In this document: positions 1-34,726 of the stretch, one piece after another
How positions within the stretch are numbered: position 1 is the stretch's first letter
Layout of the letters: every line of letters begins with the position of its first letter
Assembly: GCA_018266795.1 (NCBI GenBank)
Contig: JAFDZV010000018.1
Coordinates: forward strand, 1 to 34,726
DNA length: 34,726 nt
Direction: 5' to 3'
Origin: Bacteroidota bacterium
Lineage (GTDB): Bacteria; Bacteroidota; Ignavibacteria; OLB7
Program-made: the position numbers and the translations under genes
Notes under the pieces: generated by a model
The model's database searches: none
The model's input: the letters and a program-made list of their open reading frames with translations, nothing else
Told to the model about the DNA's origin: nothing

Positions 1-57
1 ACCGCATAATGCGTTTGCCCTGGGGAATAGGCAACCCGCAGGTGGGAGGGGAAAGGG

Positions 58-123
58 GTTATGGGTGATGAGTTATGGGTGTCGCAGAAAGTTATGGGTG
101 ATGGATTATGGGTGCCGCAGAAA
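58..123 (+). repeat. Two tandem 33-bp repeats, (G)TTATGGGTGATG type
   Basis: Two adjacent 33-bp units (58-90 and 91-123) match at 30 of 33 positions. Each contains TTATGGGTGATG, a second TTATGGGTG, and CGCAGAAA. A third partial unit follows at 124-134. Nothing coding is apparent here. The array lies beyond the 3' end of the minus-strand flippase-like gene. Confidence 0.85.
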
Positions 124-127
124 GTTG

Positions 128-154
128 GGTTATGGGTATGCATAACTCATAACC
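128..154. repeat. Inverted repeat GGTTATG/CATAACC at gene 3' end
   Basis: GGTTATG (128-134) and CATAACC (148-154) are perfect inverted arms around a 13-nt spacer that itself contains the palindrome TATGCATA. It sits 5 bp past the stop of the minus-strand membrane protein, so it could act as a weak terminator. It may equally be a by-product of the TTATGGGT repeats beside it. Confidence 0.5.
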
Positions 155-158
155 GATC

Positions 159-1220
159 TCACCGTTCCTGCCGCTGCCTGACGGCATCTTTCATGGAGAC
201 GTTCTCGCGGAGGAGGAAGAGGGAGCCGGTTATCATCACGGCCAGGTAGGGGGCCGCGTGCGTAACGAGTGCGAATGCCACTGCGGTGTCGTTGTTCACG
301 TGGTAGAGGGTTGTGAGCGCACCGGTGCAGAACAGATGGTAGACCCCGAATGCTCCGGGCGTGGGCGCGATGGTGACGCCGACGGCCGTGATCGCCAGCA
401 CCGTGAGCGCGTCGGCGGCCCCCATCCCGTATGCCGTGTCCAGGCCGAAAGCCTGGAAGCCGAAGTAGATGGCGCCGCAGTAGCCGGCCCAGATCACCGC
501 GCTCCAGAAGACGATCAGCACCACTCCCCACTTGCCTCCGAACGTGATGCCGGAGCGGAAGTCGTTGAGCAGGCCGGTCAGTTTCGCAACGATGCGCTGC
601 GGAACGATGCGGCCCAGCCGGGCAAGCACCTGTTCACCCAGCCGCGTCTTCACCAGCAGCACGACGATCAGCACGATCACCAGCAGGGGGAGGATGATCG
701 ATAGGAGAATCCCGGTGGAGGAGTATCCCACGAAGACTTTCTGGAGCCGCTCGCTGGAGACGAGGAGAAGGCCCACGAAGATCGCGACCAGCGAGAGGCC
801 GTCCAGCACGCGTTCCACGAGTACGGTGGCAACCAGGCCGCTCATCGGCCTGCCGTCCCGCTTGGAGAGGACGTAGGGGCGCACCAGCTCCCCGCTGCGC
901 GGGATCACGTTGTTCATCAGGTAGCCGATGATCGTGGCGGAGAAGGAGTCCAGCAACCTGATCGATCCACCCTGAGGGATCAGCAGGCGCCAGCGGTGCG
1001 CGCGTGCAAGATGCGCGCCAAGCGTGCAACATACTCCGGCAACGATCCACCCCGCATGCATCTCCACCAGCGCGCGGCCAAGGCCGGCCCAGTCGATCAT
1101 CCCCACCACGTACCAGACCGAGAGCCCGAGCACGGCCAGCACCACGGCGATGCGAACCAGCCGTTTGCGGCGATCGTTGCCGGATGAAGGTGTGTCGGAG
1201 CGGGAGGCGGGAGCGGTCAT
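159..1220 (-). CDS. Flippase-like / lysylphosphatidylglycerol synthase transmembrane (UPF0104) family protein
   Basis: A 353-residue integral membrane protein with about eight hydrophobic segments, the first at residues 22-41. Family hallmarks seen are NNVIPRSGELVRPY (103-116), VLVERVLDGLSL (133-144) and PTPGAFGVYH (286-295). This matches the lysylphosphatidylglycerol synthase TM / AglD2 family, whose members are the membrane half of MprF-like proteins or stand alone and are thought to move or modify lipid-linked substrates in the inner membrane. No catalytic acyltransferase domain is attached, so the substrate is unknown. It is the last gene of the minus-strand asnS-cupin-nuoJ-nuoK series, 62 bp after nuoK, with a hairpin between them. 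The ATG start has no clear ribosome binding site. The family call is firm; the function is not. Confidence 0.85.
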   Translation of the reverse strand: MTAPASRSDTPSSGNDRRKRLVRIAVVLAVLGLSVWYVVGMIDWAGLGRALVEMHAGWIVAGVCCTLGAHLARAHRWRLLIPQGGSIRLLDSFSATIIGYLMNNVIPRSGELVRPYVLSKRDGRPMSGLVATVLVERVLDGLSLVAIFVGLLLVSSERLQKVFVGYSSTGILLSIILPLLVIVLIVVLLVKTRLGEQVLARLGRIVPQRIVAKLTGLLNDFRSGITFGGKWGVVLIVFWSAVIWAGYCGAIYFGFQAFGLDTAYGMGAADALTVLAITAVGVTIAPTPGAFGVYHLFCTGALTTLYHVNNDTAVAFALVTHAAPYLAVMITGSLFLLRENVSMKDAVRQRQER

Positions 1221-1240
1221 CGGTTGGGTCCGTAATGCGA

Positions 1241-1260
1241 CGGGGGCCCTGAGGCCCCCG
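1241..1260 (-). terminator. GC-rich hairpin 3' of nuoK
   Basis: A perfect 8-bp stem, CGGGGGCC/GGCCCCCG, closes a CTGA loop 23 bp after the nuoK stop. There is no T-run on the minus strand, so it is a T-less hairpin. It may reduce read-through into the flippase-like gene or protect the upstream mRNA. Confidence 0.5.
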
Positions 1261-1282
1261 CAGTGTCAACATTTGCGTGCGG

Positions 1283-1591
1283 CTACCACTTCAGCAGATT
1301 TACCTCGTCCAGGTAGACCGTCTGCTTGTTGCGGAAGAGTGCCAGCACGATGGCGAGACCCACGGCCGCCTCAGCTGCCGCTACGGTCATCACCATCAGC
1401 ACCATGATCTGCCCAACCATGTTTCCGAGATACTGGCTGAAGGCGATCAACGTCAGGTTCACCGCGTTGAGCATCAGCTCTATGCACATGAAGATGATGA
1501 TGGCGTTGCGACGCGTGATAACGCCAACGGCGCCGATCAGAAAGATCACCGCGCTCAGCACCAGGTAGTATTCGATTGGAAGAGAAAGCAT
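1283..1591 (-). CDS. nuoK: NADH-quinone oxidoreductase subunit K
   Basis: Membrane subunit of respiratory complex I, part of the proton-translocation path. It has 102 residues, the usual length, and three membrane helices. The two membrane glutamates essential in the family (E36 and E72 in E. coli) are visible as E38 in [12 protein letters not shown] and E74 in [12 protein letters not shown]. It follows nuoJ by 105 bp on the same strand. Normally nuoL comes next, but here an unrelated flippase-like gene follows and the cupin and asnS genes precede, so nuoJK is cut off from the rest of the nuo operon within this window. The identification is secure. Confidence 0.97.
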
Positions 1592-1600
1592 GGTTAGGCT

Positions 1601-1621
1601 GGTTGTCAGTCGTTAGTAGAT
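1601..1621 (+). repeat. GTCAGT/GTTAGTAG low-complexity repeat
   Basis: This short stretch between nuoJ and nuoK (GTTGTCAGTCGTTAGTAG) resembles the simple repeats at 16938-16962 (opposite strand) and 34690-34726. All three lie in intergenic DNA. Confidence 0.5.
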
Positions 1622-1696
1622 CGGACTCAGGGCTTTGTTCCGGGGCCTCGGCTTGGATACAGAGATCCAGGGCTGATGACTGTCGTAATTCCCGTA

Positions 1697-2209
1697 CTAC
1701 ACCAGATGGCGCTTGGTGAGCACCACGGCGCCCACGGCCGCGGCAAGCAGCACCAGCGAGATCATCTCGAAGGGGAACACGTACGTGGTGAAGAGCGCCT
1801 TCCCCACGGCCTCGATGGTCCCGTTGTTCAGCGCGGCGGCTGCTGCGTCGCTCGTGTGCGGACGCACGGCGCGGGTAACGGCGAAAATCAGCGCGCCTCC
1901 CAGGAGCATGGAGAGGGCGATGCCGGATGTCTCCCGCTTGGTGACTTTTTCGCTCAAGGACTGTTCGTCTCCCAGGTTCAGAAGCATGATCACGAACACC
2001 ACCAGCACCATGATTGCTCCGGCATACACCAGCACCTGAACCACTGCCATGAACTGTGCATGGAGCAGGAGGTAGAGGCCGCCAAGCGCCATGAAGTGCA
2101 TCACGAGAAACATGGTGGCCGCAATCGGACTCTTCCGGGAGACCACCATCAACGCGCTCACTACGGCGAGAAGGCCGAGGACAAGGAACAGTACCAACTC
2201 GATGTTCAT
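1697..2209 (-). CDS. nuoJ: NADH-quinone oxidoreductase subunit J
   Basis: Membrane subunit of complex I. It has 170 residues and five predicted transmembrane helices. The third helix carries the family signature YAGAIMVLVVFVIMLLN (62-78), the segment known in solved complexes to change conformation next to the quinone site and the NuoK glutamates. The reading frame is open upstream to 2584, but the ATG at 2209 gives the standard NuoJ N-terminus (MNIELVLFLV) and avoids overlap with the cupin gene. No Shine-Dalgarno sequence is obvious. It is followed by nuoK, the conserved gene order, but preceded by the cupin gene rather than nuoI. Confidence 0.95.
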   Translation of the reverse strand: MNIELVLFLVLGLLAVVSALMVVSRKSPIAATMFLVMHFMALGGLYLLLHAQFMAVVQVLVYAGAIMVLVVFVIMLLNLGDEQSLSEKVTKRETSGIALSMLLGGALIFAVTRAVRPHTSDAAAAALNNGTIEAVGKALFTTYVFPFEMISLVLLAAAVGAVVLTKRHLV

Positions 2210-2306
2210 GCAGGTCAGGGAGTTACGAGTGTCGAACCAGTATCGATCGAGATCGATTGATTGAGTGTGCAAGCCGTGCCGCACCACGGTATCGCACGCC
2301 GGCGCC

Positions 2307-2669
2307 TCAGGAGCTCCCGGCGGGCGCTTCGCCTCCCTCGGGGCCGTAGAAGAAGACCCAGAGGGCGAGATTCTCGGAGAAGTCCTCGAAGCGATGCACG
2401 GTTCCGGCCGGGACGAAGAGCACGTCGCCGGGCCCGAACGGTAACCGCTCGGATCCGCAGAGGAACCACCCGGCGCCCTCCACCACAACATAGATCTCGT
2501 CGCGCGTATGCGGGCTCTGCGGGTCGGTGCCGCGGGGAGCGTAGAACTCCACGGCGAGCGTGCCGTGCGAAAATACGGAAGCAAACCGCTCGCCCAGCGG
2601 TCCGGGAAGTTTTTGAAATGCCTCTTCTGCTCGCAGGCGGGTCATGACATCAGGCCGGAGTGTTTCCAC
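2307..2669 (-). CDS. Single-domain cupin protein
   Basis: A 120-residue small beta-barrel protein. Cupin motif 1 appears as SPHTRDEIYVVVEG, with likely metal ligands H54 and E58. Motif 2 appears as PFGPGDVLFVPAGTVHRFED, with H92. It is probably a cytoplasmic metal-binding protein, but cupin sequence alone does not reveal the substrate. The frame opens with GTG at 2669; an in-frame ATG at 2645 (MTRLRAEEAF) is a plausible alternative and neither has a strong ribosome binding site. It lies 81 bp after asnS and 97 bp before nuoJ on the same strand, probably co-transcribed, without an obvious functional link to either. Confidence 0.85.
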   Translation of the reverse strand: METLRPDVMTRLRAEEAFQKLPGPLGERFASVFSHGTLAVEFYAPRGTDPQSPHTRDEIYVVVEGAGWFLCGSERLPFGPGDVLFVPAGTVHRFEDFSENLALWVFFYGPEGGEAPAGSS

Positions 2670-2721
2670 GGGGAATCGCCGGCTTCACGTGCCGGCCGTG
2701 CGCCGGCCGCAACTGTGTACC

Positions 2722-2746
2722 AACCGGCTGCTTCGAGCCGCCGGTT
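2722..2746 (-). terminator. Hairpin just 3' of asnS
   Basis: AACCGGC (2722-2728) pairs with GCCGGTT (2740-2746). A further GCT/AGC pairing inside closes a TCG loop. It begins 5 bp past the asnS stop. Without a U-tract, complete termination is doubtful; it may be a partial terminator or an mRNA 3' end stabiliser. Confidence 0.45.
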
Positions 2747-2750
2747 GACG

Positions 2751-4055
2751 CTACGGCCGCAGGCGGTCGATAGTGCGCGGGAACGGAATCGTTTCGCGAA
2801 TGTGCTGCGTGCCGCACATCCATGCAACCATCCGCTCCAGTCCCATGCCGAATCCGGAGTGCGGCACGGAGCCGTAGCGGCGAAGATCCAGGTACCACTC
2901 GAACGCCTCCATCGGAAGCTTCTCGTGCTCGATGCGGTGCACCAGTACGTCGATGTTCTCCTCACGCTGCGAGCCGCCGATAATCTCCCCGTATCCCTCC
3001 GGAGCGATCACGTCCATCGCCAGCACAACGCGCGGATCGTCGGCGTCGCGCTTCATGTAGAAGGCCTTCACTGCCTCCGGATACTTCGTGATGATCAGCG
3101 GCCGGTCGTAGTCCGCGCTGACGGCGGTCTCGTGCGGTGCGCCGAAGTCCTCACCCCAGGGGATCGGCTGCCCCTTCTGTGCCAGCACCTCCACTGCATC
3201 GGAGTAGGTGATGCGCGGGAACGGCTTCTTCACGGCCTCGAGCTTCGATATGTCGCGCTCCAGCCGCTCGAGTTCCGGGCGGCAGTCCGTGAGCACGCAC
3301 TCCACGATATAGCAGATGAAATCCTCGGCAAGGCTCATGTTCCCTTCAAGGTCCATGAAGGCAACCTCCGGCTCCACCATCCAGAACTCTGTCAGGTGGC
3401 GGCGCGTGGCGCTCTTCTCAGCGCGGAACGTGGGGCCGAACGTGTACACCTTTCCGAACGCCATGCACCCGGCCTCGCCATAAAGCTGGCCGGTCTGCGC
3501 CAGATATGCCTGGCCGAGATCGAAGTACTCCGTGGCGAAGAGGGTGCTTGTTCCCTCGCCGGCATTGGCCGTGAGGATCGGGGAGTCCAGCAGTGTGAAG
3601 CCGTGCGAGTCGAAATAATCGCGGATGGCCTTCACAACCCGATGGCGCACGCGCAGGATGGCGTGCGGACGCGATGAGCGCAGGTAGAGATGTCTCTGCG
3701 AGAAGAGGAAATCCACGCCATGTTCCTTCGGCTGGATCGGATAGTTCTCCGACCGGCCTTCCATCCGGAAATCGCGCGCGTCGAGCTCGAACACGTCGTC
3801 GTGCTTCGGGTGCTTCGTTACGATGCCGGTTACGTACAGGCTGGATTCCTGCGTGATCTCCTCCTCGAATCGCTCGAAGGAGTTATTGAGCGATGTCTCC
3901 GCACCGAATACGCATTGCACCGTGCCGGTGCCGTCGCGCAGTTCGAGGAACTTGAAGCGCTTCTGCGGACGGGCGTTGTAGCACCATCCGGCAACGGTGA
4001 CCTCCCGGCCAACGTGGTCCTTGAGCGAACGAACCTCTACACGGGACTCGGACAT
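2751..4055 (-). CDS. asnS: Asparaginyl-tRNA synthetase
   Basis: A cytoplasmic class IIb synthetase that charges tRNA-Asn with asparagine. It has 434 residues. An N-terminal OB-fold anticodon-binding domain spans about residues 8-100 (start of fold VTVAGWCYNARPQKRFKFLEL). Class II motif 2 begins at residue 210 (FRAEKSATRRHLTEFWMVE), and motif 3, GFGMGLERM, is at 401-409. The C-terminus RETIPFPRTIDRLRP is characteristic of AsnRS rather than AspRS. Its presence means asparagine can be charged directly, not only through the GatCAB amidation route. It is the first gene of the minus-strand series leading to the cupin and nuoJK, behind a recognisable Bacteroidota promoter about 90 bp upstream. Confidence 0.96.
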   Translation of the reverse strand: MSESRVEVRSLKDHVGREVTVAGWCYNARPQKRFKFLELRDGTGTVQCVFGAETSLNNSFERFEEEITQESSLYVTGIVTKHPKHDDVFELDARDFRMEGRSENYPIQPKEHGVDFLFSQRHLYLRSSRPHAILRVRHRVVKAIRDYFDSHGFTLLDSPILTANAGEGTSTLFATEYFDLGQAYLAQTGQLYGEAGCMAFGKVYTFGPTFRAEKSATRRHLTEFWMVEPEVAFMDLEGNMSLAEDFICYIVECVLTDCRPELERLERDISKLEAVKKPFPRITYSDAVEVLAQKGQPIPWGEDFGAPHETAVSADYDRPLIITKYPEAVKAFYMKRDADDPRVVLAMDVIAPEGYGEIIGGSQREENIDVLVHRIEHEKLPMEAFEWYLDLRRYGSVPHSGFGMGLERMVAWMCGTQHIRETIPFPRTIDRLRP

Positions 4056-4146
4056 GACGTCTTACTATATGTCGTGGCCGGGCGGATGTCGCCTGAATGG
4101 CAGGCAGCGGCTTCGCACGGCGGGTTATCGATATTGAAAGAGGGGG

Positions 4147-4178
4147 CAAATCTAGCGACGCAGGGGGGATTGGGCAAA
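4147..4178 (-). promoter_or_regulatory. Bacteroidota-type promoter of asnS
   Basis: On the minus strand TTTG (4175-4178) is followed after 20 nt by TAGATTTG (4147-4154). This is an exact match to the Bacteroidota -33 TTTG / -7 TAnnTTTG pattern. Transcription would start near 4140 and leave a leader of about 85 nt before the asnS ATG at 4055. Confidence 0.75.
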
Positions 4179-4330
4179 ACGATGTGTCACGAGCAGCGGA
4201 ATGTTGCCGGATGCAAACCGGGATTCATGGTGGGCATATGCACTCCCGCCGTGCCCGGCATTTCTCGGGGGCATGGGGCATGCCGGACGGTTGGAAGCGT
4301 TCGTGCGGCGGAATGGATCGTATTGCGATA

Positions 4331-4636
4331 TTACCGGAGGCTCTCGCGGAAAAGATCCACCTTCAGTTGCAGTGCCTGGACCTTCCTGACGACCTCCGCA
4401 CGTTCCGCCGGGTTCTCCAGGGCGGCAAGTCGTTCCTTCAGGGCGGCAATCTGGTTCAGCCACTCCACTTCCTCCGGAACATAGCCGGCATTCTCGAGCA
4501 TCGTATAGGCGAGCCGGTACTCTTCCGGCGTGCCGTCGCAGGCCGGCAGCTTCAGCGGTTTGCCCGCGCCCTTGAGATTGTCGAACAGCCCGCGTTCGCG
4601 GGCCTCACGGATCTTCGCCTCGAGATGATTTTCCAT
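4331..4636 (-). CDS. DnaJ homologue subfamily C member 28 (DUF1992) domain protein
   Basis: A small 101-residue charged helical protein. The signature IREARERGLFDNLKGAGKPL near the N-terminus is the hallmark of the DUF1992 / DNAJC28 conserved domain, also found in E. coli YhdN. It is followed by the usual YRLAYTMLENAGYVPEEVE segment and a C-terminal helical pair. The molecular function of bacterial members is not established; despite the name there is no J domain. The chosen ATG (MENHLEAKIREA) places the signature where it normally lies; an in-frame ATG at 4714 would add 26 residues that do not look like the family. It is monocistronic, with about 275 bp to asnS. Confidence 0.85.
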   Translation of the reverse strand: MENHLEAKIREARERGLFDNLKGAGKPLKLPACDGTPEEYRLAYTMLENAGYVPEEVEWLNQIAALKERLAALENPAERAEVVRKVQALQLKVDLFRESLR

Positions 4637-4800
4637 TGCATTGCTCAGGGTATTGAACACAATTGAAAGACGATTCTGGTACACGATGGATCGTTGGAAG
4701 TTTCGTCGTAACATAGACTGAAACGAAAGGACGCACCACCCCGCATCCGATCACACGACCCGTATTCCGTGCAGGCCCCTTGGTTCACGGGGCAGTGCGT

Positions 4801-4859
4801 ACAGTTCCTGTCGATACCGGGCTGCGTCCGATTGCCTGCAGCGCCGAATGCGGGAACTC
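4801..4859 (+). repeat. Dispersed palindromic element, copy 1 (shortened)
   Basis: It starts ACAGTTCCTGTC and ends GCGCCGAATGCGGGAACTC. It matches the 69-bp copies at 15248-15316 (same strand) and 31282-31350 (opposite strand) across both ends, but its central GCTCGAG hairpin is degenerate and about 10 bp shorter. AGTTCC and GGAACT at the ends are inverted repeats. It lies 36 bp upstream of the ATG of the secreted protein at 4895. Confidence 0.85.
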
Positions 4860-4894
4860 TTACCCGATCATCAACACAACATGGAGCGTTCTCG

Positions 4895-5851
4895 ATGACT
4901 TCCAGGTATTATCTGCCGATCGTTGCAGCGGCGATTGTATTGCTCAACATTTCAACGGCCGCAGCGCAGGGCGGGCTGCACCCGCTTGCCATGGCTGCGG
5001 CACCAGGCCCGCCCACCAAGTCCGTAGAAGCCGTGAAGAAGGCGCTGCTGAAACTGAAGGGAACGATGAAGGATCCAGCCGCGCAGTTGCGCCTGCAGGG
5101 AATCATCGACAAGCTCTCCACATACGAGGATATCGATGCGGTGCGGGCTGTGGCCGATACGATCGGCGACGAACGGGTGAAGGGGGAGTTGAACAGCATG
5201 ATCGATGAGCTTCAGGGAAGCGCGGAGAAGGCCCTGCAGCTTTCCGGCGATCTGCTTCTGAAGCCCACGCATGCGGCCGGAGACGCCGTGATCTCACCCG
5301 CGATCACCGCCAACTACGACATGCACGACACCGTCAACGGCGGGTTCTTCAACGAGACCCGTATCGGCTACAACGTTCACTTCGAACTCCAGTCCGCGAG
5401 CTCCTCGGCGGACACCATCACGCTTCTCCGAAATCTGCTTTCGAGCGGCTCCGACGGGCGCATCGAACTCAGCTTCCGCGCGGGCCTTGGCGATACCTGG
5501 AAGGCCGGCTTCCGGTTGAACGCGAACGCCGGCCTCTCCTGGGTTGGAGGGCGCTCCGTTGATACGAGTGTCATCACCGGTTTTGCGTACGGCACGGGGA
5601 GTGTCTCGCTTACGGCCTGGCTGAACCCGCTCTATGCCGGGCTCGCGTTCGAGGCGCACGGCGTCTCCGTTCAGTCCCGCAATGCGCTTACCCGGGAGCT
5701 GAACGGGGCGTGGGCGGTGAACGCCAACATCGTGCTGAAGCTTCAGAACGATCTCTTCCTGCAGGCGAGCTATCTGCTGGATACCAACCGGCCGATCACC
5801 AGCGGAGAGAGCTTCCAGATGCGTTTCGTGAAGTCGTTCTCGCCGTTCTGA
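4895..5851 (+). CDS. Secreted protein, putative outer-membrane beta-barrel, unknown function
   Basis: A 318-residue protein with a clear Sec signal peptide (basic start, hydrophobic residues 8-19, cleavage probably after TAAAQ at 25). Residues 40-118 are helical and charged (KSVEAVKKALLKLKGTMKD onward). From about residue 130 to the end the sequence is alternating beta-strand-like with many aromatic and glycine residues, and it ends in phenylalanine (FVKSFSPF), typical of small outer-membrane barrels. I do not recognise a named family. The ATG at 4895 follows GGAG at 4883-4886; the frame is open upstream but without a signal peptide. A dispersed palindromic element lies directly upstream. Confidence 0.75.
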   Translation: MTSRYYLPIVAAAIVLLNISTAAAQGGLHPLAMAAAPGPPTKSVEAVKKALLKLKGTMKDPAAQLRLQGIIDKLSTYEDIDAVRAVADTIGDERVKGELNSMIDELQGSAEKALQLSGDLLLKPTHAAGDAVISPAITANYDMHDTVNGGFFNETRIGYNVHFELQSASSSADTITLLRNLLSSGSDGRIELSFRAGLGDTWKAGFRLNANAGLSWVGGRSVDTSVITGFAYGTGSVSLTAWLNPLYAGLAFEAHGVSVQSRNALTRELNGAWAVNANIVLKLQNDLFLQASYLLDTNRPITSGESFQMRFVKSFSPF

Positions 5852-5886
5852 TCGACACCATTTCCATTGCGGCGAGCACCGGGTTC

Positions 5887-5908
5887 GTCGCGGAGAGAAG
5901 TCCGCGAC
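5887..5908. repeat. Short palindrome GTCGCGGA/TCCGCGAC
   Basis: The arms GTCGCGGA (5887-5894) and TCCGCGAC (5901-5908) flank a 6-nt loop. The 22-bp site differs at only two positions from the palindrome at 16257-16278, so it is one of a dispersed short repeat family. It begins 36 bp after the stop of the upstream gene and may work as its terminator. Confidence 0.7.
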
Positions 5909-6132
5909 ACCGAAGCGGCCGCTCCTGGCAGGCGTTGCGGAACGCCGATGTTACGGATAGATGTGCCTCATCGTTGCCCGGCCGTGCCGGTGCGTCCGGT
6001 GGTGCTTGCGGCGCCGGTGCTGTGGCGCACGTTACCGGATGATGATGGATGGAGCGGTTGCTGCGCCGGAACATGATGGCACCGGCCGGCGATGTGCCAC
6101 CGGTTGGTTCATCCTGTCTGTAGTTCCCCGCA

Positions 6133-6170
6133 GGGAGCGGCCTCTGCATCTCATGTGCAGGATAGCTCCC
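6133..6170 (+). other. Two-part hairpin, GGGAGC...GCTCCC
   Basis: Outer arms GGGAGC (6133-6138) and GCTCCC (6165-6170) enclose inner arms CTGCA (6144-6148) and TGCAG (6156-6160). It is probably an RNA structure, but its role is unknown. It does not resemble a riboswitch I know. Confidence 0.4.
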
Positions 6171-6171
6171 T

Positions 6172-6194
6172 AGGTACTTTGTAGGTAAGTACCT
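6172..6194. promoter_or_regulatory. Dyad AGGTACTT-N7-AAGTACCT
   Basis: This perfect 8-bp inverted repeat with a 7-bp spacer lies 178 bp upstream of the start at 6372. The spacing is about one and a half helical turns between arm centres, as in an operator for a dimeric regulator. It overlaps a near match to a TAnnTTTG promoter element. No regulator is identified. Confidence 0.4.
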
Positions 6195-6371
6195 CCGAAT
6201 CGCACGTGGATAGTTTGCGGGCGTCGGAAGGCCATGGCGCAACAGCCGGCCGCTCTTCCGGTGCCGCAGAGATGGGATGTGCCGGAAGAACCTTCGGCTC
6301 ATGTCATGCGCGGGGTGTTCCCGCGGTTCGCGGCTATCCAATCCATCGATCACATCATTCGGAGGAACACG

Positions 6372-7286
6372 ATGTCCAGCCCCTCACTTCCACCATGGAC
6401 CGGCGGTACCGGTTCGGTTATCCTCAAGACAAACACAACCACGACGCAGAACCTGGAGCCGAGCGGCCTTACGTTCGTTGCGAACAGCGGGCATCACTGG
6501 CTCTATCTGGCGAGCGATGACGGCGAAGCCGCATGTCTCAGCTCACAGAACGGAAGCAGCTGGGAGGTGCAGACGATCGGTTCCGGCAAGGACTACGACT
6601 TCGAGGCCATCACCACGGTGAATGGAACAACGTCCGTGCTGATCGGTGTTGAGGGTGCAAAGGAATCAAGTGCTCCGTACACCAACCCAAGCCTCACGGA
6701 ATACACGATCACGAACACATCCAGCACGAACTTTCTCTCGGCCACCACGAATTCGTGGTCGCTTGGAGGAATGCCACTTTCCCACAATGCAGGGATGGAG
6801 GCATGCACGTTCGTTCCCTACTCCGCCTGCCCGCAGACATGGGCAGCTCCAACACATTACAACGGCTACTTCTTCGCGGCCGTGCAGCAGGCGCCCGGTT
6901 CGATCTTCATCTACGATCTGCCCGCCGCCAACGGCACGCGGCAGACCGTGAGCACCTTCAAATACCGCCTGGATTCGCCGCTGGTGGAGGCGTACAAGAT
7001 CTCCGACATGTTCTATTCATCCAATCAGAACACCCTCTACGTGCTGTTCGACGATCAGAGCACGAGCAACAACACCACGACGTACTTCAGCGTGCTGCAG
7101 GGGCTGCGGGCAAACAGCGAACAGTTCCTGAGCCTCGGCTACATGCAGGCTCCATATTGCGGGTGCGAGGGAGTGGCGGAATACAGCGGTGATCTCTATC
7201 TGGGTCTGGATCAGAACAGCTCGCAGAAAACCCAGAACGGGCTCAACTACAACTACGTCTACAAGTACGCGAACTTCTCGATCTAG
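6372..7286 (+). CDS. Putative beta-propeller protein resembling SdiA-regulated/phytase-like proteins
   Basis: A 304-residue protein without a recognisable signal peptide. It is rich in Ser, Thr, Asn and aromatic residues, with repeated blade-like units: EPSGLTF...HWLYLASDD (29-50), DFEAIT (76-81), GMEACTFVP (141-149), GSIFIYDLP (176-184), KISDMFYSSNQNTLYVLFDD (209-228) and GCEGVAEYSGDLYLGLD (264-280). The spacing of the E-A/G and LYV elements resembles SdiA-regulated and phytase-like propellers, which is a weak family hint rather than an assignment. The ATG at 6372 is fixed by GGAGGA at 6361-6366. Its 3' end faces the HEAT-like gene across a shared hairpin. Lack of an export signal in a protein of this composition is odd. 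Confidence 0.6.
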   Translation: MSSPSLPPWTGGTGSVILKTNTTTTQNLEPSGLTFVANSGHHWLYLASDDGEAACLSSQNGSSWEVQTIGSGKDYDFEAITTVNGTTSVLIGVEGAKESSAPYTNPSLTEYTITNTSSTNFLSATTNSWSLGGMPLSHNAGMEACTFVPYSACPQTWAAPTHYNGYFFAAVQQAPGSIFIYDLPAANGTRQTVSTFKYRLDSPLVEAYKISDMFYSSNQNTLYVLFDDQSTSNNTTTYFSVLQGLRANSEQFLSLGYMQAPYCGCEGVAEYSGDLYLGLDQNSSQKTQNGLNYNYVYKYANFSI

Positions 7287-7454
7287 TCAGGCTGCCAACG
7301 GAATGCTGTCGATTGTCGGTGCCCGGCTTCGGCGAGGCATGCGCATTGGCCGGCGGGGCCGGGCGTTCGCCGGGATTACCTGCCACTCGCAGCTCCAGGG
7401 GCATTCCCGGAGCCGCGTGGCGCAGCGTGCCTGCAGCGCCATCGTATGCAGACG

Positions 7455-7485
7455 GAACTGGACGGAGGATGGCTCCGTCCAGTTC
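7455..7485. terminator. Bidirectional hairpin between convergent genes
   Basis: GAACTGGACGGA (7455-7466) and its exact complement (7474-7485) form a 12-bp stem with a 7-nt loop. It lies between two convergent genes, and its right arm overlaps the stop codon of the minus-strand HEAT-like gene, so that gene's last bases are part of the terminator. Confidence 0.8.
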
Positions 7486-9220
7486 AATTCCATGCGCCGG
7501 GTGTAAGCGGGATGGTTCCGGAGCCCGGGCGGTTCAGGCTCGCATGCATGGTATGATACTGCGCTGCCGCCTGAGCCGCGCTTCGCACATGCTGGTCGGC
7601 GTCGTTGAGGCCGGCGCGCACAAGATCCTTGCACTCGGCATCCAGCGTCCAGCGCTGAACGTGGGTGAGCGAAGTGAGAGCGGCCTTGCGCATCATCACG
7701 GTATGATGCCGTGCATAGCGTTTGATCGTTTCCAGAACGCCGGGACGATTCAGCTTGCCGATATGATGCAGCGCAACGGCGCGCGCAATCTCCTCGAGAT
7801 CGTGGTGGCCGTCGTTCTCGGGTTCACCCTCCCTCTCCCGGGCAGCCATGCTTCGCGACTCCCCTGCGAGCAGAAGCGCGTACAACTCCTCCAGATGTTC
7901 GTCGCTTCCGAGCATTCCGATCGCGTTCACGTTCACCGGATGCGGCCGGGTGTGGAAGTCAAGCATGATGGCCGGCATCAGCTCGCTCATCTCCATCTCG
8001 ATCGCGATCTGCAGCGCAGCGAAGCGGAAGTGATCGTTGCGGATGGCATCGGCGAGCACCTTGCGCGTGAGCCGTGTCATGAAGACCCGTCCGGCCTGCT
8101 CGAACAATTCCTCGCGGCGCGACCATGTGGGAGGAGCCTTGTCCAGCAGGCCGCCAAGCGTGTGCATGGCCGTTACCAGCTCTATGGATCCCTCCGACGC
8201 CCGGGCCAGCCGGAGGTAGGCCGTAACCAGACTCTCCCCTTCCTCCAGTTGAAGGAGCAGCTGCTCGCTCGCCTCTCCCTCGCCTGCGAGCGCGGAGATG
8301 AGGGCGAAGAGTGCCCGGGCAAGCTCGGGATCGTTCTCCGCATCCTTCAGGCGGGCTCGTACGTCGCAGGCCTGCACCAGCGTCCGCGCAACGTCGCCGG
8401 CGGCGCTGCGGCCGTTTGCAACGCCGTGCACGAACAGCTCGCGGCTGATCGCAGGATCGGCGGCAAGGCCGGGATCGCGTGCAACGGCGTTGAGCACCTG
8501 GAAGAATCCCCAGCCTTCGGTGACAGGAATCAGCCGCAGCAGGTCGCTGGTTGCATGCGGGTACACTGACCTGGCATGCTGCAGCACGATGCAGACATAG
8601 GTAGTGAACTCCGAGTGGCGTGCCAGTTCAGGGATCCACGGTTCCTGGTGCGGATCGAGTCGCAGCCCGGAGATCAGAATTCCCCACTTGACGGCGTTCA
8701 GATCGCTGCTGTGACAGGCCATTGCGGCGAAGAGGTCCACCACGCGGTCCGTGATCTGATTCAACGGCAACGATGCCAGTGCGGTGCGGAAGTGATACGG
8801 AGCGGAGATGTTCCGCACATTCTGCTCCAGCACCCGCCAGTCGTCGATCCATCCCTTGCGAACGGCCAGCACGGCGGCGCAGAGCATGTCGGCGTCGGAC
8901 TGCGCTGCACGCGCCTCCTCGAAGCGAGCCTCGCGCACGCCGGGGAAGTAGTAGGTGCCCGGCTGCGATGTGGAGATCAGCGGGAATCCTTCGTAGCGAA
9001 GCGGCCCCTGCGGATGCTCCCGGATTGCAACGCGAATCCGTTCGAGATAGGAGAGGTCCTCCTGAGCAGCCGCCGTCGGAGTGCGCGCCAGACTCCGGGC
9101 AATACGGAGCAACTCCGCATGCCGTTGAAACTCGACACTGCGGCGGCGCTGCATCACGGACTGGATGATGAACCAGACCGCGATGAGAATGGTGGCGACG
9201 ATTGCAAATTCCTGGTACAT
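7484..9220 (-). CDS. Membrane-anchored HEAT-like repeat protein, paralogue of its neighbour
   Basis: A 578-residue protein. Residues 5-21 form one N-terminal membrane helix followed by basic QRRRS, predicting a cytoplasmic body (N-out). The rest is almost entirely helical with HEAT-like pairs, clearest at the C-terminus (VMMRKAALTSLTHV near 508-521; DADQHVRSAAQAAA at 540-553). A block at about 110-240 aligns with the upstream gene product: LAVRKGWIDDWRVLEQ, NAVKWGILISGL (VKWGI at 177-181), RHSEFTTYV and LLRLIPVTEGWGF. I do not recognise a described family. It is the second gene of a two-gene unit, 37 bp after its paralogue. AGGA lies immediately before the ATG, too close for a normal ribosome binding site. 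Confidence 0.8.
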   Translation of the reverse strand: MYQEFAIVATILIAVWFIIQSVMQRRRSVEFQRHAELLRIARSLARTPTAAAQEDLSYLERIRVAIREHPQGPLRYEGFPLISTSQPGTYYFPGVREARFEEARAAQSDADMLCAAVLAVRKGWIDDWRVLEQNVRNISAPYHFRTALASLPLNQITDRVVDLFAAMACHSSDLNAVKWGILISGLRLDPHQEPWIPELARHSEFTTYVCIVLQHARSVYPHATSDLLRLIPVTEGWGFFQVLNAVARDPGLAADPAISRELFVHGVANGRSAAGDVARTLVQACDVRARLKDAENDPELARALFALISALAGEGEASEQLLLQLEEGESLVTAYLRLARASEGSIELVTAMHTLGGLLDKAPPTWSRREELFEQAGRVFMTRLTRKVLADAIRNDHFRFAALQIAIEMEMSELMPAIMLDFHTRPHPVNVNAIGMLGSDEHLEELYALLLAGESRSMAAREREGEPENDGHHDLEEIARAVALHHIGKLNRPGVLETIKRYARHHTVMMRKAALTSLTHVQRWTLDAECKDLVRAGLNDADQHVRSAAQAAAQYHTMHASLNRPGSGTIPLTPGAWN

Positions 9221-9258
9221 TCCTACAGTACTACGAACGATTTCCGTGTTCAGATCTG

Positions 9259-11151
9259 TTATCTGTTTTCCAAGCCCAGTTCATCCTCCAGCCCCAGCAC
9301 CTGCACGGTCTCATCGGCCGTGATCCAGAGGCTCATCTCGGTTCCCTCCAGCGCATTCCGAAGCAGCTCCCTGCACTCTTCATCGATCAGTTCGAGAGGC
9401 AGGTCGCGCATGGCCATCAACGCGGCCGAGCGAACGAACGGATGGTAGTCCGTGCCGGCGGTCACGATCCAACGCCGCGCCTCCTCGTTTCCCAACGTTC
9501 CGATGTTTGTGATGATCGCGCCATAGATGGTTGTCCTCTCGTATCGCCTGCCGTCGTATCCATCGATCGCGGCTCCCTCCAGCTCCGGCTGCACATCGTC
9601 AGCGGGCTCCGCATCATCGAAGAATCCATCGGGCTCGCTCTCCGGTGCGGTCTCGGCAGCCTCCGCTCGTTTCGCTTCAGCCTCCAGGCCATATGCCGCG
9701 CGGGCCGCGAGTTCATCCGGATCCGGGAGCAGTTCCAAGAGCGTGCCGGCCGTGTCTTCGTCGCCGATCGCCATCAGAGTCGTGATTGCAAGCGTGCTCG
9801 GATCGGCCCTGCAGAGCGCGGCCACCGCCGGGTACAGTTCTCCGAGATGCAGATCGTTGATGATGGAGAGGGCGATAACACGATGCTCCGGATCGGCAAG
9901 CACCTCGCCGAGCAGCTCGGAGGCAATTCGCTCTCCCATCAGATTCACCGCCGTTTCCAACTGGTCCTCCGTCAGGAACTGGGCACCACCGCGTGCACCG
10001 GAGAGGTCCCCGGCGTCGATGGCGGCAATGTCGCTCGTGCCGCCGAGCGCGTAGAGCGCCTCCATCGTCTCGATGGAGGGCGTCATCCCCTGGATCAACG
10101 CCAGCACACTGTCAATCTGTGTCCAGACGCCGGCTGCCCATGCGCTCTGATGGTTGAAGTTGTTCGCGAACGCGCTCGCCACAAGCCAGCGGAGTATGGC
10201 AACGGCCAGTTCGCGATCGTTTTCCGCGAGAGCATCTTCCACCAGTGAACGGGGATCGAACGACGTATCGAGCAGCGTTGCAATTGTGGTCCGTGCAGGC
10301 CCGCCGTTGCGCATCCCCAGAATCACCAGCGATCGCCATCCCGGTGCGTCCACCCGGCCCTCCAGCAGCGACCGCACAAGCTGGGCAATGCCCCAGCCTC
10401 CCGTGATGCGAAGCAGGCTGAACGGGTAGAGGTCGTCACCGGCCGGAGCCTGGCCCGCCTCCATGCCGGCCGCGTCCCCGGGCTCGGAGCCCTCCGCGTC
10501 GTGATTCCCCGCATCCGGCTGATCCTCCTCCGCGACCGCATCGCCATGCCCGCCGCCGCGCGCCTCCATTGCAGCAAACGCGTACGGTGTGAACTCGGCG
10601 TGCCTGATCAGAAGCATCAGCAACTCATCTACCGATGCGTCCTCGTCCAGCGCGCCGAACACGATTCCCCACTTGACACCGTTGTAGCTGGTGGCGTTGC
10701 GGGCCAGCTGCACGAACATGCCGGTAACCTGTGGGGTGAGATCGCCCGTATCCAGTCCGTTCAACGTCCGTTCCAGATGCGACGCGGTATCGACATCGCT
10801 CAACGTCTTTTCCAACTCCTGCCACAACGTGATGCGTCCATCGCGAACGGCAAGCACTGCCTCCGCAACGTCGCGCCACGTTTCGTCATCCGGATCGGAC
10901 TCGCCGCGAAATGCATCACGTGCCCCGGGGTGGAGATGGTATGCCGGATCGTTGGAAACGATCGGCGGGAACGGTGAGTAGTCCAGCAATGCGTCCGGGG
11001 CGTGCTCCACCTGTGTTGCGATCAGGCTTGCAAGCGAAGCCGTGCCGGCCTCGGCGCCTGATCGGCCGGCCGGGTGATAGATGTCCGATGTCGGGACCAT
11101 GTCCGAATGAAAGGTCCGGATCCGAAACAGTTCCGAGGCGATTGGTGCCAT
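9259..11151 (-). CDS. Soluble HEAT-like repeat protein with acidic insertions, paralogue of its neighbour
   Basis: A 630-residue protein with no signal peptide or membrane helix. It shares with the following gene product LAVRDGRITLWQELEK (100-115), NGVKWGIVFGAL (VKWGI at 159-163), RHAEFTPYA (183-191) and LLRITGGWGI (246-255), plus C-terminal HEAT-like pairs (HPFVRSAALMAMRDL, 570-584). Two low-complexity acidic segments (about 200-240 and 495-525) are insertions relative to the paralogue and are probably disordered linkers. The ATG at 11151 is chosen because the longer open frame runs into the divergent outer-membrane gene. Function is unknown; HEAT arrays usually bind other proteins, and the pair may form a soluble/membrane-bound partner set. 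Confidence 0.8.
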   Translation of the reverse strand: MAPIASELFRIRTFHSDMVPTSDIYHPAGRSGAEAGTASLASLIATQVEHAPDALLDYSPFPPIVSNDPAYHLHPGARDAFRGESDPDDETWRDVAEAVLAVRDGRITLWQELEKTLSDVDTASHLERTLNGLDTGDLTPQVTGMFVQLARNATSYNGVKWGIVFGALDEDASVDELLMLLIRHAEFTPYAFAAMEARGGGHGDAVAEEDQPDAGNHDAEGSEPGDAAGMEAGQAPAGDDLYPFSLLRITGGWGIAQLVRSLLEGRVDAPGWRSLVILGMRNGGPARTTIATLLDTSFDPRSLVEDALAENDRELAVAILRWLVASAFANNFNHQSAWAAGVWTQIDSVLALIQGMTPSIETMEALYALGGTSDIAAIDAGDLSGARGGAQFLTEDQLETAVNLMGERIASELLGEVLADPEHRVIALSIINDLHLGELYPAVAALCRADPSTLAITTLMAIGDEDTAGTLLELLPDPDELAARAAYGLEAEAKRAEAAETAPESEPDGFFDDAEPADDVQPELEGAAIDGYDGRRYERTTIYGAIITNIGTLGNEEARRWIVTAGTDYHPFVRSAALMAMRDLPLELIDEECRELLRNALEGTEMSLWITADETVQVLGLEDELGLENR

Positions 11152-11205
11152 GATAGTATCTGGTGCCTGCGTTGGTTGTTGCGACGGTCGGGGGATTGTG
11201 ACACA

Positions 11206-11238
11206 TTCGCGACCGCTTGTGGGCGGTTTCGCGACCGC
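11206..11238. promoter_or_regulatory. Direct repeat TTCGCGACCGC, 22 bp apart
   Basis: TTCGCGACCGC occurs at 11206-11216 and again at 11228-11238, exactly two helical turns apart, in the divergent region between the HEAT-like pair and the outer-membrane gene. The right copy touches a minus-strand TATCTTCG (11238-11245), a near match to the -7 TAnnTTTG element. That makes an operator at the HEAT-pair promoter plausible but unproven. Confidence 0.4.
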
Positions 11239-11431
11239 GAAGATAACAACCCGCAACATCCCACTCGCTTCTCCGTCACAGAGGCGCCCATGCCGAAGCG
11301 TATCGGCGCCGTCCTCTATGTCGTTCCCCCGGGCGAACGAGGCAACGCTGTCATCCCTCTGCACGAACTCCGTTACGAAATGAGCGCAACGGATTTCGGT
11401 AGATTGGCGCTCCAACAATCGCTCTGAATTC

Positions 11432-13939
11432 ATGATTTCAGCATCACGAACCATCAAGGCGCGGGTGTTTCCTGCGCTTGTACTCCTACTGTCGATCGCC
11501 GGAACCGCACTGGCGCAGAATCCGCGCGGCCGCGGCATGGGCCCCGGCGGAGCAAACGCTCCGCAGGGAACCATTGTCGGGTCGGTTCGCGACAGCTCCA
11601 ACGGCGAGGCGCTCTATCGCGCATCGGTTTCCATTCGCCGCTTGAGCGACTCCGTTCTCGTCACCGGCGCGATCACCGAACGAGACGGGAGCTTCAGCAT
11701 CTCGGGGATCCGCCCCGGAAGATATTTCGCACGCATCGCGTTCGTGGGATTCGTGACGCGGTTGATCGGCAACCTGGAGGTAGCCGCCAACGGCACGGTG
11801 GATCTCGGGAAGGTGATGATGGTGACGAACGCCGCGCTGGGCGCGGAGGTGACGGTGAACGCGCAGCGCGACTTCATGACCCAGGCAATCGACCGGACGA
11901 TCTACAAGACGGCGGAGTTGAAGGTTGCCGCCGGGGGATCGATCTCCGATCTGCTGCGGAATATTCCGCAGATCGATGTGGACCCCGACGGCAACGTGAG
12001 CCTGCGCGGCAGCCAGAATGTGGTGATCCAGATCAACGGGCGCCCCACAATGGTAACCGGGACGATGCTGGCCGAATTCCTTCGCGGCCTTCCGGCCGAC
12101 GCGGTGGAGCGTATCGAGGTGATTCCCAACCCATCGGCCAAGTACGATCCCGACGGCATGAGCGGCATTATCAATATCGTGCTGAAGCAGAACAGCGAAC
12201 TGGGGCTGAGCGGCGGTGTGAACGGATCGGTCGGCACGCACGACAACTACAGCATCGGCGGAACGATCAACTACGGATCGGGGCCGTGGAACGTCTTCGC
12301 CAACTACGGCTTCAACTACAACGATCGCGAGAATACCGGCAGCTACTCGCGCGTGGCACTTGTCCCGGATCAGGTGCCTGTGCTGGAACAGGCATCGCAT
12401 GAGGAAAATCGTAATCCGTTCAATCTGCTGAGCACGACGATCGACTACAAGATCAACAAGGAGCATACGATCACGCTCGCAGCTACCGGAAGCATTCGGA
12501 CCCAGAACGAGACACAGTTCACCAATTACGACGAGCGCGACACGAATCGCGTTCTTACGCGCCGCTACGATCGTTCGGCCGCAATCACTGGTGACGGCAC
12601 GAACGCCGATGTACGGCTGAGCCACAAGTGGGTGATCGATCCGGCCCGGCAGGAGCTTTCCAGCGAGGTCCGCTTCTCCAGCGACCGGAGAGTGGAGAAC
12701 AGCGCATTTACGAACCGGAATCTCACGCTGGATGGTGGAAGTACTGCCGACGCACCGGGGCTGCAGAACACGGTTGGCACTACGCGCAATCGCTCGCTCG
12801 CGTTCCAGACCGACTACACGATGCCGCTTGGCGCGGCCACGAGGATGGAGGCAGGGTACAAGGGCGATCTCGAGATGATGAACGATGACTTCTCCTCGGA
12901 GTCGTTCGACTACACGGGCAATCTCTTTCAGCCCGACGTTGGCCTGAACAATACATTCGATTATCGCCGGACGATTCACGCCGTCTACAGTACGCTGGGA
13001 CAGGACTTCGGGCATATCAGCGCGCAGGCCGGGCTTCGTGCGGAGCAGGCTTACACGACGTTCGATATGACAACCACCGGGCAGACGTATCACAACGACT
13101 ACTTCAGCCTCTTCCCGAGTGCATTCCTGATGTACAAGCCCAACGATGATCTCCAGTTCAAGGCAAGCGTCAGCCGGCGTATCAACCGGCCGTCGCCGCG
13201 TGCTCTGAACCCGTTCACGAACGTCGAGGATCTGCACTTCCGGCGCACGGGGAACCCCTATCTGAAGCCGGAGTACACCAGCGCGTACGAGTTTGCGACG
13301 ACGCTGTTTGCAGACAGGACATCGGTGACGCTTACGGCATTCTATCGCCATACCACCGACGTGATGCGCCAGTACGGCTACACCGATACCACCGGCGTGA
13401 CGTATCTGACCTGGGCGAACTTCGCCACCAACAGCACGTACGGCGGCGATCTTACCGCAACTGTGCGTCTAGGCGACTGGTTCAATGGATTCGTGTTCGC
13501 GAGCGCCTATCAGAACGTGACCGACGCCAGCAACGTGGACACCACATTCAGCACGAACGGGCTGCAGTGGATGCTCCGGGCGAACGGCAACGTCACGATC
13601 GTGCCCGGGCTCGACCTGCAGGCCACGTATTTCCTGCATCCGGCGGCGAACGTGGAGGGGGCGCACATCGGGACGATGCAGGGTATGGATGTGGCGTTGC
13701 AGCAGAAGCTCTTCAACGACAAGGGGCGTATCGGCCTGAGGCTGAGCGATCCGTTCAATACGCAGAAGTTCACGATATCGCGCATCGATCCAACCGCGCA
13801 CACGGAGGTTGAGCGGAAGTGGACGTCGCGCATTCTGGCCCTGACGTTCAGTTATACGTTCGGCACGCCGGACCGGAACCAGCGTCAGCGCCAGCAGCAG
13901 CCGGGCAACAACAACCCCAACATGATGGACATGGAGTAG
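11432..13939 (+). CDS. Outer-membrane beta-barrel family protein (TonB-dependent receptor-like)
   Basis: An 835-residue outer-membrane protein. The signal peptide spans residues 1-29 (ends TALAQ). A carboxypeptidase-regulatory-like beta domain covers about 46-125 (GTIVGSVRDSSNGEALYRA; RDGSFSISGIRPGRYFARI). A plug domain at about 150-252 contains LLRNIPQIDVDPDGNVSLRG and IEVIPNPSAKYDPDGMSG. A 22-strand-type barrel of the outer-membrane beta-barrel family fills most of the rest. The last 25 residues are Gln/Asn/Pro-rich (RQRQQQPGNNNP). No TonB box is recognisable. Such proteins are common in Bacteroidota, with substrates that cannot be read from sequence; no SusD partner is adjacent. There is no clear Shine-Dalgarno sequence. 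The 3' end forms part of a tandem duplication. Confidence 0.88.
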   Translation: MISASRTIKARVFPALVLLLSIAGTALAQNPRGRGMGPGGANAPQGTIVGSVRDSSNGEALYRASVSIRRLSDSVLVTGAITERDGSFSISGIRPGRYFARIAFVGFVTRLIGNLEVAANGTVDLGKVMMVTNAALGAEVTVNAQRDFMTQAIDRTIYKTAELKVAAGGSISDLLRNIPQIDVDPDGNVSLRGSQNVVIQINGRPTMVTGTMLAEFLRGLPADAVERIEVIPNPSAKYDPDGMSGIINIVLKQNSELGLSGGVNGSVGTHDNYSIGGTINYGSGPWNVFANYGFNYNDRENTGSYSRVALVPDQVPVLEQASHEENRNPFNLLSTTIDYKINKEHTITLAATGSIRTQNETQFTNYDERDTNRVLTRRYDRSAAITGDGTNADVRLSHKWVIDPARQELSSEVRFSSDRRVENSAFTNRNLTLDGGSTADAPGLQNTVGTTRNRSLAFQTDYTMPLGAATRMEAGYKGDLEMMNDDFSSESFDYTGNLFQPDVGLNNTFDYRRTIHAVYSTLGQDFGHISAQAGLRAEQAYTTFDMTTTGQTYHNDYFSLFPSAFLMYKPNDDLQFKASVSRRINRPSPRALNPFTNVEDLHFRRTGNPYLKPEYTSAYEFATTLFADRTSVTLTAFYRHTTDVMRQYGYTDTTGVTYLTWANFATNSTYGGDLTATVRLGDWFNGFVFASAYQNVTDASNVDTTFSTNGLQWMLRANGNVTIVPGLDLQATYFLHPAANVEGAHIGTMQGMDVALQQKLFNDKGRIGLRLSDPFNTQKFTISRIDPTAHTEVERKWTSRILALTFSYTFGTPDRNQRQRQQQPGNNNPNMMDME

Positions 13940-14171
13940 GCGCAGGTCTTCAGCCTGCGCCGAGAAATATGAACGATGAAACAGGAGACATGACCCGGCG
14001 GGTTTGACGGTGCAGGCATGAGACGACAACGCGAACGGCCGGTTCCGCACATGATGGGCATGGCGCAGGTCATCAGCCTGCGCCGGGAAATATGAACGAT
14101 GAAACAGGAGACATGACCCGGCGGGTTTGGCGGTGCGGGCATGAGACGACAACGCGAACGGCCGGTTCCGC
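13939..14171 (+). repeat. Tandem duplication, two 110-bp units with 123-bp period
   Basis: Units 13939-14048 and 14062-14171 are nearly identical. Each begins with a hairpin GGCGCAGG-N7-CCTGCGCC, continues through AACAGGAGACATGACCCGGC, and ends AACGGCCGGTTCCGC. The match extends leftwards, with a 6-bp difference, into the last codons of the outer-membrane gene (ACATGATGG at 13920 and 14049). Only the second unit has the complementary arm that completes the terminator, so the duplication copied half of that hairpin. Short open frames through it are not credible genes. Confidence 0.9.
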
Positions 14172-14191
14172 TTTATGCGGAACCGGCCGTT
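14157..14191. terminator. Strong bidirectional hairpin between convergent genes
   Basis: AACGGCCGGTTCCGC (14157-14171) and its exact complement (14177-14191) give a 15-bp perfect stem with a TTTAT loop. It lies between the 3' ends of the outer-membrane gene (+) and the secreted beta-domain gene (-), and probably terminates both. Confidence 0.85.
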
Positions 14192-14214
14192 GCGCTTGAT
14201 TTCCCATCAGCGAA

Positions 14215-15201
14215 CTACTTCACCGGCCGGCCGAAGACAATGATGGAGAAGGGGCGCAGCACGGAGTTGCCCTGCAGGTTCACGATCTTCACCACGACCA
14301 CATTCTCATCGTATACGCCCGTAGCCTGGTTGCGTCGGAATGTCCAGGTCGGAACGGCGGGCGTTGTATCCACGGTCTGGCCGCCGATCGTAATCGACGG
14401 AGCGATCTCGGGGAACTGCGCGGAGCCACCCTGCACGGGGCGTGCGGAGTTGTCCAGCGTGATCTCGTACGTGCCGTTGACGATCGCAACGGAGGTGATG
14501 CCGAAGTCGGCGGCAATGTTTCCGTCGATACCGATCTGCCCCCACGCGATCGCGGCGTTGTCGCGGTAGAGTGCTCCGGCAACGGGTGCAGTGGAGTTGC
14601 CCGCGGTGTCGCCAACGATCACGTGTCCGGATGTGCTGTCGTTCCCGTTGCTGACGACGGCGAACGGCGTTCCCTTCACGGTCAGCCCGATCTGCGTCTT
14701 CCCGCCGTTGATAACCGCCGGCGTTGCAAGCGCGTGTGCCGTATCGGCATAGGTGGCCGATGTGGCTGTGACGGCGCTCGCTGCCGTTGCTGCGCTGTCG
14801 GCTTCATGCGCGCGCGCGGCGGAGTCCGCTCCGGCAGCATGGAGGGAGTAGGGGGAGGAGCGGAGGATGAAGCGCGGCGAGAGTTCGGCCCTGCCATCGA
14901 TTGCGACCCCCATCCAGAGCTGGCGATCGAACGAAATGGTAGCAGGAATCCCTCCGGTGGTGCCGCCGCCGATCGCCACGGTGAAGATGCCGTCCGTGAA
15001 ATTGGCGTCCTGCGTTTCATCGAAGATCGCCGTGCCGCCGGATGCCTGCGTGTAGAGCCGGAGGCGCATGGAATGGCTTCCCTGAAGGAGCCCGGATGCA
15101 TCCTTGATCCGCCCCTGATAGTTGATCGTGCGCGGCACCTGCGCCAGGGCGGTCGCGGCGGCGAGCGTCGCGAGGGCAAGTACGGTTGAAATCGTCTTCA
15201 T
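14215..15201 (-). CDS. Secreted protein with N-terminal beta domain and Ala/Ser/Thr linker
   Basis: A 328-residue exported protein. The signal peptide covers residues 1-21 (ends ATALAQ). Residues 22-122 form a beta domain, PRTINYQGRIKDASGLLQG through FDRQLWMGVAIDGRAELSPR and LRSSPYSLHA, seen at the start of many secreted or fibre-like proteins in FCB bacteria. Residues 123-160 are an Ala-rich linker (AADSAARAHEADSAATAAS type). The C-terminal 170 residues are beta-rich with no family I recognise; no intramolecular chaperone (peptidase S74) tail and no T9SS tail is seen. The ATG at 15201 is supported by GAGGA 6 nt upstream. A palindromic element lies 47 bp before the start. Confidence 0.78.
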   Translation of the reverse strand: MKTISTVLALATLAAATALAQVPRTINYQGRIKDASGLLQGSHSMRLRLYTQASGGTAIFDETQDANFTDGIFTVAIGGGTTGGIPATISFDRQLWMGVAIDGRAELSPRFILRSSPYSLHAAGADSAARAHEADSAATAASAVTATSATYADTAHALATPAVINGGKTQIGLTVKGTPFAVVSNGNDSTSGHVIVGDTAGNSTAPVAGALYRDNAAIAWGQIGIDGNIAADFGITSVAIVNGTYEITLDNSARPVQGGSAQFPEIAPSITIGGQTVDTTPAVPTWTFRRNQATGVYDENVVVVKIVNLQGNSVLRPFSIIVFGRPVK

Positions 15202-15247
15202 GGTCGTTCCTCGATCTATGCGTTTTGATTCGTTCGTATCCATGTTC

Positions 15248-15316
15248 ACAGTTCCTGTCAACACCTGGGTGGGCTCGAGAGCCTGCAGGCCCTCGAGCGC
15301 CGAATGTCGGGAACTC
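15248..15316 (+). repeat. Dispersed palindromic element, copy 2 (full length)
   Basis: This 69-bp element has AGTTCC/GGAACT ends and an internal hairpin: GCTCGAG, GCC, loop TGCA, GGC, CTCGAGC, with one A/C mismatch. It matches copy 3 (31282-31350, opposite strand) almost throughout. Relative to the downstream gene, copies 2 and 3 have the same orientation. It sits 47 bp upstream of the start at 15201. Confidence 0.9.
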
Positions 15317-15366
15317 TCGATTGCGCCGGGCACAGCCGCCGCACCGGAGGCTGTGCCTCCTCGCCA

Positions 15367-15939
15367 TTACTTCATATAGCGTATCAACCGTGCGGACTGA
15401 TCCTGGCCGTTGATCGCCAGCGTGACCATGTAGCATCCCGGCGCCACATTCTCCGGTTTCCACGAGACGCGATGATTGCCGGCCTCCACGCGAGCATCCA
15501 GCAGCGTACCCACGAATGCGCCGGTGATGTCGTAGACGGCCAGGCGCACGTGGCCGGTCACGGCAACGGTCACGCTGATATCCACCATCGTGGTGAAGGG
15601 TTCCGGTGCGGTGCCGGTGATGCCGGCGACCGCATCGGGCGGCATCGGCGTATCATCCTTCACACCTCCCACCGGGCCGATCGGCGTGGTCTGCCAGAAG
15701 CCGGTCCAGAGAGCACTGTTGTCAACACCTGCCGTACTGTCGCTCGCCATCGGTTCGCCGATGGTCGAATACATGGTGCCGCCACCATCGTAGCTTCGTA
15801 CATCCCCTCCGTTGGAAGTGATGGCCGTATCGATGGCCGTCTGCGCCATGGCCGTCCCGGCCGATGCCAGCATCAGGAGCAGGCCGCCCAGCGAAAGCCG
15901 CATCCCGTTCCGTCCGTGTTTGTTGTCGTTGTTCTTCAT
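15367..15939 (-). CDS. Small secreted protein with type IX secretion C-terminal sorting domain
   Basis: A 190-residue protein. The signal peptide runs to about residue 33 (LLMLASAGTAMAQ). The N-terminal mature part has the GGGTMYSTIGEP...WTGFWQT motif of short secreted proteins from this group. Residues 112-190 form a T9SS type A sorting domain: MVDISVTVAVTGHVRLAVYD, GAFVGTLLDARVEAGNHRVSW, GCYMVTLAINGQ and a basic end LIRYMK. It is therefore predicted to cross the outer membrane by the T9SS (por/gld system) and to be processed or attached at the surface. It contains almost nothing else, so it may be structural or a decoy-sized cargo. The ATG at 15939 has GGAG about 10 nt upstream. Confidence 0.85.
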   Translation of the reverse strand: MKNNDNKHGRNGMRLSLGGLLLMLASAGTAMAQTAIDTAITSNGGDVRSYDGGGTMYSTIGEPMASDSTAGVDNSALWTGFWQTTPIGPVGGVKDDTPMPPDAVAGITGTAPEPFTTMVDISVTVAVTGHVRLAVYDITGAFVGTLLDARVEAGNHRVSWKPENVAPGCYMVTLAINGQDQSARLIRYMK

Positions 15940-15994
15940 GGTCTCGTTCTCCGTGCGATTAGTTTTACATGCACGGTACAGTCTAGAGGCGGCA

Positions 15995-16011
15995 CCTAAA
16001 GTGTTCTTAAA
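15995..16011. promoter_or_regulatory. Direct repeat CCTAAA-N5-CTTAAA, copy 1
   Basis: CCTAAAGTGTTCTTAAA matches CTTAAAGAGTTCTTAAA at 21090-21106 in 15 of 17 positions. Half-sites recur at 11 bp, the layout used by OmpR/PhoB-family response regulators such as Bacillus PhoP. It lies 56 bp upstream of the start of the small T9SS protein (15939, minus). The regulator is unknown. Confidence 0.5.
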
Positions 16012-16068
16012 GGGGGGAATATATTTTTCCTCCCCGGCATCGGGAATCTGCTGCATCCGGCCCTCCAC

Positions 16069-16099
16069 TTGCATCATCTCTGTACCACCCATATGTTTG
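16069..16099 (+). promoter_or_regulatory. Bacteroidota-type promoter
   Basis: TTG (16069-16071), a 20-nt spacer, and TATGTTTG (16092-16099) fit the -33/-7 TTTG...TAnnTTTG pattern, with C in place of the first T of the -33 box. It points towards the small secreted protein at 16382 with a leader of about 275 nt. Confidence 0.6.
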
Positions 16100-16214
16100 C
16101 GGCTTATTGCCGAAACTATTCGGGTGGCCGTGGATGCGTTAACCACCCGGCGTTTATTCCAGCGGCGCCACAACCGGCGTCCTGCTCGGCTCTCTTCTTG
16201 CCGGCCCGGAGTCT

Positions 16215-16237
16215 GTGCCGGAGTACAACTCCGGCAC
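16215..16237. repeat. Short palindrome GTGCCGGAGT/ACTCCGGCAC
   Basis: Perfect 10-bp arms surround a 3-nt loop. The flanking CACAACGGAA and the arm sequence recur at 16880-16902. It belongs to the dispersed family of GGAGT-centred palindromes in this window. Confidence 0.8.
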
Positions 16238-16256
16238 AACGGAACGCGTGCCGAAG

Positions 16257-16278
16257 GTCGCGGAGTGAACTCCGCGAC
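16257..16278. repeat. Short palindrome GTCGCGGAGT/ACTCCGCGAC
   Basis: Perfect 10-bp arms surround a 2-nt centre. It is the near twin of 5887-5908. It lies 19 bp from the 16215-16237 palindrome in the presumed leader of the next gene. Confidence 0.8.
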
Positions 16279-16381
16279 AACATGTACCACCGTCAATTTC
16301 CTGCGCCCGGTCGGCGGGTCACCATGCCCGAACCGGTGCGCTCAATTTCATTCATTCCACCTTTCAATCAAGGAGGTCGCA

Positions 16382-16756
16382 ATGCGACATATTCTGATCG
16401 CCGCCATCGCACTTCTCGTTACTGCCGTTGCGGCGCAGGCACGTGTTGTCACGCTCAACGCCACCGTTCACGACAGCCAGGGGAATCTTGTGACCGGCTC
16501 GCACGATGTCACCATCAAGATCTATGCCTACGCCACGGGAGGCTCGCCTGTCTGGGCGGAATTCCATGCGGGCGTCAGTTTCTCCAGCGGGCAGATCTCG
16601 CTGAGCGCCGGCAGCCTCACCAGCGGAGGTATCCCGGACGGGTATTTCGACGGCACCCATTACTTCACCCTCTCGGTGAGCGGGATCGGCATTGCAGAGC
16701 TTGATCCGAGAGTCAATACAATTGATAACGGTACTACCTGGATCGGCTTCTGGTGA
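16382..16756 (+). CDS. Small secreted single beta-domain protein
   Basis: A 124-residue exported protein with a signal peptide at residues 1-20 (ends VAAQA). The mature part (VVTLNATVHDSQGNLVTGSH through TSGGIPDGYFDG to LDPRV) follows the same pattern as residues 22-122 of the protein at 14215-15201: the QG/GSH turn, the IKIYAYATGG strand, then GGIP and LSPR/LDPR near the end. It is thus that domain alone, without linker or C-terminal domain. It has a perfect ribosome binding site (AAGGAGGT, 4 nt before ATG), suggesting strong expression. No T9SS tail is present, so it is probably periplasmic or released. Function is unknown. Confidence 0.8.
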   Translation: MRHILIAAIALLVTAVAAQARVVTLNATVHDSQGNLVTGSHDVTIKIYAYATGGSPVWAEFHAGVSFSSGQISLSAGSLTSGGIPDGYFDGTHYFTLSVSGIGIAELDPRVNTIDNGTTWIGFW

Positions 16757-16802
16757 GAGCGATCGATTCAATTCAATGAACTGATCCAATCATGTTCTCG
16801 TT

Positions 16803-16830
16803 GCGCCGCTCCGGTTCGCCGGGGCGGCGC
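16803..16830 (+). terminator. Hairpin terminator
   Basis: GCGCCGCTCC (16803-16812) pairs with GGGGCGGCGC (16821-16830), with one wobble, around an 8-nt loop. It is followed by GTTTG. It is placed 46 bp after the stop of the small secreted protein. Confidence 0.65.
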
Positions 16831-16879
16831 GTTTGCATCGAGCCCTGCTTCCCGGCGCCGGCGTTCCGGCTTGGGGTAT

Positions 16880-16902
16880 GTGCCGGATCACAACTCCGGC
16901 AC
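16880..16902. repeat. Short palindrome GTGCCGGA/TCCGGCAC
   Basis: Arms of 8 bp surround a 7-nt loop. The sequence from TGTGCCGGA to CTCCGGCACAACGGAA is shared with 16215-16237, so this is another copy of that repeat. Confidence 0.8.
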
Positions 16903-16937
16903 AACGGAAGATCCAAGCACCAAGCCCAAGAACGCTC

Positions 16938-16962
16938 CTACCAACAACTAACTACTAACAAC
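16938..16962 (-). repeat. GTTAGTAGTTAGTTG low-complexity repeat
   Basis: Read on the minus strand this is GTTGTTAGTAGTTAGTTG followed by TTGGTAG. It resembles the simple repeats at 1601-1621 and 34690-34726 (TCAGTAGTTGGTAG). It lies immediately 3' of the large regulator gene. Confidence 0.5.
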
Positions 16963-16972
16963 GCACTTCCGC

Positions 16973-19900
16973 TCACATCTCACCCGCGCGAACGCGTGTC
17001 ATGAGCTCACTGATGCGCCGGGCCGGGCCGGCGCCGTAGGCGTCGAGCGCCGCCTCGTAGCGATTGAAATAGCTGAACGCCTCGCGCCGTGCGCCGCGGG
17101 CGGCGGCGGAGCGGATCAATGCCTCGTAGGCGCCGTCGTGCAGATCGTCCAGCGCAAGCAGCCGCTCGGCAAGCGGCGGAACGGCGGCGAAGCCGTCGCG
17201 ATCCATCTCCAGCGCTATCAACCGTTCCAGCGCCGTAGCCAGTTCGCCGCGCAGACTCTCGCGCACGGTGTCCACCCACTCCGCATACATTCCCTCCAGA
17301 AAATCGCCGGTGGCCAGATCCAGCGCCGCTCGGTACGCAACGGCTGCCCCGAAGTAGACCCCCTCGCCGTGCAGCCGGTTCCCCTTCTTCACGTTCTCGC
17401 GGAACTCCACCGCGTCGATCGCCACATCGTCGCCGAGTGCGTAGACGCCGTCGCGCTGCTGTACCGTGCTGCTGCTGCCGAGGAACCTGCGGGCATAGGA
17501 GAGCGTTGCGTGCAGATTGTTCACGGCCTTCTCCGAAGGCATGTCCGGCCAGAGCAGGTCCGCAAGGCGGTCGCGGGTCAGTTCGCCGAGCGATCGCGTA
17601 TCGCCAAGGCGCGCCACCACCAGTGCGGCCACCAGCGTGCGTGTCTTCGATTCCAGCTTTGCGCCCACATCGTCCGTCCCCTCGATCCGCAATGCGCCGA
17701 AGGCCCGTAGAATCTGGCGTTGCGGCTGTGCCTCGGGTATAGTTGGAGCGGCCTCACCGGGTTCGCCATCGGCGGCATACGGAGGCTTACCGAGCGACTG
17801 CCGGAACCGCGAGAGACGCGTCTTCGGAAGCAGCTCAGCGAGCAGGTCGAGCTGCCGATGTGCCATGCCGGTTGTCGATTCCTGAATCGCCTTCTCGATC
17901 GACATCTCTACAATGGAGTAGGCCGCATCGTTGAACTCCCGCTTCCGGCCGTTACTTCTCTCCGCACCTTCCAGCAGCATTCGCGCAATTCGGAATCCGT
18001 CAGAGCCTTCTATATCCGTGGGAGATAAAGATTCGGAATAGACTCGCAACACCTCCGGCTCATCCTCGAATGTCGATGCCGCCAAAGTATTGATCAACTG
18101 GAGACGCCGAGCTTGCGGCGAATTTGCATCACTGAACGTACTTCCGAACTCCGACGATATTTCTCCGATACGGCTCAGGAGTTGGTCAACGCGTTCCCGG
18201 TTGCGTGCATCGATGTATGAGCAGAGTTCCTCGCTGGCAAACACGAGCCGATGATGAACTGACAACGACTGCATATTTGCGTTGATGTCTTGAGCAAATC
18301 GTATCGAACGTTGCGGATCACCGAGCCAATTCCACGCTCTTTGAAATACATATCGTGCGAGCGTCGTTTGTAGCGCCGATGAGCGGGCGGGTGGAGGGAC
18401 GGCGTGGAATTCTCGATCGAGAATTCCGAGTTCCTCGATACTCCCTTCGGAAGCTGCCACAAGTGGAAGATGAAAGTAGTTGGAACTGAGGTTTCGATAC
18501 GCAGGATAGCGATCGATCAGTGTTCGCAGTTCCGTGGCATGTTGACGGACATCTTCTACGCGACCAACATTCTGCGCATAGTTCGCCGCATGCAGCAGCA
18601 ACTCGTATTCGGTGAAGAGGTCCGCCTCGCGACGCAGGCGCAGCCCGGTCTCCACCATTTCGCCCGCCTCGGCAACACGCCCAGCCTGCATCATTGCCGG
18701 CAGCAGCACCTTGAACAGAGCGTTCAGCGTCTCGGGGCGCATGCGGTCCATCTCGCCGATGTAGGGCGCGGCCAGGTCCAGACCTTCCGCAAAGTCGCCG
18801 CGGCTGAAGGAGTAAGAGGCCACCAGCCGGATTGCCTCCGCGGCGCCGCGCAGTTCGCGATCGCTCTGCTCGGCAGGGGGCGGAAGCACCTTCAGCAGCT
18901 CATCGAGAAAGCCCTTGGCCCGTTCCGGGTTTCCCTGCGTGAGCGCATCCTTCCAGACCACCACCGCGGCATCGAGCCGTGTCATGCGGTCCTCGGCGCC
19001 GGAAGGCGGCACGTTGCCGATGCGATCCAGGATGGATGCGATCTCGTTCGCGATATCGCGCAGCGCCTCACGTGCGCCGGTGATGTAGAGCCGGTCGCCG
19101 TAGACAGCCAGCGCGTCCAGATACTCTCCGGGCAATGCGCCGTCCTGTGCCGATTCGATAGTGCGAAACGGTTCCAGTGTTGCGTGGCAGAGCGCAACGA
19201 ATGCTTCCGCGTAGATCGGCGAAAGTCTGCGCCCTACGGTCACCAGCCAGGCGAAGAGACGCGGCCGGTCCGCGGCAGGAATCGCCATGGCGTCCAGCGC
19301 CTCCAGCGGCGCAACCGTGTAGAGCTCGCCGGTGCCGCGCGTCAGGATGTCCAGTGTGATCCCTGCCAGCTCCGTGCGCGTTGCGCCGTGCGGCTCCAGT
19401 GCGGTGGCTGCCTTCCAGAGGAGTGTGTGCGTGAACGCAAAGCAGACACGCCCCTCCGTCTCGCGTGCGCCCAGACGCACGGACGGTGTGGAGACGGAGA
19501 CGAAGCCGCCAAGGATCAGGCGCTCGAACGCATGATCGTCCCAGCACCCCGTTCGTTCTGCCAGAGCCCGCAGAAGGTCGCGGTTGAACTGTTCGCCGAG
19601 ATATGCGGCCAGCGCAAGGATATGCTGCTCCGTATCGGGAAGCGATGCAAGCCGGCCGGAGAATCCGTGTACACGATCGCCGATGGCGCGCAGATCGTCA
19701 TCCGGGAGTGAGGCGGAGCGCCATTCCCATGTGCCGTCGGGTGCGGCAATCAGGTGCTCGGTGGCGAGCAGCTCGCGGAATACTTCGCGCAGCGCAAGTG
19801 GAAGCCCGCCGGAAAGGGCCGCGATCTGGCCGAGCATCTCCTCCGGCGGCTGTACGCCGAACAGGCTGGTCACCGCCTCGGCAAGGCCTGCGCCATCCAG

Positions 19901-20545
19901 CGGGCCGATCTCCAGTTCCTGCGGCGGGATGGAGCCGGCGAGAGCGGAACGGAAGGAGCGGAGCGCCGCGTTCTCCACCGGACGCGTCGTGGCTACCAGC
20001 AGCAGCGGAATTTCCTCGATCGCCGCCACGAAGCGGGATAGCTCGGAGGATGAACTGAGGTAGTGAAGGTCATCCAGAATGAGCACAACGGGATAGCGTC
20101 GCGATGCGATCTGTACCGCTTCCACGGCCGCGTCCACGGTTGCAACCGCGCCGTCGCGGTAGATGCGGGCTGCGAGCGGGGCTGCGAGTGCCGGGCGCAG
20201 AACCTCCAGAGCATTGCTGAGCGGGCCCAGTTCTATTCCCTCACCCTCGTACCACTTCGCATGCACCACCAGCGAACGCGACGTTCCCTCGCGCGCGCGG
20301 GACTTCAGTTCATCCAGCAGGCGGCTCTTGCCAACGCCGGCCGGGCCATGCATCCATATCGCACGCGGCTCCCCCTCCAGCAGGCCCGCGAACGCCTCGA
20401 GCACGAGCCCAAGCTCGCGCTCCCGCCCAACGAGCGGCATGATCCCGCGGTTGATGAAATCCCTGATCCTCGGCGACATCGATTCGCTTTGTCCTGTGTC
20501 CTGGCCAACTAGATGTGCGTTGACTGTAATGCGGTAATCTACCAT
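16973..20545 (-). CDS. AAA ATPase - TPR - SARP/BTAD transcriptional regulator
   Basis: A 1190-residue cytoplasmic protein. An AAA_16-type ATPase begins near residue 36 (MPLVGRERELG), with Walker A GPAGVGKS at 67-74 and Walker B VVLILDDLHYL at 153-163. A long helical, TPR-like region follows to about 930. The C-terminus carries a SARP-type winged-helix DNA-binding domain (about 945-1040: ILRAFGALRI, DLLWPDMPSEKAVNNLHATL) and a bacterial transcriptional activator domain (about 1048-1190). In AfsR-type proteins the DNA-binding module is N-terminal; here it is last, a MalT-like order. It is probably a signal-integrating activator with unknown ligand. The start at 20545 has GAGAGGAA; an ATG at 20479 is possible. 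About 17,880-18,580 is much AT-richer than the rest of the gene. Confidence 0.85.
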   Translation of the reverse strand: MVDYRITVNAHLVGQDTGQSESMSPRIRDFINRGIMPLVGRERELGLVLEAFAGLLEGEPRAIWMHGPAGVGKSRLLDELKSRAREGTSRSLVVHAKWYEGEGIELGPLSNALEVLRPALAAPLAARIYRDGAVATVDAAVEAVQIASRRYPVVLILDDLHYLSSSSELSRFVAAIEEIPLLLVATTRPVENAALRSFRSALAGSIPPQELEIGPLDGAGLAEAVTSLFGVQPPEEMLGQIAALSGGLPLALREVFRELLATEHLIAAPDGTWEWRSASLPDDDLRAIGDRVHGFSGRLASLPDTEQHILALAAYLGEQFNRDLLRALAERTGCWDDHAFERLILGGFVSVSTPSVRLGARETEGRVCFAFTHTLLWKAATALEPHGATRTELAGITLDILTRGTGELYTVAPLEALDAMAIPAADRPRLFAWLVTVGRRLSPIYAEAFVALCHATLEPFRTIESAQDGALPGEYLDALAVYGDRLYITGAREALRDIANEIASILDRIGNVPPSGAEDRMTRLDAAVVVWKDALTQGNPERAKGFLDELLKVLPPPAEQSDRELRGAAEAIRLVASYSFSRGDFAEGLDLAAPYIGEMDRMRPETLNALFKVLLPAMMQAGRVAEAGEMVETGLRLRREADLFTEYELLLHAANYAQNVGRVEDVRQHATELRTLIDRYPAYRNLSSNYFHLPLVAASEGSIEELGILDREFHAVPPPARSSALQTTLARYVFQRAWNWLGDPQRSIRFAQDINANMQSLSVHHRLVFASEELCSYIDARNRERVDQLLSRIGEISSEFGSTFSDANSPQARRLQLINTLAASTFEDEPEVLRVYSESLSPTDIEGSDGFRIARMLLEGAERSNGRKREFNDAAYSIVEMSIEKAIQESTTGMAHRQLDLLAELLPKTRLSRFRQSLGKPPYAADGEPGEAAPTIPEAQPQRQILRAFGALRIEGTDDVGAKLESKTRTLVAALVVARLGDTRSLGELTRDRLADLLWPDMPSEKAVNNLHATLSYARRFLGSSSTVQQRDGVYALGDDVAIDAVEFRENVKKGNRLHGEGVYFGAAVAYRAALDLATGDFLEGMYAEWVDTVRESLRGELATALERLIALEMDRDGFAAVPPLAERLLALDDLHDGAYEALIRSAAARGARREAFSYFNRYEAALDAYGAGPARRISELMTRVRAGEM
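18406..18427. repeat. 22-bp perfect palindrome inside the regulator gene
   Basis: Arms GGAATTCTCGA and TCGAGAATTCC are exact complements with no spacer. It encodes GILDREF in the helical middle of the AAA/SARP protein. It lies within the AT-richer part of that gene. Confidence 0.8.
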
Positions 20546-20755
20546 TTCCTCTCGTGCTCCGGCAGGTTGCGATTGCGTCCATCGTGCTCGCGCTTCCGCT
20601 CCGCACGGCGCCGGGGTGAAGCGCCTGTGCGGCGTGCGGCATTGTTCGCGGCACGATACGGAGTCCCGACAAGCCGGGCGGCAACAGCCTGCCTGCCGGC
20701 CTTGCAGCGGCTGTCAGTAGGAACTCATGGTGCCGCGACGCACCCGGAGGGAGCG

Positions 20756-20968
20756 TCAGCCGCCGTCGCCGGCATGATGCATCGCGCATCCCGGGCGGCC
20801 GTGGTACGACGTCCCGCACGACGGGCAGTGAACGTGAACCGGGTTCCGCAGGCCGGTTCCGCAGGCGGGGCATGCAACAAGCAGACGATGCGAGGCGCAC
20901 AGGTAGCATGCGGCGGAGGTTCCGCTGTTCAGTGCCCCGCATTCGGAGCAGCGTGCGAAGGTTGACAT
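20756..20968 (-). CDS. Small double zinc-ribbon protein
   Basis: A 70-residue protein with two four-cysteine zinc sites: C7-x2-C10...C21-x2-C24 (CSEC...CYLC) and C33-x2-C36...C48-x2-C51 (CPAC...CPSC). A short Gly/His tail follows. Double zinc ribbons usually mediate protein or nucleic-acid contacts and are often found fused to regulatory ATPases or cyclases. Here it stands alone 210 bp upstream of, and on the same strand as, the AAA/SARP regulator, so a partnership is possible but inferred. The ATG at 20968 follows GGAAACG; an in-frame ATG at 20980 would add four residues. The intervening 210 bp hold no clear gene. Confidence 0.75.
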   Translation of the reverse strand: MSTFARCSECGALNSGTSAACYLCASHRLLVACPACGTGLRNPVHVHCPSCGTSYHGRPGCAMHHAGDGG

Positions 20969-21089
20969 GATCGTTTCCATGAATAGTTCATCGGTTCCCG
21001 GCGGAACGGCAGAGGGGAACGCTGCGAGTCCGGGTGACCGCGACCCGTTCCGCCGGGAGCATCAACAGCCATTCAAGCTGTGCTCAGGG

Positions 21090-21106
21090 CTTAAAGAGTT
21101 CTTAAA
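21090..21106. promoter_or_regulatory. Direct repeat CTTAAA-N5-CTTAAA, copy 2
   Basis: CTTAAAGAGTTCTTAAA has two identical 6-bp half-sites 11 bp apart, one helical turn, as in OmpR/PhoB-family binding sites. It lies in the divergent region between the zinc-ribbon gene (-) and the permease (+), about 64 bp before the permease -7 element. It matches the site at 15995-16011. Confidence 0.55.
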
Positions 21107-21169
21107 TGTGACCTCGCAGTCACCTGCTACGATGCGTGAGTGGACGGATACCGGGTAGCAACAATCTCC

Positions 21170-21177
21170 TATCTTTG
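21170..21177 (+). promoter_or_regulatory. TAnnTTTG -7 element before the permease
   Basis: TATCTTTG fits the Bacteroidota -7 consensus exactly. No TTG is found about 20 nt upstream, so the promoter would be weak or activator-dependent. The CTTAAA repeat at 21090-21106 could be that activator's site. Transcription from here would give an 11-nt leader for the ATG at 21195, or about 83 nt for the ATG at 21267. Confidence 0.5.
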
Positions 21178-21194
21178 CGACGTTCGTTGCCGAG

Positions 21195-23162
21195 ATGTCA
21201 ATCCCCCGCCTCGCAGGGCTCGGAGTTCCAACGGCAGGATTTGTGGGAGCGTCTGCTCCTGATTCAATGAAGACAGCGGTACTGATTGCCCTCAACGGCG
21301 GTCTTGTTTTTCTCTTTGTCTATCTGTGGAAGAAGAAAAATCTTCTTTCATCGTTCCAGGGAGGTCGCTGGTATCTCTCATGGCTCGCCGTTGGTGTGAT
21401 CACGTTGATGGACGAACTCACGTCCATCTTCTATGCGCCGTCGGAGGCGCACCGGTTCATCGGCGCCAATGCCATCTTCTTCATCGCCGCCACGTCGGTT
21501 GTTGTTCGCCTGCTTTCCACACGCATGACGGAGATCGCGCGCATCCTGGAAAAGCACGGGGTGCGCGGCGGCGGCGTCTACTCCTTCAGCTATCTCGTGC
21601 TGGGGCCCGTGATGTCGTTCGTTGCGGTCTCCTCCATCTTCGTGGACTACATCCTCACGGCCTGTATATCCACGGTCTCGGCGGTGGAGAACGGGCACTC
21701 GATGTTCAGTGCGCATTCACCGTTGTATGTCGACTTCGCCTTCCAGATGGTGGTGATCTGGGGGGTCTGCCTTCTGAACATCGCAGGCATCAAGGAGAGT
21801 GCCCGTTTCACGTTCGGTGTATTCACCGCCGCTGCCTTCATTCTGGTGACGCTGCTCGCGAGCGGCGTGATCGACATGCCCTCCGGCGGCTGGCAGGCGA
21901 TGGCGCACAGCGCCACGAACGTTGCCTCTACGTTCAATACCACCGATCTCTCGGCTCTGTTCAAAGGCGTCGGCGGTATCGTTATCGGCGTCTCCAGTTG
22001 TATCCTGGCTTACTCCGGCATCGAATCCGTTGTACAGACGGCGGGCCTGGTGCGAAGCTGGCGCGATATCCACAAGGCGTATCTCTTCCTCGGCCTCACG
22101 GTCGGCATCGTGACGCCGGTCGTTTCGGCACTCGTTCTCGCACAGCCCTCGATCGACTTCGCGAGTCACGAGGGGGATCTCATCACCTTCTACGCGCGCA
22201 TCCTCAACGGCCCGTGGTTCGCGATCGCCGTTGGCGCGCTGGCGAGCTTCACGCTGACGATGGCGGTGAACACGGCATACGTTGCGTCGGCCGAACTGGT
22301 GGAGCGTGTGGCGCATCGCTACGGGTTCCATTGGATGATCGTGACCAACAGCCGTGGGTCGCTGCATCGCATTCATCTGCTGAATGCCTCGCTGTACACT
22401 GCCGTGATCATCGTCACCAGCGGCAGCCAGACGATTCTGGCGGAGATGTATGCGGTTGGCCTTGTGGCGAGCTTCGTGATCAATATGGGCTCGCTGCTGA
22501 TCTATCGATACCGGCGCGGAACGCTGCACGATACAACGGAGAAGGAGGATTACCACAAGTCGCGAAGCGGAACGCTGTTCCTGTTTCTCCTGTTGTTCGG
22601 ATGCTTCCTCTATCTGGCATACGAGAAGCCGTACGGGCTTGCGATGTGGTCCATGTTCACCGTGATCTGCCTCGTCATCGGCATCCGTGTTGCACGGAAG
22701 CGCGCGCCGGAGATCGCGCAGCGTGCCCAGTCCAACACGCCCATGGAGATGATCCTGTATCTTGCAGATCACGATACAACGCACTTCGACATCTACTTCC
22801 GGCGGCCGACGGAGATGCTGAGCGTTGTGCCGGGGGCGGCCTATGTCTCCTTCTTCTCGCCGCGGCAGGGGATACCGGTGTCGCAGGGGCCGGGGCATTT
22901 CCGGCTGGCGCTGGAGCGGGTGCCTTTGCGCGCTGCGATCAAGGGGATCATCGAACTCGTGCGCTACGAGTTCCCCGATTACACCGTGACCTTCCACTTC
23001 GGGTGGCCGCTCAGTTCGTGGTTCGATCGCATCTCCACCGGCGTGATGGTGCATGGGCTGATGAAGCTGCCGCGTGAATTCCCGGAGTACAACTTCGAGA
23101 TCGAGTACTATCGGTCGCAGGCCCTTCCGCCGCAGGGACCGGAGCCTGGGAATCCGGCCTGA
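21195..23162 (+). CDS. APC-superfamily amino acid permease-like transporter with C-terminal soluble domain
   Basis: A 655-residue inner-membrane protein with about 12 hydrophobic segments between residues 28 and 500, then a soluble C-terminal domain of about 140 residues. APC-type features include the Gly-rich [17 protein letters not shown] in the first half and [20 protein letters not shown], resembling the helix-6 region in amino acid permeases. [19 protein letters not shown] is distinctive. The C-terminal part ([32 protein letters not shown]) is not one I recognise. Substrate is unknown. An in-frame ATG at 21267 ([12 protein letters not shown]) is an alternative start just before the first helix. 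It is followed by purE after 70 bp with a hairpin between. Confidence 0.82.
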
Positions 23163-23191
23163 TGCCGGGCGCATCGGCGATTGGAACAGCG

Positions 23192-23214
23192 CCCTCCGGC
23201 AAGTCCGGGGGGCA
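23192..23214 (+). other. Hairpin between permease and purE
   Basis: GCCCTCCGG and CCGGGGGGC pair, with one G-U wobble, around a CAAGT loop. It ends 18 bp before the purE ATG and is followed by purine-rich AGAGAAGAAAG rather than a T-run. It may be a processing or attenuating structure instead of a full terminator. Confidence 0.5.
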
Positions 23215-23232
23215 GAGAAGAAAGAACGCATC

Positions 23233-23733
23233 ATGAGTAATACACAGCCGCTGGTGGGAATCATCATGGGAAGCAAGACCGATCTTCCCACCATGAGCCA
23301 GGCCGCCGAGGTGCTGGCGGATTTCGGTATTCCCTACGAGATGAAGGTAGTGTCGGCGCATCGCACGCCGCTGGACATGGCGGAGTACGGCCGCACTGCA
23401 CACGAGCGGGGGATTCGTGTTATCGTGGCCGGTGCCGGGGGCGCCGCCCACCTGCCCGGCATGGTTGCAGCGCACTCGCCGCTTCCGGTTATCGGCGTGC
23501 CGGTTGTGGCAACCGTGCTGAACGGGCTGGACTCTCTGCTCTCCATCGTACAGATGCCGAAGGGCGTGCCCGTTGCCACGGTCGCCGTTGGAGGCGCACG
23601 CAATGCCGGGTTGCTGGCCGTTCAGATATTGAGCGTCGCCGATGAACAACTCCGTGGCCGGATGCTGGAGTTCAAGGAGCGGAGCGCCGCCGAGTCGCGC
23701 GCGCAGAACGACGAACTGAACGCATCGGCATAG
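23233..23733 (+). CDS. purE: N5-carboxyaminoimidazole ribonucleotide mutase (class I PurE)
   Basis: Cytoplasmic enzyme of de novo purine synthesis that converts N5-CAIR to CAIR. It has 166 residues, the standard length. Signatures are [13 protein letters not shown] (9-21), SAHRTP (41-46, with the catalytic histidine H43) and [12 protein letters not shown] (66-77). The SAHRTP and LPG context points to the bacterial class I mutase rather than the animal-type AIR carboxylase. No purK is adjacent, so the N5-CAIR synthetase must be elsewhere. The ATG at 23233 gives the normal N-terminus; a longer frame overlapping the permease is not needed. It could be transcribed with the permease. Confidence 0.95.
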
Positions 23734-24494
23734 CCCGCTCGGTACGGCGCGCATTCAGGCACGTGTGCCGCCGCGAACCCGTCGGTCCGTTCGCCCGGCA
23801 ACTGCGGCGATTGCGCAGCGGTGCGCTGCCTCCATCGTTCCTCTCATCAGCCGCCTGCATCTTCTTCCGCATCGGAACTCGCGCACAGCTCGCGGCCCAA
23901 TTCGCTGCTTCAGATACCACTACAGAACGGCAAGCTTCAGACTTCCGGTGTTCGCGGCGTGCAATCCTGCGGTGCGTCCGCTTCGACTGCGCCGATCGCG
24001 GGGCCGTTGACCGAACGGAGCAGGCACGCGGCGGCTCGGGAGAGGGAGGAGCGGGGGACGGAGCCGCGGATGTATCCACGCATCGCATGCGGTACACATC
24101 GAGCCGTCGCGCGCTCTTTCCGGCTCTCGGCAGGTGAGCCTCCCAACGAGGCCGTTCCGAAACAGCCCTGCGCCCGGTGCGTCTCGCTGTGATACGATGT
24201 TTCGGACACCTCTTCGCTTCGGCGACTCGAGGTACACAAACATGTACTGGAGCGCGGCCGCTGCACACTGTAGTTTGCCTGCGGTTCTGGTAATGATTGC
24301 CCAACGCTCGCTCGACCCCGGCACGTTTGTGGGCACACTGTGCCACACCCAATCCCTTGAGAAATCCCTGACAGCGGTGAACAGCCGCACATGCCGGCCG
24401 TGCTCCCGTCCGAATCATCGAATGCTGCCGTCTGAATCCATGGCGCCGAGCGTGATCCGGGCACGAGCCGGTTTGGACAACGGAGTGCCATGTG
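23734..24494. other. 761-bp region with no gene found
   Basis: All open frames here are short or antisense and show no family pattern, repeat or signal peptide. A near-palindrome, TGTGGGCACA then TGTGCCACA, lies at 24328-24347, about 150 bp upstream of the sigma factor. A small hairpin GCCTC-N5-GAGGC lies at 24138-24152. The rest looks like untranslated or decayed DNA. The 3' end provides GGAG before the sigma gene. Confidence 0.5.
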
Positions 24495-25010
24495 ATGGAG
24501 TCTGAGCGAGCCGAAGCCGAACGGTTGCGAACATTGTACCGCAGCCTGCGAAGAGTTCTCCTGCGTGCATATCCTGCGCTCGAGAGCGATGACATAGATG
24601 ATTCGATACAGCATGCGATGAACCGCTACTGTGTCAGTGTCCCGGACAACGTCCGGCAGTCGGATGCAGCGCTCTTCTGCTGGTTGGCAACAATCGCTCG
24701 CAGAAGATTGTGGGCGGAGATGCTCCGCCGCAGAAGGATTGCGCTGTTCGGCGATCGCGACGAACATTGGGAGCGGTTGCTTCCCCGTATCGAGGACGCC
24801 ACCGTTCTGGCCTGCACATCGTCCGTGGTGAGAATACTCTCGCATCTCACGCCGGCCGCCGCGAGGGCGATCTGGCTGCACGATGTGGAGGAATGGAAGC
24901 CCTCGGAAATCGCCACGCAGATGGGATGCTCGACCAATGCAGTGAATCATCGCGTGAAGCGCGCGCGCGTTCGGCTGCGGCAGATGTTGCAGAATGACGG
25001 CGCGCTGTGA
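24495..25010 (+). CDS. ECF-like RNA polymerase sigma factor
   Basis: A 171-residue protein with the two-domain ECF layout. Sigma region 2 (about 15-80) includes DDIDDSIQHAMNRYC and FCWLATIARRRLWAEMLRRRR. Sigma region 4 (about 117-167) includes LTPAAARAIWLHDVEEWKPSEIATQMG and a recognition helix CSTNAVNHRVKRARVRLRQ. It would direct RNA polymerase to a specific set of promoters. No anti-sigma gene follows; instead there is a terminator and 630 bp without a gene, then a T9SS cargo gene. The start is ATG 24495 or the adjacent GTG at 24492; GGAG at 24482-24485 serves both. An orphan sigma factor is likely controlled by expression or by a distant partner. Confidence 0.85.
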   Translation: MESERAEAERLRTLYRSLRRVLLRAYPALESDDIDDSIQHAMNRYCVSVPDNVRQSDAALFCWLATIARRRLWAEMLRRRRIALFGDRDEHWERLLPRIEDATVLACTSSVVRILSHLTPAAARAIWLHDVEEWKPSEIATQMGCSTNAVNHRVKRARVRLRQMLQNDGAL

Positions 25011-25019
25011 TTCCACGGC

Positions 25020-25042
25020 GGCACCGGACGTTCTCCGGTGCC
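25020..25042 (+). terminator. Terminator of the sigma factor gene
   Basis: GGCACCGGA (25020-25028) and TCCGGTGCC (25034-25042) form a perfect 9-bp stem with a CGTTC loop, 9 bp after the stop codon. The following CTTCC is only weakly T-rich. Confidence 0.7.
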
Positions 25043-25099
25043 CTTCCCGAACGCATGCGAGCAACACGAATCCCAGGCTCCCGGATCTGTTGCCTCGAA

Positions 25100-25129
25100 G
25101 CAGGGGGCAGGCATAGGTCTGCCCCCTGC
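25100..25129. other. Strong hairpin GCAGGGGGCAG/CTGCCCCCTGC
   Basis: A perfect 11-bp stem with an 8-nt loop, 58 bp after the first hairpin. It has no T-run. It could be a second terminator or the core of a structured RNA. Confidence 0.7.
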
Positions 25130-25184
25130 CCATATCGGTGCGGTTGGGTTTCATGCCGGCTCGCGAGCAGCCGCGATCTCACGT

Positions 25185-25201
25185 GTATCGTATTACGATA
25201 C
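25185..25201. promoter_or_regulatory. 17-bp palindrome, possible operator
   Basis: GTATCGTATTACGATAC is perfectly symmetric about its central T. The AT-rich composition in a GC-rich genome suggests a protein-binding site. It lies about 440 bp before the T9SS cargo gene. Confidence 0.45.
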
Positions 25202-25640
25202 GATGCCGCGCGATCGATAACGAACTCGGGATCTCGAGAGGGGGAGGCCGGCGTCCTGCGGTTCGAACAGGGCGGGCGTGTCCATGCGTGGCCACTGTCG
25301 GGATCCTTCCGGAGGCATTTGCCGGTGAATCACCGGCGCGCTCCAGGGGCGGGGCGGCCGAAGCGATCCGCCTGCCAATGATTGCATCGGCCTCTTCCCG
25401 GCAGGCATCCGCCATCGTATCTCCGCGCGTTTGCTTGCTGCCTCTGCAGTCACCTCGTTGTGCCGGCAGCTCTTCGCACAGTTCCCATGAATTGTGTGGT
25501 GCGCGATTTTTTGTGCAACCACATGTCCTCATTTGTCACCCTCAGCGCTCTTAGTATCAACGGGACACAACCGGTTGGCGTCCATTGGTCCGGTTAACGG
25601 ACAGGCATCCATTCACTAATCTGGATGGGAGAAAACCATC

Positions 25641-27443
25641 ATGCGTTTCTACTACGAGATACGAACGGTTGCGCTTTCGGCGCTCCTGTGTGGACTGTTG
25701 ACAGCACTGATGTTACCGTGCGTGGCACTGGCTCAGGGAACGAAGAAGGTCACCAACGGCAAGACCCCGATCCCGGGCTTTCCGAACGATACCATCAAGT
25801 TCACGGTTACGTCGCAGAAGCCGCCGAACCCGACCTGCGACACGAACATCGACAAGAAGCTGCAGTACTGGTTCGACATGACGCTCTGCCGCACCAACCA
25901 CGGCGATACGACGCCGGTGAAGTTCATGATCTGCACGATGTTGAACGTGGATCAAAAGAAGAAGACAATGACGCGCGTGATCATGTACCTGGACAGCGGC
26001 AAATGGAAATGCAAGGACAGCGGCACGGTGGACTGGGCACCGAACGTTCATCTGGGCTGCAAGGAGTTCACGATGTCCACCAACGGGCAGATGCTCCAGG
26101 GGTGGGATACGACGGTGACCTTTCCCTTCCGGTTTACGGACGCGCAGATCGCGGCGAGTTATACGGACATCGTGCAGGCTGCGCCGGGAGGCATCGACAC
26201 CTCCACCTGCAAGAACATGATCGGCGAGTGCAAGTTCCTGCAACCCGGCAACGGCGCGTTCCCGGGCAACCCCAATGGCACATCGAGCTGGTGGATTGCC
26301 AGCGGCGGCGTACGCCCGGTATTTACCGCCGCTGCCGCTGCCGCGGCCGATTCCATGGACCTCGCCATTCCGGATACCTGTGTCGTGGTTGCCGTGGATA
26401 CGGCCGTCGGGGATGTGTTCGTGGACCGGTTGATCGCGCCGACGGGAAACTTCTACACGATGGGGTATATGGATCAGGACTATCCTTCGCTGCTGAGCGG
26501 CGACCTGACGAATGCTCCGATCGGTGCAACGCTCATCGTGAAGTTCCCGCCGTCTTCCGGCGGGGGCAGCCATCGCTTCACCGTGAAGGGGCCTGTTACC
26601 CACTTCGAGCTGCCGTTCGTCATCAGGCCGATGGGGCTGATGGAGGATGCGGACGAGCACACGTACGCCGTTGTGGTGTTCGACAAGCATTCGCACTACA
26701 TCGACACGAACGAGGTGATGTCGTTCAAGGCGGACGTGATTGCCCAGGGGGAGACGAAGTTTCCGGACGGACGTCCGCTCTTCACGAAGGGACAGTGGAT
26801 GCATGGGATCGCGTTCGACTGGGTGTGGGATCATACGCCCCCTCGCCTGATCGGAGAATCGATCGGCCGTTCGACGGACGATCCCAAGGGGCTTGTACTG
26901 AACGTTCAGACGGTGGACGATCGAACGATGACGACATCGGCCCTGTTCCGGTATCGCGTCAACGGCGTCCGGCAGCCGGACCAGGTGCTGGATTTTGCAC
27001 ATGAGCCGATGCGCGATGACACCGTCAACTTTGCATTGCAGCTGGGCCGCATGGAATCGGCAAGCCTTGTCGACTCGTGCGAGATCTATTTGAAGGATCT
27101 CGCAGGCAACATGAGTCACATGGTGCTTCCGGAGTTCCGTGTTGCCGGCGTGCCCGACGCCGCTCTTGCCGGATATCGTCTGGATGAGGCAGTGCCGAAT
27201 CCCTTCGGGCGTACGGCACGGATCAACTTCGCCATCCCGCGCGACGAGCATGTTCTGCTGGAGTTGTACGACGCTTCGGGGCATATCGTCGGGACGCTGC
27301 TGGATGCCGATATGAGCGCCGGCGAACATGCAGTTCTGCTGGATGTATCGGCATACAACATCACCGCGGGGGTCTACTTCTATCGGCTTCGTTCCGGAGC
27401 TGCGATGCAGGTACGGTCAGTGGTTGTGCAGCCACAGCGGTAA
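25641..27443 (+). CDS. T9SS-secreted protein with C-terminal sorting domain
   Basis: A 600-residue exported protein. The signal peptide covers residues 1-32 (ends LPCVALAQ). The large central region is beta-rich with several cysteines (about 60-210) and no family I recognise; an HTPPRLIGESIGRSTDDPKG segment near 395 resembles Ig-like or fibronectin-like surface proteins. Residues 512-600 form a T9SS type A sorting domain: YRLDEAVPNPFGRTARINFA, ELYDASGHIVGTLLDA, AGVYFYRLRSG and a basic end. It shares VGTLLDA and the AG-H pattern with the small cargo at 15367. The ATG at 25641 follows GGGAGA. It is the only gene downstream of the sigma factor, so it may be a target. Confidence 0.85.
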   Translation: MRFYYEIRTVALSALLCGLLTALMLPCVALAQGTKKVTNGKTPIPGFPNDTIKFTVTSQKPPNPTCDTNIDKKLQYWFDMTLCRTNHGDTTPVKFMICTMLNVDQKKKTMTRVIMYLDSGKWKCKDSGTVDWAPNVHLGCKEFTMSTNGQMLQGWDTTVTFPFRFTDAQIAASYTDIVQAAPGGIDTSTCKNMIGECKFLQPGNGAFPGNPNGTSSWWIASGGVRPVFTAAAAAAADSMDLAIPDTCVVVAVDTAVGDVFVDRLIAPTGNFYTMGYMDQDYPSLLSGDLTNAPIGATLIVKFPPSSGGGSHRFTVKGPVTHFELPFVIRPMGLMEDADEHTYAVVVFDKHSHYIDTNEVMSFKADVIAQGETKFPDGRPLFTKGQWMHGIAFDWVWDHTPPRLIGESIGRSTDDPKGLVLNVQTVDDRTMTTSALFRYRVNGVRQPDQVLDFAHEPMRDDTVNFALQLGRMESASLVDSCEIYLKDLAGNMSHMVLPEFRVAGVPDAALAGYRLDEAVPNPFGRTARINFAIPRDEHVLLELYDASGHIVGTLLDADMSAGEHAVLLDVSAYNITAGVYFYRLRSGAAMQVRSVVVQPQR

Positions 27444-27463
27444 TGCGCCGCCATTGTGCGTTT

Positions 27464-27496
27464 GCAGGTGGGGCATGAACGGCATGCCCCGCCTGC
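27464..27496. terminator. Bidirectional terminator hairpin
   Basis: GCAGG-T-GGGGCATG (27464-27477) pairs with CATGCCCC-G-CCTGC (27483-27496). This gives a 14-pair stem with one G-U wobble and a 5-nt loop. It lies between the convergent T9SS cargo (+) and MEMO (-) genes. Confidence 0.75.
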
Positions 27497-27565
27497 GGCG
27501 GTCGTAATGTTGCCATGCATCGTGTTCGTTGCGGAGTTGTGCGTGCTGCCTGGATGAAACCCGCG

Positions 27566-28792
27566 TCATGCCGGTGTGCGGCCGTAGTATGCAACGCTGG
27601 CGAACGTGACGGCCGAGTCGCGTTCGTGCTCGTCCCACTGATCGTAGCAGAGAACCTTCCCCACAGTGGGGCGCGCCGTGCGCATCGTTGCGTAGATGGG
27701 CGCAACACCGCAGACACGATACCTGTTCCGAATCCGCTGAAGTTCCGCGATGAATGCATCTGCATCCGGCCGCGAGGCATGATCCAGCAGCTCGAGATCG
27801 AACCGCCGCACATCTTCCAGAACGCTCCGCGCAGCAAAGTCGTCGCCGAACTTGCGTCCTATGTGGCAGAGATCGGCGCCGGCGATATAGGCCACGGAGC
27901 GCCCAAGCTCGCGCGCCGAATCCGCAAGCGTTGAGTAGAGCGTTTCCAGGCGCGCATCCTCGCCCGCGTCGCCGCGGCCCAGCTCCACGTATTCGTAGAG
28001 CGATCCGGTGAGGATCGGAACGATCCGTATGTCGCGATCCGGAAAGATGTGCCGGAGGAAAACGGTCTGGAACTCGATGGAGTGTTCCTGGCGGTGAGCG
28101 ATCTCGTTGCGTGTGAGCTCGAACGGAAGGCGGGAGCGGAAGTGCTCGATCAGCTCCCGGTCCGCCGGCACCGTTCCCAGCGGCGTCTCGAAGTCCTTGC
28201 TGGAGATCATGAACGTGTCGTAGCTCATCCGGTGGGCAACGCCGAAGATCACGAACGTGTCCGCTCCCGACTGGCGCAGGGCGTTGTACGCCGGACCGTA
28301 GCTGGCGCCGCCTACACGGAAGTCGATATGCGGCGCGATCACCGCCACCGGCTCTGAACTGTTCTCCTGAGCAGATCCGGCAGCAAGGAAGCCGTCCAGC
28401 ATCTCGCGAAGCCGGTCCGGATCGTCCGGGTAGGAGATGCCCGCATGCATCGCCGGGCGCGTGCCCAGCCGGTTGAACCCTGCGTCCGATGCCTCGCGCT
28501 CCTCGTGGAAGTGCGGCGAGTCCAGATAGCACTCGTCATCCAGCGTCTGGATCATCCGGAGGAACTCATCCATGGAGAAGGACCGCCCGGCGCGGGCCGC
28601 CTTCTGCATGAGGTACTCGGCGGTCCGCCGGCCGTCCATCAGCGAGAGATACTCTATCGCCGACGCGGGCACGCGCACCTCGTGAGCGGCATAGCCTTCC
28701 GGATCGTAGAGCAGAATCAGTCCGGGTGCGATCTCGAAGGCTTCGATGTCGTTGCGAACGGGCGGAAGCGGTGAGGTTGCTGTGTAGTTCAT
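27566..28792 (-). CDS. MEMO-family protein (AmmeMemoRadiSam system protein B-like) with N-terminal extension
   Basis: A 408-residue cytoplasmic protein. Residues 112-408 are a MEMO1 domain, related to extradiol dioxygenases: APHIDFRVGGASYG (H155), FGVAHRMS (H187), HRQEHSIEFQ (H233, H237), AGADLCHIGRKFGD (305-317) and VCGVAPIYA (C361). The likely metal ligands by analogy with human MEMO1 (two His, one Cys) are H155, H187 and C361. The first 110 residues form an extra small helical domain (EAFEIAPGLILLYDPEG; FLRMIQTLDDECYL) that recalls PqqD-like or winged-helix modules. The usual AMMECR1 and radical SAM partner genes are not next to it. Function is unproven; a redox or peptide-modification role is an inference. 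Confidence 0.85.
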   Translation of the reverse strand: MNYTATSPLPPVRNDIEAFEIAPGLILLYDPEGYAAHEVRVPASAIEYLSLMDGRRTAEYLMQKAARAGRSFSMDEFLRMIQTLDDECYLDSPHFHEEREASDAGFNRLGTRPAMHAGISYPDDPDRLREMLDGFLAAGSAQENSSEPVAVIAPHIDFRVGGASYGPAYNALRQSGADTFVIFGVAHRMSYDTFMISSKDFETPLGTVPADRELIEHFRSRLPFELTRNEIAHRQEHSIEFQTVFLRHIFPDRDIRIVPILTGSLYEYVELGRGDAGEDARLETLYSTLADSARELGRSVAYIAGADLCHIGRKFGDDFAARSVLEDVRRFDLELLDHASRPDADAFIAELQRIRNRYRVCGVAPIYATMRTARPTVGKVLCYDQWDEHERDSAVTFASVAYYGRTPA

Positions 28793-28893
28793 TGTGTGCG
28801 AGCGGATGTCCGGGGCCGGCGTGCGAAATCGGAAACAGCGGAAGATAGGAATTCATTCATTGCGTCCACGCTCCGTGGTTTGTAGCATGCGAC

Positions 28894-29631
28894 ATGTGCC
28901 AGCCGTCGTTCCGCATCGGATTGCTGCTCCTGATCTCTGCCCTCTTCGCGGCATGCGAACCGGCGGATCCCATCATTCCGCAGACAACGAAGTACTGGAT
29001 GACCGTTGCCGCAACCCAGTACTGTTACGTGTACCGGGATTCGACAGCGGGCACCGTCTCCTGCGCCATCACACTCACGAAGCCGCCGGCCACGGAGTAT
29101 GTCGATGGTGGCAGGGTAACGTTCGATGGTGTGGAGATGCCCAGGCACCTCTCCGATCCATGGTCGCAGCAGATCTACTATGGTGACGATACGCTTCGAT
29201 CGATGCGGGAGTCTGCGATCGGGTTTCTCCTGGATGGTAATGTGCATCGCCTTCATGTGGCGGGGCGCGACTCCGTGCCGCCGCTGGACGCGGCGATCCG
29301 GGTTGTTCCCTCGTTGCTCCGGATTACCCGGCCGCGTGCGGAGGATACAATCGATCTGAAGCAGCCGTTGTTCGTGGAGTGGACCGGAGCGGGTGATCCG
29401 AACGATTCCGTGAGGCTGATCATCCAGCCCGATACCGGGCGGATGTATACGTCGCTGAGCGTGCCCGATATCGGCGCGGCGCGCATTCTGCCTCGCGATC
29501 TGTTCGGAGCGCCCGGCGGCGGCTGCATCTGCCTGTACCGCGACCGCTGGGGGCCGCTTCACCTGGCGGACGGACGCGAGATTCTGCTCAGCACGCATCA
29601 GAGCTCGCTGATGAATGTCGTTATCCGATAA
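28894..29631 (+). CDS. Putative lipoprotein, paralogue of the gene at 30396
   Basis: A 245-residue protein with a lipoprotein signal peptide: hydrophobic residues 9-18 and lipobox LFAAC with C21 as the lipidated cysteine. The mature protein is beta-rich and has no family I recognise. It aligns along most of its length with the lipoprotein at 30396: VDGGRVTFDGVEM versus VEGGTVTVRGQEL, HRLHVAGRDSVPPLDAAI versus HVVRIAGSAAFPPITDSI, and DSVRLIIQPDTGRMYTSLSVPD versus DSVHLGIYNDAGTYMYIAVPD. No Shine-Dalgarno sequence is visible. Its last 11 bp overlap the 3' end of the convergent acetyltransferase gene. It is divergent from the MEMO gene across 101 bp. Confidence 0.78.
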   Translation: MCQPSFRIGLLLLISALFAACEPADPIIPQTTKYWMTVAATQYCYVYRDSTAGTVSCAITLTKPPATEYVDGGRVTFDGVEMPRHLSDPWSQQIYYGDDTLRSMRESAIGFLLDGNVHRLHVAGRDSVPPLDAAIRVVPSLLRITRPRAEDTIDLKQPLFVEWTGAGDPNDSVRLIIQPDTGRMYTSLSVPDIGAARILPRDLFGAPGGGCICLYRDRWGPLHLADGREILLSTHQSSLMNVVIR

Positions 29632-30157
29632 CCTGCCCGCTGCTCCATTCGTTGCGATCGATCGTGTAGAGAAACGTGCGTATCCCGCGGTTGCGTTCGT
29701 TAAAGAACTCCCGCACCAGCCGCATGCCGATCTTCTCCGCCACATGCCGCGAGCGTTCGTTGTCGTGCGCCATGTTGGCGCTCACGTGCGGAAGCTCGAG
29801 GTCCTCGAACGCATGCCGCAGGAGTGCCCGCGCTGCCTCCGTGGCGTATCCGTTTCCCTGACAGGGATGGTGGATGATGTAGCCGAGATCGTGCTCGCTC
29901 CTCTCATCGCGAAGCCGGTGGATGATACCGCAGTCCCCGATGATCGCGCCATCGCTCCTTCTCGTCACCAGATAGCGCCCATAGCCATCCTGCTCGTAGA
30001 GAGGAAGGTTGCGAAGCACCCAGGTGCGTGCCTCCTCCTCGGTGAACGGCTGCGGCCAGAATTTCATGGTGACGGGATCGGAGAGGATCGGGGTCATGAT
30101 GCCCGCATCACCGGCGGTGTAGCGGCGCATGCAGAGGCGTTCGGTCTCGATCGTCAT
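29621..30157 (-). CDS. GNAT N-acetyltransferase (RimJ/RimL-like)
   Basis: A 178-residue cytoplasmic acetyltransferase of the Acetyltransf_3 type. It opens with TIETERLCMRRYTAGDAG, typical of the RimJ/RimL branch. The beta4-beta5 core is RYLVTRRSDGAIIGDCGII and DLGYIIHHPCQGNGYATEAA; QGNGYA (100-105) is the acetyl-CoA pyrophosphate-binding Q/RxxGxG/A motif. The C-terminal HDNERSRHVAEKIGM segment is the usual NxxSxxxxEKxGF motif. The target may be a protein N-terminus or a small molecule. The ATG at 30157 removes a 40-residue extension starting with GTG that has no family similarity. It sits between two paralogous lipoprotein genes on the opposite strand. Confidence 0.88.
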   Translation of the reverse strand: MTIETERLCMRRYTAGDAGIMTPILSDPVTMKFWPQPFTEEEARTWVLRNLPLYEQDGYGRYLVTRRSDGAIIGDCGIIHRLRDERSEHDLGYIIHHPCQGNGYATEAARALLRHAFEDLELPHVSANMAHDNERSRHVAEKIGMRLVREFFNERNRGIRTFLYTIDRNEWSSGQVIG

Positions 30158-30331
30158 GGCGTTCCACTCTCCGGGTTGTGCAGGTTCGAATCGCGCGGCC
30201 CACTCTGCTGCGATGCGGGCCGTAGGAATCGCGGCGTGCGAACATACGCCATCGGCATCGTTCGCACCGAACGCCACGATGATCCACCGCCCGCGTCATC
30301 GCCCCGCGCCGCATCGTTGCCGCGATTCATG

Positions 30332-30363
30332 TGTGCCGGAAACCTCCCGGGCGGATAGATTTG
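30332..30363 (+). promoter_or_regulatory. Bacteroidota-type promoter of the second lipoprotein
   Basis: TAGATTTG (30356-30363) is an exact TAnnTTTG -7 element, the same octamer as at asnS. TGTG (30332-30335), 20 nt upstream, differs by one base from the -33 TTTG. The start codon at 30396 would have a leader of about 25 nt. Confidence 0.65.
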
Positions 30364-30395
30364 CACCGGACAGGAATCTCACACCGGAGATCTCA

Positions 30396-31109
30396 ATGAA
30401 GACCAGCCGGATCGGCGCCGTCATTCTCGCTTCGCAGCTGCTTGCCTGCAGTGCAACCGGGCCCGGAACGTTTGCCGGGCGCTCCGGATTCATCATGAGC
30501 TGCCAGCAGTACGTTGTCGATCGCGCGGGGCTCAGCTACACCGCATCGCGTGCCACCGTTGATCTGCACAATGCCGACTCTATGAATACGGTTGAAGGTG
30601 GGACGGTTACGGTGCGTGGCCAGGAATTGGAACACCTGTACAGTGCGGCAACCGGGCCGTACTATACCAGTGAGGAGAGCGGCGGTGCTTTCCCCTATGC
30701 CCGTCCCGACGGGAGCTGGCACGTTGTGCGAATTGCCGGCTCCGCCGCATTCCCTCCCATCACGGACAGTATCCAGGCGCTTCCGGAGGCGGTCAGCTTC
30801 AACGGGCTGCAGGTTGGTGACACTATTCACCGGACTCGCAGTAACGTAATCCGCTGGAAGAGAACGGACGGCCGTGCGGACTCCGTCCACCTCGGCATTT
30901 ACAACGATGCCGGCACGTACATGTACATCGCCGTGCCGGACAGCGGGGAGGTGCTCCTTGCCCCGCTGGACTTGAACCGCACTGTTGCCGGGCGAGCATA
31001 TCTCACCATTTCCCGGATCAAGCGGCGCGTCACATCGGGTCCGTTGAACATGGTGAACGAGATGTCGTTCGAGTCCGTCCATGATGTCGAGGTGATGATA
31101 GCGCGATAG
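30396..31109 (+). CDS. Putative lipoprotein, paralogue of the gene at 28894
   Basis: A 237-residue protein with a lipoprotein signal peptide, AVILASQLLAC, where C18 is the lipidated cysteine. The mature part is beta-rich, and several shared blocks identify it as a paralogue of the lipoprotein at 28894, though the two have diverged substantially (best block DSVHLGIYNDAGTYMYIAVP). No known domain is recognised. The ATG at 30396 is supported by GGAGA 6 nt upstream and by the promoter at 30332-30363; the longer upstream frame has no signal peptide. A hairpin terminator follows 87 bp after the stop. It is likely anchored in the inner or outer membrane facing the periplasm or the surface. Confidence 0.8.
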   Translation: MKTSRIGAVILASQLLACSATGPGTFAGRSGFIMSCQQYVVDRAGLSYTASRATVDLHNADSMNTVEGGTVTVRGQELEHLYSAATGPYYTSEESGGAFPYARPDGSWHVVRIAGSAAFPPITDSIQALPEAVSFNGLQVGDTIHRTRSNVIRWKRTDGRADSVHLGIYNDAGTYMYIAVPDSGEVLLAPLDLNRTVAGRAYLTISRIKRRVTSGPLNMVNEMSFESVHDVEVMIAR

Positions 31110-31195
31110 AGCAGCTCGCGCGCGGCGGATCGTTTCATCGCGGTTACGCACCGAAACGCTGCGCCCCCCGAATCTTTTGTACGTTCACTCCTCTT

Positions 31196-31227
31196 GCCGA
31201 CAGGTTCCCCGAAACGGGCCTGTCGGC
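31196..31227 (+). terminator. Hairpin with T-rich tail
   Basis: GCCGACAGG (31196-31204) and CCTGTCGGC (31219-31227) form a 9-bp stem. An inner CCCG/CGGG stem closes an AAA loop. TTCTCGTGTTTTG follows. It probably ends the lipoprotein transcript; it could alternatively attenuate mfd if a promoter lies just upstream. Confidence 0.75.
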
Positions 31228-31281
31228 TTCTCGTGTTTTGCGGCATGCAGGCACCGTGCCTCTGCCGCAGGATTCTCCTTG

Positions 31282-31350
31282 GAGTTCCTGACATTCAGCG
31301 CTCGAGGGCCTGCCGGCTCTCGAGCGCATCCCGGTTCTGATAGGAACTGT
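31282..31350 (-). repeat. Dispersed palindromic element, copy 3 (full length)
   Basis: Read on the minus strand it is ACAGTTCCTATC...GGAACTC, matching copy 2 closely, including the central CTCGAGAGCC/GGCCCTCGAG hairpin. It ends 18 bp before the mfd start codon, inside the region where a ribosome binding site and leader are expected. Confidence 0.9.
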
Positions 31351-31367
31351 CATTCCCGAGACTACGC

Positions 31368-34300
31368 ATGCGACGCATACTGGACCGCATCAGCACGAGC
31401 CCGTTGTTATCGAAGGTTCTGGAATCGCTCCGTGCGAATCCCGAAACCCATATCACCGGGCTCGCCGGCTCGCTTCGTTCGGTGATCCCCGCGCTGATTC
31501 ATCAGCGTACCGGCGAACCGGTGCTGATGGTGTTCGAGGATCGCGTGGATGCGGGCTCGGCCTATGCCGACCTGGTGACGCTTATCGGCAGCGACCATGT
31601 TCTGCTCTATCAGGAGGAGCATCATACCTCTGCAACGCTGCGCGACACGCTGGACGCAGAGGTGATATCGCTGACCGATGCGCTGAAGGGAATCGCGGAC
31701 AACGGCGATCGCGTGGTGGTGACCGATGTCGAATCGCTTGCCGAGCATGTGCCTGCGCAGTCCGTGATTACCGGCAGCCTGATCGAACTGCGGGTGGGTG
31801 AGCGCGCCTCGTTCGAGGATCTGGTGCGCCGCGTTGCGCTTGGCGGCTTCGAGCGCGCGGACATCGTGCAGTCCATGGGCGAGTATGCGGTGCGCGGCGG
31901 CATTCTGGATATCTATCCAATCGGCTCCGATCACCCGGTGCGGCTGGAGTTCTTCGGCGACGAGATCGATTCCATTCGCGAGTTCGACCCGCTCTCGCAG
32001 CGTTCGGTGCGCGATCGCGACGCGGTAAGCCTGATGGCGCGCCTCTTCCACTCGGAGCAGGCCGAGGAGTTCTCCACGACCATTCTCGATCACATTCGTG
32101 CGAACACCGTGATCATGCTGGATGAGCCCGAGCGCATCCAGGGGTTGCTGGAACAGGCAGGGCACGAACAACTGGTTGCGGCGATGGCGGAGTTCCGTCG
32201 TCTGATGCATTCCTCGCTCTACGCATCGGGTGATGATGCCATCGACGCCGGCGGCCGCGCGCAGCCATCCTACTCCTCCTCCATCAAGGAGCTCTGCAAG
32301 GGGCTCGCCGGCTTTCGCGCCGACGGCGTTGCCGCATACCTGCTCGCCGACGGCGACGATGCGCGGCGCCGGCTGGAGGATCTGATCGACGGCGAATGCG
32401 ATCGCGCCGCGGAGGCGGACGAGCCGTACGGCTTCCAGGCCTCCGATCTTCTCTACGTGAATGAGTCGCTCTCCAACGGCTTCGTGATCCCGTGGATGAA
32501 GATCGCGGTGCTCACGGAGCACGAGGTATTCAGCCGGCGGCGTTCGCGCGTTCGCGCACGCCAGAAGCAGTTCAAGGGGTTCACGCTGCGCGAACTGCGC
32601 CAGCTGCGTCCGGGCGACTTCGTGGTGCATGTGGAGAAGGGGATCGGCCGCTTCATCGGGCTGGAGACGATCAGCGCCGCGGGATCGCGCGGCGAGGCGG
32701 TGAAGCTGGAGTATGCGGGCGGCGACACGCTGTTCGTGAATCTGAACTATATCAATCGCCTGCAGAAGTATTCATCGAAGGAAGGGGCGCATCCCAGGCT
32801 CAGCCGGCTGGGAACGGAGGAGTGGGAGCGGGCGAAGGCGCGTGCCAAGCGCCGCGTGAAGGATATCGCGCGCGAGCTGATCAGGCTGTACGCGCAACGG
32901 AAGTCGCAGCCGGGTTTCGCGTTCCCGACGGACTCGCAGTGGCAGCGGGAACTGGAGGCCTCCTTCATGTACGAGGATACGCCGGACCAGGCGTCCGCCA
33001 CCTATGCGGTGAAGCAGGATATGGAGTCGTCCACGCCGATGGACCGGCTGGTGTGCGGCGACGTGGGGTTCGGCAAGACGGAGGTTGCCGTGCGCGCCGC
33101 GTTCAAGGCGGTGCAGGGAGGGAAGCAGGTTGCCGTGCTCGCTCCCACCACGATCCTTGCACAGCAGCACTACAACACATTCCGCGACCGCCTTGCCCGC
33201 TACGCCGTCTCCGTGGATCTTCTTTCCCGCTTCCGCACCAAGGCGGAGCAGAAGGAGACGCTGGAGCGGTTGAAGACCGGGCGCGTGGATGTGCTGATCG
33301 GAACGCACAGGATTCTCTCCAAGGATGTTCGCTTCAGGGATCTGGGCCTTCTCATCATCGACGAGGAGCAGCGCTTCGGTGTGTCGGCGAAGGAGAAGCT
33401 GCGGCAGGTGCGCGCCACTGTGGATACGCTCACGCTCACCGCCACGCCGATTCCGCGCACGCTCAACTTCTCGCTCATGGGCGCGCGCGACCTGAGTACC
33501 ATCGAGACGCCACCTCGCAATCGCCTGCCGATCGTCACGGAACTGTTGCAGTGGAACGAGGACGCGATTGCCGATGCCATTCGCCGCGAGCTGGGGCGCG
33601 GCGGGCAGTGTTTCGTTGTACACTGGAGAATCGGTGATATCGAGGATCTCGCCGCGAAGATCGGAACGCTTGTGCCGGATGCGCGCGTTGCGGTTGTGCA
33701 TGGTGAGATGACCGCGGAGCAGATCGAGAGGACGATGATGCAGTTCATCGACCGCCGTTTCGACGTGCTCGTGGCAACGAAGATCATCGAGTCCGGCATC
33801 GACATCCCGGCGGTGAACACCATCATCGTGAACCGGGCGGACAAGTTCGGTCTCGCGGAGTTGTACCAGCTTCGCGGGCGCGTTGGGCGCTCCAATATCC
33901 AGGCCTACTGCTACATGGTGATCCCGCCGCCGACGGGGCTCTCGCGCATTGCGTTGAAGCGGCTGCAGGCGATTCAGGAGTTGACGGACCTCGGGAGCGG
34001 GCTCAAGCTTGCGATGCGCGATCTGGAGATACGCGGCGCGGGAAATCTGCTGGGTGCGGAACAGAGCGGTTTCATCGACGAGGTAGGGTTCGAGCTGTAT
34101 CAGAAGATCGTGGACGAGGCGGTGGAGGAATTGAAGCGGGAGGAGTTCAGCGAACTGTTCGCAAGCGAGCTGGAACGGGAGGCCGCATCCGCGGCGTTGC
34201 CGGTGAACGAGGACGTGGTTGTGGAGATCGCCGGCGACGCGCTGATTCCGAAGGGCTATATCGCGGACGATGCGGAGCGCTACGACTTCTATATGCGGAT

Positions 34301-34688
34301 GTACACCGCACCCGATGTGGGGGGGCTGGAGGCCGTCTTCTCCGAAATGCGCGACCGGTTCGGCCTGGTGCCGGAGCCGACGGAGAATCTGTTCAACGCC
34401 GTGAGGCTTCGTCTGGCGGCGATGCAGACCGGCGCATCACGCGCCGCGCTGCGTGAAGAGATGCTTCGTCTGGAGCTGCCGTCCGATACCGAGCGGTCCT
34501 ACTACGAGCGATGGTTCCAGCCGATCATGGAGGCGATCAGCAGTGAGCGGGGGGCGCAGTTGGAGACGAAGGGGCGCCAGCTTGCGATTCTCTATCGCGG
34601 CGTAAACGATATCGATGAGGCGGAACGCGTGCTTGCCCGTCTCGTTGCAAAGATGCGCGAGGCGAAGATCCGGGAGAGTGGCCAGTAG
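31368..34688 (+). CDS. mfd: Transcription-repair coupling factor Mfd
   Basis: An 1106-residue DNA translocase that releases stalled RNA polymerase and recruits UvrA to damage. In order: a UvrB-homology region (about 40-330, GEYAVRGGILDIYPIGSDHPVRLEFFGDEID); a CarD-like RNA polymerase interaction domain (from about 415, LRPGDFVVHVEKGIGRFIGLE); a RecG-type helicase with Walker A GDVGFGKT at 564-571 and Walker B DEEQ at 665-668; motif TATPIPRTL; motif VI LYQLRGRVGRS; and a C-terminal TRCF domain (about 960-1060). It is close to the length of E. coli Mfd (1148). The ATG at 31368 lies 18 bp after a palindromic element, with only a weak ribosome binding site. It is probably monocistronic. Confidence 0.96.
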   Translation: MRRILDRISTSPLLSKVLESLRANPETHITGLAGSLRSVIPALIHQRTGEPVLMVFEDRVDAGSAYADLVTLIGSDHVLLYQEEHHTSATLRDTLDAEVISLTDALKGIADNGDRVVVTDVESLAEHVPAQSVITGSLIELRVGERASFEDLVRRVALGGFERADIVQSMGEYAVRGGILDIYPIGSDHPVRLEFFGDEIDSIREFDPLSQRSVRDRDAVSLMARLFHSEQAEEFSTTILDHIRANTVIMLDEPERIQGLLEQAGHEQLVAAMAEFRRLMHSSLYASGDDAIDAGGRAQPSYSSSIKELCKGLAGFRADGVAAYLLADGDDARRRLEDLIDGECDRAAEADEPYGFQASDLLYVNESLSNGFVIPWMKIAVLTEHEVFSRRRSRVRARQKQFKGFTLRELRQLRPGDFVVHVEKGIGRFIGLETISAAGSRGEAVKLEYAGGDTLFVNLNYINRLQKYSSKEGAHPRLSRLGTEEWERAKARAKRRVKDIARELIRLYAQRKSQPGFAFPTDSQWQRELEASFMYEDTPDQASATYAVKQDMESSTPMDRLVCGDVGFGKTEVAVRAAFKAVQGGKQVAVLAPTTILAQQHYNTFRDRLARYAVSVDLLSRFRTKAEQKETLERLKTGRVDVLIGTHRILSKDVRFRDLGLLIIDEEQRFGVSAKEKLRQVRATVDTLTLTATPIPRTLNFSLMGARDLSTIETPPRNRLPIVTELLQWNEDAIADAIRRELGRGGQCFVVHWRIGDIEDLAAKIGTLVPDARVAVVHGEMTAEQIERTMMQFIDRRFDVLVATKIIESGIDIPAVNTIIVNRADKFGLAELYQLRGRVGRSNIQAYCYMVIPPPTGLSRIALKRLQAIQELTDLGSGLKLAMRDLEIRGAGNLLGAEQSGFIDEVGFELYQKIVDEAVEELKREEFSELFASELEREAASAALPVNEDVVVEIAGDALIPKGYIADDAERYDFYMRMYTAPDVGGLEAVFSEMRDRFGLVPEPTENLFNAVRLRLAAMQTGASRAALREEMLRLELPSDTERSYYERWFQPIMEAISSERGAQLETKGRQLAILYRGVNDIDEAERVLARLVAKMREAKIRESGQ

Positions 34689-34689
34689 A

Positions 34690-34726
34690 TAGTCAGTCAG
34701 TTGTCAGTAGTTGGTAGTCAATTGTC
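34690..34726 (+). repeat. AGTCAGTCAGTTGTCAGTAG low-complexity repeat at window end
   Basis: It begins right after the mfd stop and is cut by the window end. It is built from variants of AGTCAGT and GTAGTTGGTAG. Similar stretches are at 1601-1621 and, on the minus strand, 16938-16962. Confidence 0.6.

Follow-up and report, generated by a model that had tools for sequence, protein, structure and literature searches.

HEAT-like proteins of an ignavibacterial gene pair

Two neighbouring genes in a Bacteroidota bacterium of the class Ignavibacteria encode HEAT-like proteins, one membrane-anchored (A) and one soluble (B). Within the window, which is the whole analysed stretch of 34,726 nucleotides, they raise a simple question: do the two proteins make up a membrane-bound and soluble scaffold system of undescribed function, as the first-pass annotation suggested, or is one a divergent copy of the other? 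The reading favoured here, with a probability of roughly 0.65, is that the two genes stand in tandem and code for strongly diverged members of a solenoid family, A being an anchored protein-binding scaffold and B a soluble copy.

Layout of the locus

The features that enter the argument are the following.

7455..7485: perfect 13-nt inverted repeat, overlapping the end of the A stop codon
7484..9220, minus strand: gene for protein A, 578 aa, intact frame
9221..9258: gap between B and A, 38 bp, without an inverted repeat
9259..11151, minus strand: gene for protein B, 630 aa, intact frame; the upstream member of the pair
11432..13939, plus strand: gene for a TonB-dependent-receptor-like outer-membrane beta-barrel, divergent neighbour of the pair

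Both genes do lie on one strand, as first annotated, but they are separated by 38 bp rather than 37 bp, a spacing that would fit co-transcription of B and then A. The inverted repeat at the end of A is a possible terminator between convergent genes; it fails the T-run rule, and a terminator search found none at this site.

Several repeated elements were observed elsewhere in the window. A 110-nt direct repeat (13939-14048 and 14062-14171; 96% identical, spaced 123 nt) lies directly downstream of the TonB-receptor-like gene and is non-coding as far as seen. A 44-nt direct repeat (16201-16244 and 16866-16909; 86% identical), which contains the palindrome-like TGTGCCGGA...TCCGGCACA, flanks a small gene and may represent an intergenic repeat or a stem-loop element. 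Overlapping frames at about 15304-15400 and 31177-31400, upstream of the genes at 14215-15333 (minus strand) and 31368-34688 (plus strand, Mfd-like), encode a near-identical peptide (ARGPAGSRAHPG.DRNC), which looks like the repetition of a short stretch of DNA. The product of the gene at 16973-20545 (minus strand) is 1190 aa long and combines an AAA ATPase domain with a BTAD domain (SARP-like transcriptional activator) at its C-terminus.

Two paralogues beyond the named families

A and B are true paralogues over their full length. BLASTP aligns them at 24% identity over 586 columns (E 7e-31), which bears out their annotation as adjacent paralogues, and the residues invariant among A, B and the homologue in a sister genome are distributed along the entire alignment. 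In the motif block proposed to be common to both, VKWGI (A 177-181, B 159-163) and RHxEFTxY (RHSEFTTY at A 201-208, RHAEFTPY at B 183-190) fall where they had been placed; LLRI..GWG is exact in B but fits A loosely (LLRLIPVTEGWG), the GWG itself standing at A 236-238 and B 252-254. C-terminal HEAT-like helices are supported by Pfam HEAT_2 (PF13646), which B matches above the cut-off of 27.7 bits (30.9 bits, E 3.3e-7) and A, taken alone, slightly below it (24.2 bits, E 4.1e-5). BLAST and profile searches find exactly two copies in the window genome. Weak profile matches to a supposed third paralogue (G000:C4 and G001:C36) proved to be a glycosyltransferase-like gene with only a short EGWG match, and were rejected.

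The C-terminal helical hairpins (A ~380-567) resemble those of HEAT_2 proteins such as the phycobilin lyases, NblB and artificial alphaRep, whereas the N-terminal 380 residues of A and B fall outside all Pfam and NCBIfam models. More broadly, the N-terminal ~400 residues of either protein lie outside every model of Pfam, NCBIfam, PHROGs and PADLOC, and no PADLOC anti-phage defence model matches A, B or the sister homologue. The NCBIfam equivalogs CpcE/CpeY and NblB score 11.8, 14.5 and 21.1 bits, with the sister homologue only, against cut-offs of 330, 600 and 300.

An anchored solenoid and a soluble copy

The Kyte-Doolittle profile of A peaks at 2.42 at residue 5, in agreement with the single N-terminal membrane helix annotated for it. 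Hydropathy and the AlphaFold2 model together give a membrane helix at about residues 5-23, then RRR, and an all-helical HEAT/ARM-like solenoid at about residues 100-560. The model, built from a three-sequence input, is all helix with a mean pLDDT of 80.7 and supports, as a fold class only, a HEAT/ARM-like alpha-solenoid of stacked antiparallel helix pairs. In a search of PDB structures, alphaRep HEAT-like proteins match A 380-567 (Z 14.9, rmsd 3.8 Å over 162 residues), and beta-catenin and importin beta match a longer part of the chain at an rmsd of about 12-20 Å. Foldseek whole-chain TM-scores are low, at about 0.2-0.33, so that only the fold class and no specific relative is supported; Foldseek absences were left out as evidence. 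PP2A PR65, beta-catenin and importin beta accordingly resemble A in alpha-solenoid class only, with low TM-scores, an rmsd of about 11-20 Å and no sequence relationship, and are comparable solely in how they may work.

Positive residues flanking a membrane helix mark its cytoplasmic side, the positive-inside rule. As RRR follows the helix of A and NRYGRTRR directly follows that of the sister homologue, the solenoid is predicted to be cytoplasmic, and A is most likely a cytoplasm-facing HEAT scaffold tethered to the inner membrane.

Protein B, with a Kyte-Doolittle maximum that never exceeds 1.21, has no membrane helix. Its linkers at about 199-250 and 489-536 contain 23% and 33% D+E, and they largely overlap the stretches modelled with pLDDT below 50 (199-253 and 503-536); its description as a soluble protein with two acidic linkers is thus upheld by hydropathy, composition and low pLDDT alike. 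The AlphaFold2 model of the whole chain is poor (mean pLDDT 64.4). B is most likely a diverged soluble duplicate.

A single anchored copy in the sister genome

From the genus, just one further genome was sampled (G001, 95% complete); it carries one copy, on a 493-kb contig. This homologue has 35% identity with A and 27% with B, and an N-terminal membrane helix anchors it as in A; BLAST and profile searches of the same genome find no counterpart of B. The best counterpart of the TonB-receptor-like gene, at 47% identity, lies near the A homologue, with a family-44 glycoside hydrolase gene between the two, which makes the locus syntenic and B the difference. The receptor-like gene is the only neighbour clearly common to the two loci. 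Because the tree does not settle whether A groups with the sister homologue to the exclusion of B (AU p 0.549), it fixes neither the time of the duplication nor its direction, whether loss of B in the sister or gain here. Conservation of the pair with the same topology in related genomes had been proposed as a check; the one other genome of the genus has an A-like copy alone, the arrangement of one copy and no paralogue that the first-pass annotation had itself set against its proposal.

Further out, the pair is absent from the other three genomes of the family, including the regions of G002 that hold relatives of the neighbouring receptor, and no member of A/B beyond the sister was found in these three genomes, 60 relatives, 391 genomes of the class or 395 of the phylum. 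Matches in the sampled family, class and phylum genomes are to generic HEAT proteins only, aligned to the C-terminal repeats. Those in G002, G041, G280 and G390, namely an M1-peptidase-like protein with C-terminal repeats, a PAS-HEAT protein and generic HEAT proteins, were rejected as covering the C-terminal repeats only. Two genomes of the class (L018 and L029) each have generic HEAT-repeat proteins right next to a CheR-type methyltransferase-like gene, one of these proteins being fused to a PAS-like domain. A scan of the whole collection with A alone found no relative, and one with the A/B/sister profile found the sister record only; such scans need exact short motifs and cannot show absence. 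Direct searches of viral contigs and phages with A, the A/B profile and a Rhizobium member of the family described below found no relatives.

Remote membership of a wider family

Some unnamed bacterial HEAT-like proteins have the motif order VKxGI, RHxEFTLYA and GWGRIH. A 158-residue motif probe of this type served as bait only, and all membership tests used real retrieved sequences. The probe led to genuine genes on replicons of Rhizobium, Nonomuraea, Streptomyces and Embleya; A's own block gives a weak tblastn match (E 2) on the same Rhizobium gene. When five real proteins from the retrieved genes are aligned and compared by hhalign with the A/B/sister profile, the match is colinear over nearly the full length (E 1.9e-14, 459 columns), and residues 45-330, which are without the HEAT_2 match, score E 1.7e-11. 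In the reverse search the outside-family profile finds A at 1.7e-9, B at 6.2e-7 and the sister homologue at 6.7e-7 (hmmsearch, search space 1000 sequences). Residues V177, K178, E204, T206, Y208, G236, W237, G238 and N269 (A numbering) do not vary among the six sequences compared, which represent three phyla. Profile comparison in both directions makes it well supported that A and B are remote members of a broader unnamed soluble HEAT-like family represented in Rhizobium, Nonomuraea, Streptomyces and Embleya. The annotation that the proteins match no family therefore holds for named families past the generic HEAT repeat but not for this unnamed one, and their undescribed function stands only insofar as the whole family is unnamed and uncharacterised. 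No papers on the family were found in the open library searched.

The outside members include a plasmid protein of Rhizobium sp. CB3171 (L032:3554-5158), a protein of Nonomuraea gerenzanensis (L033) and the 'hypothetical protein' WP_329453561.1 of Streptomyces sp. NBC_01724 (L034). They are soluble proteins of about 500-570 aa and have neither a membrane anchor like that of A (the tested relatives lack an N-terminal membrane helix) nor acidic linkers like those of B, and are not in tandem: stretches of about 8 kb around the Rhizobium, Nonomuraea and two Streptomyces genes hold no second copy. No theme was found among the genes neighbouring the outside members. Solubility is taken here as a trait of the few outside members seen and not as a condition of the family, in which B is soluble and A and the sister homologue are anchored.

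Alternative explanations

With pairwise identities between A/B and the outside members of only 17-19%, and nothing at E 0.01 when plasmids are searched with A by ordinary tblastn, the similarity to Rhizobium and Actinomycetota proteins could be no more than a generic HEAT repeat, leaving A/B a genus-restricted orphan family. This is largely refuted, and very improbable, given the strong common block outside HEAT_2, where E falls no lower than 0.088 for three generic HEAT proteins and 0.31 for five column shuffles, and given the colinear order VK - E(F/L)T.Y - GWG - N in A/B and the outside members. Within the family, B might instead be a redundant duplicate, decaying or fast-evolving, with no role of its own. 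It has the longest branch in the tree (1.47 against 0.78 and 0.76), carries low-complexity inserts and is missing in the sister; yet its 630-codon frame is intact, its codon-position GC resembles that of A, and it retains the VKW, RHxEFTxY and GWG residues, which leaves redundancy unlikely, if the strongest of the alternatives.

A two-component system, with B drawn to the membrane by A in an obligate complex, would make sense of two adjacent genes on one strand, 38 bp apart, whose products have complementary topologies. The sister genome, however, keeps A alone, and the relatives in Rhizobium and Actinomycetota are single soluble genes. The idea of a conserved membrane and soluble pair is thus disfavoured by the single sister copy, with the caveat that this is just one other genome of the genus, and we consider an obligate complex doubtful. 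A longer shot still is a genus-specific anchored branch in which the anchored protein draws in the soluble duplicate, a partner with switch-like acidic linkers, to organise an inner-membrane process.

A proposed scaffold and its soluble copy

HEAT/ARM solenoids usually bind proteins on their concave face, and helical repeat proteins may also carry enzymes or bind nucleic acid. On the favoured reading, that of an anchored scaffold and a diverged soluble copy, the solenoid carries an N-terminal signal anchor in this genus, as in A and the sister homologue, which would place it at the cytoplasmic face of the inner membrane. The second copy in the window genome, B, differs in having no anchor and in its acidic, disordered linkers. 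The solenoid would bind proteins as a scaffold, with no enzymatic role: a partner would be kept at the membrane by A, and in the cytoplasm B may bind that partner, a related one, or A itself.

The A/B pair alone reveals no new system. It is tied to a family that spans three phyla and has no model in Pfam, NCBIfam, PHROGs or PADLOC, and whose conserved block, VKW..RHxEFTxY..GWG, would make a good basis for a new family of the Pfam type. To judge by the anchored version, one or more branches of this family may work at the membrane.
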